Source: Qipengyuania gaetbuli (GTDB lineage Bacteria; Pseudomonadota; Alphaproteobacteria; Sphingomonadales; Sphingomonadaceae). Taken from it: a DNA stretch of 64,000 bases. The notes under the pieces are model-generated. The model made no database searches. It was not told the origin of the DNA and saw only the letters and a list, made by a program, of their open reading frames with translations. This document shows positions 1-64,000 of this stretch, one piece after another. The position numbers and the translations under genes are program-made. Position 1 is the first letter of the stretch; every line of letters starts with the position of its first letter. Location: positions 770,501 to 834,500 of the forward strand of contig NZ_JAIVLR010000002.1 of the NCBI RefSeq assembly GCF_020524765.1. Direction: 5' to 3'.

Positions 1-896
1 TCAACGCCTACAAGCAGGTCGGGCACGAATTCGGTTTTGACATCGCGCAGGTGCTGCTGACGCTCGGCGATTTCGAGGATCACCGTCGCTTCCTCAATAC
101 GCGCAATACCGTTCATCGCCTGCTCGAAGCGGGCGTCATGCCGATCGTGAACGAGAACGACACGATCACGACCGAGGAAATCCGCGTCGGCGACAACGAC
201 CGGCTCGCGGCCAAGGTCGCCCAGATGGTCGGGGCGAGCGACTTCATCATCCTCACCGGCGTCGACGGGCTGTATGACCGCAATCCGGACGATCCGGACG
301 CGCGCTTCGTGGAAGAGGTCGAGGACGTGTCGCAATACATGGATGCGACCAAGGGCAAGAGCACGCTCGGCACGGGCGGGATGGCAACGAAGCTGCAGGC
401 GGCGAACATGGCGCAGGAAGCGGGCGTCACTACGTGGATCGCGCAGGGCGAGGTCGACCGGCCGCTGTCACGTGTGCTGTCAGGCGAGGGCAGGGCCACG
501 AGGGTCATGCCCAATCCCGAACCCCTTTCCGGCTGGGACAGCTGGATCGCCAACCGCTTGCAGATGGCAGGCAGCCTCGTAGTGTCGGAGAAGGTAGCCG
601 ATGAAGTGGCGCAGGGCGGCCGCCCGATCCGCCGGGCGGACGTGGTATCCGCCGACGGCGATTTTACTCGCGGCGACGTGCTGCATGTCTACGACAGCAA
701 GGGCATAGAGCGCGCGCGCGGCCTGTCCGATTTCACCTCGGAAGAACTACGCGTGATGATCAACAACCCCGATACCGATGCCGAACAACTGCTCGGCTAT
801 CGCACCAAGGGCGAGATCATCCGCGACAACAACCTCGTCGCGCTCGATACGCGCCACCTGCTGTGGGACGCGCCCGCAGCGCTCAGCGAAGGCTAG
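1..896 (+). CDS. proB: Glutamate 5-kinase, 5' end outside the window
   Basis: Catalyses ATP-dependent phosphorylation of glutamate to glutamyl-5-phosphate, the first step of proline synthesis in the cytoplasm. The reading frame is open from base 3 to the TAG at 894-896, and the gene begins before the window. The visible part carries the amino-acid-kinase core, with the signatures PIVNENDTI, VGDNDRLAAKVA and LTGVDGLY followed by GTGGMATKLQAA. The last ~75 residues form the C-terminal PUA domain (RADVVSADGDF...GLSDFTSEEL). The full-length family has about 365-375 residues, so roughly 75 N-terminal residues are missing here. It ends 3 nt from the convergent pilin gene with no obvious terminator between them. 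Confidence 0.95.
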   Translation, partial: NAYKQVGHEFGFDIAQVLLTLGDFEDHRRFLNTRNTVHRLLEAGVMPIVNENDTITTEEIRVGDNDRLAAKVAQMVGASDFIILTGVDGLYDRNPDDPDARFVEEVEDVSQYMDATKGKSTLGTGGMATKLQAANMAQEAGVTTWIAQGEVDRPLSRVLSGEGRATRVMPNPEPLSGWDSWIANRLQMAGSLVVSEKVADEVAQGGRPIRRADVVSADGDFTRGDVLHVYDSKGIERARGLSDFTSEELRVMINNPDTDAEQLLGYRTKGEIIRDNNLVALDTRHLLWDAPAALSEG

Positions 897-899
897 GCC

Positions 900-1079
900 T
901 CAGACAGCCGCGTTCGCGCTCGCCATGGCGCTGTCGGCGGTGTTGAAGGTCGTCGAGACCTCGCCGCCCAGCGACTGGAGCGCCGTGATGGAAGCGACCG
1001 CGATAAGCGCGGCGATCAGGCCGTATTCGATGGCCGTCGCACCGCTGCGATCCTGACCCAGGCGTTTGAAGAACTGCAT
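900..1079 (-). CDS. Flp/Fap-type type IVb pilin
   Basis: A 59-residue prepilin of the Flp family, the subunit of Tad-type adhesive pili. The short basic leader MQFFKRLGQDRSG is followed by the hydrophobic mature start ATAIEYGLIAALIAV. The G/ATAIEY junction matches the Flp prepilin-peptidase site, with Glu at mature position 5 and Tyr at 6. The ATG at 1079 is chosen because AGGGAG lies 9 nt upstream; the upstream in-frame codons add a proline/arginine stretch untypical of a leader. No tad, cpa or prepilin peptidase gene is nearby, so assembly would need genes elsewhere. A hairpin lies about 30-50 nt upstream of the start. Confidence 0.9.
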   Translation of the reverse strand: MQFFKRLGQDRSGATAIEYGLIAALIAVASITALQSLGGEVSTTFNTADSAMASANAAV

Positions 1080-1108
1080 CGCAAGCGACTCCCTGAAAGG
1101 CCGGCCCA

Positions 1109-1132
1109 CTCCCGGCAAATATGAGCCGGGAG
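1109..1132 (-). promoter_or_regulatory. Hairpin in the pilin gene leader
   Basis: A perfect 8-bp inverted repeat, CTCCCGGC (1109-1116) and GCCGGGAG (1125-1132), with an 8-nt AT-rich loop, sits 30-53 nt upstream of the pilin start. Further upstream GTTAATC (1135-1141) and GATTAAC (1168-1174) form a second, widely spaced inverted repeat. Either could be a regulatory element of the pilin gene; function is inference. Confidence 0.35.
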
Positions 1133-1189
1133 CGGTTAATCGCGCCTTCCCGATTGCGATTGACGCGGATTAACGATGCGCGCGCCAAC

Positions 1190-1216
1190 GGGCGGCGGGG
1201 ACCTTGCCCGCCGCCC
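1190..1216 (-). terminator. Strong hairpin downstream of the 1240-1557 gene
   Basis: A perfect 10-bp stem, GGGCGGCGGG (1190-1199) with CCCGCCGCCC (1207-1216) around a 7-nt loop, lies 23 nt after the stop of the minus-strand gene at 1240. No real U-run follows on the minus strand, so it may be a weak intrinsic terminator, a transcript-end stabiliser, or both. Confidence 0.4.
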
Positions 1217-1239
1217 GCAGGTTGCAGCGTATCGTCGGC

Positions 1240-1557
1240 CTAGTCGTCTTTCAGGTCGTTTCCGCGATTGGGGTTGCAGGCGAACCCGGGAATCGGGAAC
1301 TGCGTGCGCGGATCGATCTGCGAAGGATCGATCCAGCCCGCAGGCCCGACCAGCTGGCCGTAATTCTGCGTCCGGTAACCGGGATCGCGCGGATCGCCGT
1401 CGAGGTCGTTGAGACCCGAATAGACGCATTCGGACCGGCCATTGATGTCCAGCGGCTGCCCGTTGCCTTTCACTTCCCCTGCAGATGCAGCCGTCCCCGT
1501 CCCAAGGGCAAAAAGCCCAATGGAAACAGCGGCTGCGCGTGTGATGGTCTTGTACAT
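1240..1557 (-). CDS. Small secreted protein of unknown function
   Basis: Product unrecognised, 105 residues. The N-terminus is a classical Sec signal: MYKTITRAAAVSIGLFALG, then a small-residue cleavage region GTAASAGE near residue 27. The mature part is short, polar and rich in Asp, Gly, Pro and Asn, with two cysteines (near ECVYSG and FACNPN) that could form one disulfide in the periplasm. The ATG at 1557 is preceded by AGAGG at suitable distance. It stands alone, divergent from bamD and followed by a strong hairpin. It could be a lineage-specific envelope protein; no function can be assigned from the sequence. Confidence 0.7.
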   Translation of the reverse strand: MYKTITRAAAVSIGLFALGTGTAASAGEVKGNGQPLDINGRSECVYSGLNDLDGDPRDPGYRTQNYGQLVGPAGWIDPSQIDPRTQFPIPGFACNPNRGNDLKDD

Positions 1558-1719
1558 GGCTTCACCTCTCTCGAAGAAAGTACTGAAGCGACCTGTCGTT
1601 TTTTGGATTGCCGCGACTCTCTCTCTCGCCGCGGCGCAGGGAAAATACGCCTTTCACCCGAAAAATCCAGCATCGGGAGGGGAAGGGCGCGATGATGGTG
1701 GAAGCCGTGACAACTTCAC

Positions 1720-1748
1720 TTGGCGTTCAGCGGGGGTCTGGTTATAGG
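1720..1748 (+). promoter_or_regulatory. Candidate promoter directly in front of bamD
   Basis: TTGGCG (1720-1725) and TATAGG (1743-1748) are separated by 17 bp, resembling a housekeeping -35/-10 pair. Initiation 7-10 nt downstream would fall at about 1755-1758, at the bamD ATG itself, giving an almost leaderless mRNA. Alternatively bamD is transcribed from farther upstream. Inferred by eye. Confidence 0.3.
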
Positions 1749-1757
1749 CTCGCCACC

Positions 1758-2561
1758 ATGACGACCCATTCGCGTATCGCTCGCAAGCTCGCCCTCGGTG
1801 CCCTTATCGGTGCCACGCTCGTAACTGCCGGCTGCGCCAGCCGCGGCGGGGATGGGCCGAAGGATACTGCATACGTCGCCCGCGATGTCGAAACGCTCTA
1901 TGCCGAAGCCAAGGGCCGGCTCGATCGCAACCAGCCGCAGCTTGCCGCCGCGCTGTTCGACGAGGTGGAGCGCCAGCACCCCTATTCGCCCTGGGCCCGC
2001 CGCGCACAGTTGATGAGCGCATTCAGCTATTACGTCGCGCGCGATTACAACAAGTCGGTCGCCTCGGCGCAGCGCTTCCTGTCGATCCACCCCGGCAACA
2101 AGGACGCGCCTTATGCCTACTACCTGATCGCGCTCAGCTATTACGAGCAGATCAGCGACGTGCAGCGCGACCAGAAGGTTACCGAGCAGGCGCTCACCGC
2201 GCTGCGCGAACTCGACCGCCGTTTCCCGCAGACCGAATATGCTGCCGACGCCCGCCTCAAGATCGACCTCGTGCGCGATCACCTGGCAGGCAAGGAAATG
2301 GAGATCGGCCGCTTCTACGAACGGTCGGGCAAGTGGATTGCCGCCCAGATCCGCTTCCAGAACGTGGTCGAGAACTACCAGACCACCAGCCATGCGCCCG
2401 AAGCGCTCTACCGCCTCACGGAAACCAGCCTCGCACTCGGCATTCCGCAGGAAGCGGTGAAATATGCCGCCGTCCTCGGTGCCAACTACCCGGGCAGCGA
2501 ATGGTACGACAAGGCGTACGAGCTGGTGCAGGACCACGCAGCCGGCGTCACCGCCAGCTAA
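1758..2561 (+). CDS. bamD: Outer membrane assembly lipoprotein BamD
   Basis: Periplasm-facing lipoprotein of the BAM complex that inserts beta-barrel proteins into the outer membrane. The 267 residues start with a lipoprotein signal ending in the lipobox VTAGC, followed by TPR-like helical repeats (for example DRNQPQLAAALFDEVERQHP and YNKSVASAQRFLSIHPGN), the usual BamD/ComL layout. The ATG at 1758 gives the best signal peptide; an in-frame ATG at 1692 has a better Shine-Dalgarno (GGGAGGGGAAGG) but would put 22 extra residues before it. In sphingomonads bamD is often close to recN; here a DUF465-nhaA-alx group lies between them. Confidence 0.93.
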   Translation: MTTHSRIARKLALGALIGATLVTAGCASRGGDGPKDTAYVARDVETLYAEAKGRLDRNQPQLAAALFDEVERQHPYSPWARRAQLMSAFSYYVARDYNKSVASAQRFLSIHPGNKDAPYAYYLIALSYYEQISDVQRDQKVTEQALTALRELDRRFPQTEYAADARLKIDLVRDHLAGKEMEIGRFYERSGKWIAAQIRFQNVVENYQTTSHAPEALYRLTETSLALGIPQEAVKYAAVLGANYPGSEWYDKAYELVQDHAAGVTAS

Positions 2562-2584
2562 GGCCGAATATCGCGAAAATTTTT

Positions 2585-2754
2585 TCCGGACCTTGAAACC
2601 GGATCGCTTTGGTCGCATTTAGTCAATGCGGACCGGGCCCCTCTGGCGTGCGCCTCTTGTGCGAACGTGATGTCGGACCGCATCGGACAACCGATGCGTG
2701 CTGGCAGGCCCTTTCCCCTCCCCTCCCAGCCTACCGGCCCATCGGCTGTCCGAT
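2585..2754 (+). promoter_or_regulatory. Structured, possibly switching RNA leader upstream of DUF465-nhaA-alx
   Basis: Four stems can be read in 170 nt: TCCGG/CCGGA (2585-2589 with 2599-2603); GGTCGCATT with AATGC-g-GACC (2611-2619 with 2625-2634, one bulge); a perfect 8-bp stem CGCATCGG/CCGATGCG with an ACAA loop (2679-2698); and ATCGG/CCGAT (2741-2754). ATCGGACA at 2682-2689 is also exactly complementary to TGTCCGAT at 2747-2754, so the third and fourth stems could be exchanged for a long-range pairing. The region ends 30 nt before the DUF465 start. A regulatory role is inference. Confidence 0.4.
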
Positions 2755-2783
2755 CGACATAAGCCTCGATTTCGGAGACTATG

Positions 2784-2957
2784 ATGACGGCCCGTACTTT
2801 CAGACTGACCCAGATCCACCAGCGGATTGACGAGCGCCTGCGCAGCGAAATGCGCAAGCGCGTGCCCGACTGGCTGGAGGTCTCCCGCCTCAAGAAAATG
2901 AAGCTGCGCGCCAAGGATGCGCTCCACCGTTTGGCCAAGCGCGCCAAGCCTGCCTGA
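2784..2957 (+). CDS. DUF465 (YdcH-like) small basic protein
   Basis: 57 residues, very basic and helical, with the characteristic DUF465 ending VSRLKKMKLRAKDALHRL. Members are short cytoplasmic coiled-coil proteins of unknown function, common in alphaproteobacteria. Two adjacent ATGs (2781, 2784) are possible; 2784 is preferred because GGAG at 2774-2777 is then 6 nt upstream. It lies between the structured leader and nhaA; a hairpin 15 nt after its stop may separate it from nhaA or regulate read-through. It is too short for many gene finders, but the frame, ribosome site and family signature agree. Confidence 0.75.
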   Translation: MTARTFRLTQIHQRIDERLRSEMRKRVPDWLEVSRLKKMKLRAKDALHRLAKRAKPA

Positions 2958-2972
2958 CGGCAGCGAACGGGG

Positions 2973-3013
2973 GCCGTCGCGCGCTTCTCCCCCCATAAGC
3001 GGCGCGCGGCGGC
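2973..3013 (+). terminator. 12-bp hairpin between the DUF465 gene and nhaA
   Basis: GCCGTCGCGCGC (2973-2984) pairs with GCGCGCGGCGGC (3002-3013) over 12 positions with one G-U, around a 17-nt C-rich loop. After 7 nt comes a T-rich tract (ATTTTCCTTTT, 3019-3029). It could be an intrinsic terminator of the DUF465 transcript, or an attenuator or leader element for nhaA, whose ATG is 41 nt further on. Confidence 0.5.
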
Positions 3014-3054
3014 TGCCCATTTTCCTTTTCACCCTCAGATCGTCGGAGACGACC

Positions 3055-4245
3055 ATGGTCCAGGCCATTGCACCCTTGCTGCGCGACTTCCTGCAAAAGG
3101 AATCGGCGGGCGGCATCGTATTGATTTTCGCAGCGCTGCTGGCGCTTGCGGTCGCCAATTCGCCCCTGCTGGGGGCCTACCAGGACCTGCTCGATACCGG
3201 CGTGGTGGTCGGCATAGGCAGCTTCGTCATCGACAAGCCCCTGCTGCTCTGGATCAACGACGGCCTGATGGCCGTGTTCTTCTTCCTCGTCGGCCTGGAG
3301 GTTAAGCGCGAGATATTCGAAGGCCAGCTTTCAAGCTGGGACAAGGCCTCCCTGCCGCTGGTCGCCGCGATCGGCGGCATGGCCATTCCAGCCCTTATCT
3401 TCCTGTCGCTGAATGCCGGATCGCCCGAGACGATCAACGGCTGGGCGATCCCCGCTGCCACTGACATCGCTTTTGCGCTGGGTATCCTTTCGCTGCTCGG
3501 ACCGCGCGTGCCGGTCGCACTCAAGGCTCTGCTGCTGGCAATTGCCGTCATCGACGACATCGGCGCCATCGCCATCATCGCGCTGTTCTATTCGGGTGAA
3601 CTCGATACCGGCATGCTCGGCGCGGCAGCCATCGTCTTCGTGGTCATGCTGGCCGTGGGAAGGGCGCGGGTCCAGTCCACCATCCCCTATATCCTGCTGG
3701 CGATCCTGATGTGGGCCTTCGTCCTGAAGTCGGGCGTCCATGCGACGCTGGCAGGCGTGGCCGCCGCGATGACGGTGCCGCTTGATCCCAAGAGCGATCA
3801 CGGCCCGCTGGAAACGATGGAGCATGCGCTCCATCCCTGGGTCGCCTTCCTCGTGATCCCGATCTTCGGCTTTGCCAATGCCGGGGTGACGCTGTTCGGC
3901 CTGTCGCCGTCGGCGCTGCTCGAGCCGCTGCCGCTCGGCATCGCGCTCGGCCTGTTGCTGGGCAAGCAGATCGGCATTTTCGGCTTTGCCTATGCTGCCG
4001 TAAAGCTGCGCATTGCCAGCCTGCCGGAAGACGTCAGCTGGCGGCAGGTCCACGGCATGAGCCTGTTGGCCGCCATCGGTTTCACCATGAGCCTGTTCAT
4101 CGGCAATCTCGCCTTTGCGGATCCGCTCCTGATCGACGCCGTCAAGATCGGTGTCCTGTCGGGATCGACCATTGCCGCGATCGCCGGTTACCTTCTTCTC
4201 AGCCGCGCGCTCCCGAAGGACGCGCATTCGGAAAGCACTGAATGA
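3055..4245 (+). CDS. nhaA: Na+/H+ antiporter NhaA
   Basis: Inner-membrane antiporter exchanging internal Na+ (and Li+) for external H+, used for sodium and alkaline-pH homeostasis. At 396 residues it has the normal NhaA length and the hydrophobic multi-helix profile. The two essential aspartates appear as VIDDIG (residues 167-168), equivalent to D163/D164 of E. coli, and PAATDIAFALG holds the counterpart of D133. The ATG at 3055 has GGAG 7 nt upstream; longer upstream starts lack one. Its stop overlaps the next start as ATGA, so the TerC/Alx protein is translationally coupled. A strong hairpin precedes it. Confidence 0.96.
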   Translation: MVQAIAPLLRDFLQKESAGGIVLIFAALLALAVANSPLLGAYQDLLDTGVVVGIGSFVIDKPLLLWINDGLMAVFFFLVGLEVKREIFEGQLSSWDKASLPLVAAIGGMAIPALIFLSLNAGSPETINGWAIPAATDIAFALGILSLLGPRVPVALKALLLAIAVIDDIGAIAIIALFYSGELDTGMLGAAAIVFVVMLAVGRARVQSTIPYILLAILMWAFVLKSGVHATLAGVAAAMTVPLDPKSDHGPLETMEHALHPWVAFLVIPIFGFANAGVTLFGLSPSALLEPLPLGIALGLLLGKQIGIFGFAYAAVKLRIASLPEDVSWRQVHGMSLLAAIGFTMSLFIGNLAFADPLLIDAVKIGVLSGSTIAAIAGYLLLSRALPKDAHSESTE

Positions 4246-5288
4246 TGGAATTCCTGTTTACAGACTGGCTCGGAACCCCGGTATGGTTCTGGGCCGCCTT
4301 CATCACGATCGTCATTGCGCTGACCGCCTTCGACCTCGGCATCCTGCACAAGGAGGACAAGGAACTCGGCATCGGCGAAAGCCTGAAACTGTCCGTCTTC
4401 TACATCGGCGTGGCGCTGCTGTTCGGCGCCTGGGTCTGGGTCGAACGCGGTGCATCGGCGGGTATGGAATATTACACCGGCTTCTTCATCGAAAAGGCGC
4501 TGTCGATCGACAACGTCTTCGTGATCAGCCTCATCTTCACCTACTTCGCGATCCCTGCGAAATATCAGTATCGCGCGCTGCTGTGGGGCATCATGGCGGT
4601 CATCGTCCTGCGCGGCCTGATGATCGCGGGCGGGGCGGCCCTGCTGGCGGAAGCCTACTGGGTGCTCTACCTGTTCGCCGCCTTCCTGATCGTGACCGGC
4701 ATCAAGATGTTCTTCGCCGGTGACGAGCCGATGGACGTCGGCAAGAACCCGGTGATCCGCTGGATCAGCAAGCATATGCGGGTGACCAAGGAACTGCACG
4801 ACCAGCACTTCTTCGTGAAGGTCCCCGACAGCAAGACCGGCAAGCTGGTGACGGCGGCCACGCCGCTGTTCCTGGCGCTGGTGGTGATCAACCTTGCCGA
4901 CCTCGTCTTCGCGCTCGACAGCGTGCCGGCGATCTTCGCGATCACGACCGACACCTTCATCGTTTACACCTCGAACATTTTCGCCATCCTCGGCCTGCGC
5001 GCGCTCTATTTCGCGCTCGCCGCGATGGTTCACCGCTTCCACTACCTCAAGTATGCCCTGGCAGCGGTGCTGGTGTTCATCGGCAGCAAGATCTTCGTGA
5101 CCGACTTCTTGCTCGACGGCGGCAAGCTGCCGGCCTGGATCAGCCTTGGCGTGACCTTCGGCCTGATCGCGGCGGGCGTCCTCTATTCGCTGTGGAAGAC
5201 CCGCGGCGCGGAGGAACCGAACTGGCCCGCAGGCCCCGAAAGCAGCACCCCTGCGGAAGCTGTTGCTAACGGAACAAAGGGTGGATGA
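4242..5288 (+). CDS. alx: TerC/Alx-family membrane protein, probable Mn2+ exporter
   Basis: 348-residue integral membrane protein with about nine transmembrane segments. The TerC signature is clear: acidic residues in helices (ALTAFDLGILHKED, EKALSIDNVFVIS, FALDSVPAIFAIT) as in E. coli Alx, which is induced by alkali and linked to manganese export. The C-terminus adds a ~30-residue hydrophilic tail after the last helix. It overlaps nhaA by 4 nt (ATGA), making a two-gene cation module. TerC genes are often controlled by Mn2+- or pH-sensing leaders; no yybP-ykoY consensus was recognised here, but a structured leader lies upstream of the operon. Whether the substrate is manganese cannot be told from sequence. 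Confidence 0.88.
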   Translation: MMEFLFTDWLGTPVWFWAAFITIVIALTAFDLGILHKEDKELGIGESLKLSVFYIGVALLFGAWVWVERGASAGMEYYTGFFIEKALSIDNVFVISLIFTYFAIPAKYQYRALLWGIMAVIVLRGLMIAGGAALLAEAYWVLYLFAAFLIVTGIKMFFAGDEPMDVGKNPVIRWISKHMRVTKELHDQHFFVKVPDSKTGKLVTAATPLFLALVVINLADLVFALDSVPAIFAITTDTFIVYTSNIFAILGLRALYFALAAMVHRFHYLKYALAAVLVFIGSKIFVTDFLLDGGKLPAWISLGVTFGLIAAGVLYSLWKTRGAEEPNWPAGPESSTPAEAVANGTKGG

Positions 5289-5322
5289 CGCAGGCCGCCG
5301 GGTGGGCTAGGAACAGCTTCCG

Positions 5323-6987
5323 ATGCTCACCCGGCTGGCCATCCGCAATATCGTCCTGATCGACGCGCTCGACCTCAAGTTCGGGCGTGGTCTCGGCGTG
5401 CTGACGGGCGAGACGGGGGCGGGCAAGTCGATCCTGCTGGATTCGCTCGGCCTCGTGCTCGGCAACCGTGCCGACAGCGGGCTGGTGCGCGCGGGCGAGG
5501 AAAAGGCAAGCGTCACCGCCAGCTTCGATTTCGCGGTCCTGCCGCAGGGCATCGCCGAATTGCTGGACGATGCCGATATCGAGATCGAGGAGGGCGAACC
5601 TCTCATCCTGCGTCGCCAGCTGAAGGCGGACGGGAAGAGCAAGGCCTTCGTCAACGACCAGTCGGTCAGCGTGGGTCTGCTGCGCGAACTTGCCGGTTTT
5701 CTCGTCGAACTGCATGGCCAGCACGATGATCGCGGGCTGGTAAATCCGCGCGGCCACCGCGCGCTGCTCGACCGGTTTGCAGGGGCGGAAACTGCGCGGG
5801 TGGAACAGGCCTGGGCCAAGTGGCGCGGGGCCGAAGACCAGCTGGCACGCGCGCGGGCCGCGCTCGAACAGGCCAAGCTGGACCAGGACCTCCTGCTCGC
5901 GCATCTGGCCGAACTTACCTCGCTCGAACCGCAGGCCGGGGAAGAGGCGCGCCTCGCCGAAACCCGCGCCTCGATGCAGAAGGGCGAGAAGCTGTCGGGC
6001 GATCTGGAGGAACTGCGCCACATCTGGGAAGGCTCGGATTCGCCGCTCGCCGCCCTGCGCGTGGCAGCACGCCGGCTCGATCGGATCGCGCCGGAACATC
6101 CTTTGCTCGCCGATGCGCTGGCGGCGCTCGACCGCGCGGTGATCGAGGCCGGAGAGGCGGAGGACAAGCTGCAAGCCGCCGCCGATGCGCTGGAACACGA
6201 TCCGCAGGCGCTGGAGGCCGCGGAAACGCGCCTGTTCGAACTGCGCGCGCTCGCTCGCAAGCATCGCTGCGAGGTGGACGAACTGCCCGAGAAGATGCGC
6301 GAGATGCGCAGCCAGCTCGATTCCATCGAAGGCGGCGAGGCCGAACTGGACGCTCTCGAGGCGGCGGCGAAGGATGCGGGCAATCGCTACCGCGCCGAGG
6401 CAGAGGCACTGCACGCGAACCGCGTGGCGGCCGCGATGCGGCTGGACGAGGCGGTGGCGCGCGAACTCGCCCCGCTCAAGCTCGACGCGGCGCGCTTCCA
6501 TACCGCTGTTGCCGAATTGCCCGAGGAACGCTGGGGCGCGCACGGCATGGACAGCGTCGAATTCCTGATCGCAACCAATCCGGGTGCCGATTTCGCACCG
6601 CTCAACAAGATCGCCAGCGGCGGGGAGCTCTCGCGCTTCATCCTCGCGCTGAAAGTCGCTCTGGCGGAGCAGGGCGGGGCGGCGACGGTAATCTTCGACG
6701 AAATCGACCGCGGCGTCGGCGGCGCGGTGGCAAGCGCGATCGGCGAACGGCTGGCGCGCCTTGCCGATGGCGGGCAATTGCTGGCCGTGACCCACTCACC
6801 CCAGGTCGCGGCACGCGGGGTGACGCATTACATGATCGCCAAGTCCTCCGAAGGCACCGTCACCAAGACCAGCGTATCGCTGCTCGACGATGCGGGGCGG
6901 CAGGAGGAAATCGCCCGGATGCTGTCAGGCGCTGAAGTCACGCCCGAGGCGCGGGCGCAGGCGGACCGCTTGCTGGAAAAAGCCTGA
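5323..6987 (+). CDS. recN: DNA repair ATPase RecN
   Basis: SMC-like cytoplasmic ATPase acting in double-strand break repair. It has 554 residues, normal for RecN. The Walker A (TGETGAGKSILLDS) is near residue 30, a long charged coiled-coil middle region (about 155-370) follows, and the C-terminal head has the ABC signature ASGGELSRF and Walker B (TVIFDEIDRGVGG). The ATG at 5323 fits the family start MLTRLAIRNIVLID, with AGGA about 10 nt upstream. It is separated from the upstream alx gene by 34 nt and from the downstream lipoprotein gene by 39 nt, so all may be co-transcribed. I saw no GTTC-N7-GTTC LexA box just in front. Confidence 0.96.
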   Translation: MLTRLAIRNIVLIDALDLKFGRGLGVLTGETGAGKSILLDSLGLVLGNRADSGLVRAGEEKASVTASFDFAVLPQGIAELLDDADIEIEEGEPLILRRQLKADGKSKAFVNDQSVSVGLLRELAGFLVELHGQHDDRGLVNPRGHRALLDRFAGAETARVEQAWAKWRGAEDQLARARAALEQAKLDQDLLLAHLAELTSLEPQAGEEARLAETRASMQKGEKLSGDLEELRHIWEGSDSPLAALRVAARRLDRIAPEHPLLADALAALDRAVIEAGEAEDKLQAAADALEHDPQALEAAETRLFELRALARKHRCEVDELPEKMREMRSQLDSIEGGEAELDALEAAAKDAGNRYRAEAEALHANRVAAAMRLDEAVARELAPLKLDAARFHTAVAELPEERWGAHGMDSVEFLIATNPGADFAPLNKIASGGELSRFILALKVALAEQGGAATVIFDEIDRGVGGAVASAIGERLARLADGGQLLAVTHSPQVAARGVTHYMIAKSSEGTVTKTSVSLLDDAGRQEEIARMLSGAEVTPEARAQADRLLEKA

Positions 6988-7026
6988 TTGCAGGCACTTG
7001 GCCGGGACTTGCGCGTTTCCCGCAGC

Positions 7027-8004
7027 ATGAATCATCTCCGCAGCCTGGTCGCACTGGTGATGCTCGCCGCCTTGTCGGCCTGCTCGGCCTATCTCCCGCG
7101 CTATGCGCCGGCGCAAGGGGCCATCGAGACAGGCTATTACGAAAACATCCAGACCCCGCGCCTTGCGCTGCTGGAATACCGGCTCGGCAAGTATTTTGCG
7201 CAGAAGGATCGGCCCTATCCGGTGGTCTGCGCGGCGGCCGAGAAGATGGTCCCGCACATTGCCGCCTCGCGCCCGCGTCCGCTTGATCCCGATGTCGAGT
7301 TGAAGCTGATCGAGCGTTTCCCTGGCCTCTCTCCGCTATCGCGCTGCGAGCGGGAAGGGCTCGATATCGTGGCCACCGACACGCGGCAGGCGGCGGCGAT
7401 CTTCGACGTGCATGATTTCGTGTGCGACCGTCCGACCGAATGCGTTGGATACGCGGGCTATTACGCCAATGGCCAGCACGGGTGGAGCTACTACCGCATG
7501 ACGTTCGTAGACGGGCAGTGGCGGATCGAGCCGGAGGAGCTGAATATCATCCTCACCTCCGGCACACAGAAAAGCGTGCCCCCGAAGGCTTACGCCGCGC
7601 CCCTGCCGGACACGCCTGCAATCGCACTGCTGACCGAGCTTCTGGACGAACAATTCGCCAGTCCCGACCGCTTTCCCACCACCTGCGCGACGATCGCATC
7701 GGGCAACAGGACCTACCAAGCCCTGCCAGGAGAGGTCGAGCTGGCCCTGATGGAACGCTACCCCGAACTCGCGCCCTTCGAGCGGTGCGTGTGGAAGGAC
7801 GATGTGGTGGTCGTCGATGCCATCACCGGCGAACGGGCGGTGATCTACTCGGTCCGCCGCCTTGCCTGCACCTTGCCGGATGAATGCACCGCCTGGGGCG
7901 GCTGGATCACGGCGAACCTAGGGGCGCAGGCGTGGGAATACCGCCTGCGCCGCGTCGAAGGCCGATGGATCGCCAAGCGCACCGGCAACGGCGTGATTTC
8001 CTAG
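7027..8004 (+). CDS. Lipoprotein made of two copies of a four-cysteine domain
   Basis: Unrecognised 325-residue envelope protein. The signal MNHLRSLVALVMLAALSAC ends in a lipobox (LSAC), giving the start at 7027. The mature part contains two homologous domains, about residues 43-172 and 196-320. Both share TP..ALL, VELxLxERxPxLxPxxRC, an aspartate-valine stretch and a Y/W-rich end with GxW. Each has four cysteines at matching places: 68, 107, 133, 139 and 220, 254, 281, 287. Two disulfides per domain are therefore likely in the periplasm. It follows recN by 39 nt and converges on a DUF2165 gene, the two stops sharing CTAG. Function unknown. Confidence 0.75.
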   Translation: MNHLRSLVALVMLAALSACSAYLPRYAPAQGAIETGYYENIQTPRLALLEYRLGKYFAQKDRPYPVVCAAAEKMVPHIAASRPRPLDPDVELKLIERFPGLSPLSRCEREGLDIVATDTRQAAAIFDVHDFVCDRPTECVGYAGYYANGQHGWSYYRMTFVDGQWRIEPEELNIILTSGTQKSVPPKAYAAPLPDTPAIALLTELLDEQFASPDRFPTTCATIASGNRTYQALPGEVELALMERYPELAPFERCVWKDDVVVVDAITGERAVIYSVRRLACTLPDECTAWGGWITANLGAQAWEYRLRRVEGRWIAKRTGNGVIS

Positions 8005-8498
8005 GCGGCGACTTCGCTCTCGCGCTGGCCGAGGTAGATCAGGACGAGTAGTCCCCAGACACTGAACTTGAAGGCATCGCCCAGCGACCCGGCCCCGATT
8101 TCGTTCTGCCACATCTGGTAGCCTGCGCCGCCGAATGTGCCGAACAGACCGAACCATGTGACGACCGACAGGCCGGCGCCGAGTTTCGCCATGCTCTTGG
8201 CCGCCTCGAAGCCGGCAGCATCGGCCCCTCTTGCAGACCACAGCTGCCATGCGCCCCACAGGCAGATGAGCCCTGTCGCAATCTCGAAGGCGAAGATGGT
8301 CCACGCGAAAACGAAGACTGCCGAACCGGTAATGGCCGGCAGCAAATTGTTGTCGAAGAGCTCGTTGCCTTCCATCCCGAGCACGTACCCGACCGCGCCA
8401 TAGGCCTGGTCGATGTTCATGATGTTATGGATCACATAGAGCAGCGCCATGAGCCCGAGTGAGGCAACGAAGGCGGTTTTCAGATAGCGGTCGATCAT
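8001..8498 (-). CDS. DUF2165 small integral membrane protein
   Basis: 165-residue protein with four predicted membrane helices (around residues 6-26, 55-85, 105-125, 140-158). The first is followed by VIHNIMNIDQAYGAVGYVL and the last cytoplasmic end is charged. This fits the DUF2165 family of predicted small membrane proteins, whose role is unknown. The ATG at 8498 has GGGGGAG 6 nt upstream. It is divergent from ligA and convergent with the duplicated lipoprotein gene, overlapping it by 4 nt so that CTAG at 8001-8004 ends both genes. Confidence 0.8.
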   Translation of the reverse strand: MIDRYLKTAFVASLGLMALLYVIHNIMNIDQAYGAVGYVLGMEGNELFDNNLLPAITGSAVFVFAWTIFAFEIATGLICLWGAWQLWSARGADAAGFEAAKSMAKLGAGLSVVTWFGLFGTFGGAGYQMWQNEIGAGSLGDAFKFSVWGLLVLIYLGQRESEVAA

Positions 8499-8557
8499 CC
8501 CAACTCCCCCAAACTGGTGATGCGACCTCGCGGCACTTTTCCCCGTGCCGTGGGTGA

Positions 8558-10651
<2,094 letters not shown>

Positions 10652-10653
10652 CG

Positions 10654-11460
10654 ATGCGCGCGGCCCTGCTCCTGCTGGCGGTTCTTGCTGCAGGCTGCGA
10701 CGGGCCGGGTGTCGTCAAACGCGCCGAGGAGCCGCATTTCCAGCGCTTGTCCGCCGACATGGTCCAGCACGGGCAGCGCGTCGCCGACATCGTCGGCTGT
10801 ACCGGGTGCCATGACCCGAACCTGCAGGGTCGCGACTGGAGCGACGAGCTCGGCACGCTGTGGACCGCGAACCTCACGCGCAGCGTCGAGAAACATTCCG
10901 ACGAGGAATTGCTGGCGATGGTCCTCACCGGACGGCGCGCGGACCGCGAACTTCATGGCATGCCTTCGCATGTCTTCACCAAGATGCACGCGGACGACCT
11001 CGCCGCGATCCTTGCTTTCCTGCGCAGCAAGCCGCCTGCGGGCGATGTGCATCCCGAACCGACCTTCGGGCCGGAACTTCTTGCGATGCTGGAGGAAGGC
11101 ACGCTCAAGTCTTCGGCCGCGGAAGTTGCCGAGATGGGGATCGAGCATTCGCCCGACCTTGGCGAAGAGCACGCGCTGGGTCGCTACATAGTCCGAGCCA
11201 CGTGTGCAGAGTGCCACGGCATCGACCTTCGCGGAGGGACCTCGCCGTTTCCCGGCGATGTACCGCGACCGGATTTGCGGATCGCGGCGTCCTATGACCG
11301 CGCCGATTTCGAGAGGCTGATGCGGACGGGAAAGGCGGCGGGAGACCGCGAGATCGGCTTGATGAGCACGGTCGCGCGTGGCCGTTTCTCTCAATTCACC
11401 GACGAGGAGTTGGCAGCCGTCCATGACTATCTTGTCGCGCTGTCGAAAACGGGCGAGTAG
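10654..11460 (+). CDS. Diheme c-type cytochrome lipoprotein
   Basis: 268 residues. The short signal MRAALLLLAVLAAGC ends in a lipobox, so the protein should be anchored by lipidated Cys15. Two haem-binding motifs are visible: CTGCH at 49-53 and CAECH at 184-188, each starting a small cytochrome c domain with downstream methionines (GMPSH, GLMST) as possible axial ligands. It could pass electrons in the periplasm, but the partner is not visible: the neighbours are ligA (2 nt upstream, probably one transcript) and a beta-lactamase-like gene 47 nt downstream. No oxidase, dehydrogenase or assembly genes are adjacent. Confidence 0.82.
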   Translation: MRAALLLLAVLAAGCDGPGVVKRAEEPHFQRLSADMVQHGQRVADIVGCTGCHDPNLQGRDWSDELGTLWTANLTRSVEKHSDEELLAMVLTGRRADRELHGMPSHVFTKMHADDLAAILAFLRSKPPAGDVHPEPTFGPELLAMLEEGTLKSSAAEVAEMGIEHSPDLGEEHALGRYIVRATCAECHGIDLRGGTSPFPGDVPRPDLRIAASYDRADFERLMRTGKAAGDREIGLMSTVARGRFSQFTDEELAAVHDYLVALSKTGE

Positions 11461-11470
11461 GCCGCCAATT

Positions 11471-11506
11471 CGCCTGAAATTCCACCCGATTCCCGCCTGA
11501 AAGTCC
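11471..11506 (+). repeat. Direct repeat upstream of the serine beta-lactamase gene
   Basis: CGCCTGAAATTCC (11471-11483) and CGCCTGAAAGTCC (11494-11506) are 12/13 identical and start 23 bp apart, just over two helical turns. They fill most of the 47-bp gap between the cytochrome and beta-lactamase genes, the second copy touching the GTG start at 11508. They may be tandem regulator sites; function is inference. Confidence 0.4.
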
Positions 11507-11507
11507 T

Positions 11508-12599
11508 GTGACCCGTACCCTTGTGACAATTACGCTGCTGCTGGTCAGCACCTTCGCCTTGCTGGGAACCTGCGTGTACCAGCCGGGCGAAAGCGCCTCG
11601 CAATTCGGCGACCGTATCAGGCTGCCGCAGGCGAACCGCTTCAAGGCCCCGCCGCCGCTGGATGACCAGCAAAAGGCGCTGCAGGACCGGCTGGCCGCCA
11701 TCGGCAAGGCTTTCCCGGGCGAGGTCGGGATTGCCGTGGTCGAGGTAAGCAGCGGCGCACGGATGCACTTCGAAGGTCGCAAGCCGTTTCCGCAGCAGAG
11801 CGTCAGCAAGCTGTGGGTCGCCATGACCGCGCTCGACCTCGTCGACCAGGGGGCGCTCGACCTTGCCGAGCCGGTCAGTATCGAGCGCCGTGACCTTACC
11901 CTATTCCACCAGCCGATCCGCGAAATCGTGCGTACGCGCGGGCGCTACGACACCGACTATTTCGACCTGTTCGAACGGGCGCTGACTGAAAGCGACAACA
12001 CCGCGAACGACCGCCTGCTGCGCCGTGTCGGCGGCCCGACCGCGGTCGACGGTTTCCTGCGGCGCGAGGGGATTACCGGTGTCCAGTTCGGGCCGGACGA
12101 GCGGACCAAGCAAAGCGCGATCGCGGGACTCGAGTGGAACCCCTCGTTCTCGATGGGACGCGGCTTTTACGATGCGCGCGACAGTCTGTCGCCCGAACGG
12201 CGCAGGCAGGCGTTCGAGAGATATCTCGCCGACCCGGTCGACGGTGCCAGCGCCATCGGCATCGCGCAGGCGCTTGCGCGTCTAGCCAAGGGCGACATTC
12301 TCTCGCCCGCTTCGACCAGCTTCATTCTCGGCACGCTGGAAAGAACGAAGAGCGGCCCCAACCGGCTGAAAGGCGGCACGCCTGCAGGATGGGTCATGGC
12401 GCACAAGACGGGCACCGGGCAGGTCTTCGACGGCGAGCAGTCGGGCTATAACGATGTGGGCGTGCTCAGGGCGCCGGACGGCTCGCAATATGCGATCGCC
12501 GTGATGATCGGGCGCACGCGCAGTTCGTTCTCGAGCCGGTTCGAGATGATGCAGGCCGTGACCCGCGCCGTGGCGGACCACCACTTGTCACGCAACTAG
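11508..12599 (+). CDS. Class A-like serine beta-lactamase
   Basis: 363-residue exported serine hydrolase of the class A beta-lactamase fold. Motifs: SVSK (Ser98, Lys101) for SxxK, SDN at 162-164 and KTGTG at 300-304. The hydrophobic N-terminus (MTRTLVTITLLLVSTFALLG) is a signal sequence; the following Cys22 has Thr at -1, so lipidation is doubtful. The translation starts with GTG at 11508. The SDN-to-KTG distance is about 30 residues longer than in TEM, and I cannot find an ExxLN omega-loop motif, so the deacylating Glu166 is not evident and real beta-lactam turnover is uncertain. It ends sharing CTAG with the convergent DUF2459 gene. Confidence 0.85.
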   Translation: MTRTLVTITLLLVSTFALLGTCVYQPGESASQFGDRIRLPQANRFKAPPPLDDQQKALQDRLAAIGKAFPGEVGIAVVEVSSGARMHFEGRKPFPQQSVSKLWVAMTALDLVDQGALDLAEPVSIERRDLTLFHQPIREIVRTRGRYDTDYFDLFERALTESDNTANDRLLRRVGGPTAVDGFLRREGITGVQFGPDERTKQSAIAGLEWNPSFSMGRGFYDARDSLSPERRRQAFERYLADPVDGASAIGIAQALARLAKGDILSPASTSFILGTLERTKSGPNRLKGGTPAGWVMAHKTGTGQVFDGEQSGYNDVGVLRAPDGSQYAIAVMIGRTRSSFSSRFEMMQAVTRAVADHHLSRN

Positions 12600-13291
12600 C
12601 GTCCGGCGGGGACGGGCACCCATTTCATGACGCCGCCAGCAAGCGGGGTCCAGTGGCCGATCTTCACCCCGGCCTTGGCCAGCGTATCGCCGACCCACTG
12701 GTTGCAGGTGTTGGCCAGCGTATAGCGACCGCGCGCGTCGTAATTGCGCGCGCCTTTCTCGAAGCTGTCGTAGCTGAAGCGTTCTTCGTTATGCGGCAGG
12801 TCGGGCAGGGCCTTCTCGACCTCGGCGACAAGCCGCCGGTATTCCTCCGGGCGAAGCACCAGCGGACGGTGGTATTCGGACGGCTGCGGCCAGGCGTAAT
12901 GGCCGACGCGCATCAGCCCGTCGCCGCCGGAAAAGGCGATGCGCAGCGCAGTGCTGGCCTTGAGGTCGCCCCAGGTGGGCGTGTTGAGGAAGACTTCCCT
13001 CTCGCCCCAGCCGATGGCGATATGCGTGGGCATGCGTCCGTCGTCGCGCGGCTGTCCGGCGGACGGGAAGGTCTCGCGCCAGTCCTTCACCTCGCTCACC
13101 ACGGGCATGACGATGCCGGTGTGGATGCCGTTCGTCTCGATCATCACGACGACGCCTTCGTCGGCTTCTGTCCAGTCGGGGTTGCGCGGGATGGAGCTGC
13201 CGATCCACGCGGCGAGCATGAACAGGAGGATGATCGCTACCGGCAAGGCCAGCACGGCTCCGCCGAGCTTCAGGACCCGGCGCCTAGTCAC
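12596..13291 (-). CDS. DUF2459 / TIGR02117-family protein
   Basis: 231 residues from a GTG at 13291 that overlaps the prmA stop as GTGA; a longer GTG start at 13315 is possible but would overlap prmA by 28 nt. The N-terminus is a signal anchor (RRRVLKLGGAVLALP, then a hydrophobic stretch), and the rest lies in the periplasm. ETNGIHTGIVMPV and HIAIGWGEREVFLNTP are hallmarks of DUF2459, whose members carry a conserved histidine and cysteine (here NTCNQWV) and are of unknown function. Last gene of the minus-strand group SDR, metallo-beta-lactamase, prmA, DUF2459; it shares CTAG with the convergent beta-lactamase gene. Confidence 0.8.
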   Translation of the reverse strand: MTRRRVLKLGGAVLALPVAIILLFMLAAWIGSSIPRNPDWTEADEGVVVMIETNGIHTGIVMPVVSEVKDWRETFPSAGQPRDDGRMPTHIAIGWGEREVFLNTPTWGDLKASTALRIAFSGGDGLMRVGHYAWPQPSEYHRPLVLRPEEYRRLVAEVEKALPDLPHNEERFSYDSFEKGARNYDARGRYTLANTCNQWVGDTLAKAGVKIGHWTPLAGGVMKWVPVPAGR

Positions 13292-14190
13292 CGGATGCGG
13301 CTCCGGCGCAGCCACAGGATCGACCAGTCGCCATTGGTCACGCGCCGCGCGAGGCGGAAGCCCTGCGCACGGTAGGCGCGGCGCACCTCGCGTTCCTGTG
13401 TCTGCAGCAGCCCTGCAAGCAGCAGGCTGCCGCCCGGCGCAACGGCGGGCGCGAAATCCGGTGCGAGTTCGACCAGCGGCCCGGCAAGGATATTGGCGAT
13501 CAGCAGGTCATAGGGCGCGCGGGCGTGCAGCAAGGCATCGTCCATGCCCGGCGCGATGATCATGGTGAGGGCGCCCGGGCCGTCGCCCATCGTCACGCCG
13601 TTCATGCGCGCATTGTCCTCGACCACGCCCGCGCAGACGGCATCGATGTCGGAAGCGGTCGCCTTGGCGTGCGGCCACAGGTGCATGGCTGCAAAAGCGA
13701 GCAGGCCGGTGCCCGTGCCGATGTCGGCATGGTTGCGCACCGTCAGCCCCTCGCGCTTCATCAGGTCGAGCATGGCGAGGCAGGCGGCAGTGGTCTCGTG
13801 CTGGCCGGTGCCGAACGCCTGGCTGGCGGGAATGGCGAAATCGACCATTGCGGGGTCGGCCGGGAAATCGGGCGTGCGCACGTGGAAGCGTCCGGCACGG
13901 ATCGGCTCCACGCCCTGCTGGCTGAGCGTAACCCAGTCCTGTTCGGGCAGCTTTTCCGCACCGAGTTCGGGGGCACCGCCCTCGAACAGCGCGGCAACCG
14001 CCTTCCGGTCGGCGGCGGTCGGCTTTCGTTCGAGCCAGACTTCAAGGATCCAGTCGTCGGGCTTGTCTTCGGCGATCTCGCGGCCCGATACGACGAGTTC
14101 GGGAGGGAAATCCCAGGCCTCGTCATGCGCGAGGAGGGCAGCCTGCACCACGCGCTTGGGCGCCTCTGTGTACATTCTCCAGGCGGTCAT
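13288..14190 (-). CDS. prmA: Ribosomal protein L11 methyltransferase
   Basis: 300-residue cytoplasmic enzyme that trimethylates ribosomal protein L11 using S-adenosylmethionine. Central motifs fit PrmA: the family's AFGTGTHPTT appears as AFGTGQHETT, the SAM site as DIGTGTGLLAF, and the catalytic NPPY-like loop as LLIANILAGPLVEL. The N-terminal substrate-recognition domain is divergent, as is common in alphaproteobacteria. Start at 14190, where ATGA overlaps the stop of the metallo-beta-lactamase gene; it in turn is coupled to the DUF2459 gene by GTGA. The link of a ribosomal-protein methylase with a beta-lactamase is probably just operon packing. Confidence 0.92.
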   Translation of the reverse strand: MTAWRMYTEAPKRVVQAALLAHDEAWDFPPELVVSGREIAEDKPDDWILEVWLERKPTAADRKAVAALFEGGAPELGAEKLPEQDWVTLSQQGVEPIRAGRFHVRTPDFPADPAMVDFAIPASQAFGTGQHETTAACLAMLDLMKREGLTVRNHADIGTGTGLLAFAAMHLWPHAKATASDIDAVCAGVVEDNARMNGVTMGDGPGALTMIIAPGMDDALLHARAPYDLLIANILAGPLVELAPDFAPAVAPGGSLLLAGLLQTQEREVRRAYRAQGFRLARRVTNGDWSILWLRRSRIR

Positions 14191-15101
14191 TTTGCCGCTT
14201 CTTCCGCCAGCCGCTTGTCGAGGCGTTCGCCGATCCGCTCAGGATACCAGGCGCAGCCGTCGGCGAGCAGGAGGCCGCTTTCGCCCTTCATCCGCGCCAG
14301 CATGTCGCTTGCGCTGGGGTGAGGCGTCATCAGCATATCGCATTGCGCCTTCGCCAATCGGTCGAGCCCGGCGCGGAAATCGGCGAGGTACTCGGGATGG
14401 TCGGAAAAGCGGTAATCGTCCGCACTGATCGGCGAGAGGCTGTCGGCATAAACCAGCCAGCGGCAGTCGCTGCCTTCGCATTCGCGCCACTGCCAACTGA
14501 GTGCGCCGGGCGTATGGCCTGGAGTGACGATCGGCTTCAGCTTTTTCGGCCCGACCGGATCGCTCTTGCCGCCTTCGAGGAGGAAGACGAGCGTGCTGAG
14601 AGGTCGGAACGCGGGATGGTCCGATGCTGCCTGCGGATCTTCTGCTGAGGGAAGGCCCGAGTGCAGCGTCTTCGTGGCGGCCGGAGAGGAATAGACCGTG
14701 GCCCCGGTGGCGTACTGGACGCTGGCAATCCCGCCGACATGGTCGAAATGCTCGTGGCTCAGCGTGATCGTGTCCACGTCCTTCGGATCGAACCCCAGCT
14801 TCGCGATGTTCGCGAGGACGACTTTCGCACCTTCCTCGGTCCCGGTGTCGATCAGCGAGTGACCGTCCTCATGCGTGACGAGGATCGCGGAAATCCCGCA
14901 CGTGCCGACGTAATAGGTGTCGCCGTATATGCGGAAGGGTGGGGCGGGCTTGTCCCAATCGTCCCAGTCTTCGCAGGCGTCGAGAAAGGCTTGCTGGTCG
15001 GCGGGGACGGCGCGCGGGGAAGGCGCGTCCGCGATGGTCGGAGCAGCCGCGCAGGCGGCGATGGCCAGCAGCGCCGGTGCGATCAGAAACCTAGCGGACA
15101 T
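14187..15101 (-). CDS. Subclass B3-like metallo-beta-lactamase
   Basis: 304-residue exported metallo-hydrolase with a lipoprotein-type signal (LAIAAC, Cys17). The zinc ligands follow the B3 pattern: HEHFDH at residues 116-121 (H116, H118, D120, H121), H196 in TPGHTPG and H261 in TPHPS. The B3-typical ADSLSPISADDYRF near residue 220 is present too. B3 enzymes hydrolyse penicillins, cephalosporins and carbapenems, but many environmental relatives are weak, so activity cannot be assumed. The ATG at 15101 has GGAG 6 nt upstream and lies 11 nt inside the SDR gene. Its stop overlaps the prmA start (ATGA). Confidence 0.87.
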   Translation of the reverse strand: MSARFLIAPALLAIAACAAAPTIADAPSPRAVPADQQAFLDACEDWDDWDKPAPPFRIYGDTYYVGTCGISAILVTHEDGHSLIDTGTEEGAKVVLANIAKLGFDPKDVDTITLSHEHFDHVGGIASVQYATGATVYSSPAATKTLHSGLPSAEDPQAASDHPAFRPLSTLVFLLEGGKSDPVGPKKLKPIVTPGHTPGALSWQWRECEGSDCRWLVYADSLSPISADDYRFSDHPEYLADFRAGLDRLAKAQCDMLMTPHPSASDMLARMKGESGLLLADGCAWYPERIGERLDKRLAEEAAK

Positions 15102-15801
15102 AGCTCGCTCCGTTTGCGTCGAGCGTCGCGCCCGTCATGCTGGGCGGCGCGTCGAGCGCGCAGAATTCGACGATCCGGGCGATTTCTTCAGGCTCGGCCA
15201 CACGGCCCAGCGGGATGTCGGCGAGCAGGCCCGCGCCGCCCCTGCTGGCAAGATAGTCGCCCGCCATCGCCGTGTCGGTGAAGCCGGGCGTGATGGCAAA
15301 GCTGAGGATGCCGTTTGCCGCATATTGGCGCGCAATGGTCTTGTGCATCGCCAGCATCCCGCCCTTGCTTGCCGCATAGTGCCAGTGGGCAGGCGAATCG
15401 CCGCGATGGCCAGCGCGGCTGGCGACATGGACGATACGCCCCGAACACCCGCGTTCGAGCCAGTGCTTTACCGCGAACCGGCTGAGCTGTGCGGAAGCGG
15501 TCAGGTTGATCCGCATGGTGTCCTCCCACCCGTCGAGCCATTCGATGTCCGAGGCTTCGATGGGGTTGGGGGCGAACAGGCCGGCATTGTTGACCAGCAC
15601 GTCGATTTCCCCGCCTGCCTGGTCGAGCGCGGCCTGCCACAGTTCCTGGGGTGCGCCGGGGTCGCGGAAGTCCGCGGCAAGGGTTCCGAAGCCGCCTGTC
15701 GAAGTGGCTTGGCCGATCACCTTGGCCCCGCGCGCTTCGAGTGCTTCGCGCGAGGCGGCGCCGATCCCGCGGGACGCGCCGGTAAGGAGGATGCATGTCA
15801 T
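15091..15801 (-). CDS. Short-chain dehydrogenase/reductase
   Basis: 236-residue NAD(P)-dependent oxidoreductase of the classical SDR type. It shows the glycine-rich cofactor site TGASRGIGAASREAL at the start, NNAG near residue 72, a catalytic Ser in VASRAG and the YAASK catalytic Tyr-Lys pair. The C-terminal ITPGFTDTAMAG and TGATLDANGASYVR are also usual. The substrate cannot be told. It is the first gene of a minus-strand operon with the metallo-beta-lactamase gene, which starts inside its last codons, and is divergent from sdhC across 111 bp that must hold both promoters. Confidence 0.88.
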   Translation of the reverse strand: MTCILLTGASRGIGAASREALEARGAKVIGQATSTGGFGTLAADFRDPGAPQELWQAALDQAGGEIDVLVNNAGLFAPNPIEASDIEWLDGWEDTMRINLTASAQLSRFAVKHWLERGCSGRIVHVASRAGHRGDSPAHWHYAASKGGMLAMHKTIARQYAANGILSFAITPGFTDTAMAGDYLASRGGAGLLADIPLGRVAEPEEIARIVEFCALDAPPSMTGATLDANGASYVR

Positions 15802-15912
15802 GCATCACGCTATTCGAAAATTTGCGCCTTTTGTCGAGGCCGGATGCCTTGCACTGCCCCGGCAGTTCGCTAAGGAGACGGCACAAATCCACCGCTACGG
15901 AATTTATCAGGC

Positions 15913-16293
15913 ATGGCAAACCGCCCGCTCTCACCGCACCTGCAGATCTGGAAATGGGGCCCGCACATGGCGGTATCCATCCTGCACCGCATCACCGGCG
16001 ACGGCATGGCGCTGGTCGGTCTTGGCGTTCTCCTGTGGTGGCTGGGCGCGATGGCCGGGGGCGAGGAAAGCTATGCGACCTTCGCCGAAGTCATGGGTTC
16101 GCCGCTGGGCATGGTGGTGCTGGTCGGCCTGTCCTGGGCCTTCTTCACCCACATGATGAGCGGGCTGAGGCATTTCGTGCTCGATATCGGTGCGGGTTAC
16201 GAACTCGACACCAACAAGTTCTGGTCGGTGGCAGCGCCGATCATCGCCATTCTCCTCACCGCCCTGTTCTGGGCCGTGATCCTTCTCAAGTGA
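15913..16293 (+). CDS. sdhC: Succinate dehydrogenase cytochrome b556 subunit
   Basis: 126-residue membrane anchor of complex II, binding haem b and quinone with SdhD. The family signature RPLSPHLQIWKWG is at the N-terminus, followed by SILHRITGDG in the first helix and the haem-ligand region HMMSGLRHFVLD before the third; three transmembrane helices are visible. The ATG at 15913 is the only suitable start, with a weak CAGG nearby; an AAGGAG lies about 40 nt upstream and may belong to the promoter region. First of the sdhC-sdhD-sdhA genes, 9 nt before sdhD. Confidence 0.94.
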   Translation: MANRPLSPHLQIWKWGPHMAVSILHRITGDGMALVGLGVLLWWLGAMAGGEESYATFAEVMGSPLGMVVLVGLSWAFFTHMMSGLRHFVLDIGAGYELDTNKFWSVAAPIIAILLTALFWAVILLK

Positions 16294-16302
16294 GCTTTAT
16301 CC

Positions 16303-16689
16303 ATGGGTAACGGAACCTCCATCGGACGCGTCCGCGGGCTCGGCTCGGCGCATGAAGGCGCGCATCACTGGCTGGTGCAGCGCTTCACTGCGATCGGCAA
16401 TCTCGTGCTGATGCTCTTCCTCGTCGGCAGCCTCGCGATGCTGCCCGCCTACGATTACGCCACCATGACGGGCTGGGCGTCGCAGACGCTGCCTGCGACG
16501 GCGCTGGCGCTGCTGATCGTCAGCGTGTTCTGGCATGCGCGCCTCGGCCTGCAGGTGCTGATCGAGGATTACGTCCATGACGCCGGTACCAAGTTCGGCG
16601 TTCTCACCCTTCTCAACCTTGCAACCATCGGCGGCGCGGCCTTCGGCATCGTATCGATCGCCCGCCTTGCCCTTGGAGGAGCCGCCTGA
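16303..16689 (+). CDS. sdhD: Succinate dehydrogenase membrane anchor subunit
   Basis: 128-residue second anchor of complex II with three transmembrane helices. The N-terminal [18 protein letters not shown] is typical of alphaproteobacterial SdhD, and [17 protein letters not shown] carries the conserved His/Arg/Asp pattern of the haem and quinone site. The ATG at 16303 follows sdhC by 9 nt. The stop overlaps the sdhA start by one base (TGATG), so SdhA is translationally coupled. Confidence 0.94.
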
Positions 16690-18530
16690 TGGCCCGCACC
16701 CAGACTTTTGAAATCGGCGGTCGCAGCTACCCCATCGTCGACCACACCTATGACACCGTCGTCGTCGGCGCCGGCGGCTCGGGCCTGCGCGCCACCATGG
16801 GCAGCGCCGAAGCCGGCCTGCGCACGGCCTGCATCACCAAGGTCTTCCCGACCCGTTCGCACACCGTCGCCGCGCAGGGCGGTATCGCCGCCAGCCTCGG
16901 CAACAACACGCCCGACCATTGGTCGTGGCACATGTACGATACGGTCAAGGGTTCCGACTGGCTCGGCGACCAGGATGCGATCGAATACATGGTCCGCGAA
17001 GCCCCGCAGGCGGTCTACGAGCTGGAGCATGCCGGCGTGCCCTTCAGCCGCAATGCCGACGGCACGATCTACCAGCGCCCCTTCGGCGGCCACATGCAGA
17101 ACATGGGCGAAGGCCCGCCGGTGCAGCGCACCTGCGCAGCTGCCGACCGTACCGGCCACGCCATGCTGCACGCGCTCTACCAGCAGAGCCTGAAGTACGA
17201 CGCGGACTTCTTTATCGAATATTTCGCGCTCGACCTGATCATGGAAGACGGCCCGCACGGCAAGGTTTGCCGCGGCGTCATCGCCATGTGTCTCGACGAC
17301 GGTACGATCCACCGCTTCCGCAGCCATGCCGTCGTGCTGGCGACCGGCGGCTATGGCCGCTGCTATTACACCGCCACCTCGGCCCATACCTGCACCGGTG
17401 ACGGTGGCGGCATGGTGCTGCGCGCGGGCCTGCCGCTGCAGGACATGGAATTCGTCCAGTTCCACCCGACCGGCATTTACGGCGCGGGCGTGCTCATCAC
17501 TGAAGGTGCGCGCGGCGAGGGCGGCTACCTCACCAACTCCGAGGGCGAGCGGTTCATGGAACGCTATGCCCCTAGCGCCAAGGACCTTGCATCGCGCGAC
17601 GTCGTGTCGCGTTCGATGGCGCTGGAAATGCGCGAAGGGCGCGGCGTGGGGCCGGATGGCGACCACATCTACCTGCACCTCGACCACATCGATCCCAAGG
17701 TGCTGGGCGAGCGCCTGCCGGGCATCACCGAAAGCGGCAAGATCTTTGCCGGTGTCGACCTGACCAAGCAGCCGCTGCCGGTTACGCCGACGGTCCATTA
17801 CAACATGGGCGGCATCCCCTGTAACTATCACGGCGAAGTGATGGCGGGCGATCCGAACGATCCGGAAAAGATCGTCCCCGGCCTGTTCGCCGTTGGCGAA
17901 GCAGCCTGCGTGTCGGTCCATGGCGCGAACCGCCTCGGCTCGAACTCGCTGATCGACCTTGTGGTCTTCGGCCGCGCGACGGGCCATCGCCTCAAGGAAA
18001 TCGTCAAGCCCGGCCAGAGCCACGACGAGCTTCCGGCCGACAGCGCCGACCTGTCGCTGACCCGTCTCGACCACTTCCGCTATGCCGATGGCGGCACGCC
18101 GACGGCGGCTTTGCGCGCCGAAATGCAGAAGGGCATGCAGAAGCACGCCGCGGTGTTCCGCGACAGCAAGCTGCTGGCCGAAGGCGTCGAACTGCTCAAG
18201 GACGTCAACAAGCGCATGGCGGACGTGAAGGTCCACGACCGTTCGCTGATCTGGAACAGCGACCTCATCGAGACGCTGGAACTCGACAATCTCATGGCGC
18301 AGGCCAATGTCACCATCGCTTCGGCCGAGAACCGCAAGGAAAGTCGCGGCGCCCACGCGCACGAAGACTTCCCCGAGCGCGACGATGCCAACTGGATGAA
18401 GCACACGATCGCGTGGTTCGACGGTTGGGGCGGAAACGGCGGCGACGTGAAGATCGGCTACCGTCCGGTGCACGAATACACGCTCACCGACGATGTCGAG
18501 TACATCAAGCCGAAGAAGCGCGTTTACTGA
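16689..18530 (+). CDS. sdhA: Succinate dehydrogenase flavoprotein subunit
   Basis: 613-residue catalytic subunit oxidising succinate to fumarate in the TCA cycle, on the cytoplasmic face. The dinucleotide-binding motif [13 protein letters not shown] is near residue 27; [10 protein letters not shown] holds the histidine (His58) that binds FAD covalently. Active-site stretches [11 protein letters not shown] and [18 protein letters not shown] are intact and the length is normal. The sdhB iron-sulfur subunit, normally next, is absent here and from the whole window: an unrelated membrane protein gene begins 26 nt downstream. The sdhB gene must then be elsewhere in the genome. Confidence 0.97.
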
Positions 18531-18556
18531 GGCCCGGACCGGGAAAAGGCTTGCGC

Positions 18557-19093
18557 ATGGGTTCGACGAATAAACGGGCAGCCCTGCGCAAGCGACTATC
18601 GAGCTACTGGAAGCTCGAACTGGGCAATGCGCTGCTGATCCCTGCTGCCGTATTCTATCTCGCATCGGGAGAGGGAAATGGCATCGGTTGGCTCACGCTT
18701 TTCAGTTTCCTGCCGATGTGCGGATTACTGTTGCTTGGGAGCGCGTATTGGCGCGCGAAACTGGCAGGGGTGGAAGGCGATCGATCCAAGCTGAGCACGG
18801 TGCTCGGGGCTGCGGACCGGCTGGATCGCTTGCTGTTCCTGCTGGCATTTGCAAGCCTCACGGCAGCGATTGCTTCCTGGGTATTGCCATCGCTGTCGGT
18901 ATCGCTGGCTGACCGCATTGCGGCAACGGTGTGCAGCGTCCTCGCGATGCTCGAGTACGTGAACTACTACCATCGCCAGTTGCAGCACTTCGATCATGGC
19001 GAGGATTTTCGCCGGCTGCTTGGCGGCAAGGGATTTCGCCGGTCGCAGATGTCTGTGGACCTCCAGCAGTACCGCGCCGGGCGCATAAGGTGA
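18557..19093 (+). CDS. Membrane protein of unknown function
   Basis: 178 residues, not recognised. It starts with a basic cytoplasmic segment (MGSTNKRAALRKRLSSYWK), then about four hydrophobic helices (residues 25-45, 50-68, 92-115, 118-140). The C-terminus is hydrophilic and basic (EYVNYYHRQLQHFDHGEDF...). The ATG at 18557 has AAAGG upstream. It sits 26 nt after sdhA where sdhB would be expected, and its stop overlaps the next start by one base (TGATG). It is thus probably co-transcribed with sdhCDA or coupled to the following metallopeptidase-like lipoprotein gene, with which it may function. Confidence 0.7.
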   Translation: MGSTNKRAALRKRLSSYWKLELGNALLIPAAVFYLASGEGNGIGWLTLFSFLPMCGLLLLGSAYWRAKLAGVEGDRSKLSTVLGAADRLDRLLFLLAFASLTAAIASWVLPSLSVSLADRIAATVCSVLAMLEYVNYYHRQLQHFDHGEDFRRLLGGKGFRRSQMSVDLQQYRAGRIR

Positions 19094-19965
19094 TGAACGC
19101 TGGAATCCGGTTGCTTGTGGGACTTGCTGGAGGCCTCGCCCTGGCATCATGCGCTGCTGTCGGGACACCTCCATCGCGAATTGCTGCCGAGCCCTTCTAT
19201 GCCAAGCACGTATCGGCAAGCGGACTTCCAATCCTGTCTTCCGCGCGCGTGTCCGATAAGGCATTGCTCGCCGCGCGGGACATGGCGCGTGACATGCTTT
19301 CGTACCGTCCCGAGCTGGCCGAATGGCTCGCGGCAAATGACTACCGAGTGGCGATCATCGCGCAGGACGAAGCGTTGCTTGACCTGCCCGACAAGGCGCA
19401 CTGGACCAAGCCTGCGCGCGACGATCCGCGGCTGACCCGCTGCGAACTCAAGCATTACGACACGCGCATCGGTGCGAAGAGCGACCGGCAATACTGGGAC
19501 GAGCGCGCGCGCGGAATCGGCGGCGATCGCACCGTCGGTTCGGAGGAGGACGTGCTGGGCCTGCCGACCTCGCGCTATTACGGTGAGACGATCTTCGTCC
19601 ACGAGATGGCGCACAACGTCCTGTTCGCGATCGAGGCGGTCGATCCGGCGCTCTATCGCGAGATCGAAGCGGCGTATGCCAATGCGCTGGCGAAGGGCCT
19701 CTGGCTCAACGAATACGCCACCACCACCATCCAGGAATACTGGGCGGAAGGGACGCAGGTCTGGTTCAATTCGAACCGGCTGGTCGTTGTCGACGGGCGC
19801 CGCATCCTGAACCACCCCGATCTCGAGGCCTACGACCCGCGGCTCTATGCCGCCCTCGCGCGCGCCTATGGCCCAAGGCACCGTCTCAAGTCCGATCCCT
19901 TCGCGATGAGCGCGGCCCGCGTTCCGCCGGGGCCGATCCCGGAGAACACGGCAGAGGTCTGCTAG
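19093..19965 (+). CDS. Lipoprotein with a zinc metallopeptidase (HExxH) site
   Basis: 290 residues. The signal peptide ends in a lipobox (LALASC, Cys20). HEMAH at 170-174 is a zinc-protease motif, and QEYWAEG at 214-220 supplies a glutamate some 45 residues later as the third ligand, the gluzincin arrangement. The NEYATTTIQEYWAEGTQVWF stretch resembles secreted lethal-factor-like peptidase domains; this is a resemblance by eye, not a search result. The start ATG overlaps the previous stop (TGATG). The target is unknown, perhaps cell-envelope protein. It ends on a CTAG shared with the convergent cyclophilin gene. Confidence 0.75.
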   Translation: MNAGIRLLVGLAGGLALASCAAVGTPPSRIAAEPFYAKHVSASGLPILSSARVSDKALLAARDMARDMLSYRPELAEWLAANDYRVAIIAQDEALLDLPDKAHWTKPARDDPRLTRCELKHYDTRIGAKSDRQYWDERARGIGGDRTVGSEEDVLGLPTSRYYGETIFVHEMAHNVLFAIEAVDPALYREIEAAYANALAKGLWLNEYATTTIQEYWAEGTQVWFNSNRLVVVDGRRILNHPDLEAYDPRLYAALARAYGPRHRLKSDPFAMSAARVPPGPIPENTAEVC

Positions 19966-20603
19966 TCGCTGGCGGCGGGTTCCAGCCGGCGCGCCTCGAT
20001 GATTTTCACCGGCTGGGCCAGCATCTGGCCCTTCATCCAGCCTTCGCCCTTGTCGGGATCGGTCGGCATGGCATGGATGGCCTGCACCACCTCCATGCCA
20101 TTCGTGACGTAGCCGAACACGGCATAGCCGTTCTGCCAGACAGGGTCTTCGGACTTGGGATCGGCATCCATGCCGGTCGAATCCTGCAGGAAGATCGAGA
20201 AATCGCCATTGGCCGTGCCGGGTTCGCCCATCGCCATCGACAGCGCGCCCTTGGTGTGGCTGAGGCCGGTCACGGTCGTCGGTTCGTGCGGGATGCCGGG
20301 CAGTACGCGGTCCGGATCCCATTGCGTGCCGCCCTGGATCAGCCCGTTGGGCTGGTCCCCCCAGTCGAGTTTCATCGCGCGGTAGAACACCGTGCCGTCG
20401 AACCGGTCCTCGTCGACATATCGCAGAAAATTGCCGGCAGTGATGGGCGCGCGCTCGGTTTCGAGTGCCACGGTGATGTCGCCTGCAGTGGTTTCGAGGA
20501 CCACCATGGTGCGTGCCGGCTCCGCAGGCGAGGGCGCTGCTTCCTCCTGCGCTGCAAGGGGCGATGCAAGAAGGGCGAGAGCGGCGGCCAGAAGTCTCTT
20601 CAT
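19962..20603 (-). CDS. Periplasmic cyclophilin-type peptidyl-prolyl isomerase
   Basis: 213 residues. A Sec signal (MKRLLAAALALLASPLAAQ) precedes a cyclophilin domain that isomerises proline peptide bonds during folding. Recognisable parts are TTAGDITVALETERAPITAGNF at its start, the catalytic Arg in TVFYRAMK, GLIQGG and ALSMAMGEPGTANGDFSIFL. The ATG at 20603 follows from the signal peptide; a much longer in-frame extension upstream has no support. The 217-bp region to blaI must hold both promoters. It converges with the metallopeptidase lipoprotein gene, sharing CTAG as stop. Confidence 0.88.
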   Translation of the reverse strand: MKRLLAAALALLASPLAAQEEAAPSPAEPARTMVVLETTAGDITVALETERAPITAGNFLRYVDEDRFDGTVFYRAMKLDWGDQPNGLIQGGTQWDPDRVLPGIPHEPTTVTGLSHTKGALSMAMGEPGTANGDFSIFLQDSTGMDADPKSEDPVWQNGYAVFGYVTNGMEVVQAIHAMPTDPDKGEGWMKGQMLAQPVKIIEARRLEPAASD

Positions 20604-20750
20604 GACGGGCAGACTATCCCAAGATCGCGCGGTTTCAACCTTCGTCGTCCGCCGTGTCGTTGGTCGAGGAAACGGGGCCTCACGGGGAATTGGCATTGCT
20701 CGCCGGACGCCCATCGTCTGCCTTGCAATCGGGTAGGGTTCGCATTTTCT

Positions 20751-20787
20751 GTTTACAAGCGTAGTCTTGACAACTACACACGTAAAC
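20751..20787. promoter_or_regulatory. 37-bp inverted repeat, candidate BlaI operator with -35 box
   Basis: The outer arms are GTTTAC (20751-20756) and GTAAAC (20782-20787), the inner arms GTAGT (20761-20765) and ACTAC (20773-20777). Read another way, it holds two TAC-N4-GTA sites, TACAAGCGTA (20754-20763) and TACACACGTA (20775-20784), exactly 21 bp apart. BlaI/MecI-family repressors bind TACA/TGTA dyads. TTGACA (20767-20772), a perfect -35, lies between the two sites, so a bound dimer pair would block it; no good -10 is visible 17 bp on. It lies 34 nt before the blaI start. Confidence 0.6.
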
Positions 20788-20820
20788 GAATTCGGCGAAA
20801 CCGAAGGGGAGATACAAGCG

Positions 20821-21210
20821 ATGGCCAAGCGTAAACAGGCACCGGGCGAGCGGATCAGCGAAGCTGAGCACGCGGTCATGGAGGCCCTGTGGACCGAAAA
20901 CCCGCTTTCGGCCGCCGATGTTTGCGACCGCGTCTGCGCGGCGAATGACTGGTCGATCCCGACGGTGAAGACCCTGCTCGGCCGCCTGGTATCGAAAGGG
21001 GCCGTGGGCACGGAACCCGAAGGCCGCCGCTTCCTCTATCATCCGCTGATCGAACGCTCCGACTATGTCGGCGGCGAATCGCGCCGTCTCGTCAATCGCC
21101 TGTTCGGCGGCCGCGCCGCGCCGCTCTTCGCCCACCTTGCAGAAAACGAAGCGCTCACCGACGCCGATCTGGAAGAGATCGAGGCGCTCCTCAAGGAGAT
21201 GCGCAAATGA
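20821..21210 (+). CDS. blaI: BlaI/MecI-family transcriptional repressor
   Basis: 129-residue winged-helix repressor of the BlaI/MecI/CopY family. The DNA-binding part is clear: ISEAEHAVMEALWTENPLSA, then the recognition helix region WSIPTVKTLLGRLVSKGAVG and a wing EGRRFLYHPLI. The C-terminal third is helical and acidic, the dimerisation region. The ATG at 20821 is chosen because AGGGGAG lies 9 nt upstream; an earlier TTG is not needed. Its stop overlaps the next start (ATGA), pairing it with a BlaR1-like protease that would inactivate it. A candidate operator is just upstream. Confidence 0.92.
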   Translation: MAKRKQAPGERISEAEHAVMEALWTENPLSAADVCDRVCAANDWSIPTVKTLLGRLVSKGAVGTEPEGRRFLYHPLIERSDYVGGESRRLVNRLFGGRAAPLFAHLAENEALTDADLEEIEALLKEMRK

Positions 21211-22889
21211 CCGAGCTCCTGCGCGAATACTGGGACTGGTTCCTCTTCGACACGCTGGTCTGGACCGGCGCGCTGATCGCACTGGTCATGCTGCTGCGTC
21301 GCCCCGTGGCACGCTATTTCGGCTCGGGCGCTGCCTATGCGCTCTGGTTCGTCCCGCTCGCACGGCTGGTCCTGCCGCCGTTCACCCTGCCAGCCTGGAT
21401 GGGGCCGACGCGCGAGAGCGTGCCCGTCAGCTTCGAAACCGCCCCGATGGTCCTGCCCGAACGCGCGGGCTCCGCCTCCACCTATTTCGCCGACATGGCC
21501 GCAACGCAGCCTGCGCCGTCGACATTTCCCGATCCCACCGATCTCGTCATGCCGCTCGTCGCGATCTGGTTGCTGGGTGCCGTAATCATGCTGGTGCGCC
21601 GCTTCTGGCTCTATTTCGAGCTGCGCCGCGACCTGCTGGAGGATGCGCGGCCCGTGGGCGAAGAAGGCAGCGTTCGCCTAATCGAAACGCCCGCGATTTC
21701 CGGCCCGATGGCGTTCGGCGTGATCGACCGCGTCATCGCGCTGCCGGAAGGCTTCATGGCGAGCCGCGACCGCATGTCGCGCGACCTCGCTATTGCCCAC
21801 GAACTCGCACACCATCGCGGCGGCGACCTGATCGTCAACATGGCGGTCCAGCCGCTGTTCGCAATCCACTGGTTCAACCCGCTCGGCTGGCTGGGCTGGA
21901 ACGCGCTGCGCCGCGACCAGGAAGCCGCCTGCGATGCCCGCGTCGTGGCCGCCCGCCCGCGCGAGGAGCGCGCCACTTACGCCGGCATCATCGCCGATTT
22001 CGCTCGCCATCCGCAGGGAACGCCGCGTCCGGCGCTCGCCGCGCCGATGGCCTGTCCGGTTCTGGGGGACAAGTCGATCATCCATCGCTTGAGGAGTTTG
22101 AACATGTCCGACATTTCGCCGCGCCGCCGCCTTGCGGGACGCGCCACCCTTGCCAGCGCGTTTCTCGCGGTGCCGCTGACCGCTTCGGTCTGCTTTGCAG
22201 AAGCCGCTGCCGCGCCGACGCCGCCGGCTGCACCCGAAGCGCCGCTGACCTGGGTCATGCCGGTCCCGGCTGCCCCGCTGGCGCCGCCGCCCCCCGACGC
22301 GCCGCCCGCTCCCGAAGTGGACGGGGATGTCGATGTCGACATCGATATCCAGCAGGACGGTGAAGTCCGCGTGGAGCGCCGCGTCATCGTCGACAAGGAC
22401 GGGGAGCGCCGCGTCGTCCGTCGTTTTCGCCGCGACATGAGCGAGGAAGAGCGCGCCGAGCTGGAAGCGGACCTTGCGGAAATGGAAGCGGACCTTGCCG
22501 AAATGCGCGCCGATACCGCGATGAGCCATGCGAACATGCGCCGCGAAATCACGCTCGCCGTGGCTGAGGCCCATGCCGAAGCATACGAGGCCCGGGCAGA
22601 GGCAATGGCAGCGGCCGGCGAAGCCATCGCCATGTCCGACATCGCCCGTGCAAGCGCACCGCGTGTTGTGATGAAGTGCAAGGACAAGACGAACATCGTC
22701 GCTACCGAAGTGGACAGCAAGGGGCGCACCACCATGTTCGTCTGCGAGGCCAATGCCGACAAGATCGCGCTGACCGCGGTGAAGTCGGCCCGCAAGGCGA
22801 TCGCCGCCGACCGCAATCTCAGCGACAGCGAGCGTGCCGAAGCCTTGCGCGCTATCGACAAGGAAATTGCCGAGCTGAAGCACAAATAG
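21207..22889 (+). CDS. BlaR1-like M56 membrane metalloprotease with an atypical C-terminal sensor
   Basis: 560 residues. N-terminal membrane helices (about 15-32, 42-60, 112-132) enclose an M56 zinc-protease domain with HELAH (His198, Glu199, His202) and QEAACDARV supplying the third ligand (Glu239), as in BlaR1/MecR1. A fourth helix (~312-330) leads to a proline-rich linker (332-370). The rest differs from BlaR1: instead of a penicillin-binding domain with SxxK and KTG there are an acidic segment (VDGDVDVDIDI), a charged coiled coil (410-475) and a short end with two cysteines (491, 513). It probably signals to BlaI by proteolysis, but the stimulus is unknown. Confidence 0.85.
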   Translation: MTELLREYWDWFLFDTLVWTGALIALVMLLRRPVARYFGSGAAYALWFVPLARLVLPPFTLPAWMGPTRESVPVSFETAPMVLPERAGSASTYFADMAATQPAPSTFPDPTDLVMPLVAIWLLGAVIMLVRRFWLYFELRRDLLEDARPVGEEGSVRLIETPAISGPMAFGVIDRVIALPEGFMASRDRMSRDLAIAHELAHHRGGDLIVNMAVQPLFAIHWFNPLGWLGWNALRRDQEAACDARVVAARPREERATYAGIIADFARHPQGTPRPALAAPMACPVLGDKSIIHRLRSLNMSDISPRRRLAGRATLASAFLAVPLTASVCFAEAAAAPTPPAAPEAPLTWVMPVPAAPLAPPPPDAPPAPEVDGDVDVDIDIQQDGEVRVERRVIVDKDGERRVVRRFRRDMSEEERAELEADLAEMEADLAEMRADTAMSHANMRREITLAVAEAHAEAYEARAEAMAAAGEAIAMSDIARASAPRVVMKCKDKTNIVATEVDSKGRTTMFVCEANADKIALTAVKSARKAIAADRNLSDSERAEALRAIDKEIAELKHK

Positions 22890-22916
22890 CGTTCGCCATC
22901 ACCGACAACCGAGAAG

Positions 22917-22943
22917 GCCCGGCGTGAAAGCGTCGGGCTTTTT
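22917..22943 (+). terminator. Intrinsic terminator after the blaI-blaR operon
   Basis: GCCCGGCG (22917-22924) pairs with CGTCGGGC (22931-22938), 8 bp with one G-U, loop TGAAAG, followed at once by TTTTT (22939-22943). It lies 27 nt past the blaR1-like stop and should separate blaI-blaR from creD, implying creD has its own promoter. Confidence 0.85.
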
Positions 22944-22959
22944 CGTATCCAGCGCCGGG

Positions 22960-22975
22960 TTCACAAGGCATTCAG
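22960..22975 (+). promoter_or_regulatory. Cre/Blr-tag-like direct repeat upstream of creD
   Basis: TTCAC (22960-22964), six bases, TTCAG (22971-22975): one mismatch from the TTCAC-N6-TTCAC tag that CreB and BlrA response regulators recognise in enterobacteria and Aeromonas. A related decamer repeats 23 bp apart, TCACAAGGCA (22961) and TCACAAAGCA (22984). It lies 50-65 nt upstream of the creD start. No creB or creC gene is in the window. Confidence 0.4.
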
Positions 22976-22993
22976 TTCATCGCTCACAAAGCA

Positions 22994-23024
22994 CGTTTCG
23001 TCGCAGACGTAAGGAGACGAAACG
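22994..23024 (+). promoter_or_regulatory. Hairpin carrying the creD ribosome binding site
   Basis: CGTTTCGTC (22994-23002) and GACGAAACG (23016-23024) form a perfect 9-bp stem with a 13-nt loop; the AAGGAG ribosome site (23011-23016) sits in the loop and the ATG begins on the next base. Such a fold could limit translation. It might instead be a DNA operator. Inference from the sequence only. Confidence 0.45.
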
Positions 23025-24410
23025 ATGCGAGACAGATCGCCCACGGCAAAACTATTCATCGCGGGGCTGGTCGGCCTCGCGCTCCTGATACCCATGATCA
23101 TGGTCTATGGCCTCGTGTCCGACCGGCAGGAACAGGCGCGGGTCGCGCAGGACGCGATCACTGCCGGCGCCGGCGGGGCGCAGACTATTTCCGGTCCCGT
23201 GCTGGCGATCCCGTTTCGCAGCGAACAGGAGGTCCAGACCGTAGTGGACGGCCAGACCGTAACCCGCCCGCGCACGGTGCGTTCGGAGATATTCCTCTTC
23301 CCGCAGACCCATGACCTCACCACGACGCTCGAACCCGAGTTGAAGCGCAAGGCCATCTACGAGACGGTCACCTACCTCGCGAAGATGGAAGGCAAGGCGC
23401 GCTTCGAACTGCCCGATGACCTCGCACGCTACGGCGTGAAGCGCGAGCAGCTCCTGATCGAAGAGGCGGAAGTCCGCTTCTCGACCTTCGATCCGCGCGG
23501 CCTGCGCTCTGCGGCAGATGTCCGTGCAGGCGGCAAGCACGTCGACCTGACGCCGGGCAAGGGCGGCGCACAGGGCGGTGGCGGTTTCCACGGGCCGGTC
23601 CAATGGAGCGGTACTTCGGCGCTGACCGTCGACTATGCCTATGTCCTTCGCGGTAGCCGCGCCCTCGCGCTGACGCCCCAGGGCGGGGAGACGCGCTGGA
23701 CGGTGCGCTCCCCCTGGCAGCACCCTGGCTTCGGCGGTGGTTTCCTGCCCGACGAAAGCGAGATCGGACCCGATGGGTTCAGCGCCCTCTGGACGATCGG
23801 CAACCTTGCGCTGGGGCAGGGCATGATGAGCATGACCGACAATCCGTCGGCCCAGCCGCCTGTCCCGCAGGCCGAATATCGCGGAGCCGAAATGGCAGAA
23901 GCGGAGATCGGCCTTGCCACGATCAACCTCGTCGAACCGGCCGATATCTACGCGCAGGTCGACCGCAGCGTGAAATACGGCTTCCTGTTCATTGGCTTCA
24001 CCTTCCTCGCCTTCCTGCTTTTCGACGTGGTCGGCGGCGCGCGGGTGGCTGCAGCGGAATATCTGCTGACAGGCGCTGGGCTAGTGCTGTTCTTCGTCCT
24101 GCTGCTGGCCTTTGCCGAGATTACCGGCTTTGCACTGGCCTATGTCATCGCCAGCGCGGCGATCATCGGGCTGCTCACCGCCTATAGCGCGGCAGTGCTC
24201 GGCGGATGGAAGCGGGCAGGCTTCATCGGCGGGCTGCTGACGCTGCTCTATGGCGGCCTCTACGTCCTCCTCAGCCTCGAGGAAGCGTCGCTGATCGTCG
24301 GCGCGCTGGCGATGTTCTTCGCGCTCGCATCGGTCATGTATGCGACCCGCAATCTCGACTGGTCGACGGCGGTGCGCCGCGAGGAGGGCGAGGGCACTTT
24401 CGCCCCCTGA
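23025..24410 (+). CDS. creD: CreD-like inner membrane protein
   Basis: 461-residue membrane protein of the CreD family, associated in other bacteria with the CreBC/BlrAB response to beta-lactams and cell-wall damage. The layout fits: an N-terminal helix (residues 8-30), a periplasmic domain of about 290 residues beginning with the family's SGPVLAIPF, and five or six closely spaced helices at the C-terminus (about 330-445) with FLAFLLFDVVGG and ALAYVIASAAIIG. The ATG at 23025 has AAGGAG 8 nt upstream. It is a separate transcript after the blaI-blaR terminator and ends in its own strong terminator. The biochemical role is unknown. Confidence 0.9.
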   Translation: MRDRSPTAKLFIAGLVGLALLIPMIMVYGLVSDRQEQARVAQDAITAGAGGAQTISGPVLAIPFRSEQEVQTVVDGQTVTRPRTVRSEIFLFPQTHDLTTTLEPELKRKAIYETVTYLAKMEGKARFELPDDLARYGVKREQLLIEEAEVRFSTFDPRGLRSAADVRAGGKHVDLTPGKGGAQGGGGFHGPVQWSGTSALTVDYAYVLRGSRALALTPQGGETRWTVRSPWQHPGFGGGFLPDESEIGPDGFSALWTIGNLALGQGMMSMTDNPSAQPPVPQAEYRGAEMAEAEIGLATINLVEPADIYAQVDRSVKYGFLFIGFTFLAFLLFDVVGGARVAAAEYLLTGAGLVLFFVLLLAFAEITGFALAYVIASAAIIGLLTAYSAAVLGGWKRAGFIGGLLTLLYGGLYVLLSLEEASLIVGALAMFFALASVMYATRNLDWSTAVRREEGEGTFAP

Positions 24411-24425
24411 CCTTTCGCAAGGAAG

Positions 24426-24459
24426 AAGGGCGCGGGTCTTATCGAGCCGCGCCCTTTTT
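24426..24459. terminator. Strong intrinsic terminator of creD
   Basis: AAGGGCGCGG (24426-24435) and CCGCGCCCTT (24447-24456) form a perfect 10-bp stem around an 11-nt loop; the right arm runs into TTTTT (24455-24459). It lies between convergent creD and the zinc metallopeptidase gene, 16 nt after the former and 6 nt from the latter's stop, so it may serve both. Confidence 0.85.
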
Positions 24460-24464
24460 CATGC

Positions 24465-25316
24465 CTAGCCGATATTGGTGATGGCGTCGCATTGCCTGTC
24501 GTCGCCCTGCAGGCCGAGGCGGAGCGCCTGGCTACGCTGGGCGCTGGTGCCGTGGGTGAAGTTCTCCGAACTCACGCGGCCCTTGGTCAGCGTGTCGTCG
24601 CCGATGGCGGCGGCGGCCTGCATCCCTTCCTCGATGTCGCCCGGATCGATGAGATTGCGGTTCTTGCCCGCCCATACGCCGGCATAGCAGTCGGCCTGCA
24701 ATTCCATGAGGACGGACAGCTGGTTCGCCTGGCGCGGATTGGCCTGCTGGTACGACCGGATCTGCTGCGAGATGCCCGTAATGGTCTGAATATGGTGCCC
24801 GTATTCATGGGCGATCACGTAATAGCGCGCGAAATCGCCGCGATTGCCCGACATCTGCGCCAGCTGGTCGTAGAAATTCACGTCGATGTAGATGCGCTGG
24901 TCGGCCGGGCAATAGAACGGACCCATGCCGACCGAACCCCTGCCACACCCCGTGCTGAAGCTCTCGCTGGTGGCAAAGCGTAGCCCCGGCTGCTGGAACT
25001 GGTCGCCGTAGCCCTGTTGCTGGAAGGTCTGCTGCCAGGTTTCGTTGAGCGACAGCAGCGCATTGCACGTCTCGGTCGCGTACTGGTTGGAGGAGCAGAT
25101 CGCGTCCTCGTCCTCGTTCGTCGGTGCCTGCGCGACCTGGCCCTGCTGCATGCCTTCTACCGTCGCGGCGGTCTGCATCGGGTCGAGGCCGAACACGAAA
25201 TAGCCCAGCGCGGCAATGATGATCGTCCCGCACCCGATACCGCCCGCCTTGCCGACGCCTCCGCCACCCGTGGTTCCGACGTCGATCCTGCTGGTATCGA
25301 ATGGATTGAGCCGCAT
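24465..25316 (-). CDS. Neutral zinc metallopeptidase (YpfJ family)
   Basis: 283 residues of the PF04228 putative neutral zinc metallopeptidase family. It begins MRLNPFDTSRIDVG, then a glycine-rich stretch and one transmembrane helix (about 26-46), leaving the rest in the periplasm. GCGRGSVGMGPFYCP and IYIDVNFYDQL are family hallmarks. The zinc site is HEYGHH (His170, Glu171, His174), with a later glutamate in LMELQADCYAG as third ligand. Substrates of this family are unknown. The gene runs convergent to creD and is followed by a shared strong terminator; its start faces bdhA across 77 bp. Confidence 0.9.
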   Translation of the reverse strand: MRLNPFDTSRIDVGTTGGGGVGKAGGIGCGTIIIAALGYFVFGLDPMQTAATVEGMQQGQVAQAPTNEDEDAICSSNQYATETCNALLSLNETWQQTFQQQGYGDQFQQPGLRFATSESFSTGCGRGSVGMGPFYCPADQRIYIDVNFYDQLAQMSGNRGDFARYYVIAHEYGHHIQTITGISQQIRSYQQANPRQANQLSVLMELQADCYAGVWAGKNRNLIDPGDIEEGMQAAAAIGDDTLTKGRVSSENFTHGTSAQRSQALRLGLQGDDRQCDAITNIG

Positions 25317-25393
25317 TCATGCCTCCCCGAGATTGACCGTGCCGCGCTCCTGCGCGATGGCACCTATGCCTAACACAACACTTGAGGCCAGAA

Positions 25394-26149
25394 ATGTTTC
25401 TCGAAGGAAAGCGCGCACTTGTAACCGGATCGACCAGCGGCATCGGCCTCGCCATCGCGCGGGCGCTTGCGGCGGAAGGAGCAGAGGTCGTCCTCAACGG
25501 GTTCGGCGACGCAGACGAAATCGCGAAACTGTGCGCGGAACTGGGTGCGACCCACTCCGGCGCGGACCTCACCGATGTCGCCCAGATCGAGGCGATGATG
25601 GCCGTTAGCGGCGGCATCGACATCCTCGTCAACAATGCCGGGCTCCAGCATGTCGCCCCGGTGGAGGACTTCCCGGTGGCGAAGTGGGACACGATCGTCG
25701 CGCTGAACCTCACGGCCGCCTTCCACACCACGCGACTTGCCGTGCCGCACATGAAGGCCAAGGGTTGGGGACGCATCATCAATACCGCCAGCGCCCATTC
25801 CAAGGTCGCGAGCCCTTTCAAGAGCGCCTACAATGCGGCCAAGCACGGGCTCGACGGCTTCACCAAGACGATCGCGCTGGAACTGGCGGCAGACGGCATC
25901 ACCGCGAACTGCATCAGCCCCGGCTATGTCTGGACCCCGCTGGTCGAAAACCAGATCCCCGACACGATGAAGGCCCGCGGCCTCACGCGCGACCAGGTCA
26001 TCAACGACGTGCTGCTGGTCAAGCAGGCGACCAAGAAGTTCGTCCAGCCCGAGGAAATCGGCGCGCTGGCCGTCTTCCTGTGCCGCACGGAGGCGCAGAA
26101 CGTCACCGGCGCGAACTGGAGCGTCGATGGCGGCTGGACGGCGGAGTAA
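25394..26149 (+). CDS. bdhA: 3-hydroxybutyrate dehydrogenase
   Basis: 251-residue SDR enzyme interconverting (R)-3-hydroxybutyrate and acetoacetate with NAD, used in polyhydroxybutyrate or ketone-body use. It has the cofactor site TGSTSGIGLAIA, NNAG, the catalytic Ser in TASAHSKVASP and YNAAKHG (Tyr-x-x-x-Lys). The C-terminal segment CISPGYVWTPLVENQIP with the insertion VINDVLLVKQATKKFVQPEE distinguishes BdhA from general SDRs. The ATG at 25394 has GAGG 7 nt upstream; a TTG 12 nt earlier is less likely. It stands alone, 75 nt before guaB. Confidence 0.9.
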   Translation: MFLEGKRALVTGSTSGIGLAIARALAAEGAEVVLNGFGDADEIAKLCAELGATHSGADLTDVAQIEAMMAVSGGIDILVNNAGLQHVAPVEDFPVAKWDTIVALNLTAAFHTTRLAVPHMKAKGWGRIINTASAHSKVASPFKSAYNAAKHGLDGFTKTIALELAADGITANCISPGYVWTPLVENQIPDTMKARGLTRDQVINDVLLVKQATKKFVQPEEIGALAVFLCRTEAQNVTGANWSVDGGWTAE

Positions 26150-27688
<1,539 letters not shown>

Positions 27689-27691
27689 GCC

Positions 27692-28873
27692 ATGACTCCC
27701 GCAGCGCGGGTCCAGACCGCCATCGAGCTGCTCGATGCGATCATCGCCTCGGCGCGCGCCAAGGGTGCGCCGGCCGACCGCATCCTGGCGGAATGGTTTC
27801 GCAACAACCGCTTTGCCGGGTCGAAGGACCGCCGCGCCATCCGCGAACTGGTGTTTGCGGCGATCCGTGCCTGCGGTCCGGTTCCGGACACGGGCAGGGC
27901 GGCCATGCTGCGGCTTGCGCAGCAGGACCCGAGCCTGTCGGCCCTGTTCGACGGTTCGCAATACGGTCCAGCGATGCTGGGCGAGGGCGAGCCTGTCGCA
28001 GAAGGCGGCGTGGCGCCGCGCTGGCTGACTGACCGCCTCGACCGATCGGGCGTCGACGGAGAAGAGGCCACAGCGCTGCTTGGCCGTGCGCCGCTCGACA
28101 TCAGGGTGAACACGCTGAAGGCGGAGCGCGCGACACTTTCGCTCCCCGCACCGGCCGAGCCGACTGCCGCGCCGCAGGGCCTGCGTTTCGAACCTGGCAC
28201 GCAGGTCGAGCAATGGGCCGAATGGCGCGAAGGCAAGGTCGAGATCCAGGACACGGGATCGCAGATGGCCTGTCTCGCGGTCGGCGCCGAGCCGGGCGAG
28301 ACGGTCATCGACCTGTGCGCAGGCGGCGGGGGCAAGACGCTGGCGCTTGCCGCTGCGATGAACAATCTCGGGCGGCTGGTGGCGAGCGATACGGACCGCA
28401 ACCGCATGTCGGTGCTCGCTCCGCGGGCCGAGCGCGCAGGCGCGAAGAATATCGAGACACGGCTCCTCAACCCGGGACGCGAAATGGAAGCGCTGGCGGA
28501 CCTCGCCGGCCAGGCCGATGAGGTGCTCATCGATGCGCCGTGCTCCGGCACGGGCACATGGCGGCGCAATCCCGAAGCGCGCTGGCGGCTCGACGACAAG
28601 GAACTGGAGCGGCTCACCGCTATCCAGTCGCGCTTGCTCGATATCGCTGCCGGTTTGCTCAAACCGGGAGGCAGGCTGGTCTATGTCACCTGTTCGCTGC
28701 TCGACGAGGAAGGGGCAGGGCAGTTCGACGCCTTCCTCGCGCGCACCGGGGACTTCCGTGCGGTCATTCCGGAGCTACCGGCAGGTCGTCAGCGCGGGCA
28801 CGGAATCCGGCTCACGCCGTTCCATGACGGGACCGATGGATTTTTCATCGCCCGTGCAGAAAAGTCGTGTTAG
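27692..28873 (+). CDS. RsmB/NOP-family RNA 5-methylcytosine methyltransferase
   Basis: 393-residue SAM-dependent enzyme methylating C5 of cytosine in RNA, probably 16S rRNA. The N-terminus is helical like RsmB (NusB-like region), and the catalytic domain begins near residue 180: DTGSQMACLAVGA, the SAM motif VIDLCAGGGGKTLALAA, DAPCSGTGTWRRNP with the first cysteine, and VYVTCSLLDEEG with the catalytic cysteine. The C-terminus GTDGFFIARAEK is typical. It follows guaB by 3 nt. RsmB identity (m5C967) is inferred from family; the length is a little short. Confidence 0.85.
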   Translation: MTPAARVQTAIELLDAIIASARAKGAPADRILAEWFRNNRFAGSKDRRAIRELVFAAIRACGPVPDTGRAAMLRLAQQDPSLSALFDGSQYGPAMLGEGEPVAEGGVAPRWLTDRLDRSGVDGEEATALLGRAPLDIRVNTLKAERATLSLPAPAEPTAAPQGLRFEPGTQVEQWAEWREGKVEIQDTGSQMACLAVGAEPGETVIDLCAGGGGKTLALAAAMNNLGRLVASDTDRNRMSVLAPRAERAGAKNIETRLLNPGREMEALADLAGQADEVLIDAPCSGTGTWRRNPEARWRLDDKELERLTAIQSRLLDIAAGLLKPGGRLVYVTCSLLDEEGAGQFDAFLARTGDFRAVIPELPAGRQRGHGIRLTPFHDGTDGFFIARAEKSC

Positions 28874-28930
28874 CCTTTGGAAATGGCCGATCTGCGCCCA
28901 TCAGTGAACCGGTCCCTTACGGAGACAATC

Positions 28931-29437
28931 ATGCGTTTTGCCCCCGCCGCTAGTGCCCTGTCGCTTGCCTTCGCACTCACGGCCAGCGTCAGCTGGGGTA
29001 ACGAACGCAATCCCGAACCGCGGGCCGGCGTGCTGATCGCTCAGGGGCAGGCTGCTCTCGAAGCAGGCGACACGCAGGGCGCGATCGACGCGTTCGAAGC
29101 GGCGCTGGCGGTGGACCCGGGTCACACGCCGATCTTCATCCGCCTTGCAGAAGCGGCTCGTGCCGAAAACCTTCAGGGCAAGGCGATCCGCTATTACCGC
29201 GAAGCGCTGGACCGCGATCCCAAGAACCTTGCCGCGCTTGCGGGAGAAGGGGCTGCGCTTGCCGAAAAGGGCGCGGTCGAAAAGGCACGCGCCAAGCTTG
29301 CCGAAGTCCGCTCGCTGTGCGGCGACAGCTGCGCTGAAACGCAGCGCCTGACTGCGGCAATCGCCGCCGGTCCGCGCACGCCGGTCTTGACCGCCGAAGC
29401 CAAGCTGCCCGACGCGCAGCCGGTCCAGTCGAACTAG
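28931..29437 (+). CDS. Secreted TPR-repeat protein
   Basis: 168 residues with a Sec signal (MRFAPAASALSLAFALTASVSWG). The mature part contains about three tetratricopeptide repeats: AALEAGDTQGAIDAFEAAL, RLAEAARAENLQGKAIRYY and GEGAALAEKGAVEKARAKL. Such modules mediate protein-protein contacts; a periplasmic location follows from the signal. The ATG at 28931 has GGAG 7 nt upstream. The gene follows the methyltransferase by 57 nt and converges with rppH across only 4 nt. Partner unknown. Confidence 0.82.
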   Translation: MRFAPAASALSLAFALTASVSWGNERNPEPRAGVLIAQGQAALEAGDTQGAIDAFEAALAVDPGHTPIFIRLAEAARAENLQGKAIRYYREALDRDPKNLAALAGEGAALAEKGAVEKARAKLAEVRSLCGDSCAETQRLTAAIAAGPRTPVLTAEAKLPDAQPVQSN

Positions 29438-29441
29438 ACGT

Positions 29442-29915
29442 TCAGACCAGTTCGCGGAAGGCTTCGACCACCGCGCGATAAACCCGCTTCTTGAACGGGA
29501 CGATCAGCTCCGGCAGCTGGTCGGGCTCGGCCCATTTCCAGTCGCAGAATTCGGGCGGATCATGCGCCTCCAGGTCGATGTCGGCATCCTCCCCGGAAAA
29601 CCGGGCGAGGAACCAGACCTGTTCCTGTCCGCGATACTTGCCGCCCCACAGCTTGCCGATGAGTTCTTCCGGCAGGTCGTAGCGCACGGGCTCCTTCATC
29701 CGGTCGATGATCGCCACGTGTTCAGCGCGCGCGCCGGTTTCCTCGGCCAGTTCGCGCAGCGCCGCTTCGTGAAGGTCCTCGCCCTCGTCGACGCCGCCCT
29801 GCGGCATCTGCCACCAGTCACCTTCCTTGTTGTCGATCCGCCGGCCCACGAAAACGCGTCCGTGTCCATTAACCAGCATCACGCCCACACAGGGCCGGTA
29901 GCCGAGTTCGCTCAC
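29442..29915 (-). CDS. rppH: RNA pyrophosphohydrolase (Nudix)
   Basis: 157-residue cytoplasmic enzyme removing pyrophosphate from the 5' end of mRNAs, which triggers decay. It has the RppH start LGYRPCVGVMLVN, DWWQMPQGGVDEGE and the complete Nudix box GX5EX7REUXEEXGU (GGVDEGEDLHEAALRELAEE), then YDLPEELIGKLWGGKYRGQE typical of RppH. The start is a GTG at 29915 with GGAG 8 nt upstream, overlapping the previous stop as GTGA. The coupling to an esterase-like gene is probably of no functional meaning. Confidence 0.93.
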   Translation of the reverse strand: MSELGYRPCVGVMLVNGHGRVFVGRRIDNKEGDWWQMPQGGVDEGEDLHEAALRELAEETGARAEHVAIIDRMKEPVRYDLPEELIGKLWGGKYRGQEQVWFLARFSGEDADIDLEAHDPPEFCDWKWAEPDQLPELIVPFKKRVYRAVVEAFRELV

Positions 29916-30862
29916 CTGTATCGCTCCACCATCAGCTTGATTGCATCGAGGAAGGCATCGAGATCCTTCTGCCCGCTCGGTATAGCCTTTCTCAGCGTGG
30001 TAAAGCCGTGAATGATACCGGGGAACTCGAGATAGACGACCTCGGTACCCTGCTTGATCAGGTGGGCGGCGTATTCGCGGCCCGAATCGCGCAGCGGGTC
30101 GAGACCGGCGGTGCAGACCACAGTCGGAGGCGTATTGCTGCAATCGCCGACCATCGGGGTATGCCGCGGGTCGCCGGCATCGCCGCCATACTGGTCGGTG
30201 AACCACGCCATGGCCGCGCGGGTCAGCAGGAACCCCTCGGCAAAGTCTCGCAGAGAGCTGTGGTGCGTCGTGTCGCTCGCCACCGGATAGATCGGCGCCT
30301 GGACGATCACGGGCACCTTGGCCGGTTCGTTGACCAGCTGGTTGGTGGTGACGATCGTCAAATTGCCGCCAGCGCTATCGCCGGTGATGACGAGGCCGGT
30401 AATCTCGCGCCCCAGTTCGGCAGGCGAGGCCGCGACCCAGCGCGCGGCCGCCTCGCAATCGTCGGGTGCGGCGGGGAAGGGGTGTTCGGGCGCAAGCCGG
30501 TAATCGACCGACACGACCGGCAGGTCCAGCTGGTGGGCGATTTCGGTGCAGAGCGAATCGTAAACCTCGAGATCGCCGATCACGAAGCCGCCACCATGGA
30601 TGAAGATCACGCAGGGGCCGGCCTCGCGGCTGTCGCGCGGATCGTAGAAGCGCAGCGGGATGTCGCCGACCGGTCCCGGGCAGGTCAGGTCCTTGCGAAC
30701 GGCCATCGGGCGGGCGGGAGCTTCGGCGATCTGGCCCATGGCGCGCATCTGGTTGCGCCCTTCCACCGCGCCGACTTCCTCGACCCCCTTGCCACCGATC
30801 TGCTCGAGCATGTCGAGAAATCCACGCACATCGTCGCGCACGAAGTGTTCGGTATCGGCCAT
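29912..30862 (-). CDS. Alpha/beta hydrolase, hormone-sensitive lipase family
   Basis: 316-residue carboxylesterase-like protein without a signal peptide. The oxyanion motif HGGGFVIGD is near residue 90, the nucleophile elbow GDSAGGNL near 160, and a late Asp (TAGLDPLRDSG) and His (GIIHGFTTLR) complete the triad; VDYRLAPEHPFPAAPDD is the family hallmark. The natural substrate is probably a short-chain ester but is unknown. The ATG at 30862 has GGGAGAG upstream. First gene of a two-gene unit with rppH (GTGA overlap), divergent from korA. Confidence 0.9.
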   Translation of the reverse strand: MADTEHFVRDDVRGFLDMLEQIGGKGVEEVGAVEGRNQMRAMGQIAEAPARPMAVRKDLTCPGPVGDIPLRFYDPRDSREAGPCVIFIHGGGFVIGDLEVYDSLCTEIAHQLDLPVVSVDYRLAPEHPFPAAPDDCEAAARWVAASPAELGREITGLVITGDSAGGNLTIVTTNQLVNEPAKVPVIVQAPIYPVASDTTHHSSLRDFAEGFLLTRAAMAWFTDQYGGDAGDPRHTPMVGDCSNTPPTVVCTAGLDPLRDSGREYAAHLIKQGTEVVYLEFPGIIHGFTTLRKAIPSGQKDLDAFLDAIKLMVERYR

Positions 30863-30998
30863 CGCTATTCTCTCCCATTCGTTTCGAATTGAGACTTAGC
30901 GCGTCGGCAGCGCTTTTCCACCGGGCTTTTTGGCGCTAGCAGAGAAACTTCATTGCGAGAGGAAGGGGCGGCTCCTAGGTGCCGCTCCGAACGGAAAA

Positions 30999-31017
30999 GC
31001 GCCGCCGGGTGCGGCGC
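30999..31017 (+). promoter_or_regulatory. Hairpin in the korA leader
   Basis: GCGCCGC (30999-31005) and GCGGCGC (31011-31017) form a perfect 7-bp stem with a 5-nt loop, 20 nt before the korA ATG; a smaller stem GCGGC/GCCGC (30968-30972 with 30981-30985) is just upstream. No T-run follows. Possibly an mRNA leader structure; no ligand class recognised. Confidence 0.3.
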
Positions 31018-31036
31018 GCGACAAGGATAAGATTGG

Positions 31037-32986
31037 ATGGCAACAGCCGCTCCCGATAGCGTCGGCTCGCCGCAGGACGGCATCCCCGCAAGCCCCGAAG
31101 CCATCGTGGTCCGGTTCGCCGGCGACTCCGGCGACGGCATGCAGCTCACAGGGGGGCAGTTCACGCTGTCGACCGCGCTGGCCGGCAACGACCTCGCCAC
31201 GTTCCCGGATTTCCCGGCCGAAATCCGCGCGCCGCAGGGCACACTGTTCGGGGTTTCGGCCTTCCAGATCAATTTCGGCAGCCGCGAGATCAATACGGCG
31301 GGTGACGCTCCCGACGTGCTGGTCGCGATGAACCCGGCCGCGCTCAAGGTGAACCTCGCCGCGCTGAAGCCGGGCGGGCTGATCATCGCGGACACCGGCG
31401 CCTTCACCAAGCGCAACCTCGACAAGGCGCATTACGATGCGAACCCGCTCGAGGATGGCAGCCTTGCCAAGTACGACGTGCTGGCCTTCGACATCAGCGA
31501 AAAGACCATCGAGGCGGTGAAGCCCTACGGCCTCGGCAACAAGGATGCGCTGCGGTCCAAGAACATGTGGACGCTCGGCCTTGCGCTGTGGATGTTCGAC
31601 CGCGACCGCGCGCCGATCCATGACTGGCTGCGCGCCAAGTTCAAGTCGAAGCCCGACATCGCCGATGCAAACATCGCTGCGCTCGATGCCGGCCATGCCT
31701 ATGGCGAAACCGCCGAGCTGGCAGGTCCGCTGAAGCAGGTCCATGTCGATCCGGTACCCAGCGCGCCGGGCCTCTATCGCACCGTCACCGGCGCCGAAGC
31801 GGTCAGCCTGGGTCTCGTTGCGGGCGCACAATTGGCTGAACTGCCGATGTTCTTCGGCGGCTACCCGATCACGCCTGCATCCGCGATTTTGCACCACCTT
31901 GCCCGGCTCAAGGAATTCGGCGTCACGACCTTCCAGGCGGAAGACGAGATCGCCGCGATCTGTGCCGCCATCGGGGCGAGCTATGCCGGCCAGCTGGGCG
32001 TCACTTCGTCGTCGGGTCCCGGCATCGCGCTGAAGGGCGAGGCGATGGGCCTTGCCATCATGACCGAACTGCCGCTGGTGATCGTCAATTCGCAGCGCGG
32101 CGGTCCGTCGACCGGCCTGCCGACCAAGACCGAGCAGAGCGATCTCTACCAGGCCGTCTATGGCCGCAACGGCGACGCGCCGATGCCGGTTATTGCCGCG
32201 CGCAGCCCGTCCGATGCGTTCGAAGTCGCGATCGAGGCTTGCCGCATCGCGGTCGAGTACATGACGCCCGTCATGCTGCTGACCGACGGCTACATCGCCA
32301 ATGCCGCCGAGCCGTGGAAGGTGCCGGATCCGGCCGACTACGCGCCGTTCCCGGCCAAGTTCCTCGAAGAGAAGAACGACGGCGACCGCCTGCTTCCCTA
32401 CAAGCGCGACGAGAAGGGCGCACGCCCTTGGATCAAGCCCGGCACGCCCGGACTGATGCACCGCATCGGCGGGATCGAGAAGCACGAGCTGACCGGGAAT
32501 ATCGACTATTCGCCCGACAACCACCAGCGCATGACCGACCTGCGCAAGGGCAAGGTCGACGGCGTCGCCGTGCCCGACCAGGACGTCTGCCTCGGCAATA
32601 CGAAGGGCAAGCTCGCCGTGGTCGGCTGGGGTTCGACCTTCGGCCCGATCCACCGCGCGGTCGACAATTCGATCCGAAAGGGCCTCGACGTCAGCCACAT
32701 CCACGTGCGCCACATCTGGCCGCTGCCGAAGAACCTCGGTGATTTGCTGCGCGGTTTCGACCACGTGCTGGTGCCGGAAATGAACACCGGCCAGTTCAAG
32801 ACCGTGCTGCGCGACCAATACCTGATCGACGCCCAGCCGCTGACCAAGACCAGCGGCCAGCCGTTCCAGATCGCCGAACTCGAAGCCGAGATCGCCAAGT
32901 TCTTCGACGGCGTCCCAGGCAACGAAGGCGGGCAGGTTCCCGCCAACGACCAGCAGCTTCCCAGCACCGAAGGAGGTGCAGAATGA
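31037..32986 (+). CDS. korA: 2-oxoacid:acceptor oxidoreductase, alpha (fused gamma-alpha) subunit
   Basis: 649-residue subunit of a CoA-dependent 2-oxoacid:ferredoxin oxidoreductase, probably using 2-oxoglutarate. The N-terminal ~200 residues are the gamma domain (VVRFAGDSGDGMQLTGGQF), joined to the alpha (pyrimidine-binding) domain with GGYPITPASAIL, QAEDEIAAICAAIGASYAG and SSSGPGIALKGEA. This fused form, with a separate beta gene, is the KorAB arrangement of Mycobacterium and many aerobes. ATG at 31037 with AAGGATA 8 nt upstream. The last bases overlap korB (ATGA). No ferredoxin gene is adjacent, so the electron acceptor is encoded elsewhere. Confidence 0.92.
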   Translation: MATAAPDSVGSPQDGIPASPEAIVVRFAGDSGDGMQLTGGQFTLSTALAGNDLATFPDFPAEIRAPQGTLFGVSAFQINFGSREINTAGDAPDVLVAMNPAALKVNLAALKPGGLIIADTGAFTKRNLDKAHYDANPLEDGSLAKYDVLAFDISEKTIEAVKPYGLGNKDALRSKNMWTLGLALWMFDRDRAPIHDWLRAKFKSKPDIADANIAALDAGHAYGETAELAGPLKQVHVDPVPSAPGLYRTVTGAEAVSLGLVAGAQLAELPMFFGGYPITPASAILHHLARLKEFGVTTFQAEDEIAAICAAIGASYAGQLGVTSSSGPGIALKGEAMGLAIMTELPLVIVNSQRGGPSTGLPTKTEQSDLYQAVYGRNGDAPMPVIAARSPSDAFEVAIEACRIAVEYMTPVMLLTDGYIANAAEPWKVPDPADYAPFPAKFLEEKNDGDRLLPYKRDEKGARPWIKPGTPGLMHRIGGIEKHELTGNIDYSPDNHQRMTDLRKGKVDGVAVPDQDVCLGNTKGKLAVVGWGSTFGPIHRAVDNSIRKGLDVSHIHVRHIWPLPKNLGDLLRGFDHVLVPEMNTGQFKTVLRDQYLIDAQPLTKTSGQPFQIAELEAEIAKFFDGVPGNEGGQVPANDQQLPSTEGGAE

Positions 32987-34017
32987 ACGCCCCTGCCAAA
33001 TTCGAGACCACGCTCAAGGACTGGGAAACCGACCAGGAGGTCCGCTGGTGCCCCGGTTGCGGCGACTATGCCATCCTGAAGGCAGTGCAGCGCACGTTGC
33101 CGCAGCTTGGCGCGAACCCGGCCAACACCTGCTTCATCAGCGGCATCGGCTGTTCGAGCCGGTTTCCCTATTACATGGAAACCTACGGCTTCCACACGAT
33201 CCACGGCCGCGCACCGGCGTTCGCGACGGGGGCGAAGCTCGCCAATCCCGATCTCGACATCTGGCTGGTGACCGGTGACGGCGACGGCCTGTCCATCGGC
33301 GGCAACCACCTGATGCACGTGCTGCGCCGTAACGTGAACATGCAGATCATGCTGTTCAACAACGAGATCTACGGCCTCACCAAAGGCCAGTACTCGCCCA
33401 CCAGCCGCGAAGGCACCAAGTCGCCTTCGACCCCGCTGGGCAGCGTCGACCATCCCGCCCGCCCGGCTGCTTTCGCGCTGGGTGCAGGCGCGCGCTTCGT
33501 CGGCCGCGGCTTCGACGTGTCGAAGAACCTGCCCGACGTGCTGATGGCGGCCCATGCCCACCAGGGCGCGGCCTTCATCGAGATTTTCCAGAACTGCATC
33601 GTCTACAACAAGGACGTGTTCGACGATTTCGCCGCGCCCAAGGGTGCGGAAGACCGCCAGCTCTGGCTCGAAAACGGCAAGCCCATGCTGTTTGCCGGCG
33701 ACACCAAGGGCATCACGCTCGACCGCGAGAAGCTGACGCTGGACGTGGTCGACGTGGTCGATGGCGACTGGGAGGCGGCAGGCGTGATCGTCCACGACGT
33801 CACCAACCGCTCGATCGCGCACATGCTGGTCGAAATGCCGTTCGGCCCGTTCCCGATGGCTCTCGGCGTGCTCTACGACGATCCGCGCCCGACTTTCGAA
33901 AGCGCCGTGATCGCAGAGCGTGAGCAGGCGAGCGCGGGCAAGGAAGCCAATCTCGCCAAACTGCTGGGCAAGGGCCAGACCTGGACCGTCAGCGGCACGG
34001 CGCAGGATCCGGTCTGA
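32983..34017 (+). CDS. korB: 2-oxoacid:acceptor oxidoreductase, beta subunit
   Basis: 344-residue thiamine-diphosphate and [4Fe-4S] subunit partnering KorA. Cluster cysteines are visible in WCPGCG (Cys23, Cys26), GIGCSS (Cys57) and NCIVYN (near 205). The ThDP motif is TGDGDGLSIGGNH followed by NNEIYGLTKGQYSPTS. The length and the C-terminal extension match KorB. It overlaps korA by 4 nt (ATGA). It ends convergent to the PAP2 gene with the two stop codons abutting in the palindrome TGATCA (34015-34020). Confidence 0.94.
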   Translation: MNAPAKFETTLKDWETDQEVRWCPGCGDYAILKAVQRTLPQLGANPANTCFISGIGCSSRFPYYMETYGFHTIHGRAPAFATGAKLANPDLDIWLVTGDGDGLSIGGNHLMHVLRRNVNMQIMLFNNEIYGLTKGQYSPTSREGTKSPSTPLGSVDHPARPAAFALGAGARFVGRGFDVSKNLPDVLMAAHAHQGAAFIEIFQNCIVYNKDVFDDFAAPKGAEDRQLWLENGKPMLFAGDTKGITLDREKLTLDVVDVVDGDWEAAGVIVHDVTNRSIAHMLVEMPFGPFPMALGVLYDDPRPTFESAVIAEREQASAGKEANLAKLLGKGQTWTVSGTAQDPV

Positions 34018-34731
34018 TCAGGCCGGGTCCTTGCCCGGCTGTTCCATCTTCCGCCTGTCCTGAAGCCTGGTCGCCACCAAGCCCATGGCGAGCGCCCATG
34101 CCGCGCCCACGGTCCACCCGCCGAGTACGTCGGTGGGATAATGCACGCCGAGATAGAGGCGGGTGAAGCCGATGGTCAGCACCAGCAGCGCCGCCACGCC
34201 GATGATGAAGAGCCGCGTCCGCCGTTCCTCGAAACTACGCGAAATCATCACGGCGAGCGTGAGATAGATGATCGCGCTGTTCATCGAATGGCCGCTCGGA
34301 AAACTGAGTGAGGTGACTTCCACCAGATGCGGCACCGCTTCGGGGCGCGCGCGGGCAAATAGCGCCTTCAGCAGCGCCCCGAACAGCGCGCCGCCGCCAG
34401 TGGCAAGCGCGGTGTAGAACGCCTGCCTCACGCGACCGCGCGTCAGGAGGAAAGCGACCGCAAGCGCGGACACCAGCGTCAGCACGGTCACGCCCCCCAA
34501 GGCCGTCAGGTCGCGCATGGCAGGCAGCAGCCAGTCCGGACCGATCGGTGTCGACAGGTCGCCGGGCGTGCGCAGCGCCCGCAGGAACCCCGTGTCGAAG
34601 GCCTTCGTCTCGCCTTCGGCCATCTCGTCGGCAAGGCTGATGAAGCCCGCTGTCAGCGCCGCGCCCAGCGCAAGGCCGATGAGGAGCTTCTGTTCGCGGT
34701 GAATGTATGTCTTCAGGCTGGAAAGCTGCAC
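34018..34731 (-). CDS. PAP2-family membrane phosphatase
   Basis: 237-residue inner-membrane protein with about six transmembrane helices and the three phosphatase motifs of the PAP2 family: KALFARARP, PSGHS (near residue 145) and RLYLGVHYPTDVLGG. Members dephosphorylate phosphatidate, undecaprenyl diphosphate or similar lipids at the periplasmic face; which one cannot be told. The start is a GTG at 34731 with AGAGGA 7 nt upstream; longer starts lack a ribosome site. It abuts korB at its end and is divergent from the DUF457 gene across 69 bp. Confidence 0.88.
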   Translation of the reverse strand: MQLSSLKTYIHREQKLLIGLALGAALTAGFISLADEMAEGETKAFDTGFLRALRTPGDLSTPIGPDWLLPAMRDLTALGGVTVLTLVSALAVAFLLTRGRVRQAFYTALATGGGALFGALLKALFARARPEAVPHLVEVTSLSFPSGHSMNSAIIYLTLAVMISRSFEERRTRLFIIGVAALLVLTIGFTRLYLGVHYPTDVLGGWTVGAAWALAMGLVATRLQDRRKMEQPGKDPA

Positions 34732-34800
34732 GGGAATTCCTCTAGGACGACCCGACCGCAACGAGCGAAGCTGCGGATATTTCCACGAAGGAGAGGTCGC

Positions 34801-35733
34801 CTGGACAATCTTACCCATTCGCTGGTCGGTGCGCTGATCGGCCAGGCAGGGCTGAAGAAGAAAACCGGGCTGGCGATGCCTGCGCTGATCATCGGGGCGA
34901 ACCTGCCCGATGTAGATGCGGCCTGCCTGTTCTGGCTGGAAGGGGTCGAGCACCTCGGCTTCCGTCGCGGCATCACCCACGGACCGCCCGCGCTGCTGCT
35001 GCTACCGTTATTGCTGGCCGGCCTGCTTTACGGATACGACCGCTGGCAGGCGAAGCGCGGCACGCGGCCCCAAGGGCGACTGCCGGTCGATTTCAAATGG
35101 CTCTACCTCGTCAGCCTGATCGGGTGCCTGACCCATCCGGCGCTCGACTGGATGAACGTCTACGGCATCCGCCTGCTGGAGCCGTTTTCCTCGCGCTGGT
35201 TCTATGGCGATACGCTGTTCATCATCGACTTGTGGCTGTGGGCGCTGCTGGGCTTTGCGACATGGTTTTCCCTCCGGCGCGAGAAGCGCGGCCGCGCGTG
35301 GCAAGGCCCGGCCAGGGCCGCGCTTGCCGCCATGCTCGCCTATATCGGCGTGAACCATGCGATCACGCGGCAGGCGGAGGCCGAGCTGCGCGAAAGCCCG
35401 ACCGGAACCGATGTCGTCATCGCCAGCCCGGTGCCATTCTGGTTCTGGCAACGCGAGATGATCTCCGGCGGCAACGGGCTCTACACGCTGGACGAGGATA
35501 CGAGCTTGCCCGGCGTGCCTCTCGACCGGTGCGACCTGATGACGCCTTACACGTTCAATTCGCAGGTCCGCGCCTTCCTGTTCTGGTCGCGCACGCCCTA
35601 TATCGTGCCGCGCGAAGACGGCACGCTGTGGCTGCAAGATGCCCGCTTCTCCGACCCTCGCGCCAGCGGGCGCTTCGAAGTGCAACTGCCCTCCGATGCC
35701 TGCCCGGGAATTCGCACGGAACCGAGGGCGTAG
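34801..35733 (+). CDS. DUF457-like membrane metal-dependent hydrolase, probable CTG start
   Basis: 310-residue membrane protein of the YbcI/DUF457 'predicted membrane-bound metal-dependent hydrolase' type: (M)DNLTHSLVGALIGQAGL at the N-terminus, NLPDVDA, FRRGITHGP and HPALDWMNVYG with conserved His/Asp, then about four helices and a C-terminal soluble domain. The family start corresponds to a CTG codon at 34801, preceded by AAGGAG with 7-nt spacing; there is no in-frame ATG, GTG or TTG at the right place, and the upstream ATG (34699) has no ribosome site. The gene leads a unit with phrB, cfa and a serine hydrolase. Function unknown. Confidence 0.82.
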   Translation: MDNLTHSLVGALIGQAGLKKKTGLAMPALIIGANLPDVDAACLFWLEGVEHLGFRRGITHGPPALLLLPLLLAGLLYGYDRWQAKRGTRPQGRLPVDFKWLYLVSLIGCLTHPALDWMNVYGIRLLEPFSSRWFYGDTLFIIDLWLWALLGFATWFSLRREKRGRAWQGPARAALAAMLAYIGVNHAITRQAEAELRESPTGTDVVIASPVPFWFWQREMISGGNGLYTLDEDTSLPGVPLDRCDLMTPYTFNSQVRAFLFWSRTPYIVPREDGTLWLQDARFSDPRASGRFEVQLPSDACPGIRTEPRA

Positions 35734-35764
35734 TGACCTCGTTCCCCTCGCAAAAGGGGTTTCC

Positions 35765-37159
35765 ATGAGTTCACCACAGATCGTCTGGTTGCGGCGCGAC
35801 TTGCGCATGGCCGACCAGCCTGCGCTCCATGCCGCGGCCAAGGCCGGGCCGGTTATCTCGGTCTATGTGCTCGACGACGAGCGCGCGGGCGACCACGCCT
35901 ATGGCGGTGCGTCGCGCTGGTGGCTGCACCATTCGCTGGAATCGCTCGGTCGTTCGCTGGGCGCTCGCAAGTCGCAGGTCGTGCTGCGCAAGGGCGATGC
36001 GCCGCAGGTGCTGGCGGCGCTTGCCGACGAGACGGGTGCGTCGTGCATCCACGCGATCCGCCATTACGAGCCCTGGTGGAAGGAGGCGGAGGACGAACTG
36101 CGCGATGCGCTGGGCGAGGGGCGCAATCTGTGCCTTTATGACGGGAATTACCTGATGCCGCCGGGCAGCGTGACGACCGGCTCGGGCGATCCTTACAAGA
36201 TCTACACGCCGTTCTCGAAGGCGCTGCTCGAGCACATGCCCCCGCGCGATGTGCTGGGCGAGCCGGAGACCATCCATTCGCCCGATGCCTGGCCCGATAG
36301 CGACGCTCTGGAAGACTGGGACCTGCTGCCGACCAAGCCCGACTGGGCGGGTGGATTCCGCGCGTTCTGGGAAGTCGGAGAGGCCGCGGCGTACGACCGG
36401 CTCGACTGGTGGGCTGACCGCGTGGGCGACTATGACGAGGGGCGTAACCTGCCTTCGGAAGACATCACCTCGCGCCTGTCGCCGCATCTCCACTGGGGCG
36501 AGCTGAGCCCCGCGCAGGTCTGGCACAAGCTCAAGGACAAGCGCTCCGACGGGTGGAAGACTTTCGGCAAGGAGATCATCTGGCGCGATTATGCGCAGAA
36601 CGTGATCGACCAGTTTCCGGACTATCCCAAGGAAAGCTACCGCGACTACGACGAGCGCACCTTGTGGCGAAACCCGAACGCCGGTCACCTGATCCAGCAG
36701 GACCTTGAATGCTGGCAGAAGGGCATGACGGGCTACCCGGTGGTCGATGCCGGGATGCGCCAGCTGTGGCAGACCGGCTGGATGCACAACCGCGTGCGGA
36801 TGATCGCGGCAAGTTTCCTCGTGAAGCACCTGCTGATCGACTGGCGTTTCGGCGAACAATGGTTCTGGGACTGCCTCGTCGATGCCGATTACGGCAATAA
36901 CGGCGTCAACTGGCAGTGGATCAGCGGTACGGGCGTCGACAGCAACATGTTCGTGCGCATCATGGCGCCGCTCACCCAGAGCGAGAAATTCGATGCGGCG
37001 GGTTACATCCGCGAATACGTGCCGGAGCTGGCGCGGCTGTCCGATGCCGAGATCCACGATCCGCCCGACCACAAGCGCGGCAAGTATCCGAAGAAGATGA
37101 TCGGCCACAAGGAAGCGCGCGAGCGGGCGCTGGAGGCGTACAAGTCGGCCAAGTCGTAG
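35765..37159 (+). CDS. phrB: Deoxyribodipyrimidine photolyase
   Basis: 464-residue flavoprotein repairing UV-induced cyclobutane pyrimidine dimers with blue light. The N-terminal antenna domain starts IVWLRRDLRMADQPAL, and the FAD-binding C-terminal part has the photolyase signatures TGYPVVDAGMRQLWQTGWMH, NRVRMIAASFLVKHLL and DYGNNGVNWQW. The ATG at 35765 has AAGGGG 7 nt upstream. It lies 31 nt after the DUF457 gene and 41 nt before cfa. In Rhodobacter a phr-cfa pair belongs to the sigma-E singlet-oxygen response; whether the same holds here is an inference. No TGATCC-type sigma-E promoter was seen. Confidence 0.95.
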   Translation: MSSPQIVWLRRDLRMADQPALHAAAKAGPVISVYVLDDERAGDHAYGGASRWWLHHSLESLGRSLGARKSQVVLRKGDAPQVLAALADETGASCIHAIRHYEPWWKEAEDELRDALGEGRNLCLYDGNYLMPPGSVTTGSGDPYKIYTPFSKALLEHMPPRDVLGEPETIHSPDAWPDSDALEDWDLLPTKPDWAGGFRAFWEVGEAAAYDRLDWWADRVGDYDEGRNLPSEDITSRLSPHLHWGELSPAQVWHKLKDKRSDGWKTFGKEIIWRDYAQNVIDQFPDYPKESYRDYDERTLWRNPNAGHLIQQDLECWQKGMTGYPVVDAGMRQLWQTGWMHNRVRMIAASFLVKHLLIDWRFGEQWFWDCLVDADYGNNGVNWQWISGTGVDSNMFVRIMAPLTQSEKFDAAGYIREYVPELARLSDAEIHDPPDHKRGKYPKKMIGHKEARERALEAYKSAKS

Positions 37160-37200
37160 CGGACTTGTCGCAGGCGCGGCTGCGCGCCATAGCGCGGGGC

Positions 37201-38451
37201 ATGGACATGCCTACCAGCCAGCGCGGACGGGACCTCATCGAAGGCGCACGGCCCTTTGCCCGCAAGCCCGGCCTGCTGGCGCGGCTGGTCGCCCCCGGCT
37301 TCGGCAAGATCCTCGACCGCATCGACGCGGCGCTGGTTTCGGGCACGATCCATGCGACGCTGCCCGATGGCAGCATGCGCACGCTCGGCGGCCGCGCAGG
37401 AGGTTTCGAATGCGAGGTCGAGCTGCGCAGCTGGAATGCGCTGGTGCGGCTTGCCAGCAATGGCTCGGTCGGCTGGTACCAGGCGTGGGAGACGGGCGAA
37501 TGGTGGAGCCCCGATCCGGTCCCGCTCTTCGCGCTGTTCATGCAGCACGCGGCGCGGCTGGGCGATACGGCGCGGGCCAAGGGGCCGTTCCGCCACGGGC
37601 TCAAGCTGGCGCACCTGTTCAACCGCAACACGCACGAGGGCGCGCAGAAGAACATCTCGGCACATTACGACCTCGGCAATGATTTCTACGCCGCATGGCT
37701 CGACCCGACGATGAGCTATTCCTCCGCGCTCGATGTGCGCGATGACGGCATCGAGGCGGCGCAGCGGCGCAAGTGGGACGCGCTGGCGTCACGCCTCGGC
37801 GACCCCGCCTCGCTGCTCGAAATCGGCTGCGGCTGGGGCGCGCTGGCAGACTTTTTCGCGTCGCGGGGCAGTGACGTCACGGCGATAAGCCTGTCCGACG
37901 AACAGCTGTCCTGGGCAAGGGCGCGCCACAGCGCTGCCGTCGATTTCCGCAAGCAGGACTACCGCGATACGGCAGGCCGCTACGACGCCATTGTCAGCGT
38001 CGAGATGGTCGAGGCGCTGGGACGCGAATACTGGCCGACCTTCATGGACTGCATTGCACGGAACCTGAAACCGGGCGGGCGCGCGGCGATCCAGTATATC
38101 TCCATGCGCGACGAGCTGTTCGACGATTACGCGAAAAGCGCGGATTTCATCCAGGCCTATGTCTTCCCGGGCGGTCTGCTGATCCGCACCAGCGAATTCC
38201 GCCGCCTTGCGGAAGAGCGGGGGCTTGCATGGCATGACCAGGCCGATTTCGCGCTCGACTATGCCGAAACACTGCGCATCTGGCGTGAGCGGTTCGACCA
38301 TGCCGAGCAGGCGGGCGAGCTGCCGCCGGGCTTCGACGTGCGGTTCTGCAATCTATGGCGCTATTACCTGATGTATTGCGAAGGGGGATTCCGCGGCGGC
38401 GGGATCGATGTCCACCAGGTCACGCTGGTGAAAGAGGGAGAGGGCAAATGA
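37201..38451 (+). CDS. cfa: Cyclopropane-fatty-acyl-phospholipid synthase
   Basis: 416-residue enzyme transferring a methylene group from SAM to unsaturated acyl chains of membrane phospholipids. It contains NISAHYDLGNDFYAAWLDPTMSYSSA at the start of the catalytic domain, the SAM site LLEIGCGWGALADF, EMVEALGREYWPTF and the C-terminal FCNLWRYYLMYCEGGFRGGGIDVHQVTL. Start at 37201 or 37207 (two in-frame ATGs). A 6-bp hairpin, GGCGCG-GCTG-CGCGCC at 37173-37188, lies in the gap after phrB. The gene is coupled to the next by ATGA. Confidence 0.94.
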   Translation: MDMPTSQRGRDLIEGARPFARKPGLLARLVAPGFGKILDRIDAALVSGTIHATLPDGSMRTLGGRAGGFECEVELRSWNALVRLASNGSVGWYQAWETGEWWSPDPVPLFALFMQHAARLGDTARAKGPFRHGLKLAHLFNRNTHEGAQKNISAHYDLGNDFYAAWLDPTMSYSSALDVRDDGIEAAQRRKWDALASRLGDPASLLEIGCGWGALADFFASRGSDVTAISLSDEQLSWARARHSAAVDFRKQDYRDTAGRYDAIVSVEMVEALGREYWPTFMDCIARNLKPGGRAAIQYISMRDELFDDYAKSADFIQAYVFPGGLLIRTSEFRRLAEERGLAWHDQADFALDYAETLRIWRERFDHAEQAGELPPGFDVRFCNLWRYYLMYCEGGFRGGGIDVHQVTLVKEGEGK

Positions 38452-39653
38452 GGATTCGTTCGGTTCTTGCATCGATGACGGCCATCGCGCTGTGCGGGTG
38501 CGCTGCGGGCTACGATGCCACGCAGACGGTACACGTGCATTCGGCGCCTGCAGTGACGCAGTCGACCCCGGCCCAGATGGCGAGCCTCGACCCGTCCGAT
38601 TCGATCCTGTTCTGGAACGATGCGCGCCGCTCTGCCGCCTTCCGCAGCATGGAGACGATGTTTCCCGGGCTGGAAGTCGCTCCGGCATCGCAGACCCGTC
38701 ACCTCCCCGACGGCAAGGCGCTGAGCGCGGATCAGCAGGCTGCCGTGCGCGCCTTCATGGCCGAGACCTCGGCTGCAGGCGTGATGGTGCTGCAGGATGG
38801 CAAGGTCCGGTTCGAGGACTACGCGCTGGGCCTTAACTCCAGTGACCGCTGGACCAGCTTCTCGGTCGCCAAGAGCTTTACCTCGACCCTTCTGGGCGCA
38901 GCGATCCAGGACGGGCACATCGAGAGCGTCGATACGCCCGTGACCGCGATCATTCCCGCACTGGCAGGCACGGCCTATGACGGCGTCACGGTCGGCCAGA
39001 TCGCCATGATGACTTCGGGCGTGGCGTGGAACGAGGATTATACCGATCCCGACAGCGACGTGGCCAAGATGCTCGCCATCGCGCCGGTCGAAGGCGAATC
39101 GCAGGCCGTCACCTATGCCCGCACATTGAAGCGCGAGGCACCGGCGGGCCAGAAATGGGTCTACAAGACGCTGGAGACCAACCTCCTTGGCCTGATCGTG
39201 GAGGAAGCGACGGGCAAGTCGCTGGCGGCCTATTCGGCGGAGAAGATCGTCGATCCGGCAGGCTTTGCTGGCGGTCTGTTCTGGATGCAGGACCTCACCG
39301 GCGGGAATATCGGCGGCTGCTGCCTGTCGCTGCGCCTGTCCGACTATGCGCGCTTCGGCCAGTTCGTGCTCGAAGGCGGTGACGGCGTGGTGCCGGAGGG
39401 CTGGTTCGCCGAGGCAGGCGCACCGCAGGTTTCCTTCGCGCCGCGCGCGCCGGGCTTCGGCTATGGCTACCAGTGGTGGGCCTATCCGGGCGGCAATTAC
39501 GGGGCGCAGGGCATCTTCGGGCAGGCGATCACCATCGTCCCCGAAAAGAAGCTCGTCGTCGCCGTGGTCAGCAACTGGCCGACCGCGACCAGCAGCGAAA
39601 ACCGCGCCAAGGCGCAGGCACTCGTCGCAAAGCTGTCGGAAGGGGCGGACTAG
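38448..39653 (+). CDS. Serine hydrolase of the class C beta-lactamase family, lipoprotein
   Basis: 401 residues. The lipoprotein signal MRIRSVLASMTAIALCGC precedes a beta-lactamase-family (class C, esterase EstB / 6-aminohexanoate hydrolase) domain: SVAK at 139-142 is the SxxK nucleophile motif, WVYKTLETNLLGLIVEE takes the place of the YxN loop, and GAQGIFGQ near the end replaces KTG. In this group the enzymes are mostly esterases or peptidases, so beta-lactam cleavage is not implied. It overlaps cfa by 4 nt (ATGA), ending the phrB-cfa unit; the substrate is unknown. Confidence 0.85.
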   Translation: MRIRSVLASMTAIALCGCAAGYDATQTVHVHSAPAVTQSTPAQMASLDPSDSILFWNDARRSAAFRSMETMFPGLEVAPASQTRHLPDGKALSADQQAAVRAFMAETSAAGVMVLQDGKVRFEDYALGLNSSDRWTSFSVAKSFTSTLLGAAIQDGHIESVDTPVTAIIPALAGTAYDGVTVGQIAMMTSGVAWNEDYTDPDSDVAKMLAIAPVEGESQAVTYARTLKREAPAGQKWVYKTLETNLLGLIVEEATGKSLAAYSAEKIVDPAGFAGGLFWMQDLTGGNIGGCCLSLRLSDYARFGQFVLEGGDGVVPEGWFAEAGAPQVSFAPRAPGFGYGYQWWAYPGGNYGAQGIFGQAITIVPEKKLVVAVVSNWPTATSSENRAKAQALVAKLSEGAD

Positions 39654-39667
39654 GCCGCCTTACGAGT

Positions 39668-39699
39668 GGTGGCGGAGGCCGCGAAGGCACACCGCCACC
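39668..39699. terminator. Inverted repeat between convergent genes
   Basis: GGTGGCGG (39668-39675) and CCGCCACC (39692-39699) form a perfect 8-bp stem with a 16-nt loop, inside the 128-bp gap between the convergent serine hydrolase and PilZ genes. It may end one or both transcripts, although no T-run follows on either strand. Confidence 0.35.
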
Positions 39700-39781
39700 G
39701 ACGACGATACCGGACGAAGGTTCAGGCCAGCGCCCAGAGGTCGCCGCCAATGCGTCGGTCTTGTCGCCTTCCCGTAGGCTG

Positions 39782-40129
39782 TCAGTAAGGGCGGTAGGCG
39801 CCTTCGCCGCTGTATCGGGCGAGGATGTTGTCGTGGACGATCGGGCTCAGCAGCTCGCTGAACGCGCAGCCGACCATGCAGTTTTCCCACCAAACGACCT
39901 GCGCCTGCAGCGATTCGAGGCCGGGGAGGGTCAGCCAGCACATCTGGCCTTCGTGCATGCGGTTGATCGCCGCTGCCGAGAAACCGGAGATCGACAGATC
40001 GTGGACCACCGTCTGGAAGGCGCGTCCGCCGCTGGCGCGCAGCTGGCCGGGAATGGTCAGCTTGGTACGCGGCGCGCACCGGTCTTCCTGTGCTGCGACA
40101 GTGTAGCGATCCTGGGTCTGGTAGCTCAT
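39782..40129 (-). CDS. PilZ-domain protein, probable c-di-GMP receptor
   Basis: 115 residues, a stand-alone PilZ domain. The two halves of the c-di-GMP site are intact: RxxxR in EDRCAPRTKL (Arg17, Arg21) and DxSxxG in HDLSISGFSA (Asp44, Ser46, Gly49), followed by a strand pattern ending VVWWENCMVGCAF. It could transmit c-di-GMP levels to motility, polysaccharide or pilus machinery; an orphan Flp pilin gene is 39 kb away and no direct link is visible. The ATG at 40129 is the only fitting start. It lies downstream of an SDR gene with a 118-bp gap. Confidence 0.85.
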   Translation of the reverse strand: MSYQTQDRYTVAAQEDRCAPRTKLTIPGQLRASGGRAFQTVVHDLSISGFSAAAINRMHEGQMCWLTLPGLESLQAQVVWWENCMVGCAFSELLSPIVHDNILARYSGEGAYRPY

Positions 40130-40247
40130 ATCCGGCACCTTGCTTGAGACTGAAATCCGAAGGGCACGCCCGGGTAAAAACGCGCGCGGGTTATGTGTCG
40201 GAATCTCTCTCAGCAGGATTACGGAAGTTTCGCCGGATGTGGTTAAC

Positions 40248-40958
40248 CTAGCTTTCGATCCGCTCTCGGTGACGGGTCGCGAAATCGTTAACGAGCAGCT
40301 CGACCAGGCGTTCGCCCACGGCTTCGGGCGGTTTGACCGTCTGCGGGTCTTCGCCGGGATAGGCCTTGGCGCGCATTGCGGTGCGGGTCGCGCCGGGATC
40401 GATGATCGACACGCGAACGCCCGAAATCTTTTCGACCTCCTGCGCGTAGGAATCGAGCAGATTGTCGAACGCGGCCTTGGTCGAGCCATAGGCGGACCAA
40501 TAGGCGCGGGGGGTTTCGCCGACACTGCTGGTCAGGCCGATCACCCGGCCGGCGTCGGCGCGCTTCAACAGCGGGTCGAAATTCGCCAGCAGTGCCTGCG
40601 TCGCCAACACGTTGATCGTCATTGCCTGGCTTAACTGCTTTCCGTCGATCTGCGTAACCGGTGTAAGGGTCGGCAGATAGGCTGCTGAAATCACGAGGAT
40701 ATCCAGCTTGTCCCAGCGTCCGGCAATGGCCGAGGCGAGGCGGGCGATGCCGTCGCTTTCGGCAAGGTCGACAGGGGCGATGGTGGACTGGCCGCCGGTT
40801 TCGTGGATGCGGTCTTCCACCGCTTCCAGCGCGCGCACGTCACGGCCGGTGAGGACCACGTGCGCGCCTGCTTCGGCGAGCGCGACGGCGCTGGCCGCGC
40901 CGATGCCCTTGCTCGCACCCGTAACCAGGGCGAGTTTACCCTCGAGCGGTTTCGTCAT
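40248..40958 (-). CDS. Short-chain dehydrogenase/reductase
   Basis: 236-residue SDR oxidoreductase, no signal peptide. It has the cofactor motif TGASKGIGAASAVALAEAG and, in the place of NNAG, the variant VISAAYLP. The catalytic serine is in LTSSVGE and Tyr-Lys in AYGSTKAAF; PGATRTAMRAKAYPGEDPQTV near the end resembles a subgroup common in alphaproteobacteria. It follows purF with a 1-nt gap, so both are translated from the same message. The substrate is unknown. Confidence 0.88.
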   Translation of the reverse strand: MTKPLEGKLALVTGASKGIGAASAVALAEAGAHVVLTGRDVRALEAVEDRIHETGGQSTIAPVDLAESDGIARLASAIAGRWDKLDILVISAAYLPTLTPVTQIDGKQLSQAMTINVLATQALLANFDPLLKRADAGRVIGLTSSVGETPRAYWSAYGSTKAAFDNLLDSYAQEVEKISGVRVSIIDPGATRTAMRAKAYPGEDPQTVKPPEAVGERLVELLVNDFATRHRERIES

Positions 40959-40959
40959 G

Positions 40960-42447
40960 TCAGGCGACCTTGTTTACCGGAAAGGCGAGCTGCTTCTGCT
41001 TGTCCTCGCGCTTGGCGAGGTCGGTCAGCGAGGTGGGATAATCGCCGGTGAAGCAGGCGTCGCAGAATTGCGGGCATTCCTTATTGCGCGGCTTTTCGCC
41101 GACCGCGCGGTAAAGCCCGTCGATGGAGACGAAGGCGAGGCTGTCCGCCTTGATGAATTCGCGCATCGGTTCGAGATCCATGCGCGCGGCCAGCAGCTTG
41201 GAGCGTTCGGGCGTGTCTACGCCGTAGAAGCAGCTGTATGCGGTCGGCGGGCTGGCGACGCGGAAATGCACTTCCTTGGCGCCTGCATCGCGCATCATCT
41301 CGACGATCTGCATCGAGGTGGTGCCGCGCACGATCGAATCGTCGATCAGGACGATGCGCTTACCTTCCACCAGCATGCGGTTGGCATTGTGCTTGCGCTT
41401 CACGCCTGCATGGCGTGCGCCGTCGGACGGCTGGATGAAGGTGCGCCCGACATAGTGCGAGCGGATGATGCCCAGTTCGAACGGAATGCCCGAAGCCTGC
41501 GCATAGCCGATGGCCGCAGGAACCCCGCTGTCGGGCACGGGCACGACCAGATCGGCCTCGACCGGCTTTTCCTTGGCCAGCTCGGCGCCGATGGCCTTGC
41601 GCGCTTCGTAGACGCTTCGCCCGGCAAAGAAGCTGTCGGGACGGCTGAAATAGACGTGTTCGAAGATGCACGGGCGCGCACGGTGCGTTCCGAACGGATG
41701 GATCGAATCGATATTGCCGTCGTAATCGACCTTGATCAGTTCGCCTGGTTCGACCTCGCGGATCATTTCGGCGCCGACCACGTCGAAGGCGACGCTTTCG
41801 CTGGCAAAGGCGGTCGCATCGCCGATCCGGCCCATGACGAGCGGACGGATGCCGAGCGGGTCGCGGCAGGCGATCATGCCTTCGGGCGTCATCACGATCA
41901 GCGCATAGGCACCTTCGAGCAGGCGCAGCGCATCGACCAGACGGTCGACGATGGTCGGGTAACGGCTGGTGGCGACGAGGTGGATGATGACTTCGGTGTC
42001 CGAGGTCGACTGGAAGATCGCGCCGCGCTGGACCAGTTCCTCGCGCAGCGTGCCCGCGTTCGAGATATTGCCGTTGTGCGCGACGGCGAAACCGCCGCTG
42101 GCAAGGTCGGCATAGAGCGGCTGCACATTGCGCAGGCCTGCGCCGCCGGTGGTCGAATAGCGGACGTGGCCGGCAGCCATGTGGCCGGGCAGTTCGGCAA
42201 TGGCGTCGGCGGAAGAGAAGTTCTCGGCCACGTGGCCGAGGCCGCGGCGGGCGCGGAATTCGGCGCCGTCCCAGGCGACGATCCCGGCAGCTTCCTGCCC
42301 GCGATGCTGGAGCGCGTGGAGGCCAAGCGCGGTGGCCGCCGATGCATCGGCAGCGTTGATGACGCCGAACACGCCGCATTCCTCACGCAGCTTGTCGCCA
42401 TTCTCGTCGAGGAAAGGGTGGGTGAGGTTCCCAAGGGGCGTATTCAC
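40960..42447 (-). CDS. purF: Amidophosphoribosyltransferase
   Basis: 495-residue enzyme making phosphoribosylamine from PRPP and glutamine, the first step of de novo purine synthesis. A 23-residue propeptide precedes the catalytic cysteine in EECGVFGV (Cys24). The glutamine domain has HRGQEAAG and HNGNISNA; the phosphoribosyltransferase domain has VLIDDSIVRGTTS. The late cysteine cluster CPQFCDACFTGDYPT together with earlier cysteines marks the [4Fe-4S] type known from Bacillus. It is divergent from lolC over 168 bp and precedes an SDR gene. Confidence 0.96.
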   Translation of the reverse strand: MNTPLGNLTHPFLDENGDKLREECGVFGVINAADASAATALGLHALQHRGQEAAGIVAWDGAEFRARRGLGHVAENFSSADAIAELPGHMAAGHVRYSTTGGAGLRNVQPLYADLASGGFAVAHNGNISNAGTLREELVQRGAIFQSTSDTEVIIHLVATSRYPTIVDRLVDALRLLEGAYALIVMTPEGMIACRDPLGIRPLVMGRIGDATAFASESVAFDVVGAEMIREVEPGELIKVDYDGNIDSIHPFGTHRARPCIFEHVYFSRPDSFFAGRSVYEARKAIGAELAKEKPVEADLVVPVPDSGVPAAIGYAQASGIPFELGIIRSHYVGRTFIQPSDGARHAGVKRKHNANRMLVEGKRIVLIDDSIVRGTTSMQIVEMMRDAGAKEVHFRVASPPTAYSCFYGVDTPERSKLLAARMDLEPMREFIKADSLAFVSIDGLYRAVGEKPRNKECPQFCDACFTGDYPTSLTDLAKREDKQKQLAFPVNKVA

Positions 42448-42615
42448 AGGGTGCTGTCCGCGCTGCCAACCGATGGCGGTCCAATGGCGATGTTACGGCC
42501 CGATTACAAGGGCGATGACGGCGGTAACAGTGGACCGGATGCGGCAATTCATTGCACGGCCAGCAATCCCTGCCTAAACGCGGCAGGCAACGGACAACGA
42601 CAGACAAGAGCCGCC

Positions 42616-43857
42616 TTGATCCTCTCTCCCTTCGAACGGACCATCGCCAAGCGCTACCTGCTTCCCGGCAGGAGCGAGGCGTTCATCGCGCTGGTCGCGG
42701 GCATATCCATCACCGTCGTCATGCTGTCGGTCGCCATGCTGGTGATCGTGATGAGCGTGATGAACGGGTTCCGCGCCGAACTGCTCGACAAGATCGTCGG
42801 CCTCAACGGCCACGCCATCATCCAGGCCTATGGCGGACCGATGGAAGACTGGGAGGAAATCCTCCAGGAAACCCGCCAGACGCCCGGCGTGGTGGAGGCC
42901 AGCCCGCTGATCGAACAGCCGCTGCTGGTGACCTTCAACGGCCGGGCGGAAGCGATCCTGCTGCGCGGCAATACGGCGCAGGACATTCGCGAACTGGGCG
43001 AGAAGACGCTCGGCGGCAACATGGATTCGCTCCAGCCCGGTTCGGGCAAGGTCGCGATCGGTGCGCGGCTTGCGGAGAACATCGGCGCGCGGGTGGGCGA
43101 CACCATCACGGTCATCAATCCGCAGGGCCGTTCGACGCCGTTCGGCACCGTGCCGCGCCAGATCGGCTACGAGATCGGGGCGATCTTCGAAATCGGCATC
43201 TACGACTATGACGGCGCCTTCGTCGTCATGCCGATGCAGGATGCGCAGACCCTGCTCCTGATCGGCGACAAGGTCGGCATGATCGAGGTGAAAGTGACCG
43301 ATCCGGACGAGGTCGAGGATATCCTCGAACCCGTGCAGGCGCAGCTTGCCGGGCGCGCGGTCATCCAGACCTGGAAAACCATCAACGCGACCCTGTTCGA
43401 GGCGCTTCAGGTGGAGCGCGCCGCCATGGCTTTCGCCTTGAGTTTCATGGTCCTGGTGGCTGCTTTCAATATCCTGTCGAGCCTCGTGATGCTGGTCCGC
43501 GCCAAGACGCGCGACATCGCCATCATGCGCACGATGGGCGCGACACGGCGCAGCCTGACCAAGATTTTCGTGACCACCGGCTTTACCGTGGGCGCGCTGG
43601 GCACGATCGCCGGCCTCATCCTCGGGGCGCTGGTGCTGGGCTTCCGCGAACAGATCGTGTCGGCCATCAGCTGGCTGACCGGCGCCGACCTGTGGGATCC
43701 GCAGGTCCGCTTCCTCAGCACCATCCCGTCGAAGCCCGATCCGGTCGAAATCGCCATGATCGTCGGCCTTGCGCTGGTGATGAGCTTCCTCGCCACGCTC
43801 TATCCGGCGCTCAAGGCTGCCAGCACGGACCCGGTACAGGTGCTTCGCTATGAATAG
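42616..43857 (+). CDS. lolC: Lipoprotein-releasing ABC transporter membrane subunit
   Basis: 413-residue inner-membrane protein of the LolCDE complex, which releases lipoproteins for transport to the outer membrane. Helix 1 (about residues 22-48, [21 protein letters not shown]), a large periplasmic domain, and three C-terminal helices with the MacB/FtsX-like [17 protein letters not shown] coupling helix are visible. The start is a TTG at 42616 giving (M)[14 protein letters not shown], the family N-terminus; the long upstream open frame is antisense to purF and not coding. LolD follows with an 8-nt overlap. It may act as a LolF-type LolC/E hybrid since no second subunit gene is adjacent. Confidence 0.93.
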
Positions 43858-44524
43858 TCCGGTCGTCGAACTCAGGGGCCTGACCCGCAGTTTCGAGCAG
43901 GGCGGCGAGCGCATCGATGTGCTGCGCGGCGTCAACCTGCGCATCATGCCCGGCGAGATCGTGGCGCTGCTCGGCCCTTCGGGTTCGGGCAAGTCGACCA
44001 TGCTGCAGGCCGTGGGCCTGCTCGAAGGCGGGTTCGGCGGCGAAATCGTGATTGCCGGCCATTCGGCGGAGAAATCCGATGCCAATGCGCGCACGACGCT
44101 GCGCCGCAACCACCTCGGCTTCGTCTACCAGTTCCACCATTTGCTGCCCGATTTCGACGCGCGCGAGAACGTCGTCCTGCCGCAGCTGGTCGCGGGCAAG
44201 CCGCGCGAAGAGGCGGAGGCGAGGGCGGAGGAACTCCTGCGCTCGCTCGGCCTCGGGCACCGCCTGACGCATCGGCCGAGCCAGCTTTCGGGCGGCGAGC
44301 AGCAACGCGTGGCGGTCGCCCGCGGGCTCGCCAACCGGCCTGCGCTCGTGCTCGCCGATGAACCCACGGGCAACCTCGACGAGGCGACCTCGGACAAGGT
44401 CCTAGAGCAGTTCCTCGCGCTGGTGAGGGGAGAGGGCAGTGCGGCGCTGGTCGCCACGCATAACGAGCGCCTCGCAAGTCGGACGGACCGCGTTGTCCGC
44501 CTCCACGACGGCGTGCTGGAATAG
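43850..44524 (+). CDS. lolD: Lipoprotein-releasing ABC transporter ATPase
   Basis: 224-residue ABC ATPase that powers LolC/E. Walker A is [16 protein letters not shown], the Q-loop [17 protein letters not shown] is typical of LolD/MacB ATPases, the signature is [15 protein letters not shown] and Walker [14 protein letters not shown], followed by the switch histidine in ALVATHNE. It starts 8 nt inside lolC, so both are coupled. Many lipoproteins in this window (BamD, the duplicated lipoprotein, the cytochrome) would depend on it. A 47-bp gap precedes the next small gene. Confidence 0.95.
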
Positions 44525-44571
44525 CGGACCCGCAAAGCGTTTCGAGCGTTGGTCAGGCAAGGAGATTTGCC

Positions 44572-44850
44572 ATGACCGACCATCCCAGCACTTATAAGGC
44601 CGAAAACACAAATCGCGAGGGAATCCAGTGGGATGACCGCGCGACTTTGCACCGTACCGGTGATGGCGACGGCGTGCTCGACGATGCGAAGAGCCTGCGC
44701 AGCGGCACTTTCGCCGAACTGATCGGTCACGTCATGCTGATGCCGGAAGGCGAACGGGCCAATTACTACATCGAGAAGGCCGGCGACCGCGAATTCCACG
44801 CGGAGGAAATCGCCAGCCTCTCGCGCCGCGACGATTTCCCGCGCTCGTAG
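44572..44850 (+). CDS. Conserved hypothetical protein
   Basis: Unrecognised 92-residue, acidic, soluble protein without signal or membrane segment. It begins MTDHPSTYKAENTNREGIQW and has a central FAELIGHVMLMPEGERANYYIE and a charged end RDDFPRS. The ATG at 44572 has a good AAGGAG 8 nt upstream and the codon usage is like its neighbours, so it is probably a real gene. It follows lolD after 47 nt and precedes a secreted protein gene by 78 nt. No function can be given. Confidence 0.7.
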   Translation: MTDHPSTYKAENTNREGIQWDDRATLHRTGDGDGVLDDAKSLRSGTFAELIGHVMLMPEGERANYYIEKAGDREFHAEEIASLSRRDDFPRS

Positions 44851-44928
44851 CGCACCGTCGCCACTCCATCGAACGCGGCTTGGGCGAGCATGGCACCTGT
44901 GCAAGCCTTCTTGCAGGAGGGATGAGCC

Positions 44929-45447
44929 ATGTTCTCTACATCGATTGCCTTGCTGCTTGCCCAAGCTGCGAGTGCTGCCGTGTCGCCGTCACCCCCGCCA
45001 TCGTGCGAGGGCGCGAAATACGAGGCTTTCGATTTCTGGGTCGGCGAGTGGGTGGTAACGCCTGCCGCCGGCGGGGACGCGGTGGCCGACAGCCGCATCG
45101 AGAAGGTGAGCGCTGGCTGCGCGATCCGCGAAACCTGGATGCCCTATCGCGGGCGGCACGGAACCAGCCTGTCCGCCTATGACCCTGCAACCGGCAACTG
45201 GCACCAGCTATGGGTCGGCGGCGCGCCGGGCCGCGTGTTCTTCGACGGCGGTCCCGCGGAAGGCAGCATGGTCCTGACCGGCTATTGGGGGCAGGACGCC
45301 GCAGGCAATTCGCAGCTTGTGCGCATGACCTACTCGGTGCAAGGCGACGGCTCGGTCCGGCAATACGGGCAGGCCAGCAGCGATCACGGTCGAAGCTGGA
45401 GCGACAGTTTCGACTTCATCTACCGCCGCAAGGACACCGCCGAATGA
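44929..45447 (+). CDS. Secreted protein with a FDFWVGEW motif
   Basis: 172 residues with a short signal peptide (MFSTSIALLLAQAASAAVS). The mature part opens with FDFWVGEWVVTP and then has GCAIRETWMPYRG, SAYDPATGNWHQLWVG and a C-terminal SSDHGRSWSDSFDFIYRR. This resembles a widespread DUF of periplasmic beta-barrel-like proteins of unknown function; the exact family number was not established. The ATG at 44929 has AGGAGG nearby. Its stop overlaps the glutathione peroxidase start (ATGA), so both are co-translated and may both belong to a stress response. Confidence 0.75.
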   Translation: MFSTSIALLLAQAASAAVSPSPPPSCEGAKYEAFDFWVGEWVVTPAAGGDAVADSRIEKVSAGCAIRETWMPYRGRHGTSLSAYDPATGNWHQLWVGGAPGRVFFDGGPAEGSMVLTGYWGQDAAGNSQLVRMTYSVQGDGSVRQYGQASSDHGRSWSDSFDFIYRRKDTAE

Positions 45448-45923
45448 CCACGATCGCCGATTTCACCGTAGCCGACAACAAGGGCCGCGAGGTCGATCTG
45501 TCGGAAAAGCTCGGCAAGGTGCTGCTGGTCGTCAATACTGCCAGCAAGTGCGGCTTCACGCCCCAGTACGACGGGCTGGAGAAGCTGTACCAGGACTACG
45601 GCGACAAGGGCTTCGAGGTCATGGCCTTCCCCTGCAACCAGTTCGGCAACCAGGAACCGGGCGATGCCGACGAGATCGAGCAGTTCTGCAAGGTCAATTT
45701 CGGCCTGACCTTCCCGCTGATGGCGAAGGTCGATGTGAACGGCGACAATGCGAGCCCGCTGTTCGACTGGATGAAGAGCGAGAAGCCGGGCCTGATGGGG
45801 TCGAAGTCGATCAAGTGGAACTTCACCAAGTTCCTCATCGACCGCGAAGGCAATGTGGTGAAGCGTTACGGCCCCAACGATGCGCCCAAGGCCATCGCCA
45901 AGGATATCGAAAAGCTCCTGTAA
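45444..45923 (+). CDS. Glutathione peroxidase (thiol peroxidase type)
   Basis: 159-residue peroxidase of the GPx superfamily, reducing hydroperoxides with glutathione or thioredoxin. The peroxidatic cysteine is in NTASKCGFTPQY (Cys36), followed by FPCNQFGNQEPG and the tryptophan motif KWNFTKFLID, completing the active site. There is no signal peptide, so it is cytoplasmic. Cys rather than selenocysteine is used, as usual in bacteria. The start overlaps the upstream gene (ATGA). Confidence 0.93.
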   Translation: MTTIADFTVADNKGREVDLSEKLGKVLLVVNTASKCGFTPQYDGLEKLYQDYGDKGFEVMAFPCNQFGNQEPGDADEIEQFCKVNFGLTFPLMAKVDVNGDNASPLFDWMKSEKPGLMGSKSIKWNFTKFLIDREGNVVKRYGPNDAPKAIAKDIEKLL

Positions 45924-45953
45924 CCTCAGCCGCGCCGGGACGAAGTCACCACC

Positions 45954-46283
45954 ATGCTAGCCGATCTCAACCAGTGGTTCCTCTCGCTCGGCGCCGAATA
46001 CGGCGTGAACCCGTACATCTTCGGCGCGATATACGTGGGGGCGATCCCGTTCTTCCTCGCCTCGATGACGTGGCTGGTGAAGCGGGCGCGGGCCAAGCGG
46101 TCGACCGTCGTGCCGACGCTGTGCGCGGGCTTCTGCTTCGTTTCGGCCTACCTCTATCTGGCCATCGCAGGGCGCAATATCCCGGTCTGGGTGTGGATCT
46201 TCCTCGGCGTGCTCATCGCCTATGGGGCGTGGTCGACCATCCGCGATGCACGGCGCAAGATCGCGGCGATTTCGGACGACTGA
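45954..46283 (+). CDS. Small membrane protein of unknown function
   Basis: 109 residues with three hydrophobic helices (about 22-42, 52-72, 76-94) and a basic loop KRARAKRSTVV between the first two; the end is a short charged tail (RDARRKIAAISDD). It begins MLADLNQWFLSLGAEYGVNPYIF. No enzyme motif is seen. The ATG at 45954 follows glutathione peroxidase by 30 nt and has no clear ribosome site; the stop is directly followed by a perfect inverted repeat before dnaE. Confidence 0.65.
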   Translation: MLADLNQWFLSLGAEYGVNPYIFGAIYVGAIPFFLASMTWLVKRARAKRSTVVPTLCAGFCFVSAYLYLAIAGRNIPVWVWIFLGVLIAYGAWSTIRDARRKIAAISDD

Positions 46284-46285
46284 TT

Positions 46286-46306
46286 TTCTCCACTGTCTGT
46301 GGAGAA
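46286..46306. promoter_or_regulatory. 21-bp inverted repeat between the membrane protein gene and dnaE
   Basis: TTCTCCAC (46286-46293) and GTGGAGAA (46299-46306) are perfect inverse complements around TGTCT. It lies 2 nt after the stop of the upstream gene and 52 nt before the dnaE ATG. It could be a dimeric operator in the dnaE promoter or an RNA hairpin; no T-run follows. Confidence 0.4.
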
Positions 46307-46358
46307 TAAGCGCGGCTTGCCGCTTCCAGTTTGGGCGCCGAGTTCCTACTCTGGCCCG

Positions 46359-49300
46359 ATGCCCTACAAGCCCTTCGTTCCCCTGCGCGTGCTGTCCGCC
46401 TATTCGATGCTCGAAGGGGCGATCGATCCCAAGGCGATGGCCAAGCTGGCGAAGGAACGCGGCTTTCCCGCCATCGCGATTGCGGACCGCAACGGCCTGT
46501 ACGGCGCGGTCATGTTCGCCAATGCCTGCAAGGCCGAAGGCGTGCAGCCGATCATCGGCACACTGCTGGGCGTGGCGCGCGACGAGGAAGGGCGCATCGT
46601 CGATTACCTGCCGCTCTATGCGCAGGACGAGGTGGGCTACGACAATCTCTGCCATCTCGTCAGCCGCGCGCATCTCGACCGCCCGCTGGAATTCGAACCG
46701 CACGTCCGCCTGTCCGACCTCGAAGGCCATACGGACGGGTTGATAGCCCTGACCGGCGCTAGTGAGGGCGGCGTCACCCGCCTGCTCGCCGAAGGGCAGG
46801 TCAGCCACGCCGTCGCCATGCTGGACCGGCTGCAGGCGCTGTTCCCCGGCAGGCTCTACATCGAACTGGCCCGGCGCGGGAACGAGGCGGAGGAGGCAGC
46901 CGAAAACGCGCTGATCGATCTCGCCTACGAACGCGATCTCCCGCTTGTCGCGACGAACCCTGCGAACTTCGCCGAACCGCACATGTACAAGGCGCATGAC
47001 GCCATGCTGTGCATCGCCAATTCGACGCATGTCGATGCGGAGGAACGGGCCAAGTCCAATCCCGAAGCCTATGTGAAGACCGCGCACATGATGGAAGAAG
47101 GCTTTGCCGACCTTCCCGAAGCGGTTTCCAACACCCTCGTCATCGCCCAGCGGTGCGCTTTCGCGCCGCCTTACCGCAATCCCATCCTGCCCAGCCTTGC
47201 AGGCGACCTCGAAGGCGAGGCGCGGATGCTGGAAGAGGATGCACGCAAGGGTCTAGCGAAGCGTCTCGAACCCTATGGCGAGATGTCGGACGAGGAACTC
47301 AAGGTCTATGTCGACCGGCTCGATTACGAAGTCGGCATCATCAACCAGATGGGTTTTCCCGGCTACTTCCTGATCGTTGCCGACTTCATCAAATGGGCGA
47401 AGGATCAGGACATTCCCGTGGGGCCGGGGCGTGGTTCGGGTGCAGGCAGTCTCGTTGCATGGGCGCTGACGATTACCGATCTCGACCCGATCAAGCTGGG
47501 TCTGCTGTTCGAACGCTTCCTCAACCCCGAACGCGTGTCGATGCCCGACTTCGATATCGACTTCTGCGAAACGCGCCGCGGCGAGGTGATCCGCTACGTG
47601 CAGGCCAAGTACGGCCACGATCACGTCGCGCAGATCATCACCTTCGGTAAGCTGAAAGCGCGCGCCGTGCTCCGCGATACGGGCCGTATCCTCCAGATGA
47701 GCTACGGCCACGTCGACCGTATTTGCAAAATGGTGCCGAACCATCCGACCGACCCGTGGACCCTGCCGCGCGCGCTCAACGGGGCGGCGGACTTCAAGGC
47801 CGAATACGACAACGACAACGAGGTGAAGCGCCTCGTCGACCTGGCGATGCAGCTGGAAGGCTTCCCGCGCAACAGCTCGACCCACGCGGCCGGTGTGGTG
47901 ATCGGCGACCGGCCACTGGCGAAGCTGGTGCCGCTCTACCGCGACCCGCGCTCCGACATGCCGGTGACGCAGTACGACATGAAGAATGTCGAAAGCTCCG
48001 GCCTCGTCAAATTCGACTTCCTCGGCCTCAAGACCCTGTCGGTGCTCAAAAAGGCGACCGATCTGCTGAAGAAGCGCGAGATCGACATCGACCTGTCGCA
48101 GCTGCCGCTCGACGACCCGGCGGTCTACGACCTCATGAAGGCGGGTAACACGGTCGGCGTGTTCCAGCTGGAATCGGAAGGCATGCGCCGCACGCTGACC
48201 GCGGTGAAACCGACCAATTTCGGCGACATCATCGCGCTCGTCTCGCTCTATCGCCCGGGCCCGATGGACAACATCCCACTGTTCGGCAAGCGCAAGGCGG
48301 GCGAGGTCCCGATCGAGTATCCGCACCCCAAGCTCGAGGGTATCCTTGCCGAAACTTACGGCATCTTCGTCTACCAGGAACAGGTCATGCAGGCCGCGCA
48401 GATCCTCGCCGGATACTCGCTCGGCGATGCAGACTTGCTGCGCCGTGCGATGGGCAAGAAGGTCCAGGCGGAAATGGACGCCCAGCGCGAACGCTTCGTG
48501 GCCGGCTGCAAGGACGTGTCGGGCATCGAGAAGGCCAAGGCCAACGAGCTGTTCGACTTGATCGACAAGTTCGCCGGCTACGGCTTCAACAAGTCGCACG
48601 CCGCCGCCTATGCGCTGCTTGCCTACCAGACGGCGTGGCTGAAGGCGCATTACCCGGAAGAATTCTTCGCCGCGTCGATGTGCTTCGACATGCACCAGTC
48701 GGAAAAGCTGACCATTTTCGTCGACGATGCGCGGCGGCAGGGCATCGCGGTCGAACCGCCGTGCCTCAACCGTTCGGAAGCCGAATTCACCGTCGAGCAG
48801 ACCGATGACGGTTACGCCGTGCGCTATGCGCTGGCAGGCATCCGCAACGTCGGCGAAAAGGCGATGGAGGCGATCGTTGCCGAACGCGAGGCGGCCGGCC
48901 CGTTCGAAAGCCTGCAGGACCTGTTCGAGCGCATTCCCAAGGGCTCGCTCAATTCCCGCCAGCTGGAAGCGCTTGCCTGCGCAGGCGCGCTCGATGGGCT
49001 GGAACCCAACCGGGCGAAAGTGTTCGAGAATGCCGACATGCTGCTCGCCGTGGCCGACGCTGCCGAGCGCGAGCGCAGCAGCGGGCAGGCGGCCCTGTTC
49101 GGCGGCGAGGACCAGCCCGGCGAAACTCTGCGCCTGAAAGAGGTCGAGGACTGGCCGCGCGCCGAACGCATGGCGCGCGAGCGCGAGAATTTCGGCTTCT
49201 ACTTCTCCGCCCACCCGGTCGCGGCCTGGAAACAGGTCGCATCGGCTAATGGCGCGCGTTCCTACGCTTCGCTCATGGCAGGCGGCGCGCCTGCCGGCGG

Positions 49301-49832
49301 GCGCTCCAACGCGGTGATGGCGGCCATGGTGGAGAAGGTGAACAAGGGTACCACGCGCCGCGGCAAGCCCTTCATCCGCGCCGATTTCTCCGATGCTTCC
49401 GGCCAGTTCAGCGCGGCCTGTTTCGAGGAAGGCATGGTCGAGAAGTTCATGAAATGGGCGGAAGACCAGACCTGCGTGCTGCTGCAGGTCGAACTCGATT
49501 CCCCGAGCCCTGACGAACCGCCGCGCATCACCGTGCGCGGAGGCACGCCGCTGGCCGAAGTGCGGGGTTCCATGCCGATGATCATGACGCTCGACGTGCT
49601 CGACGGTTCGGCGCTGGAAGAGCTCAAGGCGGAATTGCTCGCGGCCATAGGCGGGCAGGACGAAGTGCTGGTGACGCTACGGACCGGCGAAGCGGCCGAT
49701 CCGGTCATGCGGCTGGGGCGCAATTTCTCTCTCGACGGCGAACTCGCCGAACGCTTGGCAAGCGTGCCGAGCCTTGCCAAGGTGCAACTCGACAAGCGGC
49801 GAGGCGGGGCACACCTGCGACTCGTCAACTGA
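46359..49832 (+). CDS. dnaE: DNA polymerase III alpha subunit
   Basis: 1157-residue replicative polymerase catalytic subunit. It has an N-terminal PHP domain, the palm with the catalytic aspartates in MPDFDIDFCETRRGEVI (about residue 405), GPGRGSGAGSLVAWAL, fingers (HAAGVVIGDRPLAKLVPLY), the tandem HhH (EKFAGYG-like DKFAGYGFNKSHAAAYALL) and a C-terminal OB fold. In the PHP domain the metal-binding HLRVHSD of E. coli is PLRVLSA here, so that site is degenerate. The ATG at 46359 gives the family start MPYKPFVPLRVLSAYSMLEG; no strong ribosome site was seen. Confidence 0.97.
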   Translation: MPYKPFVPLRVLSAYSMLEGAIDPKAMAKLAKERGFPAIAIADRNGLYGAVMFANACKAEGVQPIIGTLLGVARDEEGRIVDYLPLYAQDEVGYDNLCHLVSRAHLDRPLEFEPHVRLSDLEGHTDGLIALTGASEGGVTRLLAEGQVSHAVAMLDRLQALFPGRLYIELARRGNEAEEAAENALIDLAYERDLPLVATNPANFAEPHMYKAHDAMLCIANSTHVDAEERAKSNPEAYVKTAHMMEEGFADLPEAVSNTLVIAQRCAFAPPYRNPILPSLAGDLEGEARMLEEDARKGLAKRLEPYGEMSDEELKVYVDRLDYEVGIINQMGFPGYFLIVADFIKWAKDQDIPVGPGRGSGAGSLVAWALTITDLDPIKLGLLFERFLNPERVSMPDFDIDFCETRRGEVIRYVQAKYGHDHVAQIITFGKLKARAVLRDTGRILQMSYGHVDRICKMVPNHPTDPWTLPRALNGAADFKAEYDNDNEVKRLVDLAMQLEGFPRNSSTHAAGVVIGDRPLAKLVPLYRDPRSDMPVTQYDMKNVESSGLVKFDFLGLKTLSVLKKATDLLKKREIDIDLSQLPLDDPAVYDLMKAGNTVGVFQLESEGMRRTLTAVKPTNFGDIIALVSLYRPGPMDNIPLFGKRKAGEVPIEYPHPKLEGILAETYGIFVYQEQVMQAAQILAGYSLGDADLLRRAMGKKVQAEMDAQRERFVAGCKDVSGIEKAKANELFDLIDKFAGYGFNKSHAAAYALLAYQTAWLKAHYPEEFFAASMCFDMHQSEKLTIFVDDARRQGIAVEPPCLNRSEAEFTVEQTDDGYAVRYALAGIRNVGEKAMEAIVAEREAAGPFESLQDLFERIPKGSLNSRQLEALACAGALDGLEPNRAKVFENADMLLAVADAAERERSSGQAALFGGEDQPGETLRLKEVEDWPRAERMARERENFGFYFSAHPVAAWKQVASANGARSYASLMAGGAPAGGRSNAVMAAMVEKVNKGTTRRGKPFIRADFSDASGQFSAACFEEGMVEKFMKWAEDQTCVLLQVELDSPSPDEPPRITVRGGTPLAEVRGSMPMIMTLDVLDGSALEELKAELLAAIGGQDEVLVTLRTGEAADPVMRLGRNFSLDGELAERLASVPSLAKVQLDKRRGGAHLRLVN

Positions 49833-49876
49833 GTTGAGAGCCGCCCGCGGGGGCGGCACGAGAGAGGAGAGGCTGA

Positions 49877-51478
49877 ATGCTCGGAGCGATGCAGGACTGG
49901 ACCATGCGCGTCACCCACGTGATCGATCACGCGGCGCGCGAGGCACCTGACCGCGAAATCGTCACCCGCTGGGCCGATGGCAGCGAGACGCGCACCAACT
50001 GGCAGGGTATCCGCACCGACGCGCTGAAGATGGCACAGGCGCTGCAGGCGCTGGGTCTGCGCAAGGGCGACAAGGTCGCCAGCCTCGCCATGAACCACTC
50101 GCGCCACCTCGTCAGCTGGTACGGCGTGGCGGGCATGGGCGGCGTGCTCCACACGGTGAACCCGCGCCTGTTCGACGACCAGCTCGAATATATCGTCAAT
50201 CACGCCGAAGACCGCGTCATGGTCTATGACGCGGCCTTCCAGCCGATCGTCGACCGGATGCGCGACCGCTGGACCACGGTCGAACACTATATCTGCTTCG
50301 ACAGCGGCGAGCATACGACCTCGTTCGAGGACTGGATCGCCGCGCAGTCGGGCGACTTCCAGTGGGTCGCCGGGAGCGAGCGCGATCCGTGCATGATCTG
50401 CTACACCAGCGGCACGACCGGCAATCCCAAGGGCGTCCAGTACGAGCACCGCAGCACGGTGCTGCATGCCATGGCCGGCCTGCAGCCCGCGGCGTTCAAT
50501 TTCAGCGCCTCGTCCGTGATGCTCCCCGTGGTGCCGATGTTCCATGCGGCCAGTTGGGGCCTGCCCTATGCAGGCGCGATGGCGGGCATCAAGTTCGTGT
50601 TCTCGGCGGTGAACGATCCTGCCGTGCTGCACGAGATGATGCTCAAGGAAGGCGTGACCGACAGCGCGGGCGTGCCGACCGTGTGGCTTGCGCATTTCCA
50701 GTATTGCGACGCCAATGGCATCGACCTGCCACCGCTGAAGGCCGCGACGATCGGCGGCTCTGCCGCGCCCAAGTTCATGATCGAGCGCCTGATGAAGAAC
50801 GGCACCCGCGTCCAGCACGCCTGGGGCATGACCGAAACCTCGCCCATCGGCACGGTCGGCGGCCCGACGCACGACTGGGAGAACCTCAGCCTCGAAGAAC
50901 GTGTCGTGAAGACCATGAAGCAGGGCCGCCCGATCTTCGGCGTCGAACTGCGCACGGTCGATCTCGACGACAACACCAAGGTCCTGCCGCGCGACGGCGA
51001 GACTTCTGGCGCGCTGCAGATCCGCGGCCCCTGGGTGGTGAAGCGCTATTTCAAGGCGGAAGAGGACGCGGTCACCGAGGATGGCTGGTTCGACACCGGC
51101 GACGTCGGCGTCCTGCATCCCGACGGCACCCTGCAGCTGACCGACCGCACCAAGGACGTGATCAAGTCCGGCGGCGAATGGATCAGCTCGGTCGAGCTGG
51201 AAAACGCCGCGGTCGGCCATCCGGCAGTCGCGGAGGCCGCCTGCATCGGCATGTTCCACCCCAAGTGGGACGAACGTCCGGTGCTGTTCGTGGTGAAGAA
51301 GGAAGGAGCCGATTGCTCCGACCGCGACGTGATCGATTACCTCGCCGACAAGGTCGCCAAGTGGTGGCTGCCCGACGCGGTCGAATTCGTCGACGACATC
51401 CCGCACACGGCCACCGGCAAGATCAGCAAGAAGGACCTGCGCGACCGGTTCGCAGACTACAAGCTGGCCGACGGCTGA
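49877..51478 (+). CDS. AlkK-like medium/long-chain acyl-CoA ligase
   Basis: 533-residue AMP-forming fatty-acid CoA ligase. The AMP-binding core is [21 protein letters not shown], followed by [28 protein letters not shown] and GWFDTGDVG; the C-terminal lysine region ends [10 protein letters not shown]. The start [20 protein letters not shown] closely resembles Pseudomonas AlkK. It activates free fatty acids for beta-oxidation or lipid synthesis. ATG at 49877 follows GAGAGGAGAGG. It lies between dnaE and rluE on the same strand. Confidence 0.92.
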
Positions 51479-51488
51479 GCATACGCGC

Positions 51489-52034
51489 GTGGCGCGCCTG
51501 ATACTCCTCAACAAGCCCTACGGTGTGCTGTCGCAGTTCACCGGGGGCAAGGAAGGCGTGGACGACACGCTGGCGCATCTGGTCGATGTGCCGGGCGTCT
51601 ATCCGGCGGGCCGCCTCGACAAGGATAGCGAAGGGCTGCTGCTGCTGACCGACGACGGGCGGCTGCAATCGCGCATCGCCGAACCGCGCTACAAGCTGCC
51701 CAAGACATACCTGGTGCAAGTGGAAGGCGAGGTCGGTGACGAGGCGCTGGAACGCCTTGCAAGGGGCGTCGAACTGAACGACGGCACGACCCGGCCCGCA
51801 CGCGCCAAGCGCATCGACCCGCCGCCGCTGTGGGACCGCGATCCGCCGGTGCGCTATCGCAAGAGCGTTCCCGACAGCTGGATTGCACTCGAAATTACCG
51901 AAGGCCGCAACCGACAGGTGCGCCGGATGACCGCGGCCGTCGGTCTGCCCACCTTGCGGCTGGTCCGCTGGCGCATCGGCGAGTGGAGTCTCGACGGCAT
52001 CGCGCCCGGGACATCCCGCGAATTGCAGGTTTAG
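51489..52034 (+). CDS. rluE: 23S rRNA pseudouridine synthase, RluE type
   Basis: 181-residue RsuA/RluB-family enzyme converting uridine to pseudouridine in 23S rRNA (position 2457 for E. coli RluE). It has LLNKPYGVLSQFT, the catalytic aspartate in AGRLDKDSEGLLLLTDDG, PKTYLVQVEG and EGRNRQVRRMTAAVGLPTLRL. Without an S4 domain it is short, as is RluE. The start is a GTG at 51489, 10 nt after the ligase stop, and the gene is followed closely by a DUF1330 gene. Confidence 0.92.
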   Translation: MARLILLNKPYGVLSQFTGGKEGVDDTLAHLVDVPGVYPAGRLDKDSEGLLLLTDDGRLQSRIAEPRYKLPKTYLVQVEGEVGDEALERLARGVELNDGTTRPARAKRIDPPPLWDRDPPVRYRKSVPDSWIALEITEGRNRQVRRMTAAVGLPTLRLVRWRIGEWSLDGIAPGTSRELQV

Positions 52035-52043
52035 GAGAGAGAG

Positions 52044-52478
52044 ATGAGCGACACCTATATCGACCCGAGCCCGGCCAATTTCGCCGCTTTCAAGGACCTG
52101 CCGCGAGACGAGCCGATCCACATGCTCAACCTGTTGCGCTATCGCGATCTCGCCGAATATCCCGATGGGCACGAGCACGCGGGCAAGGGCTGGAGCGGGC
52201 GGCGCGCTTACGAGGAATACGGCAAGACAAGCGGCCCGATCTTCCGCCGCGTGGGCGGCAGCATCGTGTGGCGCGGCGCGTTCCAGACGGTGGTGACCGG
52301 GCCGGAAGCGATGCAGTGGCACGACGGCTTCGTCGCGCAATACCCGCACGCCGGTGCCTTCTTCGAAATGATCAAGGATGCGGACTACCAGAAGGCAGTC
52401 GTGAACCGCACGGCGGCGCTGGCGGACAGCAGGCTAGTGCGTTTCAAGCCGGGGGCTGCGGGGGAAGGGTTCGGCTAG
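52044..52478 (+). CDS. DUF1330 domain protein
   Basis: 144-residue cytoplasmic protein of the DUF1330 dimeric ferredoxin-like fold: DEPIHMLNLLRYRDLAEYPDG at the start, YEEYGKTSGPIFRRVGGSIVWRGAFQTVV, and the ending ADYQKAVVNRTAALADSRL. Family members have no established activity. The start has GAGAGAG 7 nt upstream. It follows rluE by 9 nt and is separated from the MFS gene by 95 nt. Confidence 0.85.
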   Translation: MSDTYIDPSPANFAAFKDLPRDEPIHMLNLLRYRDLAEYPDGHEHAGKGWSGRRAYEEYGKTSGPIFRRVGGSIVWRGAFQTVVTGPEAMQWHDGFVAQYPHAGAFFEMIKDADYQKAVVNRTAALADSRLVRFKPGAAGEGFG

Positions 52479-52573
52479 GGCACGTGAGGATCAGCAATTC
52501 GCAAAGGCATTGCAAAAGGTCGACCAGCGCGACCGATTGCAAGACGCAAGGGAGGCATTGAGCCTTTAATCGC

Positions 52574-53914
52574 ATGAACAAGACCAGCTCTCCCGTCGCT
52601 GCGCAGTCCACACGGCTCGTCCTCTGGACACTGCTCGTCGTCTACATCCTGAACTTTCTCGACCGGCAGATCGTCAATATCCTGGCCGAGCCGATCAAGC
52701 AGGATCTTGGCCTGTCGGACACGCAGATCGGCCTGATGACCGGACTCGCCTTTGCCCTGTTCTACACGGTTCTCGGCATCCCGATCGCGCGCTACGCCGA
52801 TAACCCGAAATCCAGCCGCACGACGCTGATCTCGGTTTCGCTCGCCTTCTGGTCGGGCATGACGGCCCTTTGCGGACTGGCCCAGAATTTCGGCCAGCTG
52901 CTGCTCGCAAGGATCGGGGTCGGGGTGGGCGAGGCGGGGTGCACGCCCGCCGCCCATTCGCTCATTACCGACACGGTGCCGGCCGAGAAGCGCTCTTCGG
53001 CGATGGCCTTTTACGGCCTGGGAATCCCGATCGGCAGCCTGCTCGGCATGGCGATGGGAGGCCTCCTCGCCGATGCTTACGGTTGGCGCACCGCTTTCCT
53101 GGTTGCAGGCGTGCCGGGCATAATCATGGCTGTCGCAATGCCCATGTTGATCCGCGAGCCGCGCCGACACAGCCCGGCATCGGCGAGCGTGGACGCGCCC
53201 ATGCCCAACGCACCTGGTGCGGCCGCAGCGGTTCCGGGCGAGCCGCCCGCTGCTCTGCCTGCCCGCGATGCGCTACGGGAAATCCTGCGCTCCAAGGCGA
53301 TGGTGCAACTGCTGGTCGCCGCCGGGCTGGTGGCTTTCCTGTCTTATGGCAAGACCGTCTGGGCCACGATCTATTTCATCCGCTCGCACGGCCTTTCTCC
53401 GGGCGAGACCGGGCTGTGGCTCGGAATCTCGGCCGGATTGGCGGCCATGCTCGGCACCTGGGGCGGCGGCTGGATCGCCGACCGATACGGCTCGCGCGAT
53501 CCGCGCCATATCCTCACCGCGCCCGCGCTGGGCCTCGTGATAGGCGCTCCGATATTGTTCTTCGGCTATGCGGCTGCCGACTGGCGTTTCGGCCTCGTGC
53601 TGATCGTCGTCGCGACCGTCCTCAACAGCTTCTACTATGGCCCGACCTATGCCTGCGTGCAGGGGCTGGTACGTCCGCAGGCAAGAGCGATGGCGACCGC
53701 GGTGATGCTGTTCGCGCAGAACCTGATCGGACTGGGACTGGGGCCGCTGTTCTTCGGCATGCTGTCGGACGCCTTCGCGCCGGTTGCAGGCGAGGATAGC
53801 GTGCGCTGGGTGCTCTACGGAGCGGCATGGCTGGGCCTGGTGCCGGCCTTCTTCTTCTGGCGTGCGAGGGCCCATCTGGCGTCGGAACTGGGCAAGGCTT
53901 CGAGCAGCGCCTGA
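52574..53914 (+). CDS. MFS transporter, spinster-like
   Basis: 446-residue major facilitator with 12 predicted helices. The first half has NFLDRQIVNILAEPIKQDLG, GRRLG-like sequence ARYADNPKSSRTTLISVSL and GVGVGEAGCTPAAHSLITD, the motif set of the spinster/EmrB-related 'MFS transporter' group of sphingomonads; the halves are joined by a hydrophilic loop (about residues 195-235) rich in Pro and Ala. The substrate is not determinable. The ATG at 52574 is not preceded by a near ribosome site; GGGAGG lies about 18 nt upstream. It converges with the radical SAM gene. Confidence 0.88.
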   Translation: MNKTSSPVAAQSTRLVLWTLLVVYILNFLDRQIVNILAEPIKQDLGLSDTQIGLMTGLAFALFYTVLGIPIARYADNPKSSRTTLISVSLAFWSGMTALCGLAQNFGQLLLARIGVGVGEAGCTPAAHSLITDTVPAEKRSSAMAFYGLGIPIGSLLGMAMGGLLADAYGWRTAFLVAGVPGIIMAVAMPMLIREPRRHSPASASVDAPMPNAPGAAAAVPGEPPAALPARDALREILRSKAMVQLLVAAGLVAFLSYGKTVWATIYFIRSHGLSPGETGLWLGISAGLAAMLGTWGGGWIADRYGSRDPRHILTAPALGLVIGAPILFFGYAAADWRFGLVLIVVATVLNSFYYGPTYACVQGLVRPQARAMATAVMLFAQNLIGLGLGPLFFGMLSDAFAPVAGEDSVRWVLYGAAWLGLVPAFFFWRARAHLASELGKASSSA

Positions 53915-53932
53915 CCATTCGATTGCGGATGT

Positions 53933-55030
53933 TCACAGCAACCGCAGCTGCCCGCCCACCGCAGGCGGCCTGAACTGCGTGCAGTCCAGTTCGAATTTCG
54001 CCTTGCCGAGGCCTGCGCGCTTGCAGGCGAGACGGAAGCGGGCGCGGAAGAGATCGGCCCAGACGCCGGTCGGTTTGAGGCGGGAGAAGAAGTTGGGGTC
54101 GTTGTCCTTTCCGTTCCGGATCGACTGGACGATGCCCATCACCTTGTCGCCGCGCTCGGGGTAATGGACCGAGAGCCATTCGCGGAACAGCGGGGCCACC
54201 TCGTGCGGCAGGCGCAGGGGGATCCAGCCCACGCTGTCGACCCCGATGGCGGCGGCGCGCTGGACGATTTCTTCCATGAACTCGTCGGTGATGGAGGGGA
54301 TGACCGGCGCGACCGAACAATGTGTCGGCACGCCCGCTTCGGCCAGTTTCTGCAACGCGGAGAGTCGCTTGGCCGGTGAAGCTGCGCGTGGTTCGAGCTT
54401 TCCCGACAGCTTCGCATCGAGGCTCGTGACCGAAATGGCGACCGCGACCAGGCGCCGCTCAGCCATCTCCGCCAGCAGGTCGAGATCGTCGAGTACCCGG
54501 TCCGACTTGGTCGTGATCGTCACCGGGTGGCGCGCGTCGAGGCACACTTCCAGCACTTGCCGCGTTATCCGGTAGTCGCGCTCGATCGGCTGGTAGGGAT
54601 CGGTGTTGGTCCCCATGGCGATGGGGCGGGGGCGGTACTTGGGCTTAGCCAGCGTAGCGCGCAGCATTTCGGCCGCATTGGGCTTGGCGAACAGCCGCGT
54701 TTCGAAATCGAGCCCCGGCGACAGGTCGTGATACGCATGCGTCGGCCGCGCGAAACAGTAGACGCAGCCATGCTCGCACCCGCGATAGGCATTGATCGAA
54801 CGGTCGAAGAAGATGTCAGGCGACTGGTTGAAACTGAGGATGGTGCGCGGGTGCTCCTCCGTCACGTGGGTACGCAGCTTCACTGGTGGACCGTCGAGTG
54901 CCTCCATGTGGTCACGCCAGTCGCCATCGGCCTCGCGCGTGGCAAGGCCGAAGCGCGTCGGGACCGCGGCGGATTGGGCGCCGCGCCCGCGCAGGGGCGA
55001 CTCGTTGCTGGCTTCCATGCATGAGAACAT
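53933..55030 (-). CDS. PA0069-family radical SAM protein
   Basis: 365-residue radical SAM enzyme of the SPL-like (spore photoproduct lyase-related) family. The [4Fe-4S] motif CxxxCxxC reads CEHGCVYC near residue 86, preceded by DIFFDRSINAYRG and followed by FARPTHAYHDLSPGLDFET, which define the PA0069 group. Its reaction is unknown; DNA repair has been suggested only by similarity. A start at 55030 or at the second ATG (55018, MEASNESP) is possible and neither has a good ribosome site. It is followed in the operon direction by nothing: the MFS gene converges on it. Confidence 0.92.
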   Translation of the reverse strand: MFSCMEASNESPLRGRGAQSAAVPTRFGLATREADGDWRDHMEALDGPPVKLRTHVTEEHPRTILSFNQSPDIFFDRSINAYRGCEHGCVYCFARPTHAYHDLSPGLDFETRLFAKPNAAEMLRATLAKPKYRPRPIAMGTNTDPYQPIERDYRITRQVLEVCLDARHPVTITTKSDRVLDDLDLLAEMAERRLVAVAISVTSLDAKLSGKLEPRAASPAKRLSALQKLAEAGVPTHCSVAPVIPSITDEFMEEIVQRAAAIGVDSVGWIPLRLPHEVAPLFREWLSVHYPERGDKVMGIVQSIRNGKDNDPNFFSRLKPTGVWADLFRARFRLACKRAGLGKAKFELDCTQFRPPAVGGQLRLL

Positions 55031-55060
55031 ACACGGAACATAAAGGGCGTGGAAGCGGCT

Positions 55061-55588
55061 TCAGCGTTCCCGCAGGCGGGGCATGAGTTCGACGAAATTG
55101 CAGGGCCGGTGGCGGCTGTCGAGCTGGTGGGCGAGGATCTTGTCCCATCCATCTTTCACCGCGCCGTTCGATCCGGGCAGCGCGAAGATATAGGTCCCGC
55201 GCGCCAGCACCGCGCAGGCGCGGCTCTGGATCGTGCTGGTGCCGATGCTCTCGATGCTGATGTAGCGGAAGTACTCGCCGAAGCCGGGAATATCCTTGTC
55301 CTTCACGCGGTCGAGCGCCTCGGGCGTGACATCCCGGCCCGTGAGGCCCGTCCCGCCGGTGGTAATCACCGCATCGACCATCTCGTCGTCGATCCAGCGG
55401 TGGAGATGGGCGGCTATCTCGTTCTTGTCGTCGCGGCTGATCTCGCGCGCGGCGAGCGTGTGGCCGGCTGCCTCGATCCGCTGGGCGAGGATGTCGCCCG
55501 AGGTATCGTCCTCGGCCTTGCGGCTGTCCGAAATCGTCAGCAGCGAGATATTGACGGGCTTGAAGGCGCGGGTCTCGTCGATAGCCAT
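55061..55588 (-). CDS. moaB: Molybdenum cofactor biosynthesis protein MoaB/MogA family
   Basis: 175-residue protein of the MoaB/MogA family, which adenylylates molybdopterin in molybdenum cofactor synthesis. Visible signatures are ISDSRKAEDDTSGDIL at the start, the GTGLTGRDVTPEAL loop in VITTGGTGLTGRD and ALPGSNGAVKDGW. The ATG at 55588 shares one base with the stop of the transglycosylase gene (TGATG). No other moa or mod genes are in the window. It and slt and the UDG-like gene form a minus-strand chain. Confidence 0.93.
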   Translation of the reverse strand: MAIDETRAFKPVNISLLTISDSRKAEDDTSGDILAQRIEAAGHTLAAREISRDDKNEIAAHLHRWIDDEMVDAVITTGGTGLTGRDVTPEALDRVKDKDIPGFGEYFRYISIESIGTSTIQSRACAVLARGTYIFALPGSNGAVKDGWDKILAHQLDSRHRPCNFVELMPRLRER

Positions 55589-57303
55589 CAGCGCGTCCTC
55601 GGGAATTGCGGCCACTGGTTCTGCGCCAGCTCCGTCCGGCTTTGCGCAACGGCCTCTGCCTGGCGCAGGTACATCCAGTAATTGCGCATCACGACGGCGA
55701 CGTACTCGCGCGTTTCCCAATAGGGGATCGATTCCATCCAGAGCAGCGGGTCGCCCTGGTCGTTGATCTCGCTATTCCAGCGCGCGACCGGGGTGGGGCC
55801 GGCGTTGTAGGCGGCCATCACCTTGGGCAGGTGCCCACGCGTATATCCTGCGTCCGCCAGCGCCTGCAGTGCCCTTTGCCCGAAGGCGAGATTGACTGCC
55901 GGGTTCTTGAGGTCCGCACCCGCGCTCATGTTTATGGAGGCTGCATATTCGCGCGCGGCGATGGGGCGGATCTGCATCAGGCCAATGGCATTGGCGGGGC
56001 TGACCACGCCTTCGCGGAAGTTCGATTCCTGCAGCGCGTGGGCGAAGGCGAGGGCGGGATCGACGCGCCAGCCTCCGGTGGGCTGGTGATAGGCGACGGG
56101 CCAGCGCAAATTGGCGGGAGAGCTCGTGCCGCGCGGCGCATTGTAGGCCATGAAGGTCTGCGTGCCGGCAAGGCCCAGCGCCCGGGCAAGGCGGGTGAGC
56201 GCCGGAAAGTCCGAAGGCTCGATCCGGCGTGCCTGCCAGCGCAGTGCCTCGTCGGCGAGATCGCGCCTGCCGACCTCGGCCAGCATCACGGCCTCGCGCA
56301 CTGCGGCCTCGTTCTGGAGGCGGCGCCAGTCGTCCTGCGTCAGGTCGGGGCTGGCATGATCGCCGGGCAGCGTCTGCGCCAGCTGCTCGTGCGCGAGCAT
56401 GCCGTAAAGCGTCTCGGAAAAACGCGCTGCGCCGCGCAATTGCTCGTCGGCCTTTTCCGGCTGGCGGCAACGGATCAGCGCGCGGGCAGCCCAGTAATGC
56501 GCCGCGGCGGTCAGCGATCCATTGGCCGAAGCCGCGGCGCTACGACGAAAATAGTCGGCGGCGTTCTCGCAGTCGCCGAGACGCCAGGAAGCGAGTCCCG
56601 CCACCCAGTCGCCCTCTGCCACCCATGCACCGCGGCCCTGACCGACCAGCTGCGCCATGGCGAGCGCTTCGGCATCGCGGTTCTCGATGTAATAGGACCA
56701 GGCAACGCGCTGGCGCCATTCGGCGCGGGCTTCGGATGACAGCGAGGCGTCGACGCCGTCAAGCAGCAGCCGCGCGCCATCGGGATCGTCGTTGGAAATC
56801 CGGTCGAGGATCGCGCTCTGGACGCCGTCCGGCATCGAACCGTCGGAAACTGTGCGGGGACGCATGCGCTTGGTCACGCCGCGCTGGCCGACCAGCTGCC
56901 TCTCGCGCGGCAGGGAGGGGGCGTTTTCCAGCCCGCGCGTCCGACCGAGCCGGATAATGGCCTCGGCCTCGGGTAGGCTCGCATAACGGGCCAGCCACGC
57001 CTCGATGCGGGGCAGTTCGATGCGCGGGCTTTCGGGGTGGAGGAAATAGGCGGCAAGGACAGAGCCGTGGAGCGGACCGTCCGCCCGCTCGCCCAGCATG
57101 ACCTCGACGCGGTCCCAGTTCTTCGCCTCGATCGCCTCGAACAGCGAGCGGTAGTAAAGCTGGTCGTCACCGGACAGTAGCTGCGGCAGGACGGCCGCAT
57201 GCGAACGGGTGAAATAGGCAAGGCTGTCGGAGCCTTGCGCTGCGGCGGGGGATGACAGGATCGAGCCACCGAGAGCGGCGGCCAGCAGGAGTCGTTTGGT
57301 CAT
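55588..57303 (-). CDS. Soluble lytic murein transglycosylase
   Basis: 571-residue exported enzyme that cleaves the glycan strands of peptidoglycan with formation of 1,6-anhydro-muramic acid. A Sec signal (MTKRLLLAAALGGSILSSPAAAQG) precedes a long helical superhelical U-domain and a C-terminal SLT domain with the catalytic glutamate in HALQESNFREG, GLMQIRPIAAREYA and VMAAYNAGPTPV. Start at 57303, where ATGA overlaps the previous stop; another ATG 9 nt upstream is less likely. The cell-wall role may tie to the beta-lactamase/CreD genes, but linkage is distant. Confidence 0.93.
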   Translation of the reverse strand: MTKRLLLAAALGGSILSSPAAAQGSDSLAYFTRSHAAVLPQLLSGDDQLYYRSLFEAIEAKNWDRVEVMLGERADGPLHGSVLAAYFLHPESPRIELPRIEAWLARYASLPEAEAIIRLGRTRGLENAPSLPRERQLVGQRGVTKRMRPRTVSDGSMPDGVQSAILDRISNDDPDGARLLLDGVDASLSSEARAEWRQRVAWSYYIENRDAEALAMAQLVGQGRGAWVAEGDWVAGLASWRLGDCENAADYFRRSAAASANGSLTAAAHYWAARALIRCRQPEKADEQLRGAARFSETLYGMLAHEQLAQTLPGDHASPDLTQDDWRRLQNEAAVREAVMLAEVGRRDLADEALRWQARRIEPSDFPALTRLARALGLAGTQTFMAYNAPRGTSSPANLRWPVAYHQPTGGWRVDPALAFAHALQESNFREGVVSPANAIGLMQIRPIAAREYAASINMSAGADLKNPAVNLAFGQRALQALADAGYTRGHLPKVMAAYNAGPTPVARWNSEINDQGDPLLWMESIPYWETREYVAVVMRNYWMYLRQAEAVAQSRTELAQNQWPQFPRTR

Positions 57304-58088
57304 GCGGTCCATTCGAGCCAGCGGTTCCAGAAATTCATGCGGCGTTCCGGAGTGCGGGACAGTTCGGCAAGATCGGGAGCGAGCAGCAGGGGTACCTGAC
57401 GCTCGCCGGCGGTAATCGTTGCGGGTTCGCGCGCGGCGGCAGGCGCGATGCCGAACAGAGGTGCCATCCCCCTGCCGAACACGAGCACGCGTTCCGGCGC
57501 GGCAAGGGCGATGTGGTGGGCAGTCACCGCGCCGAGGCCATTGGCGGCCAGTTCTTCCCAGTCGGCCAGCGCGGCAGGCGCGGGCAGGGCGCTGGCGAGA
57601 TAGGCTTCGTGCTGTTCGACGCTCATCGCCTTGAGAATGGCCGCGGCAAAGCGTCCTGCACCGCCCGAGAGAAGGGCATCGCCGTCATCGGCATAGGGTT
57701 CGGCAACGAGGACCATCAGCTTGGTGCCCGCGACTCCGCGGGGGGGAAGCCGCGCTTCGGTGCCGGCGAGCGAAAGCGAAGCCTCGCTCATCCACCATTC
57801 GCGAAATTTTCCGAGATCGTCCGGCCAGGCTGCCGCATCGCCGCCGATACGGCCCGTTTCAGGGGCTTGCTGGAAGGCGCGTTCGAGCGGGGTGGGCTTG
57901 GGTTCTTCCACCCGCGCCACGGGCTTGGGCGCCGCTACGGCTTCTTCCGCTTCGGGACTGGCGAGCCAGCTGTGCGGATCGGCCGAGTAGTCGTGATCGA
58001 CGCCCGCTTCGCGCCACCAGTCGAAGGCGGCTTCGAGAGCTTGGGCTGCGTCGATTTCGCCGTTATTCGTGGGGTTTTCGTGCATCAT
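57300..58088 (-). CDS. Uracil-DNA glycosylase-like protein
   Basis: 262-residue protein from ATG at 58088 (another at 58142 or 58085 possible; none has a strong ribosome site). It consists of an N-terminal segment with AALEAAFDWWREAGVDHD, a proline-rich linker (PKPVARVEEPKPTP) and a domain with LMVLVAEPYADDGDALLSG, LAAPERVLVFGRGMAPLFG and a tail RRMNFWNRWLEW. This resembles the UDG-like proteins encoded next to ETF-QO in sphingomonads; the first motif (GEAPGxxED) is replaced by VAEPYADDG and the catalytic residues are unclear. It is coupled to slt by ATGA. Confidence 0.5.
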   Translation of the reverse strand: MMHENPTNNGEIDAAQALEAAFDWWREAGVDHDYSADPHSWLASPEAEEAVAAPKPVARVEEPKPTPLERAFQQAPETGRIGGDAAAWPDDLGKFREWWMSEASLSLAGTEARLPPRGVAGTKLMVLVAEPYADDGDALLSGGAGRFAAAILKAMSVEQHEAYLASALPAPAALADWEELAANGLGAVTAHHIALAAPERVLVFGRGMAPLFGIAPAAAREPATITAGERQVPLLLAPDLAELSRTPERRMNFWNRWLEWTA

Positions 58089-58168
58089 CCGTCCGCTGGA
58101 GGTCTTGACCTCAAACGCGGCAGCAATCAAGGCATCGCGCAAGCGAATAGCGACGAAAAGAGAGAGAC

Positions 58169-59818
58169 ATGAGCGAACGTGAATCCATGCCCTGCGACGT
58201 CGTCATCATCGGTGGCGGTGTTGCCGGCCTCGCCGCGGCGATCCGGTTGAAGCAGATCAACGAGGACCTCGAGGTCGTGGTGCTCGAAAAGGGCAGCGAA
58301 ATCGGCGCTCACATCCTTTCCGGCGCGGTGGTCGATCCCAAGGCGCTCGACGAACTGCTGCCCGAATGGCGCGACATGGATTGCCCCATGGCGCAAACGC
58401 CGGTGGGCGAGGACCTGTTCTACACGATCAGCGAAACCGGCGCCTCGGCCATGCCGCACATCATGTTCCCGCCCTTCATGTCGAACGTGGGCTGCTACAC
58501 CGGCTCGCTCGGCAATCTCTGCCGCTGGCTGGCCGAACAGGCCGAAGGCATGGGCGTGATGGTCTTCCCCGGCTTCCCTGCCGCTGAAGTCCTCTACGAC
58601 GACAATGGCGCTGTGGCCGGCGTCGTCACGCAGGACATGGGCATCGCTGCCGACGGCAGCCAGAAGGCCGATTACCAGCCGGGCATGGAAATCCACGCGA
58701 AGTACACGCTGTTTGCAGAAGGTGCCCGCGGCAACCTCACCAAGCAGATGAAGGCGAAGTACGACCTCGAGGCAAACTGCCAGCCGCAGGTCTATGGCAT
58801 CGGCATCAAGGAATTGTGGGACATCGATCCCGAACTGCACGAGCCGGGCAAGATCGTCCACACGCAGGGCTGGCCGCTCAGCGAAAGCGGCAGCAACGGC
58901 GGCGGCTTCCTCTACCACCAGGCGAACAACCAGGTCGCCCTGGGCCTCGTCACCTGGCTCGATTATTCGAACCCCTATGTCAGCCCGTTCCAGGAATTCC
59001 AGCGCTGGAAGCACCATCCGCTGATCGCCGAGGTGCTCAAGGGCGGCAAGCGCGTCGCCTATGGCGCACGCGCGATCAACGACGGCGGCTGGCAGAGCGT
59101 ACCCAAGCTGGCCTTCCCGGGGGGCGCGCTGATCGGCTGTGCCGCCGGCTTCGTCAACGTGCCCCGCATCAAGGGCAGCCACACCGCCATGAAGAGCGGG
59201 ATGCTGGCTGCCGAGAGCGTGGCTGCAGCCGTTGCGGCAGGCCATGAGCATACCGAGCTGATGGAATACGACGCAGCCGTCCGCGACAGCTGGATCGCCA
59301 AGGAACTGAAGCTCGTCCAGAACGCGCTTCCCGCGATCGAGCGTTTCGGCAGCGACATCGGCACCGTCCTTGGCGGCGTCGACATGTGGATGCGCTATCT
59401 CAAGATCGGCTTGCCGATCAGCATGAAGCACCATCGCGACTGCGAGGCGCTGAACCGCGCCGACCTCTACAAGCCGATCGACTATCCCAAGCCCGACGGC
59501 GTGCTTAGCTTCGACCGCCTGACCAGCGTCAGCTTCAGCTACACCAACCACGCCGAAGACCAGCCGGTCCACCTGCAGGTCAAGGACATGGAACTGCAGA
59601 AGGACAGCGAGTTGGGCGTCTATGCCGGTCCTTCGACCCGCTATTGTCCCGCCGGGGTCTACGAATGGCTGGTCGACGATGCGACGGGCGAGCCGAAGTA
59701 CCAGATCAATTCGCAGAACTGCGTCCACTGCAAGACCTGCGACATCAAGGACCCGAACCAGAACATCAACTGGGTCACGCCGGAAGGCGGCGGTGGTCCG
59801 AACTATCCGAACATGTGA
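58169..59818 (+). CDS. Electron transfer flavoprotein-ubiquinone oxidoreductase
   Basis: 549-residue membrane-associated enzyme passing electrons from ETF (fatty acid and amino acid oxidation) to the quinone pool. It has the FAD site VVIIGGGVAGLAAAIRL at the start, IGAHILSGAVVDPKALDEL, a quinone-binding insertion, and a C-terminal [4Fe-4S] cluster with cysteines in YCPAGVYEW and CVHCKTCDIKDPNQNINW. The ATG at 58169 follows AGAGAGAGAC. It is divergent from the UDG-like gene. The ligase at 49877 and bdhA fit with fatty-acid use. Confidence 0.96.
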   Translation: MSERESMPCDVVIIGGGVAGLAAAIRLKQINEDLEVVVLEKGSEIGAHILSGAVVDPKALDELLPEWRDMDCPMAQTPVGEDLFYTISETGASAMPHIMFPPFMSNVGCYTGSLGNLCRWLAEQAEGMGVMVFPGFPAAEVLYDDNGAVAGVVTQDMGIAADGSQKADYQPGMEIHAKYTLFAEGARGNLTKQMKAKYDLEANCQPQVYGIGIKELWDIDPELHEPGKIVHTQGWPLSESGSNGGGFLYHQANNQVALGLVTWLDYSNPYVSPFQEFQRWKHHPLIAEVLKGGKRVAYGARAINDGGWQSVPKLAFPGGALIGCAAGFVNVPRIKGSHTAMKSGMLAAESVAAAVAAGHEHTELMEYDAAVRDSWIAKELKLVQNALPAIERFGSDIGTVLGGVDMWMRYLKIGLPISMKHHRDCEALNRADLYKPIDYPKPDGVLSFDRLTSVSFSYTNHAEDQPVHLQVKDMELQKDSELGVYAGPSTRYCPAGVYEWLVDDATGEPKYQINSQNCVHCKTCDIKDPNQNINWVTPEGGGGPNYPNM

Positions 59819-59842
59819 TGGCCTTCTCGGCAGGAGACTGCT

Positions 59843-60070
59843 TTGGTGAGTGAAGGCAAATACAGGCGAGAACCTAGTGTTTTCGAACGAGCGCTGGCGG
59901 GCATCCTCGTTGCTGCCTCCATCGCTGCTTTTGCGAACCTCCTGAGTGACGGAAGCCTGCTTGGTGTAGACGGCATGAGAGGCATCGCTTTCGTCGGAGT
60001 GCCTACGATCGGTTTCTACTTCTACGCCAAGAGCCGCCGTATCGGTTTCCATCGTGATGATCGCGCCTGA
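59843..60070 (+). CDS. Small membrane protein of unknown function
   Basis: 75 residues with two hydrophobic segments (about 17-36 and 43-61) and charged ends (MVSEGKYRREPSVFERAL and SRRIGFHRDDRA). Starts at TTG 59843 or GTG 59846, with AGGAG 6-9 nt upstream; GTG is perhaps better. It follows ETF-QO by 24 nt and overlaps the ispE start by 14 nt. Unrecognised, but the ribosome site, spacing and codon use support coding. Confidence 0.6.
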   Translation: MVSEGKYRREPSVFERALAGILVAASIAAFANLLSDGSLLGVDGMRGIAFVGVPTIGFYFYAKSRRIGFHRDDRA

Positions 60071-60881
60071 CACTATGAGGGAAATCGCCTACGCCAAGAT
60101 CAACCTCGCGCTGCATGTCCGCAGGCGGCGCGAGGATGGCTATCACGAACTGGAAACGCTGTTCGCCTTCGTCGACCAAGGCGATGTGCTGTCCGTTGCC
60201 GATAGCGCGCAGGACAGCGTTCGCGTTGTCGGGGAGTTTTCGGGCGGGCTCGACGATCCCTTCGACAATCTCGTCGCCAAGGCGCTGGGCAAGCTGCCGC
60301 GTGGCGGAGGGCTGGCCGTGACCCTCGAAAAGAACCTGCCCGTTGCCGCTGGGCTCGGCGGCGGATCGGCGGATGCGGGCGCGGTGTTCCGCATCGTGCG
60401 CGAGCGGTATGGCTTGCCGGACGACTGGCAGGCGCGCGCTGCTGCGCTGGGGGCGGATGTCCCGGCCTGCGTCGAAAGCCGGACCTGCATCGGGCGCGGC
60501 ACGGGGACTGAACTCGAACCTTCCGACGACAGCCTTGCGGGCACGCCCGTCCTGCTCGTGAACCCGCGCGTGCCGCTGTCCACCGGACCGGTCTTCAAGG
60601 CGTGGAACGGCGTCGACCTCGGCCCGATGCCGGAAGGCGATGCGCGGACCGTGGCGACAGAGGGGCGAAACGACCTCGAAGGCCCGGCCATCGCGCTTTG
60701 CCCGCCTGTCGCCGGAGTCCTTACCGCGCTGCGCGGAACTTCGCCCTTTCTCGCCCGTATGTCGGGTTCTGGCGCGACCTGTTTCGCGCTGTTCGACAAC
60801 GAAGCAGCGCGGGACCGGGCCGCGGCATCCATCGCCGCCGACCATCCGGGCTGGTGGCAGATGCGGGGGAAACTCAGATGA
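60057..60881 (+). CDS. ispE: 4-diphosphocytidyl-2-C-methyl-D-erythritol kinase
   Basis: About 274-residue GHMP kinase of the MEP pathway of isoprenoid synthesis, phosphorylating CDP-methylerythritol. It begins EIAYAKINLALHVRRRREDGYHELETLF, the IspE signature, has the ATP loop LPVAAGLGGGSADAGAVFR and the third motif SGSGATCFALFD. Starts are possible at GTG 60054, ATG 60057 and ATG 60075 (MREIAYAK); 60057 is used here. It overlaps the previous gene by 14 nt and the next by 4 nt (ATGA). Confidence 0.94.
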   Translation: MIAPDTMREIAYAKINLALHVRRRREDGYHELETLFAFVDQGDVLSVADSAQDSVRVVGEFSGGLDDPFDNLVAKALGKLPRGGGLAVTLEKNLPVAAGLGGGSADAGAVFRIVRERYGLPDDWQARAAALGADVPACVESRTCIGRGTGTELEPSDDSLAGTPVLLVNPRVPLSTGPVFKAWNGVDLGPMPEGDARTVATEGRNDLEGPAIALCPPVAGVLTALRGTSPFLARMSGSGATCFALFDNEAARDRAAASIAADHPGWWQMRGKLR

Positions 60882-61603
60882 TCGACGGCCTGCCGTACCG
60901 CCAAGTGGGGACGGACATGATGCGCCCGGGCGGCCTGATCTGCGTGGCCGACCACGCCTCCAACCATGTGCCTGCCGAAGTGGACCTCGGTATCGACCGC
61001 AAGCTGCTGGACGATCACATCGCGCTCGACATCGGCGTCGAAGGCATCGCCGACCGGCTGGCGCGTCGCCATGGCATCCCGGCCCATATCGCCACGGTCA
61101 GCCGCCTCGTGTGCGATTTTCACCGGACCGAGGACGATCCGGCCGCCGTCCCCACGTCGAGCGACGGGCACCTGGTGCCCGGCAATATCGGTGCCGACAT
61201 CGAGAAGCGTCTCGACCTCTACCATCGCCCCTATCACCGCGCGCTGGAAGCGATGATCAGGGAAGCCAAGCCTCGCATGATCGTGGCTCTCCACAGCTTC
61301 ACGCCGAGCCTTGCGACCAGCGACGAGGAGCGTCCGTGGGAAGTCGCGCTGCTCTACAACAACGACGATCGCGCCGCGCTGCACGCGATCCGGCTGTTCG
61401 GCGAACAGGGCCTGACCGTGGGCGACAACCAGCCCTATTCAGGGAAGCAGTTGAACGCCACGATGGACCGCCACGCCGAAGCGCAGGGCATCCCCTATTG
61501 CACGGTCGAGATCCGGCAGGACCAGATCGCGACCGAGGCGGGGCAGGCGCGCTGGGCCATGCTGCTGGCAGACGTGATGGGCCGCGTCGCGCTCGAAGTC
61601 TAA
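60878..61603 (+). CDS. N-formylglutamate amidohydrolase family protein
   Basis: 241-residue metal-dependent amidase of the N-formylglutamate amidohydrolase (HutG-like) family. It has CVADHASNHVPAEVDLG at the start, DIGVEGIADRLARRH, VSRLVCDFHRTEDDPAA and PRMIVALHSFTPSL, the family His/Asp metal ligands. In histidine degradation HutG cleaves N-formylglutamate; no hut genes are here, so this could act on another formylated or N-acyl substrate. The ATG at 60878 overlaps the ispE stop (ATGA). Confidence 0.88.
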   Translation: MIDGLPYRQVGTDMMRPGGLICVADHASNHVPAEVDLGIDRKLLDDHIALDIGVEGIADRLARRHGIPAHIATVSRLVCDFHRTEDDPAAVPTSSDGHLVPGNIGADIEKRLDLYHRPYHRALEAMIREAKPRMIVALHSFTPSLATSDEERPWEVALLYNNDDRAALHAIRLFGEQGLTVGDNQPYSGKQLNATMDRHAEAQGIPYCTVEIRQDQIATEAGQARWAMLLADVMGRVALEV

Positions 61604-61695
61604 AGGCGAACTTGGGCTAGGCCGGACCAAACTAGCGTTAGCGAAGGCAATTCACTCTGCTAGGCTCCGCGCCGCAAGCAACCAGAGAGCCAGCC

Positions 61696-63543
61696 ATGCC
61701 CGCCTACCGTTCCCGCACCACCACCCATGGCCGCAACATGGCCGGCGCCCGCGGCCTGTGGCGCGCCACGGGCATGAAGGACGAGGATTTCGGCAAGCCG
61801 ATCATCGCGGTGGTCAATAGCTTCACCCAGTTCGTGCCGGGCCACGTCCATCTGAAGGATCTCGGCCAGCTGGTCGCACGCCAGATCGAGGCGGCGGGCG
61901 GCGTCGCCAAGGAATTCAACACCATTGCGGTCGATGACGGCATCGCCATGGGTCATGACGGGATGCTCTATTCGCTGCCCAGCCGCGACCTGATCGCGGA
62001 CAGCGTCGAATACATGGTCAACGCCCACTGCGCCGATGCGATGGTCTGCATCTCCAACTGCGACAAGATCACGCCCGGGATGCTGATGGCGGCCTTGCGG
62101 CTCAACGTACCGGCAGTCTTCGTTTCCGGCGGGCCGATGGAAGCGGGCAAGGTCGTGGTGAAGGGCAAGGAGATTGCGCTCGACCTCGTCGATGCGATGG
62201 TCGCTGCCGCCGACGAAGCCTATTCGGACGAGGAAGTGACCGCGATCGAGCAAAACGCCTGCCCGACCTGCGGTTCGTGCAGCGGGATGTTCACTGCCAA
62301 TTCCATGAACTGCCTGACCGAGGCGCTGGGCCTCTCGCTGCCCGGCAACGGCTCGACGCTCGCGACCCATGCCGACCGCAAGGGCCTGTTCGAGCGGGCC
62401 GGCCGCCTCGCCGTGACCCTCGCGCGCCGATACTACGAAGAAGAGGATGAGAGCGTCCTGCCGCGCTCCATCGCCAGTTTTGAAGCATTCGAGAACGCGA
62501 TGAGCCTCGACATCGCCATGGGCGGATCGACCAACACCGTGCTCCACCTGCTTGCTGCCGCACACGAAGCCGGTGTTGACTTCACCATGAAGGACATCGA
62601 CCGGCTGAGCCGCCAGGTGCCGTGCCTGTCCAAGGTCGCACCCGCGAAGAGCGACGTCCACATGGAGGATGTCCACCGCGCAGGCGGGATCATGGCGATC
62701 CTCGGCGAACTGGAGAAGGCGGGGCTGCTCCACACCGCGCTGCCGACCGTGCACAGCCCGACCATGGGCGATGCGCTGGACGATTGGGACATCGGCCGCA
62801 CGCAGAACAACACGGTACGCGAGTTTTTCTCTGCAGCGCCCGGCGGCGTGCCGACACAGACCGCCTTCAGCCAGTCGCGCCGCTGGGAAGAGCTCGACCT
62901 CGACCGCGAAAACGGCGTGATCCGCAGCGCCGAACATGCTTTCAGCAAGGATGGCGGGCTGGCGGTCCTGTACGGCAATATCGCGCGCGACGGTTGCATC
63001 GTGAAGACGGCGGGCGTGGACGAAAGCATCCTCGATTTCGCAGGGCCGGCCAAGGTCTTCGAGAGCCAGGACGATGCCGTTACCGCCATCCTGACGGGTC
63101 AGGTGGTCGAAGGCGACGTGGTGGTCATCCGCTATGAGGGGCCGCGCGGCGGGCCGGGCATGCAGGAAATGCTCTACCCGACAAGCTATCTCAAATCGAA
63201 GGGTCTGGGCGCAGCCTGCGCCCTGCTGACCGACGGACGGTTTTCGGGCGGCACTTCCGGCCTGTCCATTGGCCATGTCTCTCCCGAAGCCGCGGAAGGC
63301 GGCGAGATCGGACTGGTGGAGGATGGCGACCTGATCGAGATCTCGATTCCCAACCGGACCATCAACCTCGCTGTATCGGATGAAACGCTCGCCGAGCGCC
63401 GCGCTGCGCAGGACGCGAAGGGCTGGAAGCCCGAGAAGCCGCGCGACCGGCGGGTGTCGCCCGCGCTCGAAGCCTATGCGGCGATGACCACCTCGGCAGC
63501 GCGCGGGGCGATCCGCGACGTCTCCCAGATCCGGAAGGACTGA
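61696..63543 (+). CDS. ilvD: Dihydroxy-acid dehydratase
   Basis: 615-residue enzyme dehydrating dihydroxyacids in valine, leucine and isoleucine synthesis (and pantothenate). The iron-sulfur cysteines are in [15 protein letters not shown] and [34 protein letters not shown] and [19 protein letters not shown] are the usual start and end motifs, and the length is that of the E. coli enzyme. The ATG at 61696 has AGAG 9 nt upstream. The 92-bp upstream gap has CTAG three times, an otherwise rare tetranucleotide; no promoter is clear. Confidence 0.97.
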
Positions 63544-63589
63544 GGGCAACCCGCTTGCATGAGCGCCGCCGAAGTGGCAGCGCGCCCCG

Positions 63590-63946
63590 ATGCACCGATT
63601 GCTTTGCCTGACCCCGTTCCTGCTGGCGAGCGCCTGTTCCGGAGAGCCGGAGGCGTCCCCGCAAGTGGCCGATCAGGGCGGCGAACCGGTCGAATGCGCG
63701 CTCGACGGAGCAGAAACCTTCGCGTCGGTGTGCTCGCTTCTTCCGTCTGCAGATGCGGAATCCCTCGCGCGGGTGATCCAGCATCCCGACGGCGGCTTCC
63801 GCGTGTTCGAATATGGCGAAACCAATAGCGGCCTGCTCGCGCGCGATGGCGCCGACAACTTGGTCGAAACGGTCGAAGGCGACAAGGTGATCGTCTCCAT
63901 CGGCAACGACCGCTACCGCTTCGATATGCCGGTGGCCGGTGACTGA
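63590..63946 (+). CDS. Small lipoprotein of unknown function
   Basis: 118 residues with a lipoprotein signal (MHRLLCLTPFLLASAC, lipobox ASAC, Cys16). The mature part is acidic with two cysteines (VECALDG and SVCSLLP) possibly forming a disulfide, and a C-terminal beta-strand-like pattern (GFRVFEYGETNSG...VIVSIGNDRYRFDMP). No known domain is recognised. It follows ilvD by 46 nt and overlaps the next gene's GTG by 8 nt. Confidence 0.7.
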   Translation: MHRLLCLTPFLLASACSGEPEASPQVADQGGEPVECALDGAETFASVCSLLPSADAESLARVIQHPDGGFRVFEYGETNSGLLARDGADNLVETVEGDKVIVSIGNDRYRFDMPVAGD

Positions 63947-64000
63947 TCCCGTCCTCACGGTCGAGCAGATGCGCGCCGCAGAGCGCGCCGCGATGGATGC
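63939..64000 (+). CDS. NAD(P)HX epimerase/dehydratase, 3' end outside the window
   Basis: Only the first 20 residues are visible, reading (M)TDPVLTVEQMRAAERAAMD from a GTG at 63939. This matches the N-terminus of the YjeF/NnrE-NnrD repair proteins (LTVEQMRAAE...). These repair hydrated NADH and NADPH. The gene runs off the window, so length and completeness cannot be judged. It overlaps the lipoprotein gene by 8 nt. Confidence 0.55.
   Translation, partial: MTDPVLTVEQMRAAERAAMD

What the first reader, a model, noticed from the sequence alone, without database searches (positions are those of the whole stretch)
20751..24459. BlaI - BlaR1-like protease - CreD block as a candidate non-canonical envelope-stress system
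A BlaI-type repressor gene overlaps a BlaR1-like M56 protease gene, and creD follows as a separate transcript with its own leader. In known systems BlaI/BlaR1 controls a beta-lactamase and creD answers to CreBC/BlrAB; here they are side by side, with no creB or creC and no beta-lactamase in the block. Two beta-lactamase-type genes lie 6-12 kb upstream. The likely role is sensing of wall damage or another periplasmic signal, but the stimulus and targets are open.
Basis: partly seen in the sequence, partly recalled or inferred. Interest (0 to 1): 0.7.

Follow-up and report, generated by a model that had tools for sequence, protein, structure and literature searches.

The report
BlaI-protease operon beside separately controlled creD
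A marine bacterium carries a self-controlled repressor-protease pair, related to a penicillin-sensing switch but without its penicillin sensor, next to an envelope gene (creD) that looks controlled by a different regulator, which in many relatives appears to act on both.

Summary
The genes are real: blaI 20821-21210, an M56 protease gene overlapping it (21207-22889), a terminator, then creD 23025-24410. The nearest named relatives are Qipengyuania (Erythrobacteraceae). The M56 protein keeps the BlaR1-like membrane/protease part but lacks the penicillin-binding sensor; its C-terminus is a small domain with two cysteines invariant in close relatives.

Two controls are predicted. (1) BlaI binds two operators (20751-20766, 20772-20787) over its own promoter. 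Among 149 family genomes the strict operator occurs in 48, all with M56, mostly in front of blaI; it is in front of none of 48 creD genes read, and no further dyad lies in the window, so none at its two beta-lactamase genes. In this genus a second exact site precedes a TonB receptor, usually with an amidase. (2) creD carries an 11-bp direct repeat, TTCA-N7-TTCA, spaced like the CreB tag. The same box lies upstream of the BlaI operators in many relatives (not here) and before a conserved PepSY-like/response regulator/kinase operon, the candidate regulator.

So: two transcription units, no predicted BlaI-creD link, a shared response-regulator input in relatives. creD and M56 occur independently; adjacency is common, not obligatory. 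New variant of known kinds; all regulation is inferred from sequence.

The parts
19962..20603 (-). divergent neighbour: secreted cyclophilin-type peptidyl-prolyl isomerase (not part of the operon; its 5' end faces the BlaI operators)
   Evidence: PF00160 E 2.6e-26
20751..20766 (+). BlaI operator dyad 1, GTTTACAAGCGTAGTC
   Evidence: exact match to GNYTACRNNYGTARNC; dyad pairs conserved in relatives
20772..20787 (+). BlaI operator dyad 2, AACTACACACGTAAAC, 21 bp from dyad 1
   Evidence: one mismatch to the same pattern; dyad pairs conserved in relatives
20752..20780 (+). putative promoter: -35 TTTACA 20752-20757, 17-bp spacer, -10 TACACA 20775-20780, each inside a dyad
   Evidence: read from the sequence by eye; the consensus scan did not list it; weak
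20821..21210 (+). blaI, 129 aa repressor
   Evidence: PF03965 E 4.7e-31; MecI/BlaI chains matched in the PDB
21207..22889 (+). M56 membrane metalloprotease, 560 aa, BlaR1-like TM/protease part
   Evidence: PF05569 E 3.7e-43; H198 E199 H202, E239, D243 invariant in 20 aligned sequences, own included; Foldseek best hits are BlaR1
22644..22886 (+). C-terminal module of the M56 protein: beta hairpin with invariant Cys491 and Cys513 plus helical hairpin; candidate sensor
   Evidence: alignment of 20; AF2 mean pLDDT 91.6
22916..22943 (+). intrinsic terminator after the M56 gene
   Evidence: hairpin -18.9 kcal/mol then T run; not listed by the scan
22960..22975 (+). 11-bp direct repeat box TTCACAAGGCATTCAG in the creD promoter
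   Evidence: in relatives
23025..24410 (+). creD, 461 aa inner membrane protein
   Evidence: PF06123 E 7.4e-112; NCBIfam CreD equivalog 381.2 bits, cut-off 275
24422..24460 (+). terminator-like hairpin after creD
   Evidence: -30.6 kcal/mol with T run; not listed by the scan

Best explanation
Two neighbouring transcription units with separate controls. Unit 1, blaI-M56: BlaI dimers sit on two dyads that overlie the -35 and -10 of their own promoter and keep the operon low; an unknown periplasmic signal acts through the C-terminal two-cysteine module of the M56 protein, whose protease then removes BlaI, as BlaR1 does. In this genus BlaI also represses a TonB-dependent receptor gene, usually with a secreted amidase gene beside it, elsewhere in the genome. 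Unit 2, creD: switched on by an OmpR/PhoB-family response regulator bound to the TTCA-N7-TTCA direct repeat, most likely the regulator of the conserved PepSY-like/RR/kinase operon that bears the same box. In many relatives that regulator also has a box in place of the -35 of blaI-M56, so the two units share an activator there; in this genome and its nearest relatives read, the blaI box is absent. Shown: genes, architecture, motifs and their conservation. Inferred: binding, direction of control, proteolysis, signal, and which regulator reads the box.
For: BlaI operator: 61 blaI loci (chosen from 106 M56-bearing genomes): 49 have two TACN4GTA dyads, 10 one, 2 none; spacing 21 or 22 bp in 43 of 49; 50 shuffles of each upstream region gave no such pair. 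Strict operator over 149 genomes: 66 sites in 48 genomes, 54 in front of blaI-M56, 12 elsewhere; reversed control pattern 1 site; 48 of 106 genomes with M56 and 0 of 43 without have a site, p 2.4e-9 (phylogeny not corrected). Second target: an exact dyad ends 7 bp before the receptor start in the own genome and a matching dyad precedes the receptor in 5 of 7 same-genus genomes searched; an amidase gene is beside the receptor in 16 of 26 receptor loci. TTCA box within 150 bp (strict/relaxed): creD near blaI 15/18 of 20, blaI in those loci 16/19 of 20, other creD 11/14 of 28, all blaI 28/35 of 61; spacing altered by 1 or 2 bp: at most 1 of 20 at creD and 0 of 61 at blaI; five flanking gene classes 0 of 159. 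Box start 18-19 bp before the first dyad in 27 of 32 (loosest pattern). Same box upstream of the PepSY-like/RR/HK operon in 31 of 31 loci (30 strict, 1 relaxed); none of the other 10 Trans_reg_C loci of the own genome shows one within about 1.5 kb. No BlaI dyad at creD, 0 of 48.
Against: The box is absent from this genome's own blaI promoter even in the loosest form, from its near sibling G159 by eye and from named relatives L285-L287, so here the shared input is not predicted. 14 of 28 creD genes away from blaI lack the box even relaxed. The regulator is assigned by shared motif only. In the own genome the relaxed box has 12 sites against 4 for the reversed control, several of them inside genes, a modest excess. 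The loose one-mismatch BlaI pattern has 19 sites in the genome against 87 for its reversed control, so weak sites such as UrcA mean little alone. All loci are related and no test corrects for phylogeny; the motifs and the TTGAC contrast were found after looking. At bamD the repeat has an invariant spacer around a -35-like CTTGGC in 24 of 30, so part of the repeat can coincide with a promoter. The receptor dyad is in 6 of 26 receptor loci overall, outside the genus only in G077.
Confidence: 0.62

Rival explanations
1. One BlaI-run envelope stress module: BlaI represses blaI, M56 and creD together and M56 relieves all three on wall damage.
For: Side-by-side order, same strand in all 21 close pairs; creD deletion harms the envelope in Stenotrophomonas (PMC4689548, outline and abstract read).
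Against: No BlaI dyad, not even a bare TACN4GTA, within 200 bp upstream of any of 48 creD genes; terminator between; creD and M56 presence independent; same-genus G078 and G146 have blaI-M56 without creD, and G009, G054, G064, G092, G130 have creD in the same neighbourhood without M56.
Confidence: 0.08
2. Pure neighbourhood: creD and blaI-M56 are independent passengers of a variable slot between sdhA and ypfJ-bdh, and the TTCA repeats are promoter sequence of a common sigma factor rather than a regulator box.
For: Slot occupancy varies; bamD shows TTCACTTGGCGTTCA with an invariant spacer around a -35-like CTTGGC in 24 of 30; own-genome excess over control is modest (12 to 4).
Against: At creD, blaI and the RR operon the spacer varies while the 11-bp repeat stays; 10- and 12-bp spacings 0 of 20 at creD and 0 of 61 at blaI; box and TTGAC -35 exclude each other at blaI (1 of 13 loci with TTGAC have a box, 31 of 46 without; p 2e-4, not corrected for phylogeny).
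Confidence: 0.22
3. A true beta-lactam sensor: M56 here senses beta-lactams and BlaI controls one of the two beta-lactamase genes in the window.
For: Two beta-lactamase-type genes 5.7-9.3 kb upstream; BlaI matches MecI/BlaI chains and its operator resembles the classical one (recalled).
Against: No dyad with up to one mismatch elsewhere in the window; no BlaR-type sensor: 0 of 60 M56 proteins has both STxK and KTG after residue 330.
Confidence: 0.08

Closest known systems
BlaI-BlaR1 / MecI-MecR1 (Staphylococcus, Bacillus)
   Same: BlaI/MecI repressor, overlapping M56 gene, invariant HExxH, BlaR1 as nearest solved structure, dyad operators at the operon's own promoter
   Different: No penicillin-binding sensor domain, no beta-lactamase in the operon or behind a BlaI dyad in the window; candidate two-cysteine sensor; in this genus a TonB receptor (usually with amidase) behind a BlaI dyad
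CreBC-CreD and BlrAB with the cre/blr tag TTCACnnnnnnTTCAC (PMC3660660, passages read)
   Same: creD with a separate promoter and a TTCA direct repeat at the same 11-bp period
   Different: No creB beside it or over the CreB cut-off among the 11 Trans_reg_C proteins; second half-site mostly TTCAG/TTCAT instead of TTCAC; candidate regulator scores best to the QseB model (222.5 bits, cut-off 345) and lower to CreB (158.1, cut-off 273)
PmrA/QseB/PhoP-type autoregulated two-component systems
   Same: OmpR-family regulator with a direct repeat at its own promoter (the comparison with PmrA/QseB half-sites is recalled, from no call)
   Different: First gene of the operon is a small secreted PepSY-like protein (PF03413 E 0.0016, 19.2 bits, cut-off 24); signal unknown

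Membership tests
BlaI/MecI repressors (PF03965) | Penicillinase_R domain | tested here: met
   107.9 bits, cut-off 22.6
BlaI/MecI repressors (PF03965) | Dyad operators of TACA/TGTA type at the own promoter | tested here: met
   (classical operator consensus recalled)
BlaI/MecI repressors (PF03965) | NCBIfam named BlaI, MecI or CopY model at its cut-off | tested here: not met
   best CopY 87.3, cut-off 121.95; BlaI_of_BCL 79, cut-off 180
BlaR1/MecR1 beta-lactam sensor-transducers | M56 membrane protease domain with HExxH | tested here: met
BlaR1/MecR1 beta-lactam sensor-transducers | C-terminal penicillin-binding (class D-like) sensor domain | tested here: not met
   Pfam finds M56 only; no STxK or KTG after residue 330 in the own protein
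BlaR1/MecR1 beta-lactam sensor-transducers | NCBIfam blaR1_generic cut-off | tested here: not met
   84.8 bits, cut-off 400
BlaR1/MecR1 beta-lactam sensor-transducers | Signal-induced cleavage of BlaI | not testable with these tools
   needs biochemistry
CreD | CreD protein family | tested here: met
   381.2 bits, NCBIfam cut-off 275
CreBCD system | CreB regulator in the genome | tested here: not met
   none of 11 Trans_reg_C proteins over the CreB cut-off
CreBCD system | CreC kinase | not tested
   no search for creC was run
CreBCD system | cre/blr tag TTCACnnnnnnTTCAC | tested here: inconclusive
   own creD has TTCACAAGGCATTCAG, last base different, same spacing
OmpR/PhoB-type regulator box | Direct repeat at 11-bp period | tested here: met
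   spacing controls
OmpR/PhoB-type regulator box | Bound by the named response regulator | not testable with these tools
   shared motif only

The most novel reading that the evidence does not exclude
Sphingomonads use a BlaI-M56 switch with a redox- or ligand-sensing two-cysteine periplasmic module, not a penicillin sensor, to control its own level and the uptake and hydrolysis of an amide- or peptide-type compound (TonB receptor plus secreted amidase), while a PepSY-coupled two-component system governs creD and, in many species, activates the same BlaI operon: a two-input envelope circuit in the place of CreBC.
Probability: 0.3. Interest if true: 0.65.

Novelty: new variant of a known kind. 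Interest (0 to 1): 0.45.

Why it matters
M56 genes are common in this family (PF05569 at E <= 0.001 in 106 of 149 genomes, 104 over the cut-off), and the ones read lack the penicillin sensor, so their signals and targets are open. This gives base-level operators, a short target list and a named candidate regulator for creD outside CreBC, so a few promoter fusions and two gene removals in a harmless marine bacterium could settle what they do.

Tried and rejected
BlaI control of creD: looked for dyads 200 bp upstream of 48 creD genes, none. BlaI control of the beta-lactamases: no dyad in the window outside 20751-20787. Genus-wide TTCA box hits at tolR and glpX recur but overlap conserved start codons, so they were set aside as coding. 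Of 17 dyad sites of the own genome away from blaI (1 exact, 16 with one mismatch) only the exact one (receptor) and one mismatch site (UrcA) were followed; 15 were not. The strict 16-base operator pattern misses the own operators, which deviate from it (0 sites in G000). The C-terminal module gave no clear solved-structure match: Foldseek best E 0.41, VIA-align best Z 6.3, within the range of common arrangements; this does not show a new fold. Ten literature searches: among the titles listed (at most 15 per search, of up to 446 papers) I saw none on BlaI-M56 or creD control in Sphingomonadales; two searches had no hits. Most subscription journals are not held, so this is weak. Papers opened: PMC3660660, PMC8963506, PMC11870441, PMC7593790 (passages by term), PMC4689548 (outline and abstract); the rest were listings only.

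Selection: the 61 blaI promoters are the 30 best-scoring M56 loci plus 31 picked for creD linkage or closeness, of 106 M56 genomes. The 48 creD promoters are all creD genomes of the draw except the own. Some named loci are the same genomes as G handles (e.g. L298 and G146), so searches are not independent. L310 (a Lachnospiraceae hit without blaI) was left out of the counts. In one search two regulator matches (G107, G172) have a stop codon inside the aligned stretch.
Full report
What is there. The window lies in a 2.8-Mb genome in 4 contigs. The nearest named relatives by the M56 protein are Qipengyuania species. blaI and M56 share ATGA; a hairpin with a T run closes the operon; creD follows after 135 bp, with another hairpin behind it. 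blaI is the only Penicillinase_R gene found in the genome. The divergent neighbour is a secreted cyclophilin-type isomerase.

The M56 protein. Pfam finds only the M56 domain. H198, E199, H202, E239 and D243 are invariant in 20 aligned sequences, own included, and Foldseek of the AF2 model (mean pLDDT 72.3) puts S. aureus BlaR1 first (E 7.5e-8). The penicillin-binding sensor is missing: 0 of 60 M56 proteins read have both STxK and KTG motifs after residue 330, and 55 of 60 have two or more cysteines in the last 130 residues. In the 20 aligned sequences Cys491 and Cys513 are invariant; they lie in a beta hairpin followed by a helical hairpin (mean pLDDT 91.6). I take this as the likely sensor; that is inference.

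BlaI operators. In 61 blaI loci, 49 have two TACN4GTA dyads, 10 have one, 2 none; spacing is 21 bp in 30 and 22 bp in 13. The consensus is GAYTACRNNYGTARTC. In the window the dyads are 20751-20766 and 20772-20787, the only matches in 64 kb with up to one mismatch (9 of 100 shuffles reach two matches, so the count alone is not significant; position and conservation are what count). The strict form GAYTACANNYGTARTC was searched in 149 family genomes: 66 sites in 48 genomes, 54 in front of blaI-M56, 12 elsewhere, none in the 43 genomes without M56. Family-wide, then, the operon itself is the main target.

Other BlaI targets. The own genome has a second exact site to the looser pattern; it ends 7 bp before the start of a TonB-dependent receptor gene that is followed by a secreted amidase gene. 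A matching dyad is kept in 5 of 7 same-genus genomes searched (G078, G146, G150, G151, G159; G149 has a near match by eye, G160 none), with receptors 62-97% identical; over all 26 receptor loci it is 6 of 26. The amidase sits beside the receptor in 16 of 26; of the five same-genus loci with a dyad, four show it (not L261). Elsewhere the 12 extra strict sites lie before, among others, a related TonB receptor (G077), an S41 peptidase-like protein (G142), an acetamidase/formamidase (G018), a POT transporter (G020) and a DUF2807 protein (G147); four of nine proteins tested had no Pfam match. A one-mismatch site precedes a UrcA-family gene, but one-mismatch sites are no more frequent than the reversed control (19 against 87).

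The creD promoter. creD genes carry TTCA-N7-TTCA: 15 of 20 near blaI (18 with one half TTMA) and 11 of 28 elsewhere (14 relaxed). blaI has it in 28 of 61 (35 relaxed), and in 16 (19 relaxed) of the 20 loci with creD nearby; 17 of those 20 have it, relaxed, at both genes. Changing the spacing by one or two bases finds at most 1 of 20 at creD and 0 of 61 at blaI, and five neighbouring gene classes give 0 of 159. With the loosest pattern, 32 blaI boxes lie within 45 bp of the first dyad, 27 of them 18-19 bp before it, and loci with TTGAC there nearly all lack a box (1 of 13 against 31 of 46). That is the geometry of an activator box replacing a -35. Named relatives agree: dyads in 25 of 25 loci with blaI, relaxed box at blaI in 17 of 25, at creD in 9 of 10 (overlaps partly with the earlier genomes). 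In this genome the blaI promoter has no box even in the loosest form, and its sibling G159 has the same promoter apart from a few bases; L285-L287 lack it too. creD has the box in all of these.

The candidate regulator. Of 11 Trans_reg_C loci in the own genome only L176 has such a repeat near it. The operon is a small secreted protein (PepSY E 0.0016, below cut-off), an OmpR-family regulator and a histidine kinase. All 30 further genomes searched have the regulator, 87-97% identical in the family and about 70% in two other families. The repeat lies upstream in 31 of 31 loci, 30 strict and 1 relaxed. It is not CreB by the NCBIfam model (158.1 bits, cut-off 273) and scores best to QseB and PmrA, below their cut-offs. 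In the own genome the relaxed box pattern has 12 sites against 4 for the reversed control, several inside genes, so the regulon cannot be read off the motif alone.

Independence of the two units. M56 is in 106 and creD in 49 of 149 genomes; 36 have both, no association (odds ratio 1.19, p 0.70). 21 of the 36 have them within 6 kb, always same strand; in G120 creD is upstream of blaI, in G103 and G014 it is 3-4 kb upstream. In many genomes both sit between sdhA and ypfJ-bdh, a slot that either may occupy alone.

Known background. The cre/blr tag is TTCACnnnnnnTTCAC (PMC3660660, passages). [quoted passage not shown] BlaR1 cleaves BlaI after beta-lactam binding to its C-terminal sensor (PMC7593790, passages).

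Judgement. The gene calls are ordinary; the regulation is a new variant: a BlaI-M56 pair without penicillin sensor that mainly controls itself and, in this genus, a receptor gene usually paired with an amidase, beside a creD that carries a CreB-tag-like box probably read by another two-component system. None of the binding or signalling has been shown.

Noticed in passing
window 1715-1730 (+), before bamD 1758-2561: TTCACTTGGCGTTCAG; the 15 bases TTCACTTGGCGTTCA are identical before bamD in 24 of 30 genomes searched, around a -35-like CTTGGC and a CTATAG/TTATAG -10. Either a regulator box on a strong promoter or just a conserved promoter.
   Followed up: partly
L114:5106-5121 (own genome C1:685105), receptor L114:5129-7243, amidase L114:7260-8825: Exact match to the loose BlaI dyad in front of a TonB receptor/secreted amidase pair next to clpP-clpX.
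   Followed up: partly
L101:1501-1516 (own genome C1:1294643): One-mismatch BlaI dyad GATTACAGTTGTAGCT about 85-100 bp before a UrcA-family gene; conservation not tested, and such sites are at or below control level.
   Followed up: no
window 14187-15101 (-): Subclass B3 metallo-beta-lactamase over the NCBIfam cut-off; best-scoring but below-cut-off named families are EAM/ECM/EFM. A class A-like gene lies at 11508-12599.
   Followed up: no
creD promoters, e.g. window 22974-23010: Downstream of the box a second stretch, roughly TTCRTCGCTCACAAAGCACGNTTCRTCG, is also well conserved between creD genes by eye and is unexplained.
   Followed up: no
upstream regions, e.g. L022, L035, L043; own receptor promoter in L114: Recurrent GTCGTTCGTCGA-like sequence upstream of several genes, seen by eye; origin unknown.
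   Followed up: no
L190:1501-1516 (own genome C1:1144330): Relaxed TTCA box between an ECF-type sigma factor gene and a divergent secreted subtilase gene.
   Followed up: no
window 18931-19965 (+): Conserved reading frame (up to 87% identity in relatives) without a Pfam or NCBIfam match at the default thresholds; the overlapping minus-strand frame is less conserved.
   Followed up: no
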